Positions 1 through 64,000 of a DNA stretch of 64,000 bases are shown in pieces. How positions within the stretch are numbered: position 1 is the stretch's first letter; the number at the start of each line of letters is the position of its first letter. The notes beneath the pieces are model-generated. The model made no database searches. It was not told the origin of the DNA and saw only the letters and a list, made by a program, of their open reading frames with translations. This DNA is from Pilatotrama ljubarskyi (Eukaryota; Basidiomycota; Agaricomycetes; Polyporales; Polyporaceae), in NCBI GenBank assembly GCA_022385805.1, contig MU277678.1, positions 479,413 to 543,412 of the forward strand. Reading direction: 5' to 3'. The translations under genes and the position numbers were made by a program.

Positions 1-2678
1 TGGTAACGGCCTGGCTATGGCGCTTCCATCTCATGGCGTCTTCCGTTGGATTAACCCGGGCCCCTTCAATAGTGAGTGTCATGTCCTCGCGCCGTTTGCT
101 ATATTTACTGTATAAACATTCCCACTCTCATTAGTCAAGGAACACGTCGCCATCATCATCATGTCGTCCACGGCAGCGGTGTCCGCAACTGCGATCCAGG
201 TCATCTCCGTTCAGGACTGTGCGTGTTACTTTCTTTCCAGGTCATCGGGGCTCGTCAATGACATGAGGCAGTGTACTACAACAACAAGCTGGTTCGTAGT
301 TGGCAGGTTATCGCATCCATGGGTGCTGTTCTCACAAGCTTTGATCCCTTTCAGAATGCAGGCCTCGCGATTTTCACTTTGATCGGGTCTCAATTGCTTG
401 GTTACGGTTATGCTGGTTTATTGCAAGACCTGCTGGTTAAACCCACCAAGTGCTTCTGGCCCGCCACGAGTGAGAACAATAAACACTTCAACGCTTAGCT
501 AGTGTCTAACCTCGCTTTGTATAGTCTCCACATCCAACCTCTTTCAGGCGCTCCATTTTGATAATCAGATGACGTCCAAACGAGTCCGGTTGTTTTGGAC
601 AGTCTTCTGTATCATGTTTGTTTGGGAGATCATTCCGCAGTGTAGGTCCAGTGTTTGCCTGACTCCAACCGGCGTTTCCAACGTGACAGCTGAGATGCAC
701 GTGTCACACAGGGATCTTCCCCCTCCTCACCGGCATCTCGATCTTCTGTCTCGCCAACAACCATAGCACTGTCTTCAGGAACATTTTCGGCGGTGCTAGC
801 AACAATGAGGGGATGGGTCTGCTGTCCTGGTGTTTCGACTGGAACTTAATCGGCAGCAACTGTCTGTTCAACCCCCTCTGGCTCCAGATCAATCAGGACA
901 TCGGGATCTTCCTCACATATATCCTGATGGCTAGTGTCTACTACGGCAACCTTTGGAGGGCGAAGGACTTCCCATTCATGAGTCAAGCCATCTTTGTGAG
1001 TTGATCCCATCGTGGGTCACCGTCGTCTCTATCATTGATGCGCCGTTTTATCTAGGCCGAGGATGGATCTCAATACAACCAAACCGCCCTACTCACCGAC
1101 GGCAAGTTTGACCCTGCGAAATATGAGACACTTGGCGTACGTGATGGCCCCCCACTCTGCAGGTTCGCATCTGACTGCCTCTCTTTAGCCGGCGTTCTTC
1201 TCCGCCACGAACGCGCTCTACCTCATGACCTCGAACCTGTCGCTCGGAGCTACCGTCACCCACGTCTTCTTCTGGCACTGGAATGATATCAAACCATTCC
1301 TGAAGACGTTCAATCCGTGGAACAAGACGGCTCTGGTCGTGCACGACCCGCACTACGAGAAGATGAAGGTTTATAAACAGATTCCTCGCTGGTGGTACTT
1401 TGCCCTGCTCGCCGCTGCGTATGCTATCGCACAGGCGACCAACTACGGTGGACACTCCGGTCTCCCGTGGTGGGCGGTGACCGTCATCCTCCTCATCTCC
1501 TTGGTACTTTCTCTCCTCTTCTCGACGCTTGCTGCGACGATCGGCTTCCAGGAGTTCGACTCGTCCGCAAACGGGTTCTACCAGATGATCACCGCGTACA
1601 TGGTGCCGGGGCAGCCGATCGCTAACATGTACGGGGCGCTGTACGGTCAACATCCTCAGGGTCAGTGCATTGCGATGTTGGGCGACTTGAAGCTCGGCCA
1701 GTACTGCAAGCTCCCTCCACGTGTGACATTCTCCATGCAGATCTTGGGAACTGTGGTCGGCGCGATTCTTAACTGTGAGTGCGCTGTCTCCCGATAGTTT
1801 TCCCCTACATTGACTGACATAACATATGTCGCAGACGTTATGATGGTTAGCATTGTCGACTCCAATCGCGAGGGTGAGTGCGCCCCTTCAGCCACGGGGT
1901 ATCAGATAGGCTGAACGGCAGCGTAGCCTTGCTCTCCATCTCGGGCACTCGTCTTTGGTCGGGACAAAACGCGCAGGGGTATAATTGTGAGCGTCTTTGT
2001 TGCTCCTGCCCAAAGATCCATCACCGACCTCATCCTCTAGCGAACGCTATCTCATGGGGCGGCCTTGGTCCGGAGATGTTCGGCGCCAATGGTACCTACC
2101 ACATGGTGCCTATCTGTCTCGCTATCGGTGTATTTCTGCCCCTGCCGTTCATTGTCGCGGTAAGTTTCCTTCTACATGTCAAGCGTGTACCACCCGTCTC
2201 ACGCTCAATAAAGTGGTACTTTTGGCCTAAGGCCGGCTTCGAAAACTTCAGCACGCCGATCATCCTGCAGTACTCGTGCTTCCTGTCTGTCGGTATCAAT
2301 ACGTCAGTCAACCCCATGATGGCGATTGGCATCTTTTCGCAGTGGTGGGTGCGCACCCGCTATCCGCGGTGGTTCACGAAGTACAAGTACGTATGTTCCT
2401 GGCTCCGGGTAACGGGCGTGTGTTAAGCATGATCCGCGCCAGCTACATCGTCGCCGCCGCGCTCGACGGTGGCACTCAGGTCATCTCCTTCATCCTGAAT
2501 TTTGCCGTCTTCGGGGCCTCGGGTACGGCACACAGCTTCCCCGAGTGGTGGGGCAATGGTGCGTCGCTTCTGCCTTCCTGCAATGACACCGTACCGCTGA
2601 TCAGCCTCACACACCATCCTCCACGATTCTCCAGACCTCAGCCTATCGGCAGACCGTTGTGCGCTTCCAGAGAATTAG
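1..2678 (+). CDS. OPT-family oligopeptide transporter (5' truncated)
   Basis: Plasma-membrane proton-coupled transporter of small peptides of the OPT family. The gene enters from the left edge, so the N-terminal membrane segments are missing. The first exon reads into the family signature around NPGPFN, continued after an intron as KEHV. Later exons give many hydrophobic segments, for example around 1390-1560 and 2040-2360, with the conserved stretches GQPIANMYGALYG and WGGLGPEMFG. At least nine short introns interrupt the gene. The last intron follows the WWGN codons, and the final exon ends in ADRCALPEN before a TAG at 2676-2678, which matches the usual cysteine-containing OPT tail. No frame break was seen. 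Family assignment is secure; the transported substrate cannot be told from sequence. Confidence 0.93.
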
Positions 2679-3259
2679 TCTCCCATCTACGTGCATTTCC
2701 CGGCTTGCTGTAGCTAACATATCAGTTATCTTGTGGGCCTGTGGGCCTGTTGTATGTTGCATAAATAGAGATGAGAACGACGACGGTTACGGATAGGATC
2801 CTCTCGCCAGTGTTCACAGACGCCATTGCGAGCACGACATGATGGTGGCAGAGGCTGACCGGCGCATCACCATGCGGTTAGATGCTTGACGGCTGTCTTT
2901 CTACCTGTGGACCAGGCTAACCGACATAATGACCCTAGGCCCCTTTCGTGAAGCATGGGTGAATGAGCAATGAAGCGATAGGTGTGGGCGTGCCTGGATG
3001 TGATGAAACTCATTCTAAGTACTTACATACAACCGTCAACCTCAGCCGCGCTGATCCCGACGCTGGCGTTGAGTGGGAATCGATCCGGAGGGGCAGCAGG
3101 GGTCAACCAGGGTCGACCGTGACCGACCACTGGTCCTCGAGTCGAGCAACCCTCATAGGAAGCTGGGGCGGTAAAGCAATAAAAATTCTAGCGTACACAT
3201 GATAGCACAAGAAGATAACAATAGGGACCGGTACGAAAGGAAATTGTCTGACATGCGAC
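2679..3259. other. Intergenic stretch between convergent OPT and CreC-like genes
   Basis: About 580 bp holding the 3' flanks of two converging genes. I see no open frame with protein-like composition, no tRNA-like fold and no clear repeat. Short open stretches here have no splice-consistent extension. Confidence 0.6.
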
Positions 3260-5553
3260 TTAACCGATGGCATCCGTCTGGGACGCGCGTCGGTATGCGC
3301 TCTGCGTCCGTAGGTGACGGGGGTGGACAGCAAGCGGCCGGATCCAGAACTTGATATGTCCCAGCTTGGTCGCCGTCAGAAGGCCGCGAGGGAGGAATTG
3401 GATATCGGTCAACATGTCATTGCCGATGTGTTTCACCTGGGGCACATGGAAGAGTTAAAGTCAGTTACTCGGTGCTCTCGGATCGTAGGTGCTCACGACG
3501 ACGGGCTGTACAACAGCGACCTCGTTCCGGGAGGGCGCGGGGTGATAACGCGGAAGTGGAGACTCGGCGCCGGGCGTCCCGCTCGGCGGAAGAAAGACTG
3601 TAGATTCCCCTCTTCGTCGAAGCGCCAGGGAGATGGAAGATTGCATGGACATGCGTTGATGGTGGGCGGCCTTAGTCCATGGTTAGCATACACCTTCGAG
3701 ACTCATCCAGAGCTACTCACATGTAATTTGGGCCGATGTAGAGCACCGCTCGAGAAGTCCCACTGTGAAGGCGTTGGGAATGCGATCCACAAGGAGTTGT
3801 CCACGATGAACGTACCAAGATTAGCTTGTTGTCTTCCCCAATGCTCCCGAAGCGATAGGTCCGACCGTCACAACGTACGTCGTCGAAGGCGACCCCGGAA
3901 ACGAAGGATGAATGTCCCTGACATCTCGCTATCACTCGTTGTTCCCAGGGCGAGAATATGGTCACAAGGTCATCTTGTCCGCCAGTCTAGAGAGACGTAA
4001 GCAGAGCTCAGCTTGGTGACGAGAAATGAGTGCCTTACCAGGATGAAACGACCGTCTGGAGACCACGCTACGCAGGTGAACGCGCCGAAGTACGACGCGT
4101 AACAGTCTACCAATCTGATACGCCTGCGTTACGAATGTTCAACGATGCTGCATAATAGTACTCACTGCTCGGCAACTGTGTCTATGACTCTCAGGCAACC
4201 GTCCTCCGATATAGAGGCCAAATATTTGGCATCGGGGGAGAAGACGAAATCTGCAGCACGAAGTTGGTACACAATAGCGTGCTGGTTGCGGGCGCGTCTC
4301 ACCTACGATACTTCTACGCGAGACACGCCAATGGCTGACGGGATTCTTGGCGGTCTTCTCCTTCTCCGGTTTCGAGCCAGCAAGGATAGGCCCACCCGCT
4401 GTGACTGGATGCCATGGCGGCATAGTTACAAAAATGGAGTCTAGAGGATTCCACTCTCCCTGCGAGCTGCTCGATGACGTGCCGTCCAGCGGAAACACCG
4501 TTGGCGGTGAGCTGCCCGGTTCCTGGGGTATGAATGCACCATCCTCACGCTCTTTATCGTACACGATAATGGTACCATCCGCATGAGAGACGAGAAACAG
4601 ATTAGGGGAGTCGGGCACCCAGCGGATTGCCGTACATGGAGAATTACAGATGCGACCCTAGACGAAGGACTGGTCAGTATGTATTATACTCCGACGTTCC
4701 TTGCTCACTTGTTTGTTCAGTCGTCCATAACGGGATGATATTGGGTCTTGGGGATGGTGAGCAAACGTTCGCTGTGGATAACGGGGTACCCTCACCGAAC
4801 CACAGGATATCACCCGTGTGGAAACCAATAATTACATCTATGCGCTCGGACGAGACGGTAGCGAGGTTCACGTCATGGCAGGTCGGGTATGCGGAGAAGT
4901 ATATTCGCGCCAGAGGTTCCTAGGCAGTGGGTTTGGACGAGCAGTACTCCTGAAGTCCATGACCTGAGACGTACCTTGAGCTTCGCCCCCGCCTCCGTCC
5001 AGACGAACGTCTTGGCTGAATTGTAGAATAGGAACGTAGTGTCACCCTGCTTCGATTGTAGGACCTTGTTTAGATTGTCCGCGTTCTGCAGGCGGGTGAT
5101 GAACGTTGAAGAGGTTGTCCGCATGTTGTGCTTCGGCCGTGGCACAGTCTTCCGCTTGCCCAAGCCGCCCGGACTATGGGAGAACGGCGTATTGGGCTGC
5201 TCAAGAGGGATAGAGGGCGGTGAGGCAGGGCCATCCGGGGCAGGTGTGCTCGAGGCATCCGGGGAGCCGTCGTCCGGATCGTCGCTACTCGACACGCTCA
5301 GCCCGTCCTCGCGCTCCTTCGCAACAACCTTCTCCCTCTTGAGCTCCTTCTCCCGGTTTCCTCCCAGCAACTGCGACAAACCAGGCGAGTTCGTCGGTTT
5401 GTTCGCGGAGAAGCGGACCACGACGGTCGAGATCTTCGTGGGGTACAGGATGGGCGCGGCAGAGATGGTGTGCTGGGCGAGTGAGCTGGGCTTGTGTTCC
5501 TCTGTGACCGAGTACACCCCCTCCGGAGCGACGAAGGTCGATTCATTCTCCAT
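3260..5553 (-). CDS. creC: CreC/WDR20-like WD40 protein
   Basis: WD40 scaffold that in Aspergillus (CreC) stabilises the deubiquitinase CreB in carbon catabolite repression; the animal relatives WDR20/WDR48 activate USP12/USP46. The start codon at 5553 opens a low-complexity N-terminus (about 140 residues, rich in S, P and D) ending in a basic patch before the propeller. Following exons, separated by short introns, contain family-specific blocks: [65 protein letters not shown] and RCQGHSSFVSGVAFD. The last exon has GHIKFWIRP, matching the CreC C-terminal repeat. It is divergent from the BCKDH E1 beta gene, 148 bp away. Family call is good; its role in catabolite repression in this fungus is by homology only. 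Confidence 0.82.
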
Positions 5554-5701
5554 CGTTCATCGTCTCGTTGCCAGGAAGTCTCGGCGTAAGCAAGCTGCCC
5601 GTGGGCGGTCGTGGCGGCGGATGAGAGCGCGAGCCAAGTTCGCTCATGGGACCTCATGACGCCTCCGGATCATGTTCCCCAACCTCTCTTGCTCGTCGAC
5701 C

Positions 5702-7393
5702 ATGTTCACCCCCCGCAAATCTGCGCAACCCATGTTCAGGACACTCTCAAGGTTCGCAAGGCTCAATGTATGTGAATTGTGGCCGGTATGGTCTATCGGA
5801 GGATGCTAACGACGAGGGCCTGCTCAGCGGTCGGGCCGCCGGTGGCAGAGCACGGAGGCGCACCCGGCGGGCGGCCACTTGCCGTCCATAGCCACTTCGA
5901 CTTTCCTCAAACCCACACGGGACTTAGCCTTGCGCACTGCAGGTCTCCATTATGTCGACCAGACTGAGCAGGATCCTGCCAAGGAGATGGTCGGGCGCGA
6001 GACGCGGAAGATGAACATGTACCAAGCAATCCGAGACGCGTTGAGGCACGTCCCCCCGCAGTTGCCCCTGATGATGATGGCTTACATCCGCCTCAACGCT
6101 TTGCAGCATTGCTCTCACTAAGGATGATACGGCTGTGGTATTTGGCGAAGACGTTGCCTTTGGAGGAGTATTTCGGTGTACGATGGTAAGTTTCCGGAAT
6201 TTGCGCTCCCTTCGTCGGGTGTGTCTCACTGTTCCTCACGAAGGGTCTTGCGGAGGAGTTCGGTATGTCCCGTCAATGCCGGATGCGCACTCGTATACTC
6301 AATCCTCGCAGGTCGCGAACGAGTGTTCAACACTCCCTTGACTGAGCAAGGGATCGCTGGCTTTGGCATAGGTCTCGCGTCTATGGGCCACACCGCAATC
6401 GCTGAAATACAATTTGCCGATTACATCTTCCCGGCCTTCGACCAGGTACGTCATAGAAATTCATTATGGCTCGCGTCTTCTCACCCAGGCCGATAGATTG
6501 TGAATGAAGCTGCGAAATTCCGCTTTAGGAGCCACGGCAACTTCAATGTCGGAAAGTTGACGATTCGCTGTCCCTCCATGGCAGTCGGACATGGTGGACA
6601 TTACCACTCTCAGAGTCCTGAGGGATTCTTCATGGGCGCTCACGGACTGAAGGTATATGCTGCTGGTATCACGAGACGTAATAGCACTCACACGCGCCCT
6701 TTTCAGATTGTCATCCCTCGGTCGCCTATCCAAGCCAAGGGACTCTTGCTGAGTTCAATACGCGACCCCAACCCAGTTATATTCATGGAGCCAAAGGTTT
6801 TGTATAGGTCTTCAGGTAAGGCATGCGTCATGCTGTGGTGGTATCACAGTTCTGACCATGTGTGTAGTGGAACAGGTTCCTATGGACGACTATGAAATCC
6901 CTTTAGGCAAGGCAGAGACGCTTATGCGAGGGAACGACCTTACCGTCGTCTCTTGGGGCACGCCCGTCTATCACTGCGAGACAGCTCTCAAGATGCTGTC
7001 TCACCCGCCCCCGTCTCTCGCGCCGCACGTACCGGAGTCACTGCGGTCTGCGAAGATCGAACTCATTGACTTGCGGACCATCATGCCGTGGGACGTCGAG
7101 ACCGTAGAGGAGAGCGTCAAGCGGACTGGGCGCCTCGTCGTCGTTCATGAAGCCGGGCGGACGGGCGGTGTAGGCGCTGAGATTGGTGCAGAAATCCAAA
7201 AGAGGTGCTTCCTCAAGCTGAATGCACCGGTGAGATTGGTGACCGGGTGGGAGTAAGTTCATCTTGCAGACCGCACATTGTCTCAGCGCTGACGGCGTGC
7301 GCCAGCACACCTGTCCCCATGCAGTACGAGAAGTTCTACATGCCAGATCCCATCCGGGTATTGGACGCTCTGGTGGAAACCTTGACTTACTGA
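5702..7393 (+). CDS. BCKDHB: 2-oxoisovalerate (branched-chain ketoacid) dehydrogenase E1 beta subunit, mitochondrial
   Basis: Beta subunit of the thiamine-diphosphate E1 of the mitochondrial branched-chain ketoacid dehydrogenase complex, which decarboxylates the keto acids of valine, leucine and isoleucine. The first exon ([13 protein letters not shown]...) and the start of the second are basic and serine/arginine-rich, a mitochondrial presequence. The transketolase pyrimidine-binding core follows: [53 protein letters not shown] and the glycine-rich [15 protein letters not shown]. The C-terminal transketolase domain includes [12 protein letters not shown] and [16 protein letters not shown], and ends in [13 protein letters not shown], close to the family terminus. 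These blocks separate it from PDH E1 beta. The second intron has a GC donor. No broken frame was found. Confidence 0.93.
6046..6106 (+). other. GC-AG intron in BCKDH E1 beta
   Basis: The frame ...RDAL | SIALTKDD requires an exon ending ttgag and a next exon starting cattgct. The intron then begins GCACGT and ends TTTGCAG, with CTCAAC as a plausible branch point. Using the nearby GT instead leads straight to a stop codon. Confidence 0.75.
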
Positions 7394-8650
7394 CGGTCCA
7401 ACTCAAGCGGTAGAATCCTAGAAGATCAATGTACATTACCACAGCCAAAAGAGGAGAGACAACAACTGAACTTGACGGGCACCCGACGTATGAATCGCAG
7501 GAGATCTGTCCGCTGGATCTAGGTATCTTTAATTCTACCACCCCACTGATGATCCGCAGTGCCTCAGTGTAGGATTGATATTCCACCCCTGAGAGTACTT
7601 TTTGGTGCGACGTTGTCAGACTCGATTCGCTTATTTTGGTTCCAGTCGTGCCTCCAATGCTGCATCGTATGATAGACTGCTGTAGCGGTTTCCTGCGCGG
7701 GCCCCCAATAGCGCCAGAGTGCAGTGAGTGAGTACGTCGCCTTGCATCATCAATTGCACTGTCCCTCACGTCAATCATTGTGTACAGGGAGAGACGGCTG
7801 CTATCCCATTCAGCAGGCAACGCCAATGAGCAACATCCTTGCGACCACGGCCGACGTTTTACCCTCACAGAATCTTACAATCTCGGTGAGCAGGGAGCAA
7901 CTCTCGCTCGAGCCGGTCCGACGCAAAGAGCGACGGCAAAGCTGAGAGGTAAGTCGAGTGCTCATCTGACGTGACGCTGTGCCTTGTGAAGATACATCTC
8001 AGTCTGAATGCAGTGGAGCTCTGCAGCGAGGAATGGTCAGACGCTCATGCGACGTCAGTCCATGCACTAGTAGTGCTGCAACTACTACAAATCTTCACCG
8101 TACATTCAGAGTGCCTCTCACACTAGCTATCTGCGACGTCCAGGCATCACTGCGCAGTGAGTCCTCCTGACCTCAAGTTACGTGGTTGTCAACTACCTAT
8201 TGGATCCAGTCCCACAGATGGCCCTCCGAATCACTCACCTCGACACCTCAATTATGCCGTGTAACACCACGCACTGATGCCTCACTCCTGCATCGCATCA
8301 CCGCGAGCCGCCCAAGTAAGTGCATGACCTTGGCAAATGCCCCATCAGAGCTTCTGCGCGAGCGAAGCTCGTGAACCTTGACAGGGATGCGTCACCGATA
8401 CGTACTTGCCGTTGACGCGCTAAACCCCCACCAACCGCGGTTCAGCTGTCTGGACGAGCGGATGTGGTCAAAGTCCACCCCAAGGAGTGAGCGCCTGGCA
8501 AGTATTGAAGGCTAATTCGTCATGCGCTCTGCATATTGAGCGCCGCGGGGAGTATATAGAGTCGACCGCTGCGAGAGCATGGTTTAACGCTTCGATCATC
8601 GCTAACGACTGTCTCATACCGCCTGCCGCTCACGGTATACACAAACACAA
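7394..8650. other. 1.26-kb stretch without a gene I can assemble
   Basis: The region lies between the BCKDH E1 beta stop and the F-box gene start. It contains several good splice-like signals (for example gtaagtcg near 7949 and acceptor-like tracts ending near 7787 and 8213) and short open stretches, but no combination I tried gives a protein longer than about 60 residues with convincing composition. It could hold a decayed gene, a spliced non-coding RNA, or simply long UTRs. A long minus-strand open frame at 7038-7868 is mainly the shadow of the E1 beta gene. Confidence 0.4.
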
Positions 8651-9761
8651 ATGGCCCAGGACTGGATCCTGTAAGTGTATGCGCCCGGTCCTGTCCATAC
8701 TCAAGATGACCTCGAATCTCAATCTAGAGCAGCCCTCGACGGGCATGTCTGGCTCGATGGTGGAGGCAAGCTAGACGCGTCAAGCAGCACTCCAGGCGTC
8801 ATTCTTGACACGCTCCGCATACCTTGCATAGAGTAAGCAGCCACTTCGACTGCTGTCCCACTGAGACTGAAGAATCCTTTTTAGCGAGAAAGTCCAGGAC
8901 ATGCTGGCTGGCCGCTTCAACCTTCAACACGCAGCCCCCCTCCTACGCCTTCCCCCAGAGCTGCTTCACGAGATCCTCGAGCATCTCAACCCATCCGGCG
9001 CGTACACCCCCGCCGTTTTCCTCTTCGCCATCACCTGCAAGCTCGCGCTCGCTGTCGCCAGGCCGCACATCGACCGGCTACAGCGTCGGCACTTCGCCCC
9101 GCTCGCCGGACACCGCCTCCTCTGTATCGCAAATGAACCGCTCACACTCGGTGACCACCCAGAACACCTGTTTACCGAGGACGAGAAGGGCGCGCTATGC
9201 GGAGACTCCGATCGTGCGACCGACGCTCCGGTCTACGAATTGGTGAAGAAGTCCTGGCGGCGGTATACGCCCGACCCGCCCTCGTTCCTCCGCCCGATGG
9301 ACCTCATCCACCGCCGGTCGACGGTCTCGCGCATGTCCATGCCTGACTTTCTGCTCTTCCGAGTCCTCGCTGAGCCCTACTATCCCGCGGCGGCGACATG
9401 GTCGCTCCGCAACATCTCGAGGCGGGAATATGTGCGGCTCGACGCCCTGGACGAAGTCGCCGACAGCAAGACGGAGGGACCTGCGCGCCCTGAAGCGCAA
9501 TCTCTTCGCTTCGATGCCCTGCTCGCATACCTTTGCTCCTCGCCGCCCCCGACGCAAACGACGGACGCGGGCTTGGGACGATATCCGGATATCGCCACAC
9601 GTAGCCTGAGGGGCAGGTGGGCGGGAGATTGCCTCGAGGTGACAATGCGCACTCTGCCTGCTGCTCTACGAGGAGACCAAGGGCAGTCGTGGGCAGATTT
9701 GACGAAAGAGGTGGTGCAAGTCGTTGGGCAGTCGCCTTGCCATGTACAGGTCCGAATCTAA
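8651..9761 (+). CDS. F-box-like protein of unknown target
   Basis: Predicted 333-residue protein. An F-box-like motif, LPPELLHEILEHLNPSGAY (about residues 59-77), would bind Skp1 in an SCF ubiquitin ligase. I place the start at ATG 8651: a 20-nt first exon (MAQDWI plus two bases), a GTAAGT intron 8671-8727, exon 8728-8832, a second GTAAGC intron 8833-8884, and the long last exon 8885-9761. The three exons sum to 1002 nt and stay in frame. After the F-box there is an arginine-rich region and SMPDFLLFRVLAEPYYPAAATWSLRNISRREYV, shown here only as the stretch around 9330-9440; I know no substrate-recognition domain that fits. It is convergent with heat shock factor A. The start is my reconstruction; a later start at 8901 would shorten the protein by about 47 residues. 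Confidence 0.6.
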
Positions 9762-10090
9762 ATGTTACCCCACGAAGAATGGAGGCGCGGGCCCTGTTCA
9801 TATTATGAGAGCTGGACAGCCGGCTGGCATGGAGCAAGACTATATACATGTACCGACTGCGAGGATAAATAGCAAAGTGTGGGCATATGCTGCATCCGAG
9901 TCCCAAGACGTACGAAGCGAGGTACCGTACCATTACTTACATGCCGTACAAATACACCACGTACACTACTGCTGCCGCTGCGCACGAACGAGTCCGCTTT
10001 TCTCGTCTGGCAGCGCTTTCTTGGCGCGTTTTTTTTTCCGACGACTGTGACGCGATTGTCTGATGAGCACAGAAGCCGAGAACTTGCGAC
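9762..10090. other. Convergent 3' flank between F-box gene and heat shock factor A
   Basis: About 330 bp with no open frame of interest. A run of nine or more T lies near 10030. This is probably the two 3' UTRs and their termination regions. Confidence 0.5.
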
Positions 10091-12359
10091 CTATCGCTTC
10101 TTCTTGCTCGATGGCGCCTCTGCGCGGGAGGGCGCCTCGGGGATCTCCACGACCTCGAGCTTGCGCTTCTGCCCCGTCGGAGACGACACCGCGCCCCCGC
10201 CCCCGCCTCCGCCCGCATTAGACGCAGCAACGCTCTGTCCCTGGCCCTGCGGCACCGACTGGGCTCCGCCCACACCCGCCGAATCGTAACTCGGCAGATT
10301 CAAGTACGCAGAGAACTCCTCTCCCGCTTGCGGCTGTTTCCCCTGCGTCGCTCCTCCCCGCCCCGGAGTTGGCGGATAGCTCAACGTTGGCAGGTCCATG
10401 CCTCCGTCCGGAGTCGACGCCGACAGCTGGTTCAACCACGAGTCGAACGGGAAGTCCGCCCCTGCCCCTGCCCCTGCACCCTGTCCCTGGTCTCCCCCCG
10501 GCGCGCCCCCGGCGTCAGGGACAGGCGGGAAGGCGGGGTTCTGCGGGTCGAGACCCATGTCGCGGATGAGCGAGTGGATGTTAGACTGCAGCACGTCGAT
10601 GTCCGCGTCGATCTCGGCCGTGTCGCGGTACATCTTCTGCATGCGCGCGCTGTTCTCGAGCAGCGCGCTCTCACTCGCCGTCGGCCCCCCGTGCGTCGCG
10701 CTGGGCCCGACGGGCATCGCGTACTGCTGGCCCTGTGCCTGTGCTGGCGGCGGCGGCGGGGGGGCGTGGGGCTGGACGGAGTAGGATAAGGGCGGGTATG
10801 TTAGCTGTTGCTGTTGTTGCGGCGGCTGGGTGGACGCGGCGAGCGCGGGGTCGTACGGGTGCAACTGGAGCCCGCTGGAGAGGTCGCCGGGGTACGGCCC
10901 GGAGCCGGGACCGGGACCCGGGCCCGGCATGGGGAACGGTGGCTGGGTGTTCGCAAACGCCTGCACGATGCGCTGGAATTGCGTGGGCGAGTTGAGCATC
11001 TGCTGGAATGTCGCCTGCCACATTGCCTCCGGGCTCGGCGGCGAGGCACCCTGGTCCAGGCCTGACTCGCGGTCGAGATGGATCGTGGATGCGGGCGACG
11101 CGGCGGGCAGAGACGTGGAGGAGGGCGGGGCGGTGGTGGACGGCGGCGGCGGCGGGGCGGGAGGGGAGGTGAGTCCCCCCGTCGGAGCGTGAGACCACTC
11201 TCCAGACGGCCGCGCGCGCTTGGGAGGGGACTTGGTGGTCGATTCGGGAGCGTCGGGGGACGCGACGGACGCCCCGGGCGTCTCGATCGTAGCAAACCGC
11301 TCCGATGCTGCTCGGACACGCAGTCAGATTCTGACGTACGGGCGCGCACGCGTACGTGATACGACGTACCGACGGAAAAGGGACTGTGCGGCCTGCTACC
11401 CGAGTCAATGTGCGCGTCAAAGTCGCTATCGCCCAAGTTATCGGTGCGCTCGCCGTGGCTAGGACGGCCGTCGCCAATCATGAGCATCTGCCTGCGCCGC
11501 GGGCGTGCCTCGCTGTCGCCATGCAGCTGCTGATTGCCGTGGCCCTGCATGACGCGCCCGAAGAGGCCGGCGAGGAACTTGAGGATGCGGTTGATGGTGT
11601 CTTCGTGCTTCGCGTGGCGCTGACGCGCCTCGATGGCCTCCTTCCAGAGGGCGTCGTTGGACTGCTTGAGCGCGCTGAGGTCCGCGGCGATGGCCTGCTG
11701 CTGCCTGCGGATCGCGGTGATGCCGTCGACGATGGAGCGGACGTCTACTGCTTGCGCGGGAAGCCTGCCGTCCTGGGACGCTTGGAGGAGGCCGGCGGCG
11801 GCTTCTTCGGTCTGGGTGTGGGTGGGGGGATGGCGCTTGCGCTGGATGAGGGCGAGGAGGTCTGGCTGGCCGCGGTGGAAGTAGGGGTGGGCGAACTGAA
11901 TTGTCTCGTTGTCGTGGTCCATACGGAGGAGGCCCTGTTGGAGGGCGGAGATCTTGCGGAAGCCATAGAGGTTCAGCTGGCGAACGAAGGACGAGAAGTT
12001 CTGGTGCTTGAACCATTTACCGAGGACTTCGCGCGCGAAGCGGTCCTGGTGGTATACTGAAGGGGGGAGTGGGTTAGGCGCACAAAGGAGGGGGCGGTCG
12101 AGGAGCGACAGGATGCATACTGTAGAAGGAGTCTCCGGGTTCTGACCACTTGATGAGGTCCTCGTTGGCGGGGTCATTTATGATCCTGTTTGCATTGTGA
12201 GCAGCTGGGTGCTATAGAGAGCAGTGGGCGGGCTGACTCGTAGAGCTTGAGGAGGAAGCGGGGGATCTGGTGCTGCCCATTGCGGACGGTCGCTCGCGAA
12301 GGATCGGCAAGATTGAGCGCGCTCGGGCCGGCGACTGCCACCTGGTTGGATTGAGACAT
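10091..12359 (-). CDS. HSF1: Heat shock transcription factor A
   Basis: Nuclear activator that trimerises and binds heat shock elements. The start codon at 12359 gives a short N-terminal arm, then the HSF DNA-binding domain split by two introns: QIPRFLLKLYE, IINDPANEDLIKWSEPGDSFY, and then FAREVLGKWFKHQNFSSFV followed by RQLNLYGFRKI. The trimerisation heptads lie about 150-260 residues in (IVDGITAIRRQQQAIAADLSALKQSNDALWKEA, positions about 11620-11740). A further intron precedes a proline-rich segment, and the C-terminus contains MWQATFQQMLNSPTQFQRIV, a polyQ stretch, a second helical block (SARMQKMYRDTAEIDADIDVLQSNI) and a basic tail KKKR. It is paralogous to the gene at 45540-47818. It is divergent from the unrecognised 12543 gene across 183 bp, in which I saw no clear heat shock element. 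Confidence 0.93.
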
Positions 12360-12542
12360 GCGACTCGCAGATCGGGGCAGGGTTTGTGTGTACCAGTCCG
12401 AGGACGAGTTGAAGTGCGATAGCGACCCGCAGTGGCGGTCGTGGCACAGTAAGTACCGTAGGTAAGCTGCGAACGGAATAGCCGCCAGTGAGGCCGCGAT
12501 CATGTGACCACCACACGTTCACCCGCGCCGGCGCTTGTCTAG

Positions 12543-13953
12543 ATGCGCTGCTCTTCTCTTCCGTCTGCGATGCATCCGCTCTTTCGCTCGCACTCTGCCT
12601 CGCACTCCGCGTACTCGGGAACTGTCGAGCACGGCGCGCGATTCCTGCGTGCACTGTGGCTGCGTATAAGCGATATCGACCTACAGTCTTTGCTAGAGGA
12701 ATCCGCTACTCCGAAACGACTTTATAGCTTGCTTCTCGTCTCCTTTCCCTGTGCTCTCGCGGCGACTCTCCTCTACGCATATCTCTGCTGGAAGAGCACC
12801 GAGAAGACTCTGGCTGGAACGAGAGCAGCTCTCATGTCCCTGTATGCGTTCATCACCCCCACCCAGTCCTTCTGGCCGACGCAGTACCTCTCCCTTGCTC
12901 GTTCGGCCGCCGCGTCTGCCGACAAAACCATTCACGTACCTCTGGCGACGCTCTATGAAGATTTGCTGGACGACGTCGTGGAGCTCAGGCGTTCTCAAGA
13001 CCACCTGCCCTTGTTATTTGTGAATAGGCTCTTGGTCCCTGCCCGTATCTGCCTTGATGTCGACTTCTTCTGGAGGCTCAAGCTGCTCTGGTGGATGCTC
13101 TGCTGCTATATGCGTCAATATCGCCCAGTAGTCGCGGTATGCAGGCGTCTTTTCCGCCATTGGCTGCTCACCTACCTCCTATAGTGCAGATCATCACCAG
13201 ACACGAAGGTAGGTTTCTTCCGCTTGACATGTCATGCAGCTTCCCTCGCGTGAAGCTCACGAACGATCAGGAGCAAATGAACCCCTGCTAGACAACTCGC
13301 AGCTCACCTGCTCCCCTCCCCCGCCCTATCCTAGAGGCGCACAAGACCCTGCAGACATATCGGCCGCTTCCTCACCGCCGTCCACGCTCTTCTTCAGCAT
13401 GCTCTACGAGAACGCGCCCGCGGTCTCGCTCGACTGCGTCCCGTACCACGCGCTCGAACGTACGGTCCGCAAGCTCCAGGACGCGCTTGCTCCCGGCTCG
13501 TACCTGACTGTAGGTCTGACAACGCGCGCGGGGCCCGCCGCACGCGCGTCGCTGCTCGACCCCAAGACGATCATCACAGCACTCCCGTTCTTCCCCCGCG
13601 CATACCTCCGCGCCCGCCCGCGTCCCAATGCCGAGGAACATGCGAGCGCGAATAATAGCGAACGCAGCACGACCCCGCTCCTCGCCACCCTCCCTCATGT
13701 CCTCAGCCTGCTCACCTCCGGGCGCTCGCCGCTCAGCGTGACGCTCGTCAGGAACGTCTCGGCGGAGTACGCGGTCTTCCTGAGGCGCTCGGTGCGCGAC
13801 CTCGAGGACGACTGGGAGATCCGGGACGCATTCGTGCGCGAGTGGGGCGTGAGGGGGTGGCGCGAGGAGAGGGTGTGCACCGCGTGGGAGGCGGCGCTCG
13901 TCGATATCGGGTGGGTGGCGGGCTGGGCGGTCGTTGTAAGGAAGCCGGAGTGA
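12543..13953 (+). CDS. Unrecognised protein with one N-terminal membrane segment
   Basis: I do not recognise this protein. Splicing 12543-13019, 13076-13208 and 13271-13953 gives an in-frame 430-residue product (1293 nt including stop). The first intron starts GTGAAT, and its acceptor TGGAG is weak; the second runs GTAGGT..GATCAG. One hydrophobic segment lies about residues 60-82 (LYSLLLVSFPCALAATLLYAYL). The rest looks soluble, with a helical stretch (AQAALVDALLLYAS), a proline-rich linker around 13310-13370 and a C-terminal domain containing LPFFPRAYLRARPRP and several tryptophans. A later start at the second ATG, 12570, is possible. It shares a promoter with heat shock factor A and converges on POT1 (121 bp between stop codons). 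Reading through the first intron without splicing gives an odd cysteine- and tryptophan-rich tail, so I prefer the spliced form. Confidence 0.5.
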
Positions 13954-14074
13954 ACGGGGGTATTATGATGGCGACGCGAGGATGGACAAGAATGATTGCG
14001 GACAAGAGGCTCGGGCTCTGTAGTGATACAATACATACAGTATAAACATACGCTTCGATGCCGGTCGGGCGCTC

Positions 14075-17000
14075 TCACTCATCCTCGCACAATGCATGCT
14101 TCAACACCACGTACGCCCTCCCGTCCGGGGTATCAGCGACTCCCTCCGGGAGCCAGCTCCCGATCGTCAGATCGAGCAACGGCGCGCCCTCGCCCTCGTC
14201 CTGTACGACAGGCCGACGCCTGGCCTCGCCATCGCGCACCTCGAGGAGCGGACCCAGGAGCGGCTTGACACGCGCGACGAGCATGGAGAATGCGTCGTCG
14301 TCTTCGTGGACGTCGTCTGGCGACAGGTCTTGCAGGATCGAGCACTGTCCACGCGTGTCAGCGTGCTGACTACTTGTATAAATGCGCGGCGGCTCACCCG
14401 TTCGTCAGCGATGGAGACGTCGAGCGTCGTGCCTTCGGCGTCGGCGATGCGGAACCAGAGCTGGAAGAAGGCTGCGACGGCGGTTTCGTCTTCCATCGCG
14501 TCGTCGCACTTCGTGCAGCGTCGGCGGGTCTTTGGCAGTCTATATGCGCCCCGGAAGACGGTGTTGACGATTAGCAAGCGTACTGAGACTACAGCGAATA
14601 CGCAAGCATACGCACGTTTCGTCGCAGCTCGTGCACCGCAAGACGGTGCAATCGCGCAGGTCGTCCGGGAAGAAGTCGATCACTCGAGCGCGCACGCGGA
14701 ACACCGCCGGGCAGGATTCGCTCTCCTTGACTTCCTCGAGTGTGGTGACGGCCTTTCCTCTTGCTTTACCTTTGCCTTTGCGCGACACCGGAACGCGGGA
14801 GGCGTCGCCCTCGGCAGCGGCAGCTGCGTGGCGGGCGGCACGGGCAGCGGTACGTTTGCCTTCTCGCTTCGTCTTGGACTGGGAGGCGGTCCACTCTTCC
14901 TTCCGGCTGTACACGAACATGTCAGAGACTACTCGTAAGGAGGGCGAGCCAAGAGCTCTACACACTTGAGCAACGCCCTCAGGTCGGCATTCCCGCTCGC
15001 CTTCGGGTTCAACTTCGTGATCAAGCGCTGGTCGCCACCCAGACGCCCCGCAAGGCGGGTGCCGCCGCCAGAAGGGCGGAGACGGAGGTTGCGAATCGCG
15101 ACGTAGTCGCCCGCCTCGAGGTTCTTGGCCGTGTCGACCTGCGCGTCTCGGAGCTCGACGCGCACGACGCGATCTACGAGGGCCACAGGAGCGATCGAGG
15201 CGGAGACGGGCACGAGGTCGGGGCGTGCGGTGTAGTCGGTCACGTAGAGGTAGGTGAAGTCGTCTTTCGGGGAGACGTGGACGACCTGAGCGAGCCAAGT
15301 ATTTGTGAGCTGATATCAGGCAAGGGGAGGGACCAAGGCTGACCTCGACCGTGCACTTGAAGTGGCGGTTCTCCTCGGCCTCTTCGATGACCTGATGAGG
15401 GAACTCGTGCACCCCTCCAGTCGCGTTCATCTCTGCTTCCCACTCGGCTTTCCGCCTACGTTGGGTCAGCGCCATGCATGGCCGTAGAAATGCGCTGAAA
15501 AGAGCCTTACTTGAGCAGCTCAGCAAGCCGTGGCGCATTCTCCAGCTGATCCTCGTCGAGCTTGGTGATCTTCTCGCCTTCTTGCATCTTACCCTCGACG
15601 AAGCCTCCGCCGCTGATTCGCGTCCGTAGGTTGCGGATGGAGTAGTACTCTCCCGCCTGCATCGTGGGACCGACTTGCGCAGAGGAGTCCCACATCTCGA
15701 TGCGCAAGGCGTACGGCGCGAGCCTCGGCGGACACCATTCGCCCTGTGTCGGAGACATATTGGGATTGCGCGTGTAGTCGGTGACGAAGACCGTGTACAC
15801 TCCGTTCTCGTTGCGGAATCCATGCAGCACCTTCATACCCGTTTAGCACTACAGTTCAGGAAGAACGAAAGGACAACCCCACCTCCACAGTGCAGTCAAA
15901 ATACTCGTCATTCCCGGCTTCACTGATTGGTTTGTGCGCGCGGCCGCCGCGTCGGGAGATAGTCGATATCGACACGTCAAATGACGTCGCGGTCGATGAG
16001 ACGTCTCGCCACCAATCTCCGAGCCGTATGCTGAATTGCAGCTCGCTCTCCTCCGGCTTAAAGTGACGCAGGGCGCAGGTATCCGCCGGAGCGCTCGAGA
16101 GCATGCCCGTCTTCACGTGGAAGACGGCCCATTGCCACCCCTTGTAGGATGCGCCGGTGGCACAGAACCCGCCGAACTTGTCGACCTTGAGAACTCGCAT
16201 GAGCAACATTGTTCCCTCCTGCACGATGATGCGGCCTACCTGGACTGATCTGAGCATCAGTACATCACCCGCCTCGAGTTTTGGAAGGGCCTTCTCCGAC
16301 TTCTCGAATAGGGTGACGTTGAGACCGCTCGTGCCGTAGTTGGTCGGGTCATACAGGACCAGTCTCATCATAATCTCTGGTGGGGAAATGAGAACGCGGA
16401 CCGACAAAGAGCGTCACAACGAACCTGACGTCCTGGTATGCGTGATCTGCCCAGGAGAATCTACAACGCCCATTACATGCCGTGTACCTGCGCCTTGGAA
16501 CTTGACAAGAGGGGTATATGCAACCTGTTGATCCAAGATATGAGAATATGTGACTTCTGCACGATTGCAGTATACGTACAAAGCCAGCGACGCAGCCCCT
16601 CTTCAGGGACTCGAGTGGATCTCGATCATCCACACTCTCGGTCAGATGTTCGTTCGCACTAGAATAGTCCTCGTGTGACTGCTCGGGCTGGGGAGACACT
16701 GAGGCATCGGCGATGTGGGGTCCGGGTCCAGAGCTGGCAGACCGGAGCTGTCCTTCACCGCTCTGGATCTGCTCTTGCGCAGTGTCGTCGAGGAAGGCTT
16801 CTTCAGGAAGCGTATCGGCTCCGTCCCAGTAGTCTTCTTCGCCATCAGGATCCTCGTTGACCCTCTGCGGATCTGCAGCGGGGGCATTCGGCGACGCCTC
16901 ATCGACGGGCTTCTCAGCTTTCGCAAGCTGCTTCAGTTTCCTGCGATGTCTGCTTGTCGTTTTCTTGCCGTCTTTGGCTCGACGGGGTGCGACGCGCGAC

Positions 17001-18119
17001 GGACCTGCGTCTGATGTTGACGGTTTCTCCCTTGTCTGACCCGCACTGCCAACAGACATCTTGCGCTCTGGCTTGGAAGCCGGGCCAGCCAAGTTTCGTG
17101 GGGACTGCGTGGCACCATCTGGGTTCTCTGGAGGCACGACGCCTGGCTGCATGGGTGGCGAAGAGTTGTAGCCCTTGCCGTGCACGTCAGTTGGGTGTCC
17201 CTGGCTAAGCTCTGGAGGTGGGGAAGGAAGACTCTGCGGATTCTGTGAGTCAGACTGCGAGGAGCCCGAGTTCGCTTGGCCGGTGGACGCGTCCACTTCC
17301 GATGGCTGGCCTGGTTCTGCATTGTCGATTACCATGTTGTGAGCAGGCGATCCGGGTGCCTCGCCGCCACTCTTGCCTGTAGGAAAATGCAATCAGCTCG
17401 CGGTTGCGAGAACTTGAGCAAGAACAATCGACCTATGGAGTCATCTAGCCGCTGTGGGGAGCTCGATCTAGGCCTACCAGTGGGAGCTATTGCCTTACCC
17501 GTAGGTATAGCGGTAGGGCCTCCGCCATCGAGAATTGCAGGTGTACTGATCGCGTCCATATCTTCCGGGTCTCTTTCGTTCGCAGAGGTGTAAGCAGCTG
17601 GTCGCCCATCTGGTTGGTGACTGGCTAGTGGTTCTGTCAGCTACATTCTGACCATGGAGATTGCAGTGTACCTGTCCAGACATCGATGAAAGCCACCTCG
17701 GCAGTCTTCGGATTGATGATGTGCATCTGCACGCCCTCTCGCCAGGCAAACCTCTTTGGAAGCAAGAGAGCTCTTGGCTTCCCATTCAAGTCCTCCAGGG
17801 AGAGGCCTCTGGTACCGATGCGGACCTGCGCACCCACAGCAATGGGCATCTCGCCGAAGTGTCTTGAGCAGGGCCCGGAGAGTAAGACTTGCACCCGCGA
17901 GCCCAGTTCCACGGTGATGAGGAACTCCCAGCCATCAGCGGAGGGTATTCCACGTTCGTAGACCTTGCCCTCGATGTAGCCTATACCATCCGCGCCCTTG
18001 GCACATACATCCTTCGCCTTCCTCTTCTGATCGGGTTTGAAGGCGTCGGAGATTGCTTGAGGATCGGGACGGGCTCTCTTGCAGCTAATAGATGTGACAG
18101 CTTCCGCCGACCTCTTCAT
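14075..18119 (-). CDS. POT1: Telomere end-binding protein POT1, expanded multi-OB form
   Basis: Single-stranded telomeric DNA binding subunit of shelterin. In order: an N-terminal OB-like domain (17680-18020); a linker rich in P, S, Q and acidic residues (16640-17390); the POT1 ssDNA-binding OB fold (RHVMGVVDSPGQITHT, then after a 48-nt intron LVLYDPTNYGTSGLNVTLFE); two adjacent copies of a second OB unit (15507-15836 and about 14930-15300); and a C-terminal OB with two CxxC pairs (RCTSCDET, RCTKCDD), matching the zinc site of human POT1 OB3 but without the long insertion between the pairs. The copied OB units share VTDYT, AGxYxxIRNLR, SGGG and LLKRK or LLKRR, and each starts just after an intron following CTVE. 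The tail LKHALCEDE ends at 14075. The promoter shared with TAP42 has three ACGCGT boxes. POT1 identity is confident; the number of true OB folds is inferred. Confidence 0.85.
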
Positions 18120-18183
18120 GTTCGTTGAGTATCAGTTCCTGGTGGCTAGAATGCTGCAGCTATCGAATGGCCCAGTCGGAGAG

Positions 18184-18227
18184 ACGCGTGGTGGCTGAAA
18201 GCGACAGCGCGACGCGTCTCGACGCGT
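18184..18227. promoter_or_regulatory. Cluster of three ACGCGT (MCB) boxes in the POT1/TAP42 promoter
   Basis: ACGCGT occurs at 18184-18189, 18212-18217 and 18222-18227, about 65-110 bp upstream of the POT1 start. This is the yeast MBF binding core for late-G1/S genes. Single copies occur elsewhere in this GC-rich window, but not three in 44 bp. Function is inferred. Confidence 0.5.
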
Positions 18228-18389
18228 TTCGCCGCGTCGCGTGCAGGTCTCCGGCACTCGGACCGGACGCTCCCCGCCGCTTACTTCGAGCATATTCGAG
18301 CGTCCAGGTCTCCTCTACTTATTCCTGCACTCCTCTAGGACCTACAGCGACTACCGCCTTCTGACTTGTACCCTTGCGTTCGGAAAGAG

Positions 18390-19852
18390 ATGGAAGAAAT
18401 ACCGCTCTCTTCGCTCTTCCGCCGTGCTTTGACGACGGCTTCCAAGGCATTCAATCTGCCGACGATCGACGACGAGACCCAAGTAAGCCCTCCTGCAGTT
18501 TCTACGTCTCTGAATGATCCAACTCATGCGCAGGAGCCTCCCAGGAGCTAGTGCAGTCTGCGTTGGCTGACCTGCACCAATGCAGCACTCGCATCGCCAA
18601 GCTGTCGCTCTTCAGCCCCAATGAGCAACTCGCCGACATCCCCACTCGCGATCTCGTGTACCTCCTCGTACCGTACGTGCTATCCGAGGTGCAGTCGCGC
18701 ATCCGGGCGACGGAACGGGAGGATAGGATTGATCTGGTGAAGGAAGTCAAGGTATGTGCTCTTGTCGGAAGGCCGCTCTGTGTATTACTCACCACGCTAG
18801 GCAGAGGCATCTCGAGGCTTACATCTACTACCTGGAGCATTATGAGATTGCGACAGAGGAAGACAAAGAACTCTATGGGCGCTCCGCATCCTCTGTCACA
18901 GACCCTGCTAAGCGGCGGGAGTTGAAGATCAAGCAGTACAAACGAGAGAAGGATATCAAGGCCAGAATAGAGGTCCATTCACTGACCACGGCGCCCTCTA
19001 GGACCAGTGCGCTGACATGGAGCTTTAGGCCGTGCGGAAACGCACCAATCAGAGCACGACAGAATCAAGTTCTAACGTTGAGCTCATCGCCTCTGTATTG
19101 CCCGACCCATCACAGAAATCCGCCGACTCCGGCGAGGAACCCGACGCCGACACGGAGGAGATTCTCCGTGAAGCCGTCATCTTGCTCCTCCGCTTCATCT
19201 ACGCGGAGGCGCAGACACAGCTCGAGAAAACCAACGAAGAACTGGAGCTCCTGCTAAATGCACCTCCATTGCCGCCCCAGCAAAGTCCTTCGGATGACCC
19301 ACGGGTTGCCAAGAAGCGAGCTGAGGACGAGATGTGGAAACTCGACGCGCCGCTCAACAGAGGCGGGCCTGATGGCAAAGGGCCGCTACTTGACCCTCAA
19401 GGAAAGGTCAGTACCGCTTTCGTTGCGCAAGCGACCTTGGCAAACGCTTCTCCCGTCACAGCCATTGCGACCTTTCGTCTTGCTAGGATCGAATGCGGCC
19501 GATCGCGCGCGCCTGCAATCGCAGGTCTTCCAGGCCGACCACCGTCTACCGACTATGTCGATCGAGGAGTATCTGGAGCTTGAGAAGCAACGCGGAAATG
19601 TCATTACTGGCGGAGGGTACGTAACATATGATACTAATCGTACATGGGGCGTTCACGCATCCCCGCCTATCGTCTAGTCCGGCTTCCGAACAAAAGCTCA
19701 CGTCGAAGGAACAATTGGCGCTCGATGCAGAGCAAGACGGAACGGTATTTGGCGAAGAGAAGGCCGAAGAGAAGAGGCAGCGAGACGAAAGCTGGGCACA
19801 ATACACAGATACTCACCCGAGGGGTGCCGGCAACACCATGAATCGTGGCTGA
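18390..19852 (+). CDS. TAP42: TAP42/IGBP1-like PP2A-associated protein
   Basis: Regulatory alpha4/Tap42 protein that binds and protects PP2A-type catalytic subunits and acts downstream of TOR. The first exon begins MEEIPLSSLFRRAL and splices to ELVQSALADLHQC. Then come the family blocks IPTRDLVYLLVPYVLSEVQSR, a helical segment YIYYLEHYEIATEEDK, and KRRELKIKQYKREKDIKARIE, the basic helix typical of TAP42. Later exons contain AVILLLRFIYAEAQTQLEKTNEELELL and, near the C-terminus, SIEEYLELEKQRGNVITGGG, which corresponds to the conserved C-terminal TAP42 block. The final exon is highly charged and ends THPRGAGNTMNRG, also family-typical. At least five introns interrupt it. It is divergent from POT1 by 270 bp. 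Confidence 0.88.
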
Positions 19853-20103
19853 ACCCGGAGGGAAGAAAGTCAGAGTCTGAATAGGACGTACGAGGACGCG
19901 CAGCCTGTAGCATGTATACCTTCTGTACTTCTATGCACTTCTTAAGTAGGACCAAAATCTCTGCACTCACGCTCGTATGCCGTGTACAACAATGCTCCGA
20001 GATGCCAATAAACAATGTGAAGGTATACACATCATCCAAACTACATACAGGAGGAAGGAAAGCACCAAAGTAATAGGATACGCTCTACTGGGGCAAGAGA
20101 AAC

Positions 20104-21071
<968 letters not shown>

Positions 21072-21387
21072 CCCGGAGAGATTCGGGCAGTGAGCTCTCT
21101 GGTAAGATGTCAAACGATGGTAGGCAGGCTCGGCGGTGTGTGTCAATGGCTGCTCACTATCGTGGACAGCGAGAAGGTGTTTGTGGGTATTTACTCCGCG
21201 GGGACCCCGCCTCAGCTGCGAGATTAGATAGACGCCATTACTTGATCCAAGTACATAGGCGCCCTCCGCTTAATCAAAAGACCTCCCGTACGCGGGGGCC
21301 GTCGATTTTGACTCGCATTCAGCGGTACCAATTGACGCTGTTCAGCCTCTCACCATCTCTCTGGAGGATACCGGACAGTTGCCAAAG
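21072..21387. promoter_or_regulatory. Shared promoter region of YPT6 and MTHFR
   Basis: A 316-bp gap between two divergent starts. I saw no recognisable upstream ORF with strong context and no known motif cluster. Its role as a bidirectional promoter is inferred from the geometry alone. Confidence 0.4.
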
Positions 21388-23689
<2,302 letters not shown>

Positions 23690-24030
23690 TGCTGTCGCTT
23701 TGGGGTCGCGGAACGAAATGCATGTATATTACGGCCCCCTCGGCGCTGAGCTAGTCGCGCAGGCTTGAAGTGTCAGTCCACCGTGGGGCGTCGGGCCGTA
23801 TTCGCAGCCGGGCTCGAGAGAAAGTGCTTGCTGCGGTTCCCGGCGCAGAGATTCAGAATCATTAGCAGGAGAGACGGGCGCTTGATCTACTACCTGCTGT
23901 GCGGTGTATGGTCGCGGGGTCTGTGTGAACGACATCGCAACTTGCTTCTTCTCCTCCACTACCGTCTCCTTCGCTCTCTTCGTCCTCTCCACTACACGCG
24001 CAGCACGTCTTGCTGCACCTGGACGCCAAC
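23690..24030. other. Intergenic region between MTHFR and KEX2
   Basis: A 341-bp tandem gap that must hold the MTHFR 3' end and the KEX2 promoter. A pyrimidine-rich stretch (about 23940-24000) lies just before the KEX2 start, a common feature of fungal core promoters. Nothing else was identified. Confidence 0.4.
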
Positions 24031-26904
24031 ATGCGTATCCCGCTGTCTCTCATTCTAGCCATCCAGTCCGTCCTGGCTCTTGCGCCGGCAAAGCGGTACT
24101 ATGACACCCATGACTACTATGTCCTGGAACACGACCCTCTGGCAGGTGCTTCGCTAGCTGAGTGCGCGAGAACGCTGGGCGTCGAGGTTGTTGAGCAGGC
24201 AGGAGAGCTCGCGAACCACTGGCTTGTCCGGATACCCAAGGGCCTCCAGAAGAGAGACTCGGATCCTATCCTACGCTCCCTGGAAGGCATCCGGCGGGCC
24301 GCCCATTCCTCGCACGTCTCTTCGAGGTCGGAAGACGTCTCACGAAGGCGGAAAGTCGCTTCCTCGGTGAGAAACGTGTTCCCGCAGACCCTTCGCCAGC
24401 GGGTGAAGCGCGCACCACCACCTATAAGACCACCGCCAGAGGAGATCGAGTCGTCCTCAGCTGCCGCCGAGCGTCTCGGTATACACGACCCGGAGTTTAC
24501 GCGGCAATGGCATATCGTCAATGACGACTTCCCAGAACATATGATGAACGTTACGCCAGTATGGGACATGGGCATCACTGGTAAGGGTGTCATCACTGCC
24601 TTGGTAGATGACGGCCTGGATTATACCAGTGATGACCTTGCCGCGAACTTCGTAAGTCTGCAGGAACACGCTACAGCTCCTGCAATGCTCATCCCGAACC
24701 GTCGCAGTACGCCTACGGGTCCTATGACTACAATGATCATACGGACTTACCCACACCTGTCCTATTTGACGACCACCATGGCACCCGCTGCGCTGGCCAA
24801 ATCGCCGCTGTTAAGAACAATGTCTGCGGAGTTGGTCTCGCGTACGATTCACAGGTCGCTGGTATCCGTATACTCTCGGGTCCCATCTCAGACATCGACG
24901 AGGCTGCCGCCTTGAACTACGACTACCAGAACACCTCCATATACTCCTGCAGTTGGGGTCCTCCAGATGACGGTAGGTCAATGGAAGGACCGGGGTACCT
25001 CATCAAGAAGGCCATGGTAAACGGCATACAGAAGGGCCGTGCGGGCAAGGGCTCGGTCTTCGTGTTCGCAAGTGGGAACGGCGGTCGCAGCGGCGATCAG
25101 TGCAACTTCGACGGCTACACCAACAGCATCTTCTCCGTCACGGTCGCTGCCATCGACTACAAGGGGTTCCACCCCGAGTATTCGGAGGCATGTGCGGCGA
25201 ACATGATTGTGGCCTACACTTCTGGTAGCGGGAACCACATCGTAGGCGCAGAGTCACTGTTGGGATGGATGGTGCAAGCTGACCATGAACTAGACAACTA
25301 CCGACAGAGGCAAGAACAAGTGCTCGCATTCCCATGGTGGGACATCAGCGGCCGCACCCAATGCCGCTGGTGTCTTCGCGCTGGCCCTACAGGCGCGGTA
25401 AGCCGCTACGGCTTATCGCGGTTTCCAAATTCTAACGCGATGCTTCTAGTCCCGACTTGAGCTGGCGCGACGTTCAACACCTTTGCGTACGCACGGCGCT
25501 ACAGGTCAACCCCGATGACCCTGACTGGGAGCTCACGGCAGCCGGACGCTGGTACAGCTACAAGTATGGCTACGGAAGCCTGAACGGCTATGAATTCGTG
25601 AAAGCGGCCCAGGATTGGCAACCAGTCAAACCGCAGACATGGATCGACTTGCCGGTGGTCCAGCTAAACAACGGTACGATGGACGCGGACGAGAAGGCTT
25701 CGGGCGGCCAACCCATCCCTCCCGATGGCGTTGAGAGCAAGATCACCATCACTCAGGAACTGCTTGAGCAGAACAACTTCGAGAAGTTGGAGCATATCAC
25801 CGTCAAGGTGTGGATCACCCATACCCGTCGCGGAGACGTGGAAGTGGAGCTCGTTAGTCCGCATGGTGTCCGGAGCATTTTGGCGGCTAGGCGCAACAGC
25901 GACAACGCCGACACTGGATATCCCGGGTGGACTTTCATGACTGTTAAGCATTGGTGAGTATCACCCGCAACTGCCGGAGAAAGTGTTACTGATCCTGACC
26001 TAGGGACGAAAACCCTGTAGGAGACTGGACAATCCGTGTGTCCGATCAGCGAAAGGAGACCGAGTCTGGCGTCTTCTTAGGCTGGACGATGACCGTATGG
26101 GGATCCGTTATGAACGCTGGCAAAGACATCCCGGTCTACCAGGTCCCCCTTGTTGATGACATTCTGCCCCCCATTCCACTAGCCAACAACGATACAGCGA
26201 CATCCACCATCGACATCCCCGCGAGCACGAGCTCAAAGACGATACCCCGCCCAACCGAACATCTGCCCGGCGACCACGGCGATGCCGAAGGCGAAAAGCA
26301 CAAGCCCGCATTCTCTTCCACCCCTACCGCTGAGCAGACCAGCCCGGCCGAGGACGTCGCCGAGCCCTCCGCCACCGATATTCCGACTATCTCCGCCACG
26401 CCCGACGAGGGCTGGTTCTCCGACCTCTCGAAGCTCGTCGAGAACCAGATGTGGTTCTACCTCGCTATTGGTGCTGTCGTGCTCTTCGGGATCGGCGTAG
26501 GCGTCTTCTTCTGGCGACGGGCTGTGCTCCGGAAACGTCGCGCGAACTACTCGAGCCTGGCAGGAGGCGACGACATGGCGATGAGCTCTCTCGACCGCGG
26601 AGGTTCTGCCCCGCGTGCCACGAGGCAGACGAAGGAGTTGTACGATGCATTCGGGGAGGTTTCGGACGACGAGGACGCAGACGAGGAGACCGCTCTGCGA
26701 CCACACACCATCTCGCCGGGTCTGGAGACGGGGCTGCACTCTGGGTTCCTGGACGACGATGACCCTCCTACCGCAGGTGGTGAGCCGAAACAGACGCGTT
26801 ATAGGGACGAGCCGGAATCTCCGGTAGAGAAGGAGCGTGCGGAAAGTCCGGGAAGCGGGAGTGGCAGTGGCAGCAGTTGGGAACATGCATCAGAGACGCG
26901 ATAG
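24031..26904 (+). CDS. KEX2: Kexin-type subtilisin-like protease
   Basis: Late-Golgi serine protease that cleaves pro-proteins after dibasic sites. A signal peptide (MRIPLSLILAIQSVLAL) is followed by a propeptide with several dibasic sites, including RQRVKR just before the proline-rich start of the mature enzyme. The catalytic triad is visible: Asp in ALVDDGLDY (about residue 193), His in DDHHGTRCAG, and Ser in HSHGGTSAAAPNAAGV; the oxyanion Asn lies in FVFASGNGGRSGDQ. The P domain follows (ITITQELLEQNNFEKLEHITVKVWI to GDWTIRVSDQ). A serine/threonine-rich stalk (26180-26420) precedes one transmembrane helix (MWFYLAIGAVVLFGIGVGVFF, about 26449-26511) and a cytosolic tail of roughly 130 residues with acidic clusters. 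It is convergent with MCM7. Confidence 0.95.
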
Positions 26905-27125
26905 TATCGGTTGTGTCTTAGGTTCCCTCTACACGTTTAGCTACAGCTAGAGGTTATTGCATCGACAGTTGTGTATTCCTCACATGCATATGCGGGATGG
27001 ATGGTATTTATGCGCTACATAACAGTACAGGGACGACAGAGCAACGACGGCAGAAGACGAAACGCTGAGATGATAACCTACACAGAATGGAGAAAAGAGA
27101 TACCGCAGCGAGACATGACATCCTA

Positions 27126-29904
<2,779 letters not shown>

Positions 29905-30499
29905 GGCGGACGACGCGTAGAGGAGCGACGGGCGTGGAGGAGGAGGGAGAGAGAGAGACGTGCGTGTGACTGTGACAGGACGCGACGCGTCGTGGTCACT
30001 GCTCCCAGCTAAGCGCCCGCAGACTGGTTGGGCGCCTGTCGAGTTGCTCAGCTGACGGCGATCGTCTGGCTTCTCTGCGACCCTCCCTGGGCCCTGAGCT
30101 GCCTCACCTCCATAAAACACACGCTGGCTGGCTGTACATACTACTCTCACTGGTTCCCCTGGGCTTGATCTCTGTGCTCACATTTACGACGTTCTTGTAT
30201 ACGAACTTGGCACATCGCTCCTAACTCGCTCATCTCTCGCCTGGACGGACCTGCACTTCGTATCGGACGCGTTTCTCGTGGCCGAACATTTTGCAACAGG
30301 AGAGCAGGCCCAGAGCTACTGCATTAAGTGCGTGAAGTATGCTACGGCGTATCGCGAGCGCGTGCGTGTATGTCTGACTGGTCACAGCAGCTACAATCCT
30401 ATTGTTCTCAGGACAATTTGTAAGGGAACGCCGAATCGTAAGTCGCGACCGTCCCACTACTTTCATTCGAACGTATTCTGATAAGTGCTGCTCAGCAGG
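29905..30499. other. Divergent promoter between MCM7 and DNMT1 genes
   Basis: 595 bp, the longest of the nine divergent gaps. Apart from the ACGCGT boxes near MCM7, I see no coding stretch. The DNMT1 5' UTR may contain an intron, since several splice-like signals occur at 30430-30490, but this is unproven. Confidence 0.4.
29913..29990. promoter_or_regulatory. Two ACGCGT (MCB) boxes in the MCM7/DNMT1 promoter
   Basis: ACGCGT at 29913-29918 and 29985-29990, about 9 and 81 bp upstream of the MCM7 start. MCM genes are classical MBF targets in yeasts. A third copy at 29831-29836 lies in the first MCM7 intron. An effect on the divergent DNMT1 gene, some 500 bp away, is speculative. Confidence 0.45.
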
Positions 30500-33400
30500 A
30501 TGAAGCGGACTGTCGATAATCCGCGCACCGCGTCCCCGGCCAAGAAGCCAAGGACCGAGCAAGGTCAGTCAGTGGGCCCGCTTCTGGCCGGTCCGTGCAT
30601 TGCTGATCTCGCTTTGCAAGATGTGCAAGAAAAATGGCGAAGACCTAAGGCGACAGTATGGGTAGAAATTCCGAGCAGGGCAGCACGGTACGTCTATCAG
30701 AATCGCGGCCGGATGAAGCGCATTACTAATGTCGCAACAGGCCGCGTGGTAAGAGTGCTGTGTGGTTTCGACGGTAGTCGCGATAGTGAGCTTTAGGAGC
30801 AGATGTGGACGTGAACAGGTACTCACCCGTCGGAGACGAAGTTACGGAGAGCGCGGAGGTGCGCGTGACGGGCGAGACCGCGCCAGAAGAAGACGAGGAG
30901 GACGACGAGGTGCCCGTCCGTACGCTGGACGACTTCGCTGTGTTCGACCCCGAGACGCGCGAGTTTGTCACCTTTGAACGGCTTCTCGTGTCGAACGACA
31001 TGTCAGATTCAAGATGGGTCGCGGCGGGGACTGTTGGCGCATTTACTGAAGATTCTAGCGACGACTCCGATTCAGACGACGATAGCGACGATGAAGGGGA
31101 CGACGCTAACGACAACGTTGACGGCGCGGAGGTCGCTGACGGGGCTCAGCGACTCCTGCTGTCGACAGTACTCGAGTGTGACGCCCACTGGGTCTCGAAA
31201 CATGGCAGGACTTTCAGCATTGACTCGTAAGACTGTTTTTCTGTCTCTTCCCGGATCGTCTACTCATGTCTGCTGCAGGAGGATATATTTGCGAACCAAA
31301 TACGCGTGGTACATCCTACTCCGTCCATCCCCCTCATACCGGCGCTTTTACACCGCAGCCTGGAACCAACACCGTATAGTGCAAGGCCTCCTCTCGACTC
31401 TTACGCAGGACAGCCGGTCATCTCTCTCAGACGTATTGAAAGCAATCAATACTGCACCTGACGAGGGACATCCCACGCGACCGGCCTTCGACGCTCTCGC
31501 CGAACCTGTTTTCGACGAAGACCTGACTTCCGACGATTTGGTAAGTCGCGCAGTGTCTGCTTTCGGTCCTTCAATCTCTAACTGACACATCCATAGGTAT
31601 CATACCTCATCCACGTTCTGGACCGGCTGCAATACGACCACTCCTCGCTCTACCACAAGCTCGTCCACTCGAAGCTCATGCAGAGCCTCTATCCCACCGC
31701 CTGCGCCCGGAAGCCACCGACGTCGCCTCATCGTAAGCCTCTGAAGGTGTCGCGCGACATCGAGAAGGAGGTCCTGAAGCACCGGAACCCGACGTGCGTG
31801 ACCCCGCGCGTCAGCGCGGTCGCCCAGAAGCTCTTCGCGCAGGCGTTGCGCGTCGCGGACTTGTCGGAAGAGCCCGCCGACGAGACGCCGTCCGCGAACA
31901 AGGCGAGGCGCGTGCACGCCGTCGACCCGACGTCCATGGAGTGGGTGGAGGAGTCGATGATCAGGCCGGGCCATTACGGGAGCGTGCTCATCGATGGCGT
32001 CACTTATTCGGTAGGCGTCTTCGTCTGTGAAGGAGAGCGCGTCCCATACTTAACAGAGACTACGATGACAGGCCGGCGACGTTGTGATCGTCGAGCCGGG
32101 GCACGACCAACATAGTACCCGCGCTAAGAATGCGCGGTCGCAGCAGGCCCACTGTCGCGAGAACGCGCTCGCCGACACGAAGTGGTATGTGCCCCCGATA
32201 TCCGATGATATCTTGCGGCTTCTCACTATCTAGCAGGTTCTGCAAGATCGCGTACATGTTCGAAAAGCGCGACTCCTCCGGCCGGCGGAGGAAATACTTC
32301 CACGCGCGCTGGTTGCAGCATGGGTCTCAGACCCTGCTGCAGGAGGCGGCTCATCCTCGCATGCTCATGTGGCTCAATGAGTGCGAAGATCAGCCCATCG
32401 AGTGTATATACTCACTTTGCAACCTTGAAGAGTGGCCCGTCGGCGCACCGTCCCCTTCCGAAGATCCTACTGGCGACATGAACAGGTTCCACGTCGGGTG
32501 AGTATCCTGTAGTGATACAGTGGATATGACGAAGCTAAGTGCTCCCCATCTGTCAGGCTCACTTGGGACAGCGAGCACTGTTCGTTCGCTGAGACACCTG
32601 CTGAGGAGGTCGAGCGGGCGCTCGCCAAGTGCGAGCCCGGGAAGGAATGCGTCTCGTGCGGGCTTGCCTTTCTGCGAGACGAAAGCGAGTCTTGGAGCAC
32701 CTTGCCCGACGGCAATGGGGTTTCGCGCAGCGGCGTGGATTACCACGTCCATGACTTCGTCTACTTGCACACCCCGGGCTTGGTGGTCGGCCTTCTCAGC
32801 GTCGCGCAAATCATCGAGTTCATCGTCGACGATATGAAAGGCATCACTCACGTCAAGGTCAGGCACTACGGCCGCTATGATAGTGTGCTGGCGAAACATC
32901 GCGACCATGACGGCCCCACTCATTGGGATAATGTGCGTGCACCTTCGACCTAGTGGGATGCAAACTGACCATACCTTGCAGCGGAGGCTATTTCAGTCTG
33001 AAGTTTACACGAGTGTCAAGCCAGCGTGCATATCTGGGAAGGCCTACGTCGCATGTCCCCCATCTGCGCGGGAAGTCGAGGACTTCGTCAAGCAGGACAA
33101 CCATTTCTACTGTGATCTCCAGGCAGAGTCTCTCAGTGTACAGTCTCTGGACGACCTGGAGAGACTCTCAGGGGGTATCAGCCAGTGTGACCTCTGTTGC
33201 ACTGCTGTAATGGAAGCAGCCCTTGAGAGTGATCGCCTTGTATGGACTCATGGTCGCCTGAGGGGTCTTGAGTTGTTTGCCGGTGAGTGACTTGTGAAGA
33301 GGTATCCTACGTGTACTGTGCCTAATTGTGAGTTAGGTGCTGGTGGCCTCTCAACAGGTCTGGAGATGTCTGGCTGCGTCCATACACAGTGGGCAGTTGA

Positions 33401-35480
33401 GTTCTCGCCAAGTGCGGCGAGGACATACAAGTGGGACTACCATTCTCCTCTCTCAGATATTCTTCTCATGGTTATCTTGTGGCAGGGCCAATCACCCAGG
33501 CACCATTGTGTACAACCAGTGCACAAATAAGCTCCTCGAGCATGCCATCCAAAGGGCAAAGGGCTACCCTCCAAGGCCGCTGAAGTCACTTGATGACGGT
33601 GAAGGCGAACTTCCTCCTATGCCTGAACCTGGTGATGTCGACTTCATCTATGGTGGTAAGTGCTATCAGTGCATTGTCTGCCTGACTCCATGCTGAAAAT
33701 ACTGGCAATTCAGGTCCTCCTTGTCAGAGCTTTTCTCTGATGAATCACTGTCGAGTGAGTTATCACTTCCCAACTCAGTATCATGCTTTTTACAAGCCAT
33801 CACATATAGAAAGCAGATGACATCAGGTATAGCCCATGCTTCTTATGACCATGTTGATTTACTCAGCATGCTTACAGGAGTACACTTGTCTGCAACATGA
33901 TCTCATATGTTGAGTTTTACAGACCCATGTACTTTCTGCTTGAGAATGTGGTCGGAATGCTGTCCTACCGTGTTGGAGGCCAACAGCATGGAAACCGGGT
34001 AGTAGGAGGCATTAGCATGGGTGTGGTGAAGTTTATACTGGCCTCACTCACCATCCTTGGGTGAGTGATTCTGTTGATTGGTGATGGGAGAAGTCAGGAC
34101 ACCAGCAGATGCATTCAGCTATCAAGTCCATTTTCGGGTACTACAAGCTGGTCAACATGGTGCACCGCAAGGGAGAAGACGTGTCATCTTTTTGGGTGCT
34201 CGTCGGGGAGTCCCTCTTCCTGATTTTCCTCTTCCCCAGTACGCCTTCAAATCCCTTGTTCACAATGTGCACCTGTCCACTGGTGAAACCTTGTACCCAA
34301 TGACCTACATGGGAGCTGATCAAGATGGGCATCAATGTGCTCCACTGCCTGCTGTCACAGTTATGGAGGCCATCAGTGACTTGGTATGTTTGTTTTGCTA
34401 TTTCAGTGCCTGCTCGCTCAACTGTTCTTTGTCACCCAGCCTAGGTTTGACTGGTGAGTTTGGAGTATATCAGCCTGTCCAGATACTCAAATTTCGCCGT
34501 AGGATTGACCCCCATATCAAGAAACGAGCTACAAAACAAGATCTTGAAGAGATCGGGAGTCGCCTTGCAGAAGGCATATCTCGCTTCAGTGCCTGCAAGC
34601 CTTCTTCACATGCTCCTCCACCTGGCTATCATCATGCAGTTCTCTATGCCCAGCCTCCCCTGAGCCGCTATCAGAGCTGGGTCAGAGCAGGCAATGGGAG
34701 CACTGTTCTTTATCACTACACCAGTTGGTGTGCTCCAGGTGTTGTTGAGAGGTGAGCTTCCTTGCCTGGGTCATTGCTGCAGATTATATGGCTAAGTCAT
34801 GGATGTATAGGGTGGTCAATGTTCCCATCAAACCTGATGCTGGACATCAAGGTATCTTTTGCATATGTGGACAACGTAAATCAGACTTGACATCTTCTGG
34901 CCAGATCTTCCTTTGCAGCTCAGGGTGCCGCATCTTTATGATGCAGTTACAGGGCAGCCAAAGAAGGCCTACAACAGTATGTGGAAATCCACTTGAGCTT
35001 ATTGCCTGTCTCAACCATGCCATAGCTGTGTATGGCAGAATCAATGGCTCTGGGCAGTTTGTCACTGCCATGACAACACTTGCACCCAATGCTAAGGGTG
35101 GCAGGGTTTTGCATCCTGATGTGAGTGAACTGCAGGTGTATATGGGACATTACTCTGACAGAGCTTACAGCAAAAGAGAATTCTTACAATCAGGGAATGC
35201 GCAAGAGCACAGGGTTTTCCTGATTCATACAAATTTCTCTCTGTGAACAAAAAGACCAATGATATTGTTGCAGATGTAAGTCTCATCCTCTGGTTAGCAA
35301 GGGATGCAAATTCATTCCCTGACACATTGGCAGCAAATGAGGCAGATAGGGAATGCAGTACCAGTGCCACTTGGACTGGCATTGGGAAAGGAGGTTGGGA
35401 AGGCCCTGTGTAGGTTGTGGAGGCATCAGGAAGAACAAGGACTCAGAGAGAGGGCCAGGAGCCCAGAGATACCACAGTAG
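30500..35480 (+). CDS. DNMT1: DNMT1-type DNA (cytosine-5) methyltransferase
   Basis: Nuclear cytosine methyltransferase with the DNMT1 domain order. A short basic N-terminus (KRTVDNPRTASPAKKPR) splices to an acidic replication-foci-targeting domain (about 30800-31500, including YAWYILLRPSPSYRRFYTAAW). Two BAH domains follow (31930-32450 and 32730-33130). The catalytic domain starts after 33230 with motif I LFAGAGGLSTGLE split by an intron, motif IV with the catalytic cysteine PPCQSFSLMNHCR, motif VI LLENVVGML, motif VIII LQAGQHGAPQGRRRVIF, a QGFPDSYKF block, and motif X QIGNAVPVPLGLALGKEV. The stop TAG is at 35478-35480. At least 15 introns. All core motifs are intact, so it is probably active. 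No CXXC zinc finger was seen. The catalytic half has far fewer CpGs than the rest of the window. Confidence 0.92.
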
Positions 35481-35590
35481 TACACAGACAGATACTTGAA
35501 GAATTACACACATACCAGCTAGACTCAGCATAGACATTCCAGACTTCCAAATCATGTGTTGGTATGCTTCTACTTATGCAACATTAATAC
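33661..35590. other. CpG-depleted tract inside the DNMT1 gene
   Basis: By hand I count 21 CpG in 33661-35580 (1920 bp), and only 3 in 34741-35580 (840 bp). For contrast, 31681-31800 in the same gene has 15 in 120 bp. TG and CA dinucleotides are abundant in the depleted tract. CpGs return abruptly at about 35655, in the neighbouring gene. Confidence 0.85.
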
Positions 35591-35609
35591 ATGTATCACA
35601 TCAGGACCC

Positions 35610-36280
35610 TTATGTTGAGTGAGTGGAGTGCCTGCCATCCCTTGCAAGGATTTCCTCGACACGCTTCACCTTACCCTCATTTCCCGTCCCCGGTGCGATT
35701 TCACGGTCTACACGGGTACCAATGCGGATGTCCGTGGCAATGCGGGGTGCACCCTTTGCATGTACTGCCGCATGGCAGGCATGGATGGCTTGCATGACTT
35801 CTGTCCATGGTCCTTCTGTCGAAGATCTGTGAGATATACCGAGAAACAGAGATGTGAGGCGACACACCGAGGTTGGTGCCGTATCCGCTGTCGGCGCATC
35901 GTGATAGGCCATTCAACTGCGAAGCCGCAGTAGTATACCAGTAGACACTCACTGCATCTGTAGCGAGCGGTCGGTGAGAGGGGTCGCACTCGATCAGCAC
36001 GCAATCTGTTCTTACTTTGAACTTCAGACCAGTCTTCTCGAGGACGCGCACACATTCCGCGACATATTCGGCGACCTGAAACGGCGCGCTTACTTGAGCA
36101 TACACTCCAGCCCGCATCGTCCTTTCATCCTTACAGATGGTTCAGCGGTGCCCATCGGGACAAGGCAGAAGTCTGTCCGTACGAAGTCAACGCTGGGTGA
36201 TACGGTAAGCGAAACACATTGCCCGCGCGCGTACCTGCGACAGCATACAAATCTCCAGACGAGGCCGTCCCCTGTGACAT
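35610..36280 (-). CDS. ECM15: Ecm15/MTH1187-like thiamine-binding protein
   Basis: Small protein of the MTH1187/YkoF family (UPF0045), whose members bind thiamine-like ligands; the physiological role is not settled. Six exons are needed: 36235-36280, 36135-36172, 36016-36075, a 5-nt exon 35953-35957, a 20-nt exon 35868-35887 and 35610-35815. They sum to 375 nt, giving 124 residues. The product reads DFCLVPMGTAEPS, VAEYVAECVRVLEKTGLKFK, MHGYGTNLEGPWTEVMQAIH, and APRIATDIRIGTRVDR, which are the successive family blocks with nothing missing. The length slightly exceeds the usual ~100 residues because of the tail ending HSTHST. It is divergent from the ARMC8 gene by 321 bp, and converges on DNMT1 with about 130 bp between stops. 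Confidence 0.85.
35953..35957 (-). other. 5-nt micro-exon (ATGCA) of the Ecm15-like gene
   Basis: In the sense direction it is preceded by CGCTACAG and followed by GTGAGTGTC. It supplies Met and two bases of His in the invariant MHGYGTNLE block, joining FK (exon 3, phase 0) to the 20-nt exon starting CGGATACGG. Flanking introns are 58 nt (35958-36015) and 65 nt (35888-35952). Confidence 0.75.
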
Positions 36281-36601
36281 ATTGAGGTAGGTTTGCGAGA
36301 TGTGCGCGAGAACAGAATTCAGTACAGACGGAGTGGTCAAGGACAGACAGAGAGGAAGCTGCCGAGGCTCGACGCGGTGGATGAAGCGGGGGAATCGACG
36401 CGGCCCGCGGTCCGACTTTGCTCAGCCTCCCTCTCACACGTACCACCACGAGCCACCGCCGCAGGCTCATACGCACTCTCCTCATCTCGTCCGGGGCCAG
36501 TCGCATTCGCATTCATTTGCATTCTTCTGGGACCGCACACCTGGGACCGCGACAGGATATGCTAGCGTCAAACGCCTCATTCGGTCACCGAAATTGCTGA
36601 T

Positions 36602-39428
36602 ATGACTGTCTCGATCGTGAGCGTGCCTGCGTTGAAGGCAATCAAGAACTCCGTCATCGGGAACCGTACGGCCAAGGCGACACTGGCCAGAGACGAGGCG
36701 TATGTAGCAAGGTGCGTTAAGCGTCCCCTTCTGGTGCCATTGCGGTTGACGCTGATTGTCCGCAAGGCTAATAGAATGTGTCAACGACCCACCATCTACC
36801 GCAAGCGACTCGAACAGCGCGGACACCGAACTTCGCGTAGAGGCTGCGCATATCATTGCCTCCTTGTCTTACGGTATGCATAAGTAGGGTAGCAGGTGAC
36901 CCATCCACCTACTCACTTGTTGCCTCGCACAGGCTCCCCGGAAGCCTTGCGAACGCTGCTCCGACTGGATGCCCTCAGAGCACTTCTATACGCAATTTCT
37001 ACATTCCAGCCATCTGACAAGTCCACTCTGAGATCAGCGGTCACTCGTGCCCTCCGAGCTCTTGCAGCCGCGATTGCGGATGCGGTTGGTCCCTCCCAGT
37101 GGGGACTCTCCGTGGGCGTCCCGGACGTTCGCTCCGAGGCCAAGGTCGCGCTTGACTATCTCTTTCAGGTACGTCTCGCTCGCTCAGACAGCGAGGATGA
37201 TATAGGACCTAACTCACGTGGCTACCTTAGCCCGAGGTCTTGGACGTGTATGTCCCTCTATTGCTCGACCCGTCTCCGCACGTGAACACCGCGGTTGCCC
37301 AGCTACTGGGTGTCGCTGTGCGCAACCCGGAGCACCGTGCAAGGGTGCATGAATGGTGCCCTGCTGCAGAGCGTACTAGAGAAGCTAAGGGCAAGCGTGG
37401 TTGGGAAAGGCGCGACCATACAACATCCCCTAGCCGACAAGGTGGATGGGTCGCACGGACCCTGACGAATCTCTTGCAACGCAGGGACGTGAAGGTTGTA
37501 CGCGCTTTATCACATACTCGGCTGATCGACGCTGACGTGGGCTTGGGTAGCTTCAGGAGGCTGCACTATCAGCTCTGGCATGTCTCGTCAAGGATAATGA
37601 CGTTCTCGCTAGGCATCTCACGAAGGCCCCCCTTGGAACGGAGTGTCAGTATCACTTCTTGATCAGAATAGCTCAAACTCAGCCCCTTCACAGCCGTCCT
37701 GTCGATTGCTCTCACGTTGGCAAAGTCTAGGAACACAGACCTCCAGCTAGCTGCATGCCTCTGGTAGGTTGATAACCGCTGTGTCCGCTACCCGACTCAC
37801 TCGCAATTGTATACCTAGCGCCACTAACATCTTACGGGCTTGTGTCCACATGCATGACTATTCTGCGTTTGCCAATGAACAAGCCACTCCAATCACTATC
37901 ATGCACGTCCTCAATCGGATTATTGGCTCGGAGAACGCGAGCAATCACACGCGGACGAGAGCGTGTTTTATCCTCTGTATGTTCATTGGTCCCCTCTACC
38001 ACTATAAACTCAAACGTCTCGTCATAGACCACCTGGTCTCGGACAACCTGGCGTTCTGTCAACTCGCGTTCGAGCGCAACGCCCTTGCTCAGGTCGCGAG
38101 CCTCATCAACTCCATCACGCCAACGGAGAAGTCCTCTGAGTTCGAAGAAGACGAGCCAGAGAGCGTGTCGAGGTTACGAGAGGTCGGTCCTTGTCGACCA
38201 TGACGGGTCGACCCTTTGTTGACTGAGAATTAGGCTGCCCTGACTGCCGTTGCGGCAATCGCGCTGTTCGACACGGACATTCGCACGGCGGTGACCGACG
38301 ACCTGCGTCTCATCCCAGCCATTCAAGCTAGCCTGTCCAACCACCACGTCGGCGTTCGGTATGCGGCATGTCAGTGCGCGCGTGCACTCAGCCGAGCGGT
38401 CTCTGCCTTACGGACAAATATCGTCGACACTGGGCTTGGCCTAGCTGTCTTCCAGCTCTTCATGAAGCAAGATGAGGACCGCCAGGTGTTGCACGCAGCG
38501 AGCGCCGTGATCTGCAATATCCTGACGAACTTCTCGCCTCTACGAACAGTGAGTACGGCTCATGGGATACTTGTTACTTCGCTGACCTGTTTGAGTAGGC
38601 GCTGCTTGAGCAGGGTGCAATCCCCCGGCTTGTTCAATTGCTTCACTCCGATGACACGGAACTCAAGCTCAACGCACTGTGGGCGTTCAAGAACCTGCTC
38701 TACAAGGCCGACCCAGAGCTCAAGCGCGAAGTCATGAGCGCTATCGGCTGGTCCGAAATCAACGCGTGAGTAAAGGCCAGCGGTAGCTCTAGTTTGAGAC
38801 TGATCCCTCGTAGGCTTTTGCTGGATCCTGATACGCGACTGCAAGAGCAGGTGTTCCATATCTTGAGGCACGTCGCAGACGGCGTAGAAGATGTAGAATT
38901 CTTATTCTCGCAGATGGGTGGTAGCGAGGGGCTGCTCGGTAGCCTCTCAGAGGCCATGGAGTCGGAGAACGAGGATGTCGTCTTGCAGGCCAGTCGTTTT
39001 CACGGGTATCTTCTGGTGACATGCACTCACCTCTGACATAGGCTGTGTTCGTTCTGGCGAACGTCGCGAACAGCCCCGCACACCAGAAGAGCATACTAGC
39101 TCATCCGAGGATCCTGGGTCGTCTTCGGGACTGTCTTGTCGATGCCAAGGTCGAGATCCGTCGACCTGCCGTGTCGTGCGTGCTGGAGCTTGCCCGCCAG
39201 AATCCTCGCAGTTACCGGGAACTCCATGAGACTGGCATCGACGCTACATTGCGCCACATGTTGGAACACACCACGCACGTCAGTTCAAGCCCAACTCTGC
39301 GGTTCGCAGCAGGTCGGCAGATGGGTGCTGAGGATGACTTGGAGGTGCAGGACAAGGCGCGGCAGGCGCTGCATTGGCTGGAGCAGGCCCAGCTGAATCG
39401 CGACGCGCTGGTGGATATGGATTTGTGA
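36602..39428 (+). CDS. GID5: Armadillo-repeat protein ARMC8/Gid5 (Vid28)
   Basis: Scaffold subunit of the GID/CTLH ubiquitin ligase, which in yeast degrades gluconeogenic enzymes. The start at 36602 gives TVSIVSVPALKAIKNSVIGN, typical of ARMC8 N-termini. Successive exons encode helical armadillo repeats: AAHIIASLSYGSPEALRTLL, DVYVPLLLDPSPHVNTAVAQ, AALTAVAAIALFDTDIRTAV, HVGVRYAACQCARALSRAVS, AIPRLVQLLHSDDTELKLNA and AVFVLANVANSPAHQKSIL. The repeat containing KLNALWAFKNLLYKADPELK is characteristic of ARMC8. It ends QLNRDALVDMDL with TGA at 39426-39428. About ten introns. A basic, low-complexity segment (around 37365-37440) is unusual and might contain an unrecognised intron. Confidence 0.82.
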
Positions 39429-39744
39429 TATTTGGGACCTCTGCGCGTTCTCAGGATATGTATCGCTATCTCAGCTGTTGTGTTATCGCTATAGTATTGG
39501 TATGTTGCGGAGGATTTGGGCCTGAAACGCGTCGTTGGAGGCCGTGCGATGGATGCAGCGCGCGGCTGGCGCGCCGATGGGGACGGACGCGTCGAGAGTG
39601 GTGTGACTTTGGGGCGTGACCGATTTCTCCCGAGGCGCGTTTTGACGACACGTCCCGCCATTTTGCCCCCTCACCTTCACCGCCAGCGAGCCGTCCGCCC
39701 CATCCGCCCCTTCCCCCCTTCTCTCTCTAATCCCTTCGACGACC
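39429..39744. promoter_or_regulatory. Tandem gap holding the PDA1 promoter
   Basis: 316 bp. The last 60 bp before the PDA1 start are pyrimidine-rich (cttcccccctt and ctctctctaa), as in many highly expressed fungal genes. ACGCGT occurs twice here (near 39529 and 39589), so that hexamer alone is weak evidence of cell-cycle control. Confidence 0.4.
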
Positions 39745-41241
39745 ATGGCCTCTCTCGCTCGGATACGTTCCGCCGTGCCCCGCAGGATGGTATGCTCGGT
39801 TTTCGGAATTGACAGTCCGGAGCACGGGACACTCACGCAGTCACGACAGCACCTCGCGCGGGCGATCCAGACGGCAGCCGATACCACTCAGTTGCAGCGG
39901 GACGCACACCACTCCGAGCCCTTCACCGTCAGGCTCCATGAGGACTCCTTCCGCGGGTACCGGACGGACACCCCCAGCCTCGATGTGGAGGTCACCAAGG
40001 AGAACTTGCTGAAGTGGTACAAGAATATGGTCGTCATCCGTCGCACGGAGCAGGCAGCCGATGCTCTCTACAAGCAAAAACTGATCCGCGGTTTCTGCCA
40101 TCTTGCTATTGGCCAGGTGCGTCGCTCAGAGAAGGGGGCAGCTCTTCGTGATCACTCAGACTTCACCGGGTGTGCAGGAAGCAATCTCCGTCGGTATCGA
40201 CTCTGCGACAACCTTCGAGGATAAGATCATCTCTTCCTACCGCACGCATCCTTTCGTCATTCTCCGCGGAGGCACGATCAAGAGCCTCATCGGCGAGCTT
40301 CTCGGCCGCGTGTGCGGTGTCTCGAAGGGCAAGGGTGGCTCCATGCACGTCTTCACCGAGGCCTTCCAGGGAGGCCACGGTATCGTTGGTGCCCAGGTCC
40401 CGCTCGGTGCGGGTCTCGCGTTCGCCCAGAAGTACCTGGGCAAGAAGACGGCGACATTCACCATGTACGGTGATGGCGCCAGCAACCAGGGTCAGGTGTT
40501 CGAGGCGTTCAACATGGTGCGCCAATACCGCTCTGCTTGAACCCCGTCAACCCACCGAATGCTGAACATTGTCTTAGGCCAAGCTCTGGAACCTCCCTTG
40601 CATCTTCGTCTGCGAGAACAACAAGTACGGTATGGGTACTTCGGCGGAGCGCAGCTCCTCGAACACGGAATACTACACTCGCGGCGACAAGATTCCTGGT
40701 ATCCAGGTGAACGGTATGGACATCATCGCTGTTCACCAGGCCTCGAAGTGGGCGAAGGACTGGGTCGTCAACGACAAGGGCCCCCTCCTGGTTGAGTTTG
40801 TCACCTACCGTTACGCTGGTCACTCGTGCGTCATTATCACCGTATCTATGCCCCTGCCCCTGCTGACCAGCACTCTCCGACAGTATGTCCGACCCCGGTA
40901 CGACCTACCGTACCCGTGAGGAGATCCAGCGGATGCGTTCGACGCAAGACCCCATCCGCGGTCTCCAGCGCTACATCTCTGAGTGGGGCTTGGCTTCCGA
41001 GGAGGACCTCAAGGCTATCGACAAGGAGGCGAAGGCCGAGGTTGACGCTGCGGTCGAGGAGGCTAAGGCGTCCCCCTTCCCTGATGAGAAGGAGCTCTGG
41101 ACCGACATCTACTCTGCTGGTACCGAGCCTCCCTTCATGCGCGGTCGTGAGCGTGAGGAGGTATGTTCTCTTGAGAGGTTTGTTGACCGGGGCTGTATGC
41201 TGACCATTTCTCTGTAGGTGTTCCACTACTCGCAGCTCTAA
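39745..41241 (+). CDS. PDA1: Pyruvate dehydrogenase E1 component subunit alpha, mitochondrial
   Basis: Alpha subunit of mitochondrial pyruvate dehydrogenase E1. The basic N-terminus ([15 protein letters not shown]) is a mitochondrial presequence, probably followed by an intron GTATGC..CACGCAG that joins to [10 protein letters not shown]. The enzyme core contains [31 protein letters not shown] in two blocks, [17 protein letters not shown], the thiamine-diphosphate motif [36 protein letters not shown], and the phosphorylation-loop region [20 protein letters not shown]. It ends EVFHYSQL with TAA at 41239-41241. SERSS-type serines near [11 protein letters not shown] and the YAGHSMSDP serine mark the regulatory loops. 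The family length is normal. Together with the E1 beta gene at 5702 this is one of two thiamine-diphosphate ketoacid dehydrogenase subunits in the window. Confidence 0.95.
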
Positions 41242-41456
41242 GGGGTTCCTGGTGTGATGTCGGTTTGTTACTAGCTATAGACTAATACACTACGCTGCTG
41301 GTTGGGCTATTTTGCTATCTACTCGGAGCTCTTGGAAGTCCATATGAAGTCCAGCCTGCAACGATACCTATGGTAGACAAGGCTTTAGCTTTAGTACCCG
41401 CGCGTAGGCTCGGCAGGGTGATATGCATGTTTAGAGTCTCTGGAGGGCAGTGCGTA

Positions 41457-42289
41457 TCATGACGGCCTCGAGGGGTTGATGTTCACCTCAGTCCCATCAT
41501 CCGCAATAACTTTGAAACGGACTGACAGAACGTCAGAGCAGGACAACACAAGAGTCAAGTTCGTGCTCACGGATCTCGAATGGCTGTCCCTTCTCCCTCC
41601 GTATGCTGGTGAAGTACAGGGTACCTGCACCTGCTCGACATAGTCAGCAATCGCATCCGCAGTGCAAGCAAGATCGTAGATGCCTTTGTGCCCCTTCACT
41701 CGGAAGCTGAGGTCAATGTTGCCCCCGGGCATATGGATCTATGTGGCCCCTCAGAGACTGCTGCACCTCGAACGCAAGGAACACGCACCGCGCCGCTGAT
41801 CCAGGGGTCGCCGTTCATCCACCACACAGGTTCAGGGCGGATAGCCTCGCCGAGCACCTCGCGCAGCTCCGGGCTCTCGCGGATGGTGCTCATGATCTGC
41901 TGCATGACGGACGAGGAGAGCTTCTCCTGGTTCGTGACGAAGACCATGAAGACCGCCCAGGCGCTCACGCCGACCACGCCCAGGGCGAGGATGGCGGGCC
42001 ACTTGCTCTGTCCGGAGGCTCTCGTATAAGCAATGGCTGGAACGCGGGGACATTAAGGAGAGGGAATGACCTGGAGAGGGGGAAGGTCGCGCTGGTGCTT
42101 TGGTCGCGAGTAGTAGATCCCCGGCCGCGCGGTCTTGTCGAACACCTCCGCTTCTGGGAGGGGTTTGTGCTGTTCCCTCTCTGTAGAACCCGGGGTTGTC
42201 GCGAATCGTGCGCGTAATGAGGGTAATGAGCGCAGGTTCTGTACCCGCGGAACGCGGGCGGCGGTCCGTAGGGGGAGGCGGATAGACAT
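41457..42289 (-). CDS. COA1: Cytochrome oxidase assembly factor Coa1
   Basis: Inner-mitochondrial-membrane factor for early assembly of Cox1 into cytochrome c oxidase. The start at 42289 gives a basic presequence (MSIRLPLRTAARVPRVQNLR), then EVFDKTARPGIYYSRPKHQRDLPPLQ. After an intron comes a membrane segment (VVGVSAWAVFMVFVTNQ) and the Coa1 domain: SSSVMQQIMSTIRESPELREVLGEAI, PVWWMNGDPWISGAV, HMPGGNIDLSFRVKGHKG, then a fragment with ISFTSIRREKGQ-type strands and RFKVIADDGTEVNI. The WW plus GxIxxxxGxIDLSFxVKG pattern is typical of the family. The stop is at 41457-41459. It is divergent from COG6 by 195 bp. I infer three introns by eye; the exon between 41560 and 41640 is the least certain. 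Confidence 0.85.
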
Positions 42290-42484
42290 TGTCGGGCGAT
42301 TCGTTCGAGCTCGCAACCAGGAGTGACTACGAGTAGTAGGACTCCAGACGAGAATCCAGAGCAGTTGTGGAGGTAGGAGTCCAAGGAGCAGTTCCGAGTC
42401 CAGCGCCGACGGCGCACGCGTCCGAGTGCGGGGTGAGGTCACGTCCCGGCGTGCGGGGTCGCGCGGGCGGCAACGCGCCTCCGC

Positions 42485-45206
42485 ATGACCACCGCCATCT
42501 CACCCTCCGCCTCGTCCTCGCGCCTCCAGGGACACTCATCGACGCTCTCGCACCAGGGGCAGGCGCAGAATCCGATCTCCTTACGACTCTACAAGGTTCT
42601 CGGCGCAAGCTTTGACGACGATGCGACCCGCGAGGCGCTCGATACCCTCGCGGAGCTGTACGCTCCCCCGCCTTCTGCTGGCAGGGAGGCAGAGGGCAGG
42701 GATGTGAAGCACGATGTTGAGCGGAACGGCGATGAATATGCAGATGATGAGCCTGAGGTGAACGGGGCGAGGCCGACGGGGCTGGTCGCGCCTGCGGGCG
42801 TGCAGGAGAATGTCGCGGGAGATATTGCGGCGCGGGCGAGGAAGAACCTCCGGCGGGACGTGGAGAGCAAGCTTGCAGAATCAAGCAAACAGTTCTTGAG
42901 GGCGTTTGGAGAGGTTGACAAGGTAGACCCTGCGTCTATGACATTAAACGGATTTGCGAAGCTGAAGGGGACGCGATCTAGCATCTAGATACCCTGCAGG
43001 AGCACATTGGGCTCATGCGTGTCCGATGCGACGAGGCCCAGTCTCAACTACACGAGACGAATGAAGCTTGCAAGTCTCTACTCGACCGTGCAGGTAGTCT
43101 ACGCGAAGAGCGGTGCGTCCTGCCTAGACGTTCCTCGCGTATGCAGTAGCTTATATGCATTTGCAGACAAGGCGTCGCCCTCCGACAATCCATAATTTCC
43201 CTCTTCCTCTCCCGCTTCACCCTCTCCCAATCCGAAAAAGACGCCATCGCATCGCGAGACGTCCCCATTGGGCCGACATTCTTCGCCGCCATGGACAAAG
43301 CCGCGCGCATCCAAGCCGACTGCCGCGTCCTCCTCACCGCCTCCCTAACACTTCCCCCTCCTCCCGGCCCTGGTCCTGGAGCAGATGAAGGCGAGGACGG
43401 GGACGACAGAGCGACGAAGGCGGGGCGCGACATATTAGCGGCGACGGCTGCTCAGCTCGAGCAGGCGTACGACAAGATCTTCCGCTGGTGCTGTTTCGAG
43501 TTCCGGCAGATGGGCCGCGACGCGAGCCTGGACGTGTCCCCGACAATGCGCGAGGCCGTGAAAAGACTGCGTGACAGGCCGGAGCTCCTCATGTGTGTCC
43601 TCACCTAAACCCGTCCTGATGTGAACCGAGCTGACAAGTGCTGGACGATAGGGAGGCGCTCACCTATATGTCGCAGACCCGTCAAGCGACGCTGCTCTCT
43701 GCCTTCATGGACGCGCTTACGCGCGGTGGTCCGGGAGGACTGCCGCGCCCCATCGAACTGCACGCACACGACCCATTGCGGTACGTCGGGGATATGCTCG
43801 CATGGGTGCACCAGGCGATCGCCGCCGAGCGCGAGTTCCTTGAAAGCCTTTTCGGGGTGCGCGACGCGCGCCGTATGGTCGGTTCCGTCCGCGCGTTTGG
43901 CGCGAGCGAGGAAGAGAACTGGATCGCGGAGCTCATGGACGGCGCCGTGAGGGGCCTGTGCGGGCCGCTGAAGGTGCGCGTGCAGCAGACGGTGCGCTCG
44001 CAGGAGAGCAGTATCACGTCGTACAAGATCGCGAACCTGCTGCAGTTTTACACCGTAACGATGCAGCGGACGATCGGGAAGGCGGCGCTCTTGAGCAAGA
44101 CCCTCGAAGAGTGCGTGTCGTCTTTCGCGTGGTATCGAGTACTCGGCTAATTGTGCCATTCAGGCTGACAGAGCTCGCGTACTCCATTTTCTACGGGGCT
44201 ATCGAGGCCCAGGGCCGTTCGCTTTTACGCGTGTCCCTCGTGAGTATGAGCTTCTCTGGTGGCTCCGCAGGCTGCTGACCCATGCCATAGGATCTGGATG
44301 ACGCAAGCGTATCACCGCCCTTGACCATCTTGGACCACGCACAGGTGCTTCGAGAGATGATGGTTGTCTACGAGTCGTCTCTGCTTGGGGACGAGAAGGA
44401 GGAGGAGCTGCAGGCGGGCTTCCGGGACATCCTCGACAAGATGGTCGACCCGGCGCTGGAGATGACGCTCACGCAAGCGGAGGAGAAGAAGCGCCAGCGG
44501 CCGGGATGGGACAAGGCGGTGTTCGTGCTGAACACGCTAGCGTACCTGCAAAGCGTGCTGGAGCCGTTCGGGTTCACGACCGAGAAACGGGAAGTGGTAC
44601 AGGGCCTGGTGGACGCCAAGGTGCTGCAGCTTATCGAGGAACATGTGAGTCGATCGCGTCTGCGTCGCCGACCTGACGGTCTCGATCGTATCGTGTAGGA
44701 TGACGTGGATGCTGACCAGTCGTTCGGCTCAATCAGTACCGGGACGTGCTCGAGGACGCAGGATTGTCGGAGGTGGCCGCCGCATGCGATAGCCGGGCCT
44801 CGAACGTGAGTGAACGCGTTATTTGCGTCTCATATAAGAAGCACGGGCGGGACCATGCTAACGCGAGATGCATACTGTGACACAGGAGCCCCTGTCGCAT
44901 GTGCCCGCGGCGGAACCGGGTGCACTGCAGAGCGCACTGCGCCGATTCTCAGAATGGCTGAGCGGGCCGGAGGTGGTGCAGTCGCGACGGCTGGGACAGC
45001 TAAGGGTGCAGAGCGTGGCTGCGCGGGTGCATCAGGCTGCACTGGAAAGAGTTGCGGAGACGTACGAGCGGATCTGCGAGGAGGTGAAGCGTGCGGAGAA
45101 CAAGTACGAGGCGGGTGCGACGCTGCTTGGGAGCGAGCGGCCGTTTGGGCAGGTGCGGCTGTTGTGGCAGATCTTTGGGTTGCCGCAGGAGCGCGGAGAG
45201 TCATAG
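42485..45206 (+). CDS. COG6: Conserved oligomeric Golgi complex subunit 6
   Basis: Subunit of the COG tether for retrograde intra-Golgi vesicle traffic. It starts MTTAISPSASSSRLQGH with a serine-rich leader, then NPISLRLYKVLGASFDDDATREALDTLAELY, which is the COG6 N-terminal signature. A coiled-coil part follows (NLRRDVESKLAESSKQFLRAFGEVDKLD-type heptads around 42840-43110). The large helical C-terminal domain contains ALTYMSQTRQATLLSAFMDALTRGG, PLRYVGDMLAWVHQAIAAEREFLE, ITSYKIANLLQFYTVTMQRTIG, LKTLEE, and WDKAVFVLNTLAYLQSVLEPF. It ends LWQIFGLPQERGES with TAG at 45204-45206. About eight introns, one of which separates short exons around 44700-44890. A long Gly/Pro/Asp insert lies near 43355-43420. 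Confidence 0.88.
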
Positions 45207-45539
45207 CAGACGATGTATACACTATGAGCTCGAGAGTGTCGTCAACGCATGCGTCTGCACACACGTCAGTTCGCAGGAGCGGGCGCGCGGGAATAAACTT
45301 TGGGAGGCGTGGAACGGGACGGCGGCGCAGGGGGGACGCGGGCGTCTGTGGCTGTGCTGGCCAGGCTGTTATGGAAATGTGGTTGCGATATCTTTTGCGT
45401 CATTGCTTTCATCATCCTCGGTCCGCCCACTTGGCACAGTTCGCGCGCACTGCAGCCATTTAACGTTCCCGTCCCCGTCTCCCCCGTCCCTCTCGCCTCC
45501 GTCGTCGCCGTCGTCAACAGCCCGCTCGTCGGCGAAACA
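45207..45539. promoter_or_regulatory. Tandem gap holding the heat shock factor B promoter
   Basis: 333 bp. The last 80 bp before the start at 45540 are C/T-rich (for example cccgtccccgtctcccccgtccctctcgcctcc), as in fungal core promoters. I found no nGAAnnTTCn heat shock element by eye. Confidence 0.4.
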
Positions 45540-47818
45540 ATGTCGCTCGACACCCAGGTCGCCCTCGCCCGTCCGCCCCGCGGCGAATCAACCCATCTCT
45601 CGCGCGCGGCAAGACAGGTCGTGCCGCCGTTCCTGCAGAAGCTATACGAGTCCGTCCCCTTCCTCGTCCTTCTCCGTCCTTCCCCGCTCACACAGAGCCT
45701 CTCCTCCGCCGCGTGTCTCTTCTAATCGTCTAGAATCGTCAACGACCCTGCCAACGAGGAGCTCATCCGCTGGTCAGATAACGGCGACTCTTTTTACGGT
45801 ACGTCGTCTTCTTTGTGAAAACCTTTTTTCGCGTCCGTCCGTCCTCCCCCTTCGAGCCCTCGGCTCATCGCTCATCGCTGCGCACAGTCCTCAACCATGA
45901 AAAGTTTGCGCGCGAGGTCCTCGGCCGCTGGTTCAAGCACCAGAAGTTCGCGTCCTTTGTGCGGCAGCTGAACATGTACGGGTTTCACAAAATTCCTCAC
46001 CTGCAGCAAGGCGTCCTGAAGAGCGACACTGACACCGAACCCTGGCACTTCGAACATCCCAATTTCCACCGCGGTCAGCCAGACCTCCTCTGCCTCATTC
46101 AGCGTAAGAAGCAGCCCTCCCACAACAGCGAGGATGCCGCCGCCCTGGACGTCAACGACCCCAACGCCGCCACCAACGGCCTCACCAGCGTCCCTCCCGG
46201 CCACCTCTTGGACGTAAACTCCCTCGTTAACGGCATCGCCGCCATCAAGCGCCACCAGCAGGCCATCTCTGCCGACCTTTCCACTCTGAAGCAGTCCAAC
46301 GACGCCCTCTGGAAGGAAGCCGTCGCCGCCCGCCAGCGCCACGCAAAGCACCAGGACACGATCAACCGCATCCTCAAGTTCCTCGCCGGCGTTTTTGGCC
46401 ACACGGACGAGTCTGGCCACTCTAGCGATGGATCGCACTCGCCACCTCAGGTCACGCCTCGCATACGGCAGAGGCTCATGATCGGCGACAGCAGGCCCAC
46501 CAAGGCAAGGCATGTTGACATCGTTGAAGTTGAGGATGACGAAGCCGACCTCATTCCACACAAGAGGAGCAGGACACCTTTTCATGGTGAGTATGGCGGG
46601 GTGTACACCTTTTCTGCGAACTGTGGCGTACTGATCATATGGTGTTGTGAAGATCAATACGCTACTATTGAGACCATCGAAGGTTCCGTGTCTTCACCGT
46701 CAATCGTAGAGTCGATCGCGCCGTCGGAGCCCTTTTCTCCGAGATCGGAAGGATCCCCCGACAAGAATAGGAGCCCCCCCGTACGCCCCGCCGAGGTATT
46801 CTCAGGATCCAACGTCTCGAATGCTCCTCCTCCCCGTCCCTCCATCTCCCGCTCGAATTCATCGCGGCCTTCCCCGCCTGCCAATGGCAATGCCCCGCCG
46901 TTCGCACTTCCAAACGGGCAGAACCACAACGACACGATGTGGCAAGCTGCTCTGCAGCACATGATGCAGTCCCCCGGGCAGTTCCAGCGAATCGTCCATG
47001 CGTTCGCCAACCAGCAACAGCCTTATCCGGGACTCTCGCCCGGCAGCAACGCCGTGCTCTCCCCGTATGACCCTGCCCAGGCAGAATACAACCGGTGGCA
47101 GAACCAGCCGGTGGCGTCGAGCTCCACCGCCCCCAACGGGCAGTCCCTTCTCGCGCACGCCGAGGACCCGTCCATGCAGCTCCTCATGGACGAGTCCGCG
47201 CGTCTGCACAAGTCGTATCGCGACGCGCACGAGATCGACGCGGACATGGACATGCTGCAGACGTCCATTGACTCGCTCATCCAGAACCTCGGCATCGACC
47301 CCGGCACCCTCGCGCAGCCGCACGACGAGCTCGGCAGCCCGTGCGTGAACGGCGCCACGCCCACCATTGGAGACTACCCCACCCCGCTCACGCCTGACAC
47401 GTACGCCAACGGCATGCACGGGCTCAACGGCATGGGCGGTCTCGGCACGGAGAACGCGCAGCCTGACTACCTCCTGGACTCGCTCCTCTCGCGGATTGGA
47501 GACGGGCAAGGTGGGCCAGGTGCCGGATACGGCGTTGGTGGCGGCGGTCCTATGGATTACAACGACGTGACGGACAACTACGATCACAGTGCACGGATTG
47601 ACGGCACGTCGATCGAGGAGGCGAGCACGGAGCAGCTGACGGCCTTCCTGGACGAGGCCAGCAGCGCGAGCTCCGACGCCACGCCCGTCTCCGCGAGCCC
47701 GCTCATGGGGAATGGCGCGGCCACCGCCGCGCATCCGCAGAAACGCAAGTCGGTCGACGTGCCGCTGTCCGCTACGCCTGAGGGAGCCGCGGGCAGGAAG
47801 GTGAAGCGCAAGAGATAA
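45540..47818 (+). CDS. Heat shock transcription factor B
   Basis: Second HSF of the window. The start at 45540 (MSLDTQVALARPPRGE) leads to VVPPFLQKLYE, then after an intron with GTCCGT donor IVNDPANEELIRWSDNGDSFY, then after a GTACGT intron VLNHEKFAREVLGRWFKHQKFASFVRQLNMYGFHKI, shown here in parts. The trimerisation heptads are in LVNGIAAIKRHQQAISADLS and KQSNDALWKEAVAARQRHA. A further intron, 46587-46652, is 66 nt and stop-free; it joins RTPFH to DQYATIET. The C-terminus has the paralogue-shared modules MWQAALQHMMQSPGQFQRIV and SARLHKSYRDAHEIDADMDM and ends in a basic cluster KVKRKR. It lies downstream of COG6 on the same strand. Compared with factor A it lacks the polyQ stretch. Confidence 0.93.
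46587..46652 (+). other. 66-nt stop-free intron in heat shock factor B
   Basis: GTGAGT..TGTTGTGAAG, phase 1, length divisible by three and open throughout. Retention would insert 22 residues rich in hydrophobics and cysteine between RTPFH and QYATIET. Confidence 0.65.
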
Positions 47819-49030
47819 AGGCTACGCTGGAATAGCACTTTGTCCGACGTGTGGACACGCCTTGGACGGGCTCACCGGACGCGGTCTCAGTCCGTCCCTG
47901 CAATCCCTCGCCCTACGGCCTGGATACAGCTATGCAAGCGCAATCGCGATGTACTCTCCTCCGACTCGGTCTCCTTTTCTTCCCTCGTTTCCATTTGCTC
48001 CTCTCCTCTCCTACCCGCTCTTGCTTTCCATCTCCGCCTCCTCCCTCCCTCCCTCCCTCCTCCCTCCACCGCTCTGATCCGTTTCCCCTCTCCCCTCCTC
48101 TATCTCCGAAACCCTTGACTTCCGAAAGCTACCATCTCTCCTCATTCATCTCTCCTCTTTTTCTCCTTTCCTTCTCTCCTGGGACCGACGGCGGGCACAG
48201 TGCTTGTCTGTCAGAAGCGTGCGCGCGTATGCGTTGTCTGGGGCATGCTGGGGTTGAGCGCTATGGCCAGGCTGTCAATCGGCTGGTCGGTGCGCTGTGT
48301 GTGGGTGGTTGATGGTTTGCCGCATCGGACGCGGTTGGCGTTGGCGTTGATGTTGGCGTTGGCCCTTCATGTCGCGTGGGGGCGGGAGCGGGGGCGGGTG
48401 CGCGGACGAGGTGTGTCGCATTGCTGGGGACACGGGGACACGATTATAGATGTATTTGTAGCAATATATAGTGTAATCCTATATCGACAGCTAAAATGCA
48501 GATGACACGACGAGAGGCGGGATGAGTATGAGCTGGCTCGAGTCCGAGGCCGAGTCGCAGACCAGTGAGAGCGCGAACGAAAGGACGAGGGCAGATAGTC
48601 GAGCAGTGGATGAACAAGAATATGCTAGGTGTACACGCAGCGCAGCGGTCCGTCCGGTATCCAGAATAGCCTTTAGGGTAGGATATAAACAAGAGAGAGA
48701 AGCGGGAGGCGAGAAGCAGCGTCGAGACCTCCGAAACCGGCGGAGACGGGGACTCTCGATCGGCATCCGGTATCTCAGGGAACGAGCATCGCGCACGCAG
48801 GCGAATGGTACTTAAATAAAGTGCAGACAGCCTCTTTTGATGCTCCACAATGCTGTGTCGGCCAAATGAGCGTCGCAGGGACGGCGAGGGAACAGATCGA
48901 GCGCGAACGCGGCGGCACCAGCACCTCGGCTCTCCCGTTGCCAAAACCGTCGAGCACCGAGACGCGCGCCAGGGCGACGGCGCTCTCGCGGCCACCCCCC
49001 AGCTTCCCGCTGCCGGGAGGACGGAACGGC
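47819..49030. other. 1.2-kb region between convergent HSF B and arrestin genes
   Basis: Contains a polypyrimidine tract (47955-48180), a short run of GTTGGC/GTTGAT hexamers (about 48336-48362) and AT-rich stretches near 48440-48490. There is no convincing open frame on either strand. It is too long for two ordinary 3' UTRs and may include a non-coding transcript. Confidence 0.5.
47955..48180 (+). repeat. Polypyrimidine (C/T) low-complexity tract
   Basis: About 225 bp of almost pure C and T on the plus strand, including the CTCC run ccctccctccctccctcct near 48045. It lies about 140 bp downstream of the HSF B stop. Confidence 0.8.
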
Positions 49031-52000
49031 TCAGTCGCTCCCGACGGGCACCTTCGGAGGGAGCGGCGGCGGCGGCGGGACCGACAGCAGGAAACCGTTG
49101 GGGCTGCTTGATGGTGCCCCTGCAGAACTTGGAGCACCCGAGTCGGCAGTACTCGAGCGCGACGGAGCCGCGTTCACCACAGCGGACAGCGCGCCGGGCC
49201 CGAAGGTATGCTCGCCGGGCTCGCCACTGCCTATGTCTGCACCTGAGTCGAGATCGACGTCGTCCTCACGGAGCTCTTCCGAGTCGAGCGAGGCGAGGTC
49301 CGGATCGGCAGCCTTCAGTGAGGCGAGCACGTTCGCGGGGTCTGCGCGGTCAATCGCCTCGAGCTTTGCTGCCGTCCGGAGGTCCTCTGCGCGCGTTTCC
49401 TCGATATACTCTCGAGGCGGTTTCGGCGCAAGAGGCGGAGGAGGCGGAGGCGTCGTCCAAACTGCTGTAGGCGCGGGTGAAGGAGTTTTGTGCAGGCGCT
49501 CAGTTGCCTCTGCAGAATGGTATCCATTTGAAGGCGGGGGCGACGGGTAGGGCACCTGCACCGCTCCAGCAGGGGGAACTTGCACAGGCGGCGGGGAGCG
49601 CTGCGTCCGCTCTTCAGCCTCGTACAGCGCCTTCAGCCGCGCCTTCTCCTCGGCCGCTGTGAGCGGACGCGCACCACCCGGTGTATTGGGCGACATCGGG
49701 GGAGTGGGCGGCGGTCGTCCACGAGGGCCGTTCATCATTTGAGATGCGCGTGGAGGAGGGGTTGGTGGCGGGACAGAGTTGCGTGGGGCGGCATCCTGCG
49801 CTTCGTACCGTCGGCGGAGCATCTCCTTCTCCTCGTACGCCGAAAGCGGCTGCGATGAAGGAGCGGAGAAGGGCGGCGGACGGTCCGCAGGGGGGGCTGC
49901 GTACGACTGTATGCGTGCAGCGGGCTCAGGCGACATAGGCGCCATAGGTGGCTGTTGGGAGTACGCATGCGGAGGAACTGGAGAGCCTCGGTATGGCTCT
50001 TGAGGGGGTGGGGGATGCCACTGAGGCTGAGGCTGTGGCGGTGCTTGTTGCTGCATTGCAGCAGCAGCATCCTGGGCTTCAAAGTGTCTCCGCAGGCGCT
50101 CCTTCTCAGAGAGGATCGGATGCTGCGAGGACGACCCAGAGGCCACCGCTTGGAAAGGTGGCGGCATGCCCCCTGGCGGAGCGTACGAGGTCGGAAGGGA
50201 AAGAGGCTGAGATTGAGGCTGAGAGTACGATTGCGAAGGAGCGGGGGAGCCAGCTTGTGGCGAGGCGGGGTAAAGAGCGTTGTAGGGCATGGGCTCGGCG
50301 TTGCCGGGCACCCGGCCGTAGTGCGCAGTCTGCGTCTGGTAGACCGCGTTCTTGGCCTCGTAGTAGCGCGCCAGCATCGCCTTCTCGTCTGCTGCAGAGA
50401 GCAGACTCGGCGTCGTGGACTGTCGTGCTGGCGTGGGACTCGCGATCGGACTGGCGACCGCGGGAGATATCGGGGAGGCCATACCAACCGGGGCGGGAGG
50501 CGGGGTGACAGCTGGGTCGGGAGCACCCGAAGGAACGATTGGTCGGTTTATGGCGGACATGGCTTCGGAGAAGAGTGCGGCTCCGGGAGACATCCCGGGA
50601 CTTCTGGCGGCGGCCATGGATACAGAGCTAACGACACGAGCGTTCGAGTAGGAGGCGTCCTGCGAGCCGTCAAAGCTGCGCGCACGCGCGACGGCCGCCT
50701 GCGCTTGCTGATACAGACGCGCTTTCTCTTCCTCGGCCGTCGGCCACCGCGTGGTGGGCTTGCTGGGAGGAGGGGTGCCGACGGGTGCACTGCTGCCGCT
50801 GCCAGCGCCTGAAGCGACAGGCTGCGTGAGTGAGGTCTGCTTGACTGTCAGTCCAGCCTAATCAGCACAAAAACTGCGGGATCCGTACCTCTGAGGCATT
50901 GGAGGTGGTGATAGAACGCCCTTGCACGCGCTCGACGTTCGCAACGGCAAGCTCATACAAGCGCTTCTTCTCCTCTTCCGCAGTGGCCCACCTCTGCCCT
51001 AGCGGGGACGTGGACGGTTTGGGTGGCGCGGGACTTCCTGCATTCGTAGAAGACGTAGGCTTCGGGGTAGGGTCAGGAGGAGTAGCGATCGCAGTCGGGC
51101 TCTCCATAATCACAGACGGCGGTCTCTTCGCGATCTCCTGCTCGACTTCTTTGTGCTCGTCTTCAGTCAAATTCACGAGCGTCAAGCGTCCCGAAGGGTT
51201 CCCTCGACCGCTGCTGGAGCGCGGGCGCGCCGCAGGGACCGAGTTCGTCTCGGACGAAGCAGCGCTGCCGCCACCGCCCCGAGACGAAGACGCGTTATTC
51301 GCTGCAAGGTTGATCGCGCCGATAGTCTGCGCGGCGAACGAGGAACGGTCGTGGTCGAAGCTCTTCTTGCGCGAGCCGAATTCGTCCGCGAACCCAAACC
51401 GGTCCTTGTTCGCCTTGTCGGCAATGGGCGAGGTGGCGAACTGCCCGAAAGCGGGCTTGGGCGAGCGCAGGTCTGACACGGACGACTTGTTATCAATGGA
51501 GCTGGAGTTGGCGTGCGAAGAGGCCGTGCGGCCACTGGAGGTGTTCGGGGGTGGTGCGATGAGTGACTGTTTGCCCATGAGTGCTGGTGCGAACTGTCCG
51601 GGTTGGGTGCGCGAGTGATGTTGCGAGTCCGCCTGACCGGGCAAGGAGACGTTGAAGGCGTGCCCTATCCGTCTACGGCGAAAAACATGAGCAGCCGTAG
51701 ACTGAAACAAGCCGGTCGGTAGACGTACCTCATCGCTTCAAGAGACACGGCTCTACACCATCCCTCATCAGTAATACGCATGACGCCGTAATGAACGCAA
51801 CGCACCTTGGCCAGTTCGAGATCATCACCGGAAGGTCCATTGTAACCGGCTGGCCCGTGTTCATCAACGCTTTCACTGTTAGCACGTACGTGATATCAAT
51901 GTGGCGCGCAGCGTTGATCGTCGCCGACGTATGGTGGCTCGGGATCGTGACGCTCAGCTCGGCCTTGTGCTGCGTGCCGCCGTACAGCGTCGCGTTCACG

Positions 52001-53480
52001 GGTACCTTCTGCTCGCCGATGCTCGCGACCTTGATCTGCGGGCTACCCTTCTTGCCTTGCGAATGCGGCCCCGCGCGGAACACGGTCGTCTCGCGCAGCA
52101 TGAACTCGAACCCGCGCAGCATGACGGTGTGCACCGTGTCCGACTTGACAGTCGCCATGACCACGACGCGGTCGCCGGGCCCGTAGCAGGTGTGCGCACG
52201 CTCGACAACGAGAGTCACCCCGTCCTGCGAGTGCGTGCGCGTCTCGGGCTGCGAGTAGATGGGCCACGTCGAGTGCAGCTCGTGCTTGTCGATGATAATC
52301 GGCGACGCTGTCGCGGTAATCGTGGGCTTGTCGCGTCGGAGGAATCCCCTAGTACGCGGTCAGCGTGTGAGGCTGTTTCCTCCGGTGTCCCGCACTCACT
52401 TCTTTCCCTGTACGCATATTGATGCGATGAGTTCGTACTTGATTCCAGCTGGATCGACGCGTCAGTACGGGCTCCCCGAGGGACAGGCAGTCAAGAAAGA
52501 GGTGCAAGGTATGCGGTGGTATAGACGACTTTGATCGAGACGTCAACAGATCGCGCTTAGGCTGTCACTGAAGCTGTCGATGGCCCAAACTCAAACGGCC
52601 GAAGCTCCCCTCAACACGTCAGCGTAAATGTCAGTGCGGATAGATGATGATTCCCTGGTCCATTCGTGGGCCGCAACTAGAACCCTAAGGGCCGGGAAAG
52701 GTATTGCGGCCGTGCAGCATCTTGTCTGGTCTAACCGGGCACATGGCACCTCCACAGCCAAGCATCTGCGACCGGAAGCGCAAGGCGACAGAGCAGGCAT
52801 TACCGCATTCGCCGGAGCAAGATGCTCATGAACGGGTGATGATGCCGGCAGTTGCGAGGGGAGGCGAGACAGTCCCGACCGAGATGAGAGCCAAGACGAC
52901 AGCTTACCTCCTTTCTCTAGCGAGATGGTAGGGGGTATGGACTCTGGTATCCGGATGAAGAAGGGAAAGTCATTCTGCGCGACGGTGAGTATGGCAGCAG
53001 ATGAACAGGAGACGCTAGTGAAGGGCGCACAGTATGCAGGGTGTTGTACTCGTCGTTGGGAGACTGCCAGAGATTGATGGGGCTCTGACCGACGAAGTCG
53101 AAGAACGTGTTGGCGACCCCGCCGCCTGGGAGGGTCTCAATCTTCCTGAGCTCAATGCGAACCCACTTCGCCTTCACGCCCTGGGGTCCCACCCTAACCT
53201 CGATGGCCTGCAAGACGTGTTGGAGGAGTGCAGACAAGATAGTGGTAATACACGCACGCCTTTCACCGCGGCCTGAGGACGGTTAGAGCCTCCAGGAGGT
53301 ATACCGGGATAGCCTGGTCAAAATGGCAGAGTGTTAATGCGAGACCTGGGTTCCGTGGTCACCGGGAGCAGACCTTGAACGAAGTCAACATTAGGAGGCG
53401 GCCGTAACGTTCTGCAGTCTGCGTGAGTGCGGTTCGCAAGGCAGAGATGGAGCTCGGACGTACAACTTGGGCTGGGACAT
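49031..53480 (-). CDS. Arrestin-domain protein with long repeat-bearing proline-rich tail
   Basis: Arrestin-fold adaptor, probably a cargo adaptor for ubiquitin ligases in endocytosis as in yeast ARTs (inferred). The start at 53480 gives MSQPKL, spliced at a GTACGT donor to TLRPPPNVDFVQ, then GYPGIPPGGSNRPQAAVKG and AIEVRVGPQGVKAKWVRIELRK (arrestin N-lobe). The region IRIPESIPP and YELIASICVQGKK follows, then the C-lobe in 51730-52260 (VTLVVERAHTCYGPGDRVVV, HHTSATINAARHIDITYVL, DLPVMISNWP). From 51700 down to 49031 the protein is a low-complexity tail of about 850 residues, rich in P, S, A and Q. Six copies of a charged helical motif of the type (L/W)(S/T)A.EEK.RL...YEA lie in it. It ends PPKVPVGSD. 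A PPxY-type motif was not clearly seen. Divergent from ATG9 by 480 bp. Confidence 0.82.
49606..50992 (-). repeat. Six-copy charged helical motif in the arrestin tail
   Basis: Copies near 50930-50992 (WATAEEEKKRLYELAVANV), 50700-50748 (WPTAEEEKARLYQQAQAAV), 50346-50405 (LLSAADEKAMLARYYEAKNA), 50065-50125 (ILSEKERLRRHFEAQDAA), 49791-49852 (PLSAYEEKEMLRRRYEAQDA) and 49606-49668 (PLTAAEEKARLKALYEAEER). Spacers are proline-rich and unequal. Confidence 0.8.
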
Positions 53481-53960
53481 GGGGGATGGTGAGGGGAGGG
53501 TGTAGAGATGGACGAGGCGGCTGCTCCGACATGACCGGCGCCTCCGCGCGTACTGACAGGCACGCATCACGCAGAGGCGGCACAGCTATCCGCAGGCGCC
53601 CATATACGTATCGCCGTTGTCCAGCGCAAGCGCCCAACCGCCCTCACGCTCTCGACCTCTCTCGACACGTCGAATCCATATGCGGCCATGCTATTGCTGT
53701 CTGTGCGTCCGCATATGCCTTCCAAGCGAGTTGTGACTGGGATGCAGCAACGATCTCTTCGATGATGTCAACTTGCTGAGCTCCTGTTGAACGTGGATTG
53801 TGACTCGCGTGACTGACGCGTGGTCACGGCGTGTCACGAGCGTGCTCGCGTCTGGTGCGGCCAAAGAAAGCGTGCTCAGCGTCGGACGCGCAAGCCTCGC
53901 CTCCACTACATCTCCTCCGGGTGCTTGGTGCTTGTCTGTGCGCGTGCAGTGCCATGCACC
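53481..53960. promoter_or_regulatory. Shared promoter of the arrestin and ATG9 genes
   Basis: 480 bp between divergent starts. One ACGCGT box lies at about 53817. No coding stretch was found; an open frame running into ATG9 from 53820 is 5' UTR in another or the same frame and lacks a conserved sequence. Confidence 0.4.
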
Positions 53961-56900
53961 ATGTCTCATAATCCCAACTCCCGCTCCATGCACGGCTCCC
54001 AGTCCATCTTCCCCGGAGCAAGCAGCTCCCGCCCCTTCCTCAACATGCTCAACCCCATGGGCCGCACCTACCAGGGCTACATGCAGGCAAACCAGTCCGT
54101 CCTCGAAGAGGAGGAGGAAGATCAGGGCGCCACAAACGACGATCTCGAATCCGGTCAGCCCAGGCGCAGCTCTATCTTCCACTCCACCACGACAAACTCG
54201 CATGGCAAGCGCAAGGTCTCGTGGGGCGCAGACGCCTCCGAGATGAACGTCCTCCGGCCAAATATACGCCAGGCAGACCCTAAGGAGGGCGAGGAATCCT
54301 CTGATGACGAGGTTCCGCAGGACCTGATGATCGAGGCCTCCGCGCCCACCCCGCGTCGTCCAGCTTCCCCGCAGAGGAGTGCAAAGGGCAAGGAGAGGGA
54401 GGCCCGCAGGCAGCCCTTGCAGTCCGCGCGCAAGACGTCCAAACCCATACTCCCCACGAATACCACTGACACGCCCGTATCAATACCCCCGCGACCCTCA
54501 GAGATCAATACAGACCCCCTACCGCAGCACTCGGAACCACTGAACGAACCGCGCACGAAACCGATGCGTGGACTGGACGAACACGAGCGTGCGCTGTGGA
54601 ATTGGGTGAACGTCTACAACCTAGATGCGTTCCTGCAAGAGGCGTACTACTACTATGAGGGGAAGGGCATCTACAGTATAGCATTGTCCCGAGGCCTTAA
54701 TCTCCTGTCTGTGTTACCTGTTCTGTCGTCTGCTTGCAATATACTGATAGCTGTGAGTAGAACAGTCGGGTTCGTGATTGGCTTCTCGACCTTCCTCCTG
54801 GGCTGCGTGGACTACTCCCGTATACGACCCGACAAGGTTACGCGACTTTCTGAAGTTGTCGTGAAGAGATGTGTGTCGAGGTGAGTATTGATGCTGCGTT
54901 TCGGTAACGGTCGGCGGATGCATTGCATAGTCATCAAAGTCAGCGTGCGAGTTGAACAATGCGCCACGATGCTGTCGGACCTGCAGCTCTCAAGCAGTAT
55001 CTCTTGGTGGGAACGGCATCGGGCTTTACTACGCTCTGCGTGCAGATTTCCTGGTCGCGTTCCCCTTCTCACCCAGAATAAGTCGTTGCACTGTTCCTGA
55101 ACGCTGACGCCAAACCTGCCAGGTTCTCGGGCTTCACGCTTCTCTTCTTCATGCTGTTCACGGCCTTCTTCGCCTGGCAGCTCGTCTCGTACGTGCTGAG
55201 CATGATGCGCCTCGTCGACATGTATCGCTTCTACACCCACCTCCTCCACATCCCCGACGTACGCTCTCATGCCCTCTCTTTTGATCCACGTCGCTCACCC
55301 ACCGCTTTGCGCACGTATGCAGGAAGACATCCAGACCATCTCCTGGCCCGAAGTCGTGCGCCGCATCGGCGCGATCCGGGAGTCGAACCCGCTCACCGCG
55401 CTCTCCTCCAACGCGGCCGCGCACCAGTCCGTGACAGCGAAGCTCGACGCGCACGACATCGCGAACCGCATCATGCGCCAGGAGAACTACCTCATCGCGC
55501 TCTTCAACAAGGAGCTGCTCGACCTGCGCGTGCCGCTCCCCGATGCGCTTAAGCGCCTGCCGATACTCAGGGCGGCGGTGGAGGAGGAGGGGAAGGGGCG
55601 GCTGTTGACGAGGGCGCTGGAGTGGAACTTGAGGTTCTGTTTGATGGAGTATTTGTTCGATGAGAGTGGGAGAGTGCGGAAGGTGTTCTTGAAGAGCAAG
55701 AACAGGGCGGCCTTGATCGAAGGGTGAGCATTAAGCGTTGCTCTTGTGCTCAGTCGAATGACTAACGTATGCTCGCGGTGGAACGGTAGCCTGCGACGAC
55801 GGTTCATCTTCATGGGTATCCTCAACGCGATTTTCGCGCCCTTCATCGTGCTGTACCTCATCATGTATTCCTTTTTCCGCTACTTCGAGGTACATGGCTC
55901 GGCGCTCTCTTGCCTGTACCGAAGCTGATCCATCACTGGCTCCAGGAATACCACAAGAACCCGTCGAACATCGGCGGCCGTGCCTACACGCCATACGCGC
56001 AGTGGAAGTTCCGCGAGTTCAACGAGCTTCCGCACCTCTTCAAGCGGCGGCTCAACGAGTCGTACCCCTCAGCGACAATGTACATCGGCCAGTTCCCTAA
56101 TGAGAAGGTAACATTGATTGTCAGGTACGCCTTGCGTTCTCCTCTTCGTCTGGACCACGACCGCTGACCGCTCGCTTAGGTTCGTGGCGTTCATCGCCGG
56201 GTCCTTCGCCGCGGTCCTCCTCCTCGCCTCCGTCGTCGACCCTGACCTCTTCCTCCACTTCGAGATCACCCCACACCGCACCGTTCTCTTCTACCTCACC
56301 GTCTTCGGTTCCCTGCTCGCCGTCGCGCGGGGCATGATCCCCGAGGAGAACCGCGTGTTCGACCCAGAGCTGCTCATGAGCGAGGTCGTGCAGTACACGC
56401 ACTACCTCCCGGACGAGTGGAAGGGCGTGCTGCACTCGAAGAAGGTGCACGCCGAGTTTGGGACGCTCTTCCAGATGAAGGTGGTCATCTTCGCGCAAGA
56501 GCTGCTCTCTGTGCTCTTGACGCCGTTCGTGTTGTGGTACTCGCTCCCGCCGTGCGCGCCAGCCATCGTTGACTTCTTCAGGGAGTTCACGGTCCATGTG
56601 GACGGGCTGGGGTATGTGTGCTCGTTTGCGGTGTTCGACTTCCAGAGGCACGGGAACATCAAGGTATGTCTTCAAGTTCCCTATCAGCTCCGCGACGAGC
56701 TCACCCATGCATGCCTCGCGGACAGTTCGGTGCGCCAACCCAGGTCAACGATGAGCGCTGGATGTCCAAAGAGGGCAAGATGGAGAAGAGCTTCCTCAGC
56801 TTCAAGGTATGTCCATTCTCCACTTTTCTTCATTCCTAGCTTCTAATATTCAACCTCCCGTCCTGTGCAGGCCGCCCACCCAGACTGGACCCCGAACGAC

Positions 56901-57527
56901 CCCTCCGGCTCTCTCTACCTCAGCCGCATGGCCGACCTCAGCGCCGCGCATCCCATCGGCCTCGGCCGGCGCCGCCTCCTCCAGCGCGGGCCCTACCTCT
57001 CGCCCGCCCCCGAGCTCGAGTCGACCGTGCAACTCCACGCTCCCGGCGACAGAGCACGCGACTACGACCGCGCCCTGCGGCAGAGCCAGACCGTGCGCCG
57101 GCGCGGCATGGGTGCGAGCATGGCGGGGAGCGTGTTGCACCCCGCGCAGCTCGGGCAGATGGGCCAAAGCAGCCGCCCCGCAGACTCGATGCTCCAGTCG
57201 ACGGCGGGCGGTGGCGGCGCGATGGCGCAGACCGCGGTGCTGGGCGACTCGCAGGGGAGCGTGATGCCCCCGAGCGGTGCCGCAGGAGGGAGCGTCGCGG
57301 ATTCGGTCATTCCCGAGGAGGATTTGGGTGCGGACGGTGGTGTCGGGAGCACGCTGGGTGAGTCGTACGTGGATGGACGGAAGCCTCGCTCGACGGTGGG
57401 TCAGTCGCAGCAGGAGGACGAGGAAGAGGAGCTCGAGGACGGCGGCGTGCTTGGGTTGCTTGCGCAAATCTACGGGACTGGTGCTAACCTGAAGGGACGC
57501 GGACGAGGGCCGCCTCGTGCGATATGA
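53961..57527 (+). CDS. ATG9: Autophagy-related protein 9 (lipid scramblase)
   Basis: Multispanning membrane protein that supplies lipid and membrane to the growing autophagosome. I chose the start at 53961 (CACCATGTC context), which gives [20 protein letters not shown] cytosolic, Ser/Pro/acidic N-terminus of about 200 residues precedes the conserved core: [20 protein letters not shown] with [20 protein letters not shown], then [162 protein letters not shown]. The C-terminus has [21 protein letters not shown], then a low-complexity acidic tail. Ends [10 protein letters not shown]. About eight introns. Confidence 0.95.
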
Positions 57528-57809
57528 TACGGATCACGACCTCTCACGCGCATTTCTGCTTTACTCGTCGTGTCATGAGCTGTGGACAACGATGCTCGGA
57601 TAGTCGAGCCACGGTTGTACTCGTGTATGTGTCACCTAATGTCCGTCTGCTTGAATATACAGGTAGATATTAAGTATGTAGCGCCGATAAGGAAAAGCCT
57701 CTCCCGATCCTGTGAGTAGACGGGACTGGCCCATATTAATCCCAATCCATTAGCGAGGCCATAGCGTACGTCTATGCAGTCCGTCCGTGTCGCCCCGAGG
57801 CGAGCGTGC
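57528..57809. other. Convergent 3' flank between ATG9 and IML2
   Basis: 282 bp with no open frame or repeat of interest. Confidence 0.4.
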
Positions 57810-60631
57810 TCAGGGCGCGATGCCCAGCATCTCCTTCTTCGATGCGATTTCGTCCTTGAGCATTGCGATCCTGCTGTCCAAGCGCGAAGACAGGTCGACC
57901 TGCTGTGTCGCAAGCGACAAGGCCTTGTCCAGCTTGTCGACCGCGCCCTTGAGGACGCGTGCCCACTCCTCCGTATCCGCGCCGAGCCCGACCATCGTGC
58001 TCGACGAGGAACGCGCCTCCATCTCCTTCAGGTCGAGCACGGCATGCTCGAACCATGTGACACCGCCCACCCAGGTGCTCACCTTGACGGTCGAGTGCCG
58101 CACTTCGGCATCCTCCAGGAAAGCGCGGGAACCAGCGTAGTCGCCTGCTGTGCGGTGGACGATGCCCAGCAGCAGCGAGCGGATGGCCAGCTCGTCCGGG
58201 GTGTCTGCGACGTTCTGCGCCTCGGCAGGCTCCGTCGAAGGGACGTGCTCTTTGAGGAGCGCTGTCTTGATAGTCGGGGGCGGGTTCAAGCAGGTGGCCC
58301 AGTCTTTGAGATGTGCAACGGCAGCCTCCTTGGTGATGCGTGCATGTGTGTTCCAGACTAGCATCCATGTGAGCCAGTATGTCAGAGGTACAGTCAAATA
58401 CAACTTACAGATACCAAGCTCTGTAGCAAATCCATCATGCATGGTTAGTGAAGTCCTGTGAGATGGTCTACCTACGCACCTTCTGCTGGACTGATCTTCA
58501 CCGCATGCGCATAGTTGTCCTCAGATCCAGTTAGAGCGGCCTGCTTCTCCTTGTAGAACGCCACTGAACATGCCATTGATCAGAACTCGCGCATGTCAGG
58601 CCTGAATGTGGGACGCACATTTCTTCTTGATGAAGACTTCAGTGGGCAGATCCTTGCCACCGATCTTCTTCTTCTCAATGAGCTCTGGAATATGGTCAAG
58701 CAGCTTTTGTGCCTTCTCGTAGTTCTTCAGGGAGATGTGGCAGCCAGCAGCTATGAAGTAATATGTAGCGTGACTCCTGCGAGGAGAAAAAGGGAATCAG
58801 CGGATCTGGGTAACGGAATTTGACTACACTGGTCTGACCAGCTGTTGATCTCTGTCACACGGATGAACGCGTCGGCAGCCTCTTGGTAACGCCTTTGAGA
58901 CAAGAGCGTCCATGCGAGTTCAAAGATTAGCTTGGTATAGAAAGTCAGGCAACGGATTACCGCTAAGACATGGCCGTTGCTCACCAGACCATCCGCTTGT
59001 GCGAACGTATGCGGCCGACCGGGCTTCAAACCCTCCTGCAAGACGTTAATCGCACCATCGGGGTCATACGACATGCGAAGAATTTTCGCCTGCGGATGCA
59101 GACCAGTCGTTAGAGGCCAGGGGGTATTGGCTCATCTTCCAGAGCTACTCACCCGGTTCAAAATCCAGAGCGAGCCCGTGGGATACCGGGACTCCAACCT
59201 AATCGAAGCTGTGAGCATCGCGGAGACGGACCAATGGGAGGATGCGAACTTGTCGACAATTGCCCGATACTGCTTGATTATGTGCGCCTCGTTTGCTTGA
59301 TACCCGGACAGCAAGAGGACAACGCCATAGTAGGTCATTAGTGACAACCTGTGGACACGCATGAAATCAGGTCCATTCAAATATTAAGTTGGCTTGAGGG
59401 ACGGTGCGCAGCATACCCTGCGAATACAGCATGCACATCGGTCTTGGCGGCTGACACGGCCAGTGCTTGTAGTGCAAGTTTCCTGTCGTGGTTGAACCCA
59501 AGGAACCCGACCACGCCCCTGGACAACCAATGAGATGAACGAGTTCGAGATCACGAAGTCATTTGAGTTTACATACCGTATCTTTGCAGGGAGCAAGGAG
59601 AACACGAGGTTGAAAAGTCTACAGGACTCTCAGGAGTAAGGGAAGACCGAGCCCGACGAGGTTGAGAGTAAACCCACCCGTATCCTAGTTGGTCTCATGA
59701 GCGACGGCAATCTCACCAGGTGCGTAAATGGCCTACCAAAAGCGGTCCCGGACAGAATGAGCTCATCTATAGAGCCTTCCTCCGCGACTATCGGAGCCTG
59801 AGGGGTAGTCGGTGCGCTCAAAGCAGCGCCTGTAAAGCGGCTGAAGAAGCCGGATTTGGCGGGCTTGAGAGCGGTCGGTTGTGAGCTTGAGCCGGAGGCT
59901 TCCGACCGGATGCTTGCAGCGCGAGAATTAGCGGTGGACGCGGCCGGTGTCGCGTAGTTCTGAAGGCCGTTGGGATACACAGTCTTATACAACCTGCAGA
60001 AGAGGGTGTCAAACTCTACTGATCACGTTCGGCATGGAACGTGCGCACTTGGAGAATTTGGAATGAGCGCTGCAAGATTCTTGTCAATGCTTAGATGTTG
60101 CTATGTGTGACTATGTGCGCACCTATTCATAGCATACAGGCACTGCAAATAACCCATATACGACTCGCTGGAACACGCAGAAGGATGAGCGGCGTCGGAC
60201 AGCGAACTCAGCGGCGCGACTTACCTGAGGGCGTGGGTGAGCCCAAGAAGAATCACGGCATCCGAGTGGAGGAGTTCCCATTCTGTTCCCGGAGGAAACT
60301 GGGTGGTCTTGTCGGACGACTTTGCCAGCTTCAGCTGCTTCTTTGCGCCAGCCTCCGCGAGAGCAAGGAGACGAGAAGCCTCGGTCATCAGACCCGTCTA
60401 CGGAGATTGCGGGAGACGTAAGATGAGATGTTATCAGACAATAGACGTGCATACCTCCATTCCGAGGGCGGCCTCGAGAAAAGCGCATACACCGAGACCG
60501 AGGGAGTGGAAGGGCGAAACGCCGTTGGCGAAGGTCTCGCGGGCTTTCTCGAGCTCGTTGGCAAACAGCCAATCGAAACCAGTAGTGGCGGCGCGCAACT
60601 GCGCCGCCGTGTCCTGCGGAGAAGCAGCCAT
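57810..60631 (-). CDS. IML2: IML2/TTC39-family protein
   Basis: TPR-like helical protein of the TTC39 family; yeast Iml2 is linked to mitochondria and lipid-droplet homeostasis. The start at 60631 gives [20 protein letters not shown], then [20 protein letters not shown] and [19 protein letters not shown], which are the family's N-terminal repeat. Further exons give [100 protein letters not shown] and [21 protein letters not shown] serine/alanine-rich insert around 59815-59990 separates repeats. The last exon (57810-58440) is a long helical domain ending KKEMLGIAP. At least ten introns. Divergent from the EH-domain gene by 252 bp. A start nine codons upstream is possible but has poorer fit. 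Confidence 0.8.
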
Positions 60632-60883
60632 GGCGTAGTCGTGGTCAGAGACAAGGAACGGAGGCGTCAGAGAGCGGAGCGCATCAGACGACGATGGATG
60701 AAGGAGAAACCCCGCCACCGACGTCGGCGCCTTGAGCCTGGCGCGTCGGACCGTCGGCGGCGGCGCGGCGGGCGTTGCCGAGGCGTTCTCCCGTGGCCGG
60801 ATTTGGACGAGCGCGCTGCTGCTGCTCTCCTGCGACTCCGAGTCGGCGCAGACACACGCCCTCTCCTTCTACCTTCTCCAGTC

Positions 60884-62578
60884 ATGGCCTCTTCTGCAGT
60901 CAAGGCCAGGATCAGCGCGTTCGAGGCCATGCAAGCCTCGAATCCCGCCGCCGTCTCAAAGTCGCCGCCAAACCTCCTTGAAAGTCCCATCTCTCCCGGC
61001 GCAACCTCCATCTCTCCCATGGTCCCTTCCCCCTCTGCTACACCCATGAAGCCGACCGGACCCTCGCCTTCTCCATCTCCGCCAAATTTAGGCCGGAAAA
61101 CATCCCTAATTGATCTCAAGGAATGGGTCGTGCCCGACGGGCCTCTCCCATACGTACCGAGGCAGAAGCCGCCCGTTGCGCGCAAAGCACCCCCACCGCC
61201 TGCCGCTGCTAAGCCCTCGGGGAGGCACGTCTCGGACTCCGCTGTTGGCAGGATTCCCACTCCCCTCATTCAGCTCGAGTCCCCGCCCAAGTCTCGCCCT
61301 GCGCCTCCGCTTCCACCGCGCAAACCATCCTATTCATCACTTAAGTCGGTCTCGGCTTCAAACTCATCCTCTTCATCCTTGCCCCGCAGTCCCAGCCAAC
61401 CCACTCCGCCCACATCTGCGCCTTCTAGGTCTGACTCGCTTACGGTAGACCATACATACCCACCATTGTCCAAACTGGGCATCGCAGTACCTTCCCGCCA
61501 CGCACCCGCTTCCTCGATATCCTCCTTCCATTCGGTCTCCTTGTCCTCCGATGGAGGCACTGATCCAGCCACCCCCGGATCCCTCTCAAACCATGTCGCC
61601 ACGTACCCGGTGGATCATGAGGACGAGCAGTGCAGCATTCGCGAGCCAGACGCTGTCAGTCTTGACGAGTCGTTCGAGAATCTCTCTGTCACCTCTGCAG
61701 TAAGCCCTTCTGTGTCTTCCGTCTCCCATGACTGGGAGGTGTATGCTACCAAACGTGCCCCGGAACCTCCCAAGCTGCCGCAGCGCCCGTCCAAACCCCC
61801 ATCTCACCCTGCTTCTCCCCGCCACTCGCCCCTTCTCGCACCAAAACGAGACGGCCCTCCACCTCCGCCCCCACCCCGCTCACGTCCCCCATCCTCCCGC
61901 AACTCCCTTGCCTCCACTTCCGCAGCCTCCATCTCCGATCGCTCTTCCATCCTCAGCATCGCGACGTCTCGCACGAGTGTCAGCACACGGAGCACGACCA
62001 CGCCGAAACCAAAAGCCGCGCAGCTCGCCCGACCGACACCCGTTCCGCCTGCTGCGCGCAGGCGCTACGAAGCCGTGTTCAATGGAAATGTCATAGCTAA
62101 GCGGCAGGTAGAACGCGCAAAGTCCCCTCCGTCTTCGCGGAAGCCGCGACAGGCGGCAGGATGGCGTGGTTTGTCGGTCGATCTCATCACCAATCCGGAG
62201 GAGGTTGCGAGCGCCCCGTCGCGCTCTGGCTCGGTCGACGAAGTCGTCAGCGCGGAGGAGCGACTGGACGGTGCGGTGGTCCGCGCGATATGGAGGTTGT
62301 CGCGGCTGAAGAGGGAGACGCTGCGCGTCATATGGTCAGTCCATGTTCCGCCCCATGCCTTGCCTCATGTTCTGCGGTGCTGAGACGAGACCTCCTTTGT
62401 GCGTAGGACGGAATGCGACCCGGCGGGCACGGGTTCACTGGACAGAGAGGCGTTCGTGAAGGGCATGTGGCGAATTGACGAGGAGCTGCGTAAAGCGCAG
62501 ATGCACCAGCATCTCTCGCCGCGGATGTACGTCAAGCAACCGAAGCCGACGCATCCTCCTAGGCCGATCTTACGATAA
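60884..62578 (+). CDS. EH-domain protein, Irs4/Tax4-like
   Basis: Protein of roughly 540 residues with a long disordered region and a C-terminal EH domain. It starts MASSAVKARISAFEAMQASN at 60884. Most of it is rich in proline, serine and lysine, with several PPxPP-type tracts ([24 protein letters not shown]), likely SH3 ligands. From about 62270, VVRAIWRLSRLKRETLRVIW, then after one intron with GTCAGT donor (around 62336-62406) TECDPAGTGSLDREAFVKGM and WRIDEELRKAQ, which together match the second half of an EH domain; this domain arrangement is that of yeast Irs4/Tax4, which act in phosphoinositide control. The first half of the EH domain is less clear. Ends PPRPILR at 62578. A longer in-frame upstream extension back to 60428 overlaps the IML2 gene and is not expected to be translated. 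Confidence 0.6.
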
Positions 62579-63063
62579 CCGCAGCGCCGTTCGAGCTCCT
62601 GCCGTACTCTTCACGCGAATGCTCGCGTCGGTTGCCGCTTGGACTGGATTGAGGTTGGCTGGACTGTATCATCACAAGTACTTTCGTTGAGGTTACGTCG
62701 ATACTACGCTCTTTTTCTGTCGCTCGAAGATCTCACGTAGAACCTAATGCTATACCCCCTCGTCGCGCTGTGCTATATGGTGCTTTCACGACGGCTGTTG
62801 AGTGAACTTGGCAGAGGAAGCGGCAAGGAAGCGGACATGCATGCACGTCGCCAGTTGTTGCGCGTCCCGGTGCGGGTGGTCTGACGCACGCGCGCGGCGC
62901 GCGAGCTCAAGTAGACGGTCATGACCATGCGCAGACGGGAAGCACAAGCTCAAGCCTGCACCAGTATCACCAGCCACATCCTCCCCTGAGCTCTTCCGCT
63001 CACCTCATCCGCTCGCAGTGCCTCTGAACTAGAGCACCGAATCACAAACTACGACCGCACAAT
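62579..63063. other. Tandem gap between EH-domain gene and dephospho-CoA kinase
   Basis: 485 bp with no open frame that I can support. It must contain the 3' end of the EH gene and the promoter of the kinase. Confidence 0.4.
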
Positions 63064-63952
63064 ATGCTAGGTATGTCTCCTAGGCGTTGTACCTTCCGCA
63101 GCCGTGCCTCGCGGGCAAGACGTTGACCAAACCACTCGCACCCACAGTTATCGGCCTCACAGGCGGGATCGCCACCGGAAAGTCCACCGTATCCTCTCTC
63201 CTGCGCGCACACGGCCTGCCTATCGTTGACGCAGACGTACTCGCGCGCAAAGTCGTCGAGCCCGGCACGCCCGCGCTCGCTCAGATCGCGCATGTGTTCG
63301 GGTCCGACGTCCTCCGCGCGGACGGCACGCTCGACCGCGCGCGACTCGGCGCCATCGTCTTCGTGGACGAGGAAAAGCGGCGGAAGCTTAACGCGATCGT
63401 GCACCCCGCCGTGCGCCGGGAGATGTTCTGGAGCGTGCTGAGGTGTTGGTGGCAGGGCGAGCGCGTGTGCATCCTCGACGTGCCCCTCCTCATCGAAGGT
63501 GGGCTGTGGAAATGGGTCGCGAAGGTGGTCGTCGTGTATTGGTGAGTCCTCTGCTTGTCTGTGAACTAGGAACCCCACGGCCGCTCTCTACACTGGGGCT
63601 TACGCGTCCCACTCGCCCCTCCTGCAGTTCTGCCGAAATCCAACTGCAGCGGCTCATGAAGCGCGACAACTCGTCCAGAGCGGACGCATCCTCCAGACTG
63701 AACGCCCAGCTGCCTATCACGGAGAAGGTCCAGTACGCCGATATCGTCATCGACAATTCGGGCTCGCTGCAGGACCTCGAGCGCCAGGTGGACCAGCTCG
63801 TCCAGAGACTCCTGAAGGACGCAGGCTGGTCGTGGCGGATCAGCTGGCTCTTCCCGCCGTGGGGCGTTGCGTCTGCAATCTGGACGCTGAGCTGGAGGGC
63901 GTTGCGCCGCTCGCGAAAGTCAGGCTCCCGCAAAAGGTCTAGTAGACGTTGA
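63064..63952 (+). CDS. CAB5: Dephospho-CoA kinase
   Basis: Last step of coenzyme A synthesis: phosphorylation of dephospho-CoA at the 3'-hydroxyl. The start at 63064 gives a 7-nt first exon (ATGCTAG) followed by an intron GTATGT..CCACAG and then VIGLTGGIATGKSTVSSLL, the P-loop. Next are DADVLARKVVEPGTPAL, the CoaE block LGAIVFVDEEKRRKLNAIVHPAVR and the lid-region ILDVPLLIEGGLWKW. After a second intron come QLQRLMKRDNSSRADASSRL and ADIVIDNSGSLQDLERQVDQL, then a hydrophobic C-terminal segment (SWLFPPWGVASAIWTLSW), typical of membrane-attached fungal Cab5. The stop is at 63950-63952. All catalytic blocks are present. Confidence 0.92.
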
Positions 63953-64000
63953 GCCATCTCGCCTCGTTCCTACTCGTCTTGTCCTGTACCATTTGCGGAT

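Follow-up and report, generated by a model that had tools for sequence, protein, structure and literature searches.

Loss of CpG inside both DNMT1 genes of Pilatotrama ljubarskyi suggests that these methyltransferase genes have been targets of their own mark

Why has the catalytic half of a DNA methyltransferase gene lost most of its CpG dinucleotides? This question is raised by a locus of the wood-decay polypore Pilatotrama ljubarskyi, in a stretch of 64,000 nucleotides (C9:479413-543412 in the 33.1-Mb assembly) that was analysed whole and is called the window here. A preliminary description had proposed that the 3' half of the gene was methylated over evolutionary time, possibly in an autoregulatory loop, and had named a foreign origin of the catalytic half as the alternative. 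The main new result of this study is a second DNMT1 gene with a depleted tract of its own. Together, the two loci suggest that the DNMT1 genes of this fungus have themselves received the mark, possibly as a way of holding the enzymes in check.

The gene in the window, gene A, has the domain order RFD, two BAH stretches and catalytic domain. The features of the locus are:

30500..35480, plus strand: gene A, a DNMT1/Masc2-type DNA (cytosine-5) methyltransferase (exon model, Pfam, public protein P0001)
30500..33086, plus strand: gene A ahead of the tract, CpG-normal, comprising the RFD and most of the BAH region (exon and intron o/e, 400-bp bins)
33087..35657, no strand: CpG-depleted tract of gene A (likelihood scan, dinucleotide counts, simulated null)
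33267..35440, plus strand, approximate limits read by eye: catalytic domain of gene A, the whole of which lies within the depleted tract
35481..35657, no strand: portion of the depleted tract past the gene A stop codon (exon model and likelihood scan)

The reading frame of gene A is intact over the 21 exons of our model, and its introns from exon 2 onward measure 37-61 bp. The model protein has 1244 aa, or 1237 aa once exon 14 is corrected to 34119-34383. The public protein P0001 (1260 aa) has one additional short exon piece near the N-terminus, and differs from the model in 23 residues there and in the exon 14 acceptor. The Pfam DNA_methylase match begins at model residue 734. Head to head with gene A, on the minus strand at 28907-30500 of the window, lies an MCM-type replication helicase ORF (MCM_OB, E 1.6e-18); its start was read by eye near 29.9-30.0 kb, and a short promoter region may be common to both genes.

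The likelihood scan delimits a tract of 2571 bp, beginning at residue 676 of the protein, that holds 35 CpG (o/e 0.23) where roughly 150-160 are expected by arithmetic. TpG and CpA are in excess, with o/e of 1.44 and 1.59. The preliminary description is confirmed, although the tract starts about 570 bp earlier than it held, and the end lies 177 bp past the stop codon at 35480, slightly beyond the 100 bp or so that it gave. Its three CpG counts were exact on recount (21 in 33661-35580, o/e 0.20; 3 in the final 840 bp of that interval, o/e 0.07; 15 in 31681-31800), and TpG and CpA are as plentiful as it reported (o/e 1.43 and 1.65 in 33661-35580). Exons and introns are both depleted, again as described, with o/e of 0.27 and 0.15 in the tract compared with 1.21 and 0.95 upstream of about 33150. 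DNA on either side of the tract is CpG-normal, and so is the promoter region.

Chance as the origin of the tract was ruled out by simulation and by background windows. The tract scores 136.5, compared with a maximum of 12.3 among 100 order-2 Markov simulations of 64 kb. The comparison of CpG o/e with other DNA, which the preliminary description had put forward as a check, gave a mean of 1.07 (sd 0.11) over 824 overlapping 1-kb background windows, none of which fell below 0.72. This background, 222.9 kb in all or about 0.7% of the genome, consisted of the window without starts at 32201-35700 and of 16 out of 20 sampled ten-kb stretches, the other four carrying the two other methyltransferase loci. 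Only 1-kb windows in which at most 100 bases were masked entered the count. One background region contains a CpG-poor segment of 355 bp (3 CpG, score 22.6), which is a minimum length since a masked run interrupts it. The second most CpG-poor patch of the window, at 58282-58769, scores 14.6, slightly over the simulated maximum, and lies in minus-strand ORFs adjoining a weak Iml2/TPR-39 match, which at 21.2 bits falls short of the cut-off of 22.2.

A six-frame family search of the genome returned four C5-methyltransferase matches, in three genes. One of the three is:

C32:75894-80485: gene B, a second intact DNMT1 gene with 17 exons and 1241 aa, carrying RFD, BAH and catalytic domains

Its public protein, P0085, has 1238 aa and is listed at 100% identity, with the RFD at residues 100-232 and the catalytic domain at 756-1218. 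All introns of gene B are 46-66 bp long. An apparent GC-AG intron occurs at C32:77546-77599, and using it keeps the frame and matches the public protein model. The depleted tract of gene B, C32:76565-79677, holds 51 CpG in 3113 bp (o/e 0.27), with its introns at only 0.05. It spans residues 190-1051, and thus begins inside the RFD and ends inside the catalytic domain; CpG is abundant in the final 190 codons and in the promoter region. The tracts of the two genes therefore differ in limits and extent. PF12047, PF01426 and PF00145 each exceed the Pfam cut-off in both proteins, and the catalytic motifs are visible by reading. By domains and tree, genes A and B belong to the DNMT1/Masc2 maintenance methyltransferases, for which maintenance CG activity is predicted. 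With both frames intact, a pseudogene reading was ruled out.

The two genes are old paralogs. Their proteins are 32% identical, and no blastn match joins their DNA at E 1e-3. In a tree of 30 rows (28 DNMT1 proteins and 2 outgroup rows, hand-selected from 203 found) they fall into two clades, each with 100/100 support and each with polypores, boletes, Russulales and agarics among its members. The tracts are therefore not a recent duplication carried along, and the genes are now too different to be recognised as repeats of one another.

Identity to orthologs bears on the foreign origin named in the preliminary description, in which the catalytic half would come from a CpG-poor genome by transfer or gene conversion. 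The fairly abrupt change of composition within gene A is what such an event would leave. However, identity to the Trametes cingulata ortholog is 70% for the N part, 73% for the BAH region and 74% for the tract, so the tract is as similar as the parts upstream of it; it is also the best-conserved part against the other nine orthologs compared, except for a near-identical public copy of gene A. The excess is moreover specific to TpG and CpA, and the gene B tract has other limits, ending within the catalytic domain. A foreign origin is thus scarcely credible, and within the sampled orthologs region-wise identity rules it out. Fungal DNMT1 DNA was not found among the best 80 of at least 563 relatives in a genome contig collection, all 80 being prokaryotic-titled, nor was any recognisable among 69 loci in viral contigs, where identity was at most 50%.

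Third codon bases, split by sequence context and compared outside and inside each tract, served as an internal control for the cause of the depletion. Before G, third-base C falls from 0.52 to 0.06 in gene A and from 0.42 to 0.04 in gene B, while third-base T climbs to 0.50 in A (from 0.14) and to 0.55 in B (from 0.18), with Fisher p of 3e-30 and 2e-24, respectively. Third-base G after second-position C falls likewise, from 0.36 to 0.05 in A and from 0.37 to 0.06 in B. Third-base C not before G stands at 0.34 outside and 0.33 inside in A and at 0.35 and 0.42 in B, and third-base C outside CpG contexts is nearly constant (A 0.37 and 0.34; B 0.39 and 0.41).

These counts also bear on a regional drift in GC, or selection on codons or mRNA, acting without methylation. 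The drop in GC from 58% in the window to 48% in the gene A tract is what such drift would give, and gene A third-base G outside CpG contexts also drops, from 0.39 to 0.30. With a slight difference in third-base C:T not before G (p 0.045), a small general non-CpG drift is present in this gene. The near constancy of third-base C outside CpG contexts, the stronger depletion in introns than in exons, and products that are TpG and CpA make this explanation very improbable all the same, and the context-split counts rule it out as the main cause.

Arginine codons speak to the duration of the process. Arginine makes up 6.8% of residues in the later part of gene A and 6.9% in the earlier part, while AGR codons account for 24 of 37 arginines in the tract and 11 of 48 elsewhere. 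At 15 arginine columns invariant across 14 gene A orthologs, AGR is used at 8 of 11 in the tract and at 1 of 4 upstream. In gene B the AGR shift is not strong (10/37 in the tract, 5/39 elsewhere). Since deamination alone cannot turn CGN into AGR, the pressure on gene A lasted long enough for other substitutions to occur, and such a shift at constant arginine content requires long exposure.

A further explanation to weigh is a RIP-like burst of C-to-T change at CpG at a time when extra gene copies, since lost, existed. There is precedent for it, in that Ganoderma repeats are described as showing RIP-like change biased to CpG (PMC4457147, excerpt) and fungal DNA methyltransferase genes can be RIP targets, for example dim2 of Zymoseptoria (PMC8016269, excerpt). 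In our case, tract A is now single copy, the genome search having returned only its own match, and A and B have no blastn-detectable DNA in common. Both frames are intact, the arginine content is unchanged, and the AGR shift requires substitutions besides C to T. With o/e of 0.63 in tract A and 0.54 in tract B, TpA is not raised above its level elsewhere in the window (0.71), and this speaks against classic CpA-type RIP. A burst of this kind is therefore improbable. The substitution pattern is best matched by methylated CpG decaying gradually while purifying selection acted, and long-term CG methylation inside both DNMT1 genes very probably caused the CpG decay. The methylation proposed in the preliminary description is in this respect well supported, as the change is largely in CpG context, synonymous or intronic, and yields TpG and CpA, and the second DNMT1 gene behaves alike. 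A CpG-depleted body with a spared promoter region, the combination that serves as a criterion of gene-body methylation, is found in both genes A and B.

Other loci show how far this decay extends. On contig C10, the third methyltransferase gene shows an SNF2 match after its methylase match, as reported for the Rad8/DNMT5 class (in extracts of PMC5073141 and PMC7862722), and is CpG-normal. So are the five loci read among SRA (2 of 3 places) and Argonaute (3 of 4 places) matches. An RNA-dependent RNA polymerase match (PF05183, G000:C9:428878-431426) has seven stops in its main matched stretch, which may reflect introns or a broken copy. The cores of 15 RVT_2 loci, read from 30 matches, have o/e of 0.62-1.42, and four short RVT_1 stretches, from 5 of 52 matches chosen for internal stops, have 0.74, 0.51, 1.04 and 0.56. 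In the own-genome DNA examined, the strongest CpG-poor segments after the DNMT1 genes are linked to transposons (scores 60.7, 41.8 and 39.2 at loci L038, L196 and L032). The first of these, L038:1-1001 on contig C129, has 10 CpG in 1001 bp, adjoins a copia-type reverse transcriptase match and ends at the locus end. The similar decay at transposon-linked loci supports methylation as the cause, and would be foreseen if the mark that silences transposons were responsible. The DNMT1 genes show the deepest depletion in the sampled DNA, and L038 the deepest outside them; a gene that cannot be lost may accumulate change for longer than a transposon copy.

Decay at transposons also lends itself to another account, in which the tracts belong to a set of genes marked by transposon-silencing machinery (spreading, small RNAs or a MIP-like process) or by ordinary gene-body methylation, without regulatory role, both DNMT1 genes being included by chance or indirectly. 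In Pleurotus, 163 and 365 genes are reported as body-methylated, ascribed largely to spreading from transposons (PMC6627472, in part). The unequal extent of tracts A and B is in keeping with such marking, and so is a background sample of only 222.9 kb: with about 0.7% of the genome sampled, other genes may carry tracts as well. On the other hand, tract A is single copy with CpG-normal DNA on both sides, and no window among the 824 of the background resembles it. If the tract rate is set at its 95% upper limit, 3 tracts in 222.9 kb, with a target of 8 kb for each gene, arithmetic gives a p of about 0.01 for a double hit on both DNMT1 genes, or about 0.03 if the interrupted 355-bp segment is taken as a further tract. 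Two Pleurotus species are described as having hardly any body methylation in common (PMC6627472, in part), and both tracts imply long persistence. Passive marking is a possibility to be taken seriously, although we hold it somewhat doubtful.

The leading functional idea is that the mark has been retained for regulation and acts as negative feedback. CG methylation would have lain inside the transcribed bodies of both DNMT1/Masc2 genes, in the germ line, over long evolutionary time, turning methylated CpGs into TpG and CpA wherever the protein permitted, with selection preserving both enzymes. At times of high methylating capacity, methylation would extend to the catalytic part of the gene; elongation or mRNA yield would then be lowered, and less full-length enzyme made. 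What the two paralogs offer directly is CpG-specific decay in both, intact frames and CpG-normal promoter regions. That both DNMT1 genes are affected, with promoters spared and adjoining DNA untouched, points to some property of the genes themselves or of what they encode, and the DNMT5/Rad8-type gene and the sampled ordinary genes are free of such tracts. The unequal extent of the two tracts counts against feedback, as do the small non-CpG drift in gene A and a sample covering about 0.7% of the genome, and so does the report that in two Pleurotus species a methylated gene body is common to only 1 of 4452 ortholog pairs (PMC6627472, in part). It is thus reasonable to regard feedback as plausible, at somewhat less than an even chance, and to treat the composite statement, long-term body methylation of both DNMT1 genes kept as self-limiting control, with the same reserve. 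More speculative, and on present evidence rather unlikely, is a general coding-sequence "methylstat", whereby agaricomycete maintenance CG methyltransferase genes would be stable targets of their own mark and body methylation of the catalytic part would meter full-length enzyme, in two anciently separated paralogs, persisting though the mark mutates its own gene.

In fungi, 5mC is described chiefly as marking transposons, gene-body methylation having been largely lost because it mutates coding DNA (PMC13297926, excerpt). If both DNMT1 genes are long-standing targets within their bodies, they would offer a rare example from fungi in which body methylation is retained despite its cost, and a natural feedback circuit on maintenance methyltransferase dose that can be read from genome sequence alone. 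The reading is directly testable in existing genomes and methylomes of cultivable mushrooms. Among the open-licence literature matches listed, none reported that fungal DNMT1 genes are CpG-depleted or self-methylated.

Some parallels come from plants. Arabidopsis IBM1 is presented as a gene with an intronic heterochromatin sensor (PMC11265718, excerpt). As in IBM1, the gene considered here is an epigenetic regulator, with a probable mark inside its body, and the IBM1 mark affects expression of the part encoding the catalytic domain. However, the mark of IBM1 occupies a single large intron, where it favours the full-length isoform, and the enzyme it acts on is a demethylase, whereas here the introns are about 50 bp, exons are affected, the enzyme itself writes the mark, and methylation is deduced from base composition. 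A large IBM1-type intron upstream of the catalytic exons is absent from both genes (37-61 bp from exon 2 in A, 46-66 bp in B). Arabidopsis ROS1 carries a methylation monitoring sequence, or methylstat (PMC8175986, excerpt), and likewise belongs to the methylation system while being methylated itself, as our genes appear to have been. The ROS1 sequence is a 39-bp promoter element of a demethylase gene, unlike the coding body affected here; the promoter regions of A and B are without CpG loss, and a ROS1-type element without depletion would escape such a test.

Closer to hand, methylated transposons of basidiomycetes show C-to-T change specific to CpG, for which either methylation by Masc2-like enzymes with deamination or RIP acting at CpG is held responsible (PMC4352252; PMC4457147, in the passages available). 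That decay is described for repeats; here the target is a single-copy Masc2-type gene, kept intact. Zymoseptoria dim2 offers another fungal DNA methyltransferase gene with mutations of the genome-defence type, where RIP, set off by additional copies, destroyed the gene (PMC8016269, excerpt); our search found no such copy, our gene remains intact, and its change is specific to CpG. Gene-body CG methylation is known in plants, animals and some mushrooms (PMC13297926; PMC6627472, excerpts), and the present genes resemble it in that the body is affected, the promoter region is spared and CpG is depleted. Those sources describe it as largely lost in fungi and hardly common to Pleurotus species, whereas here both genes of one enzyme family are deeply depleted.
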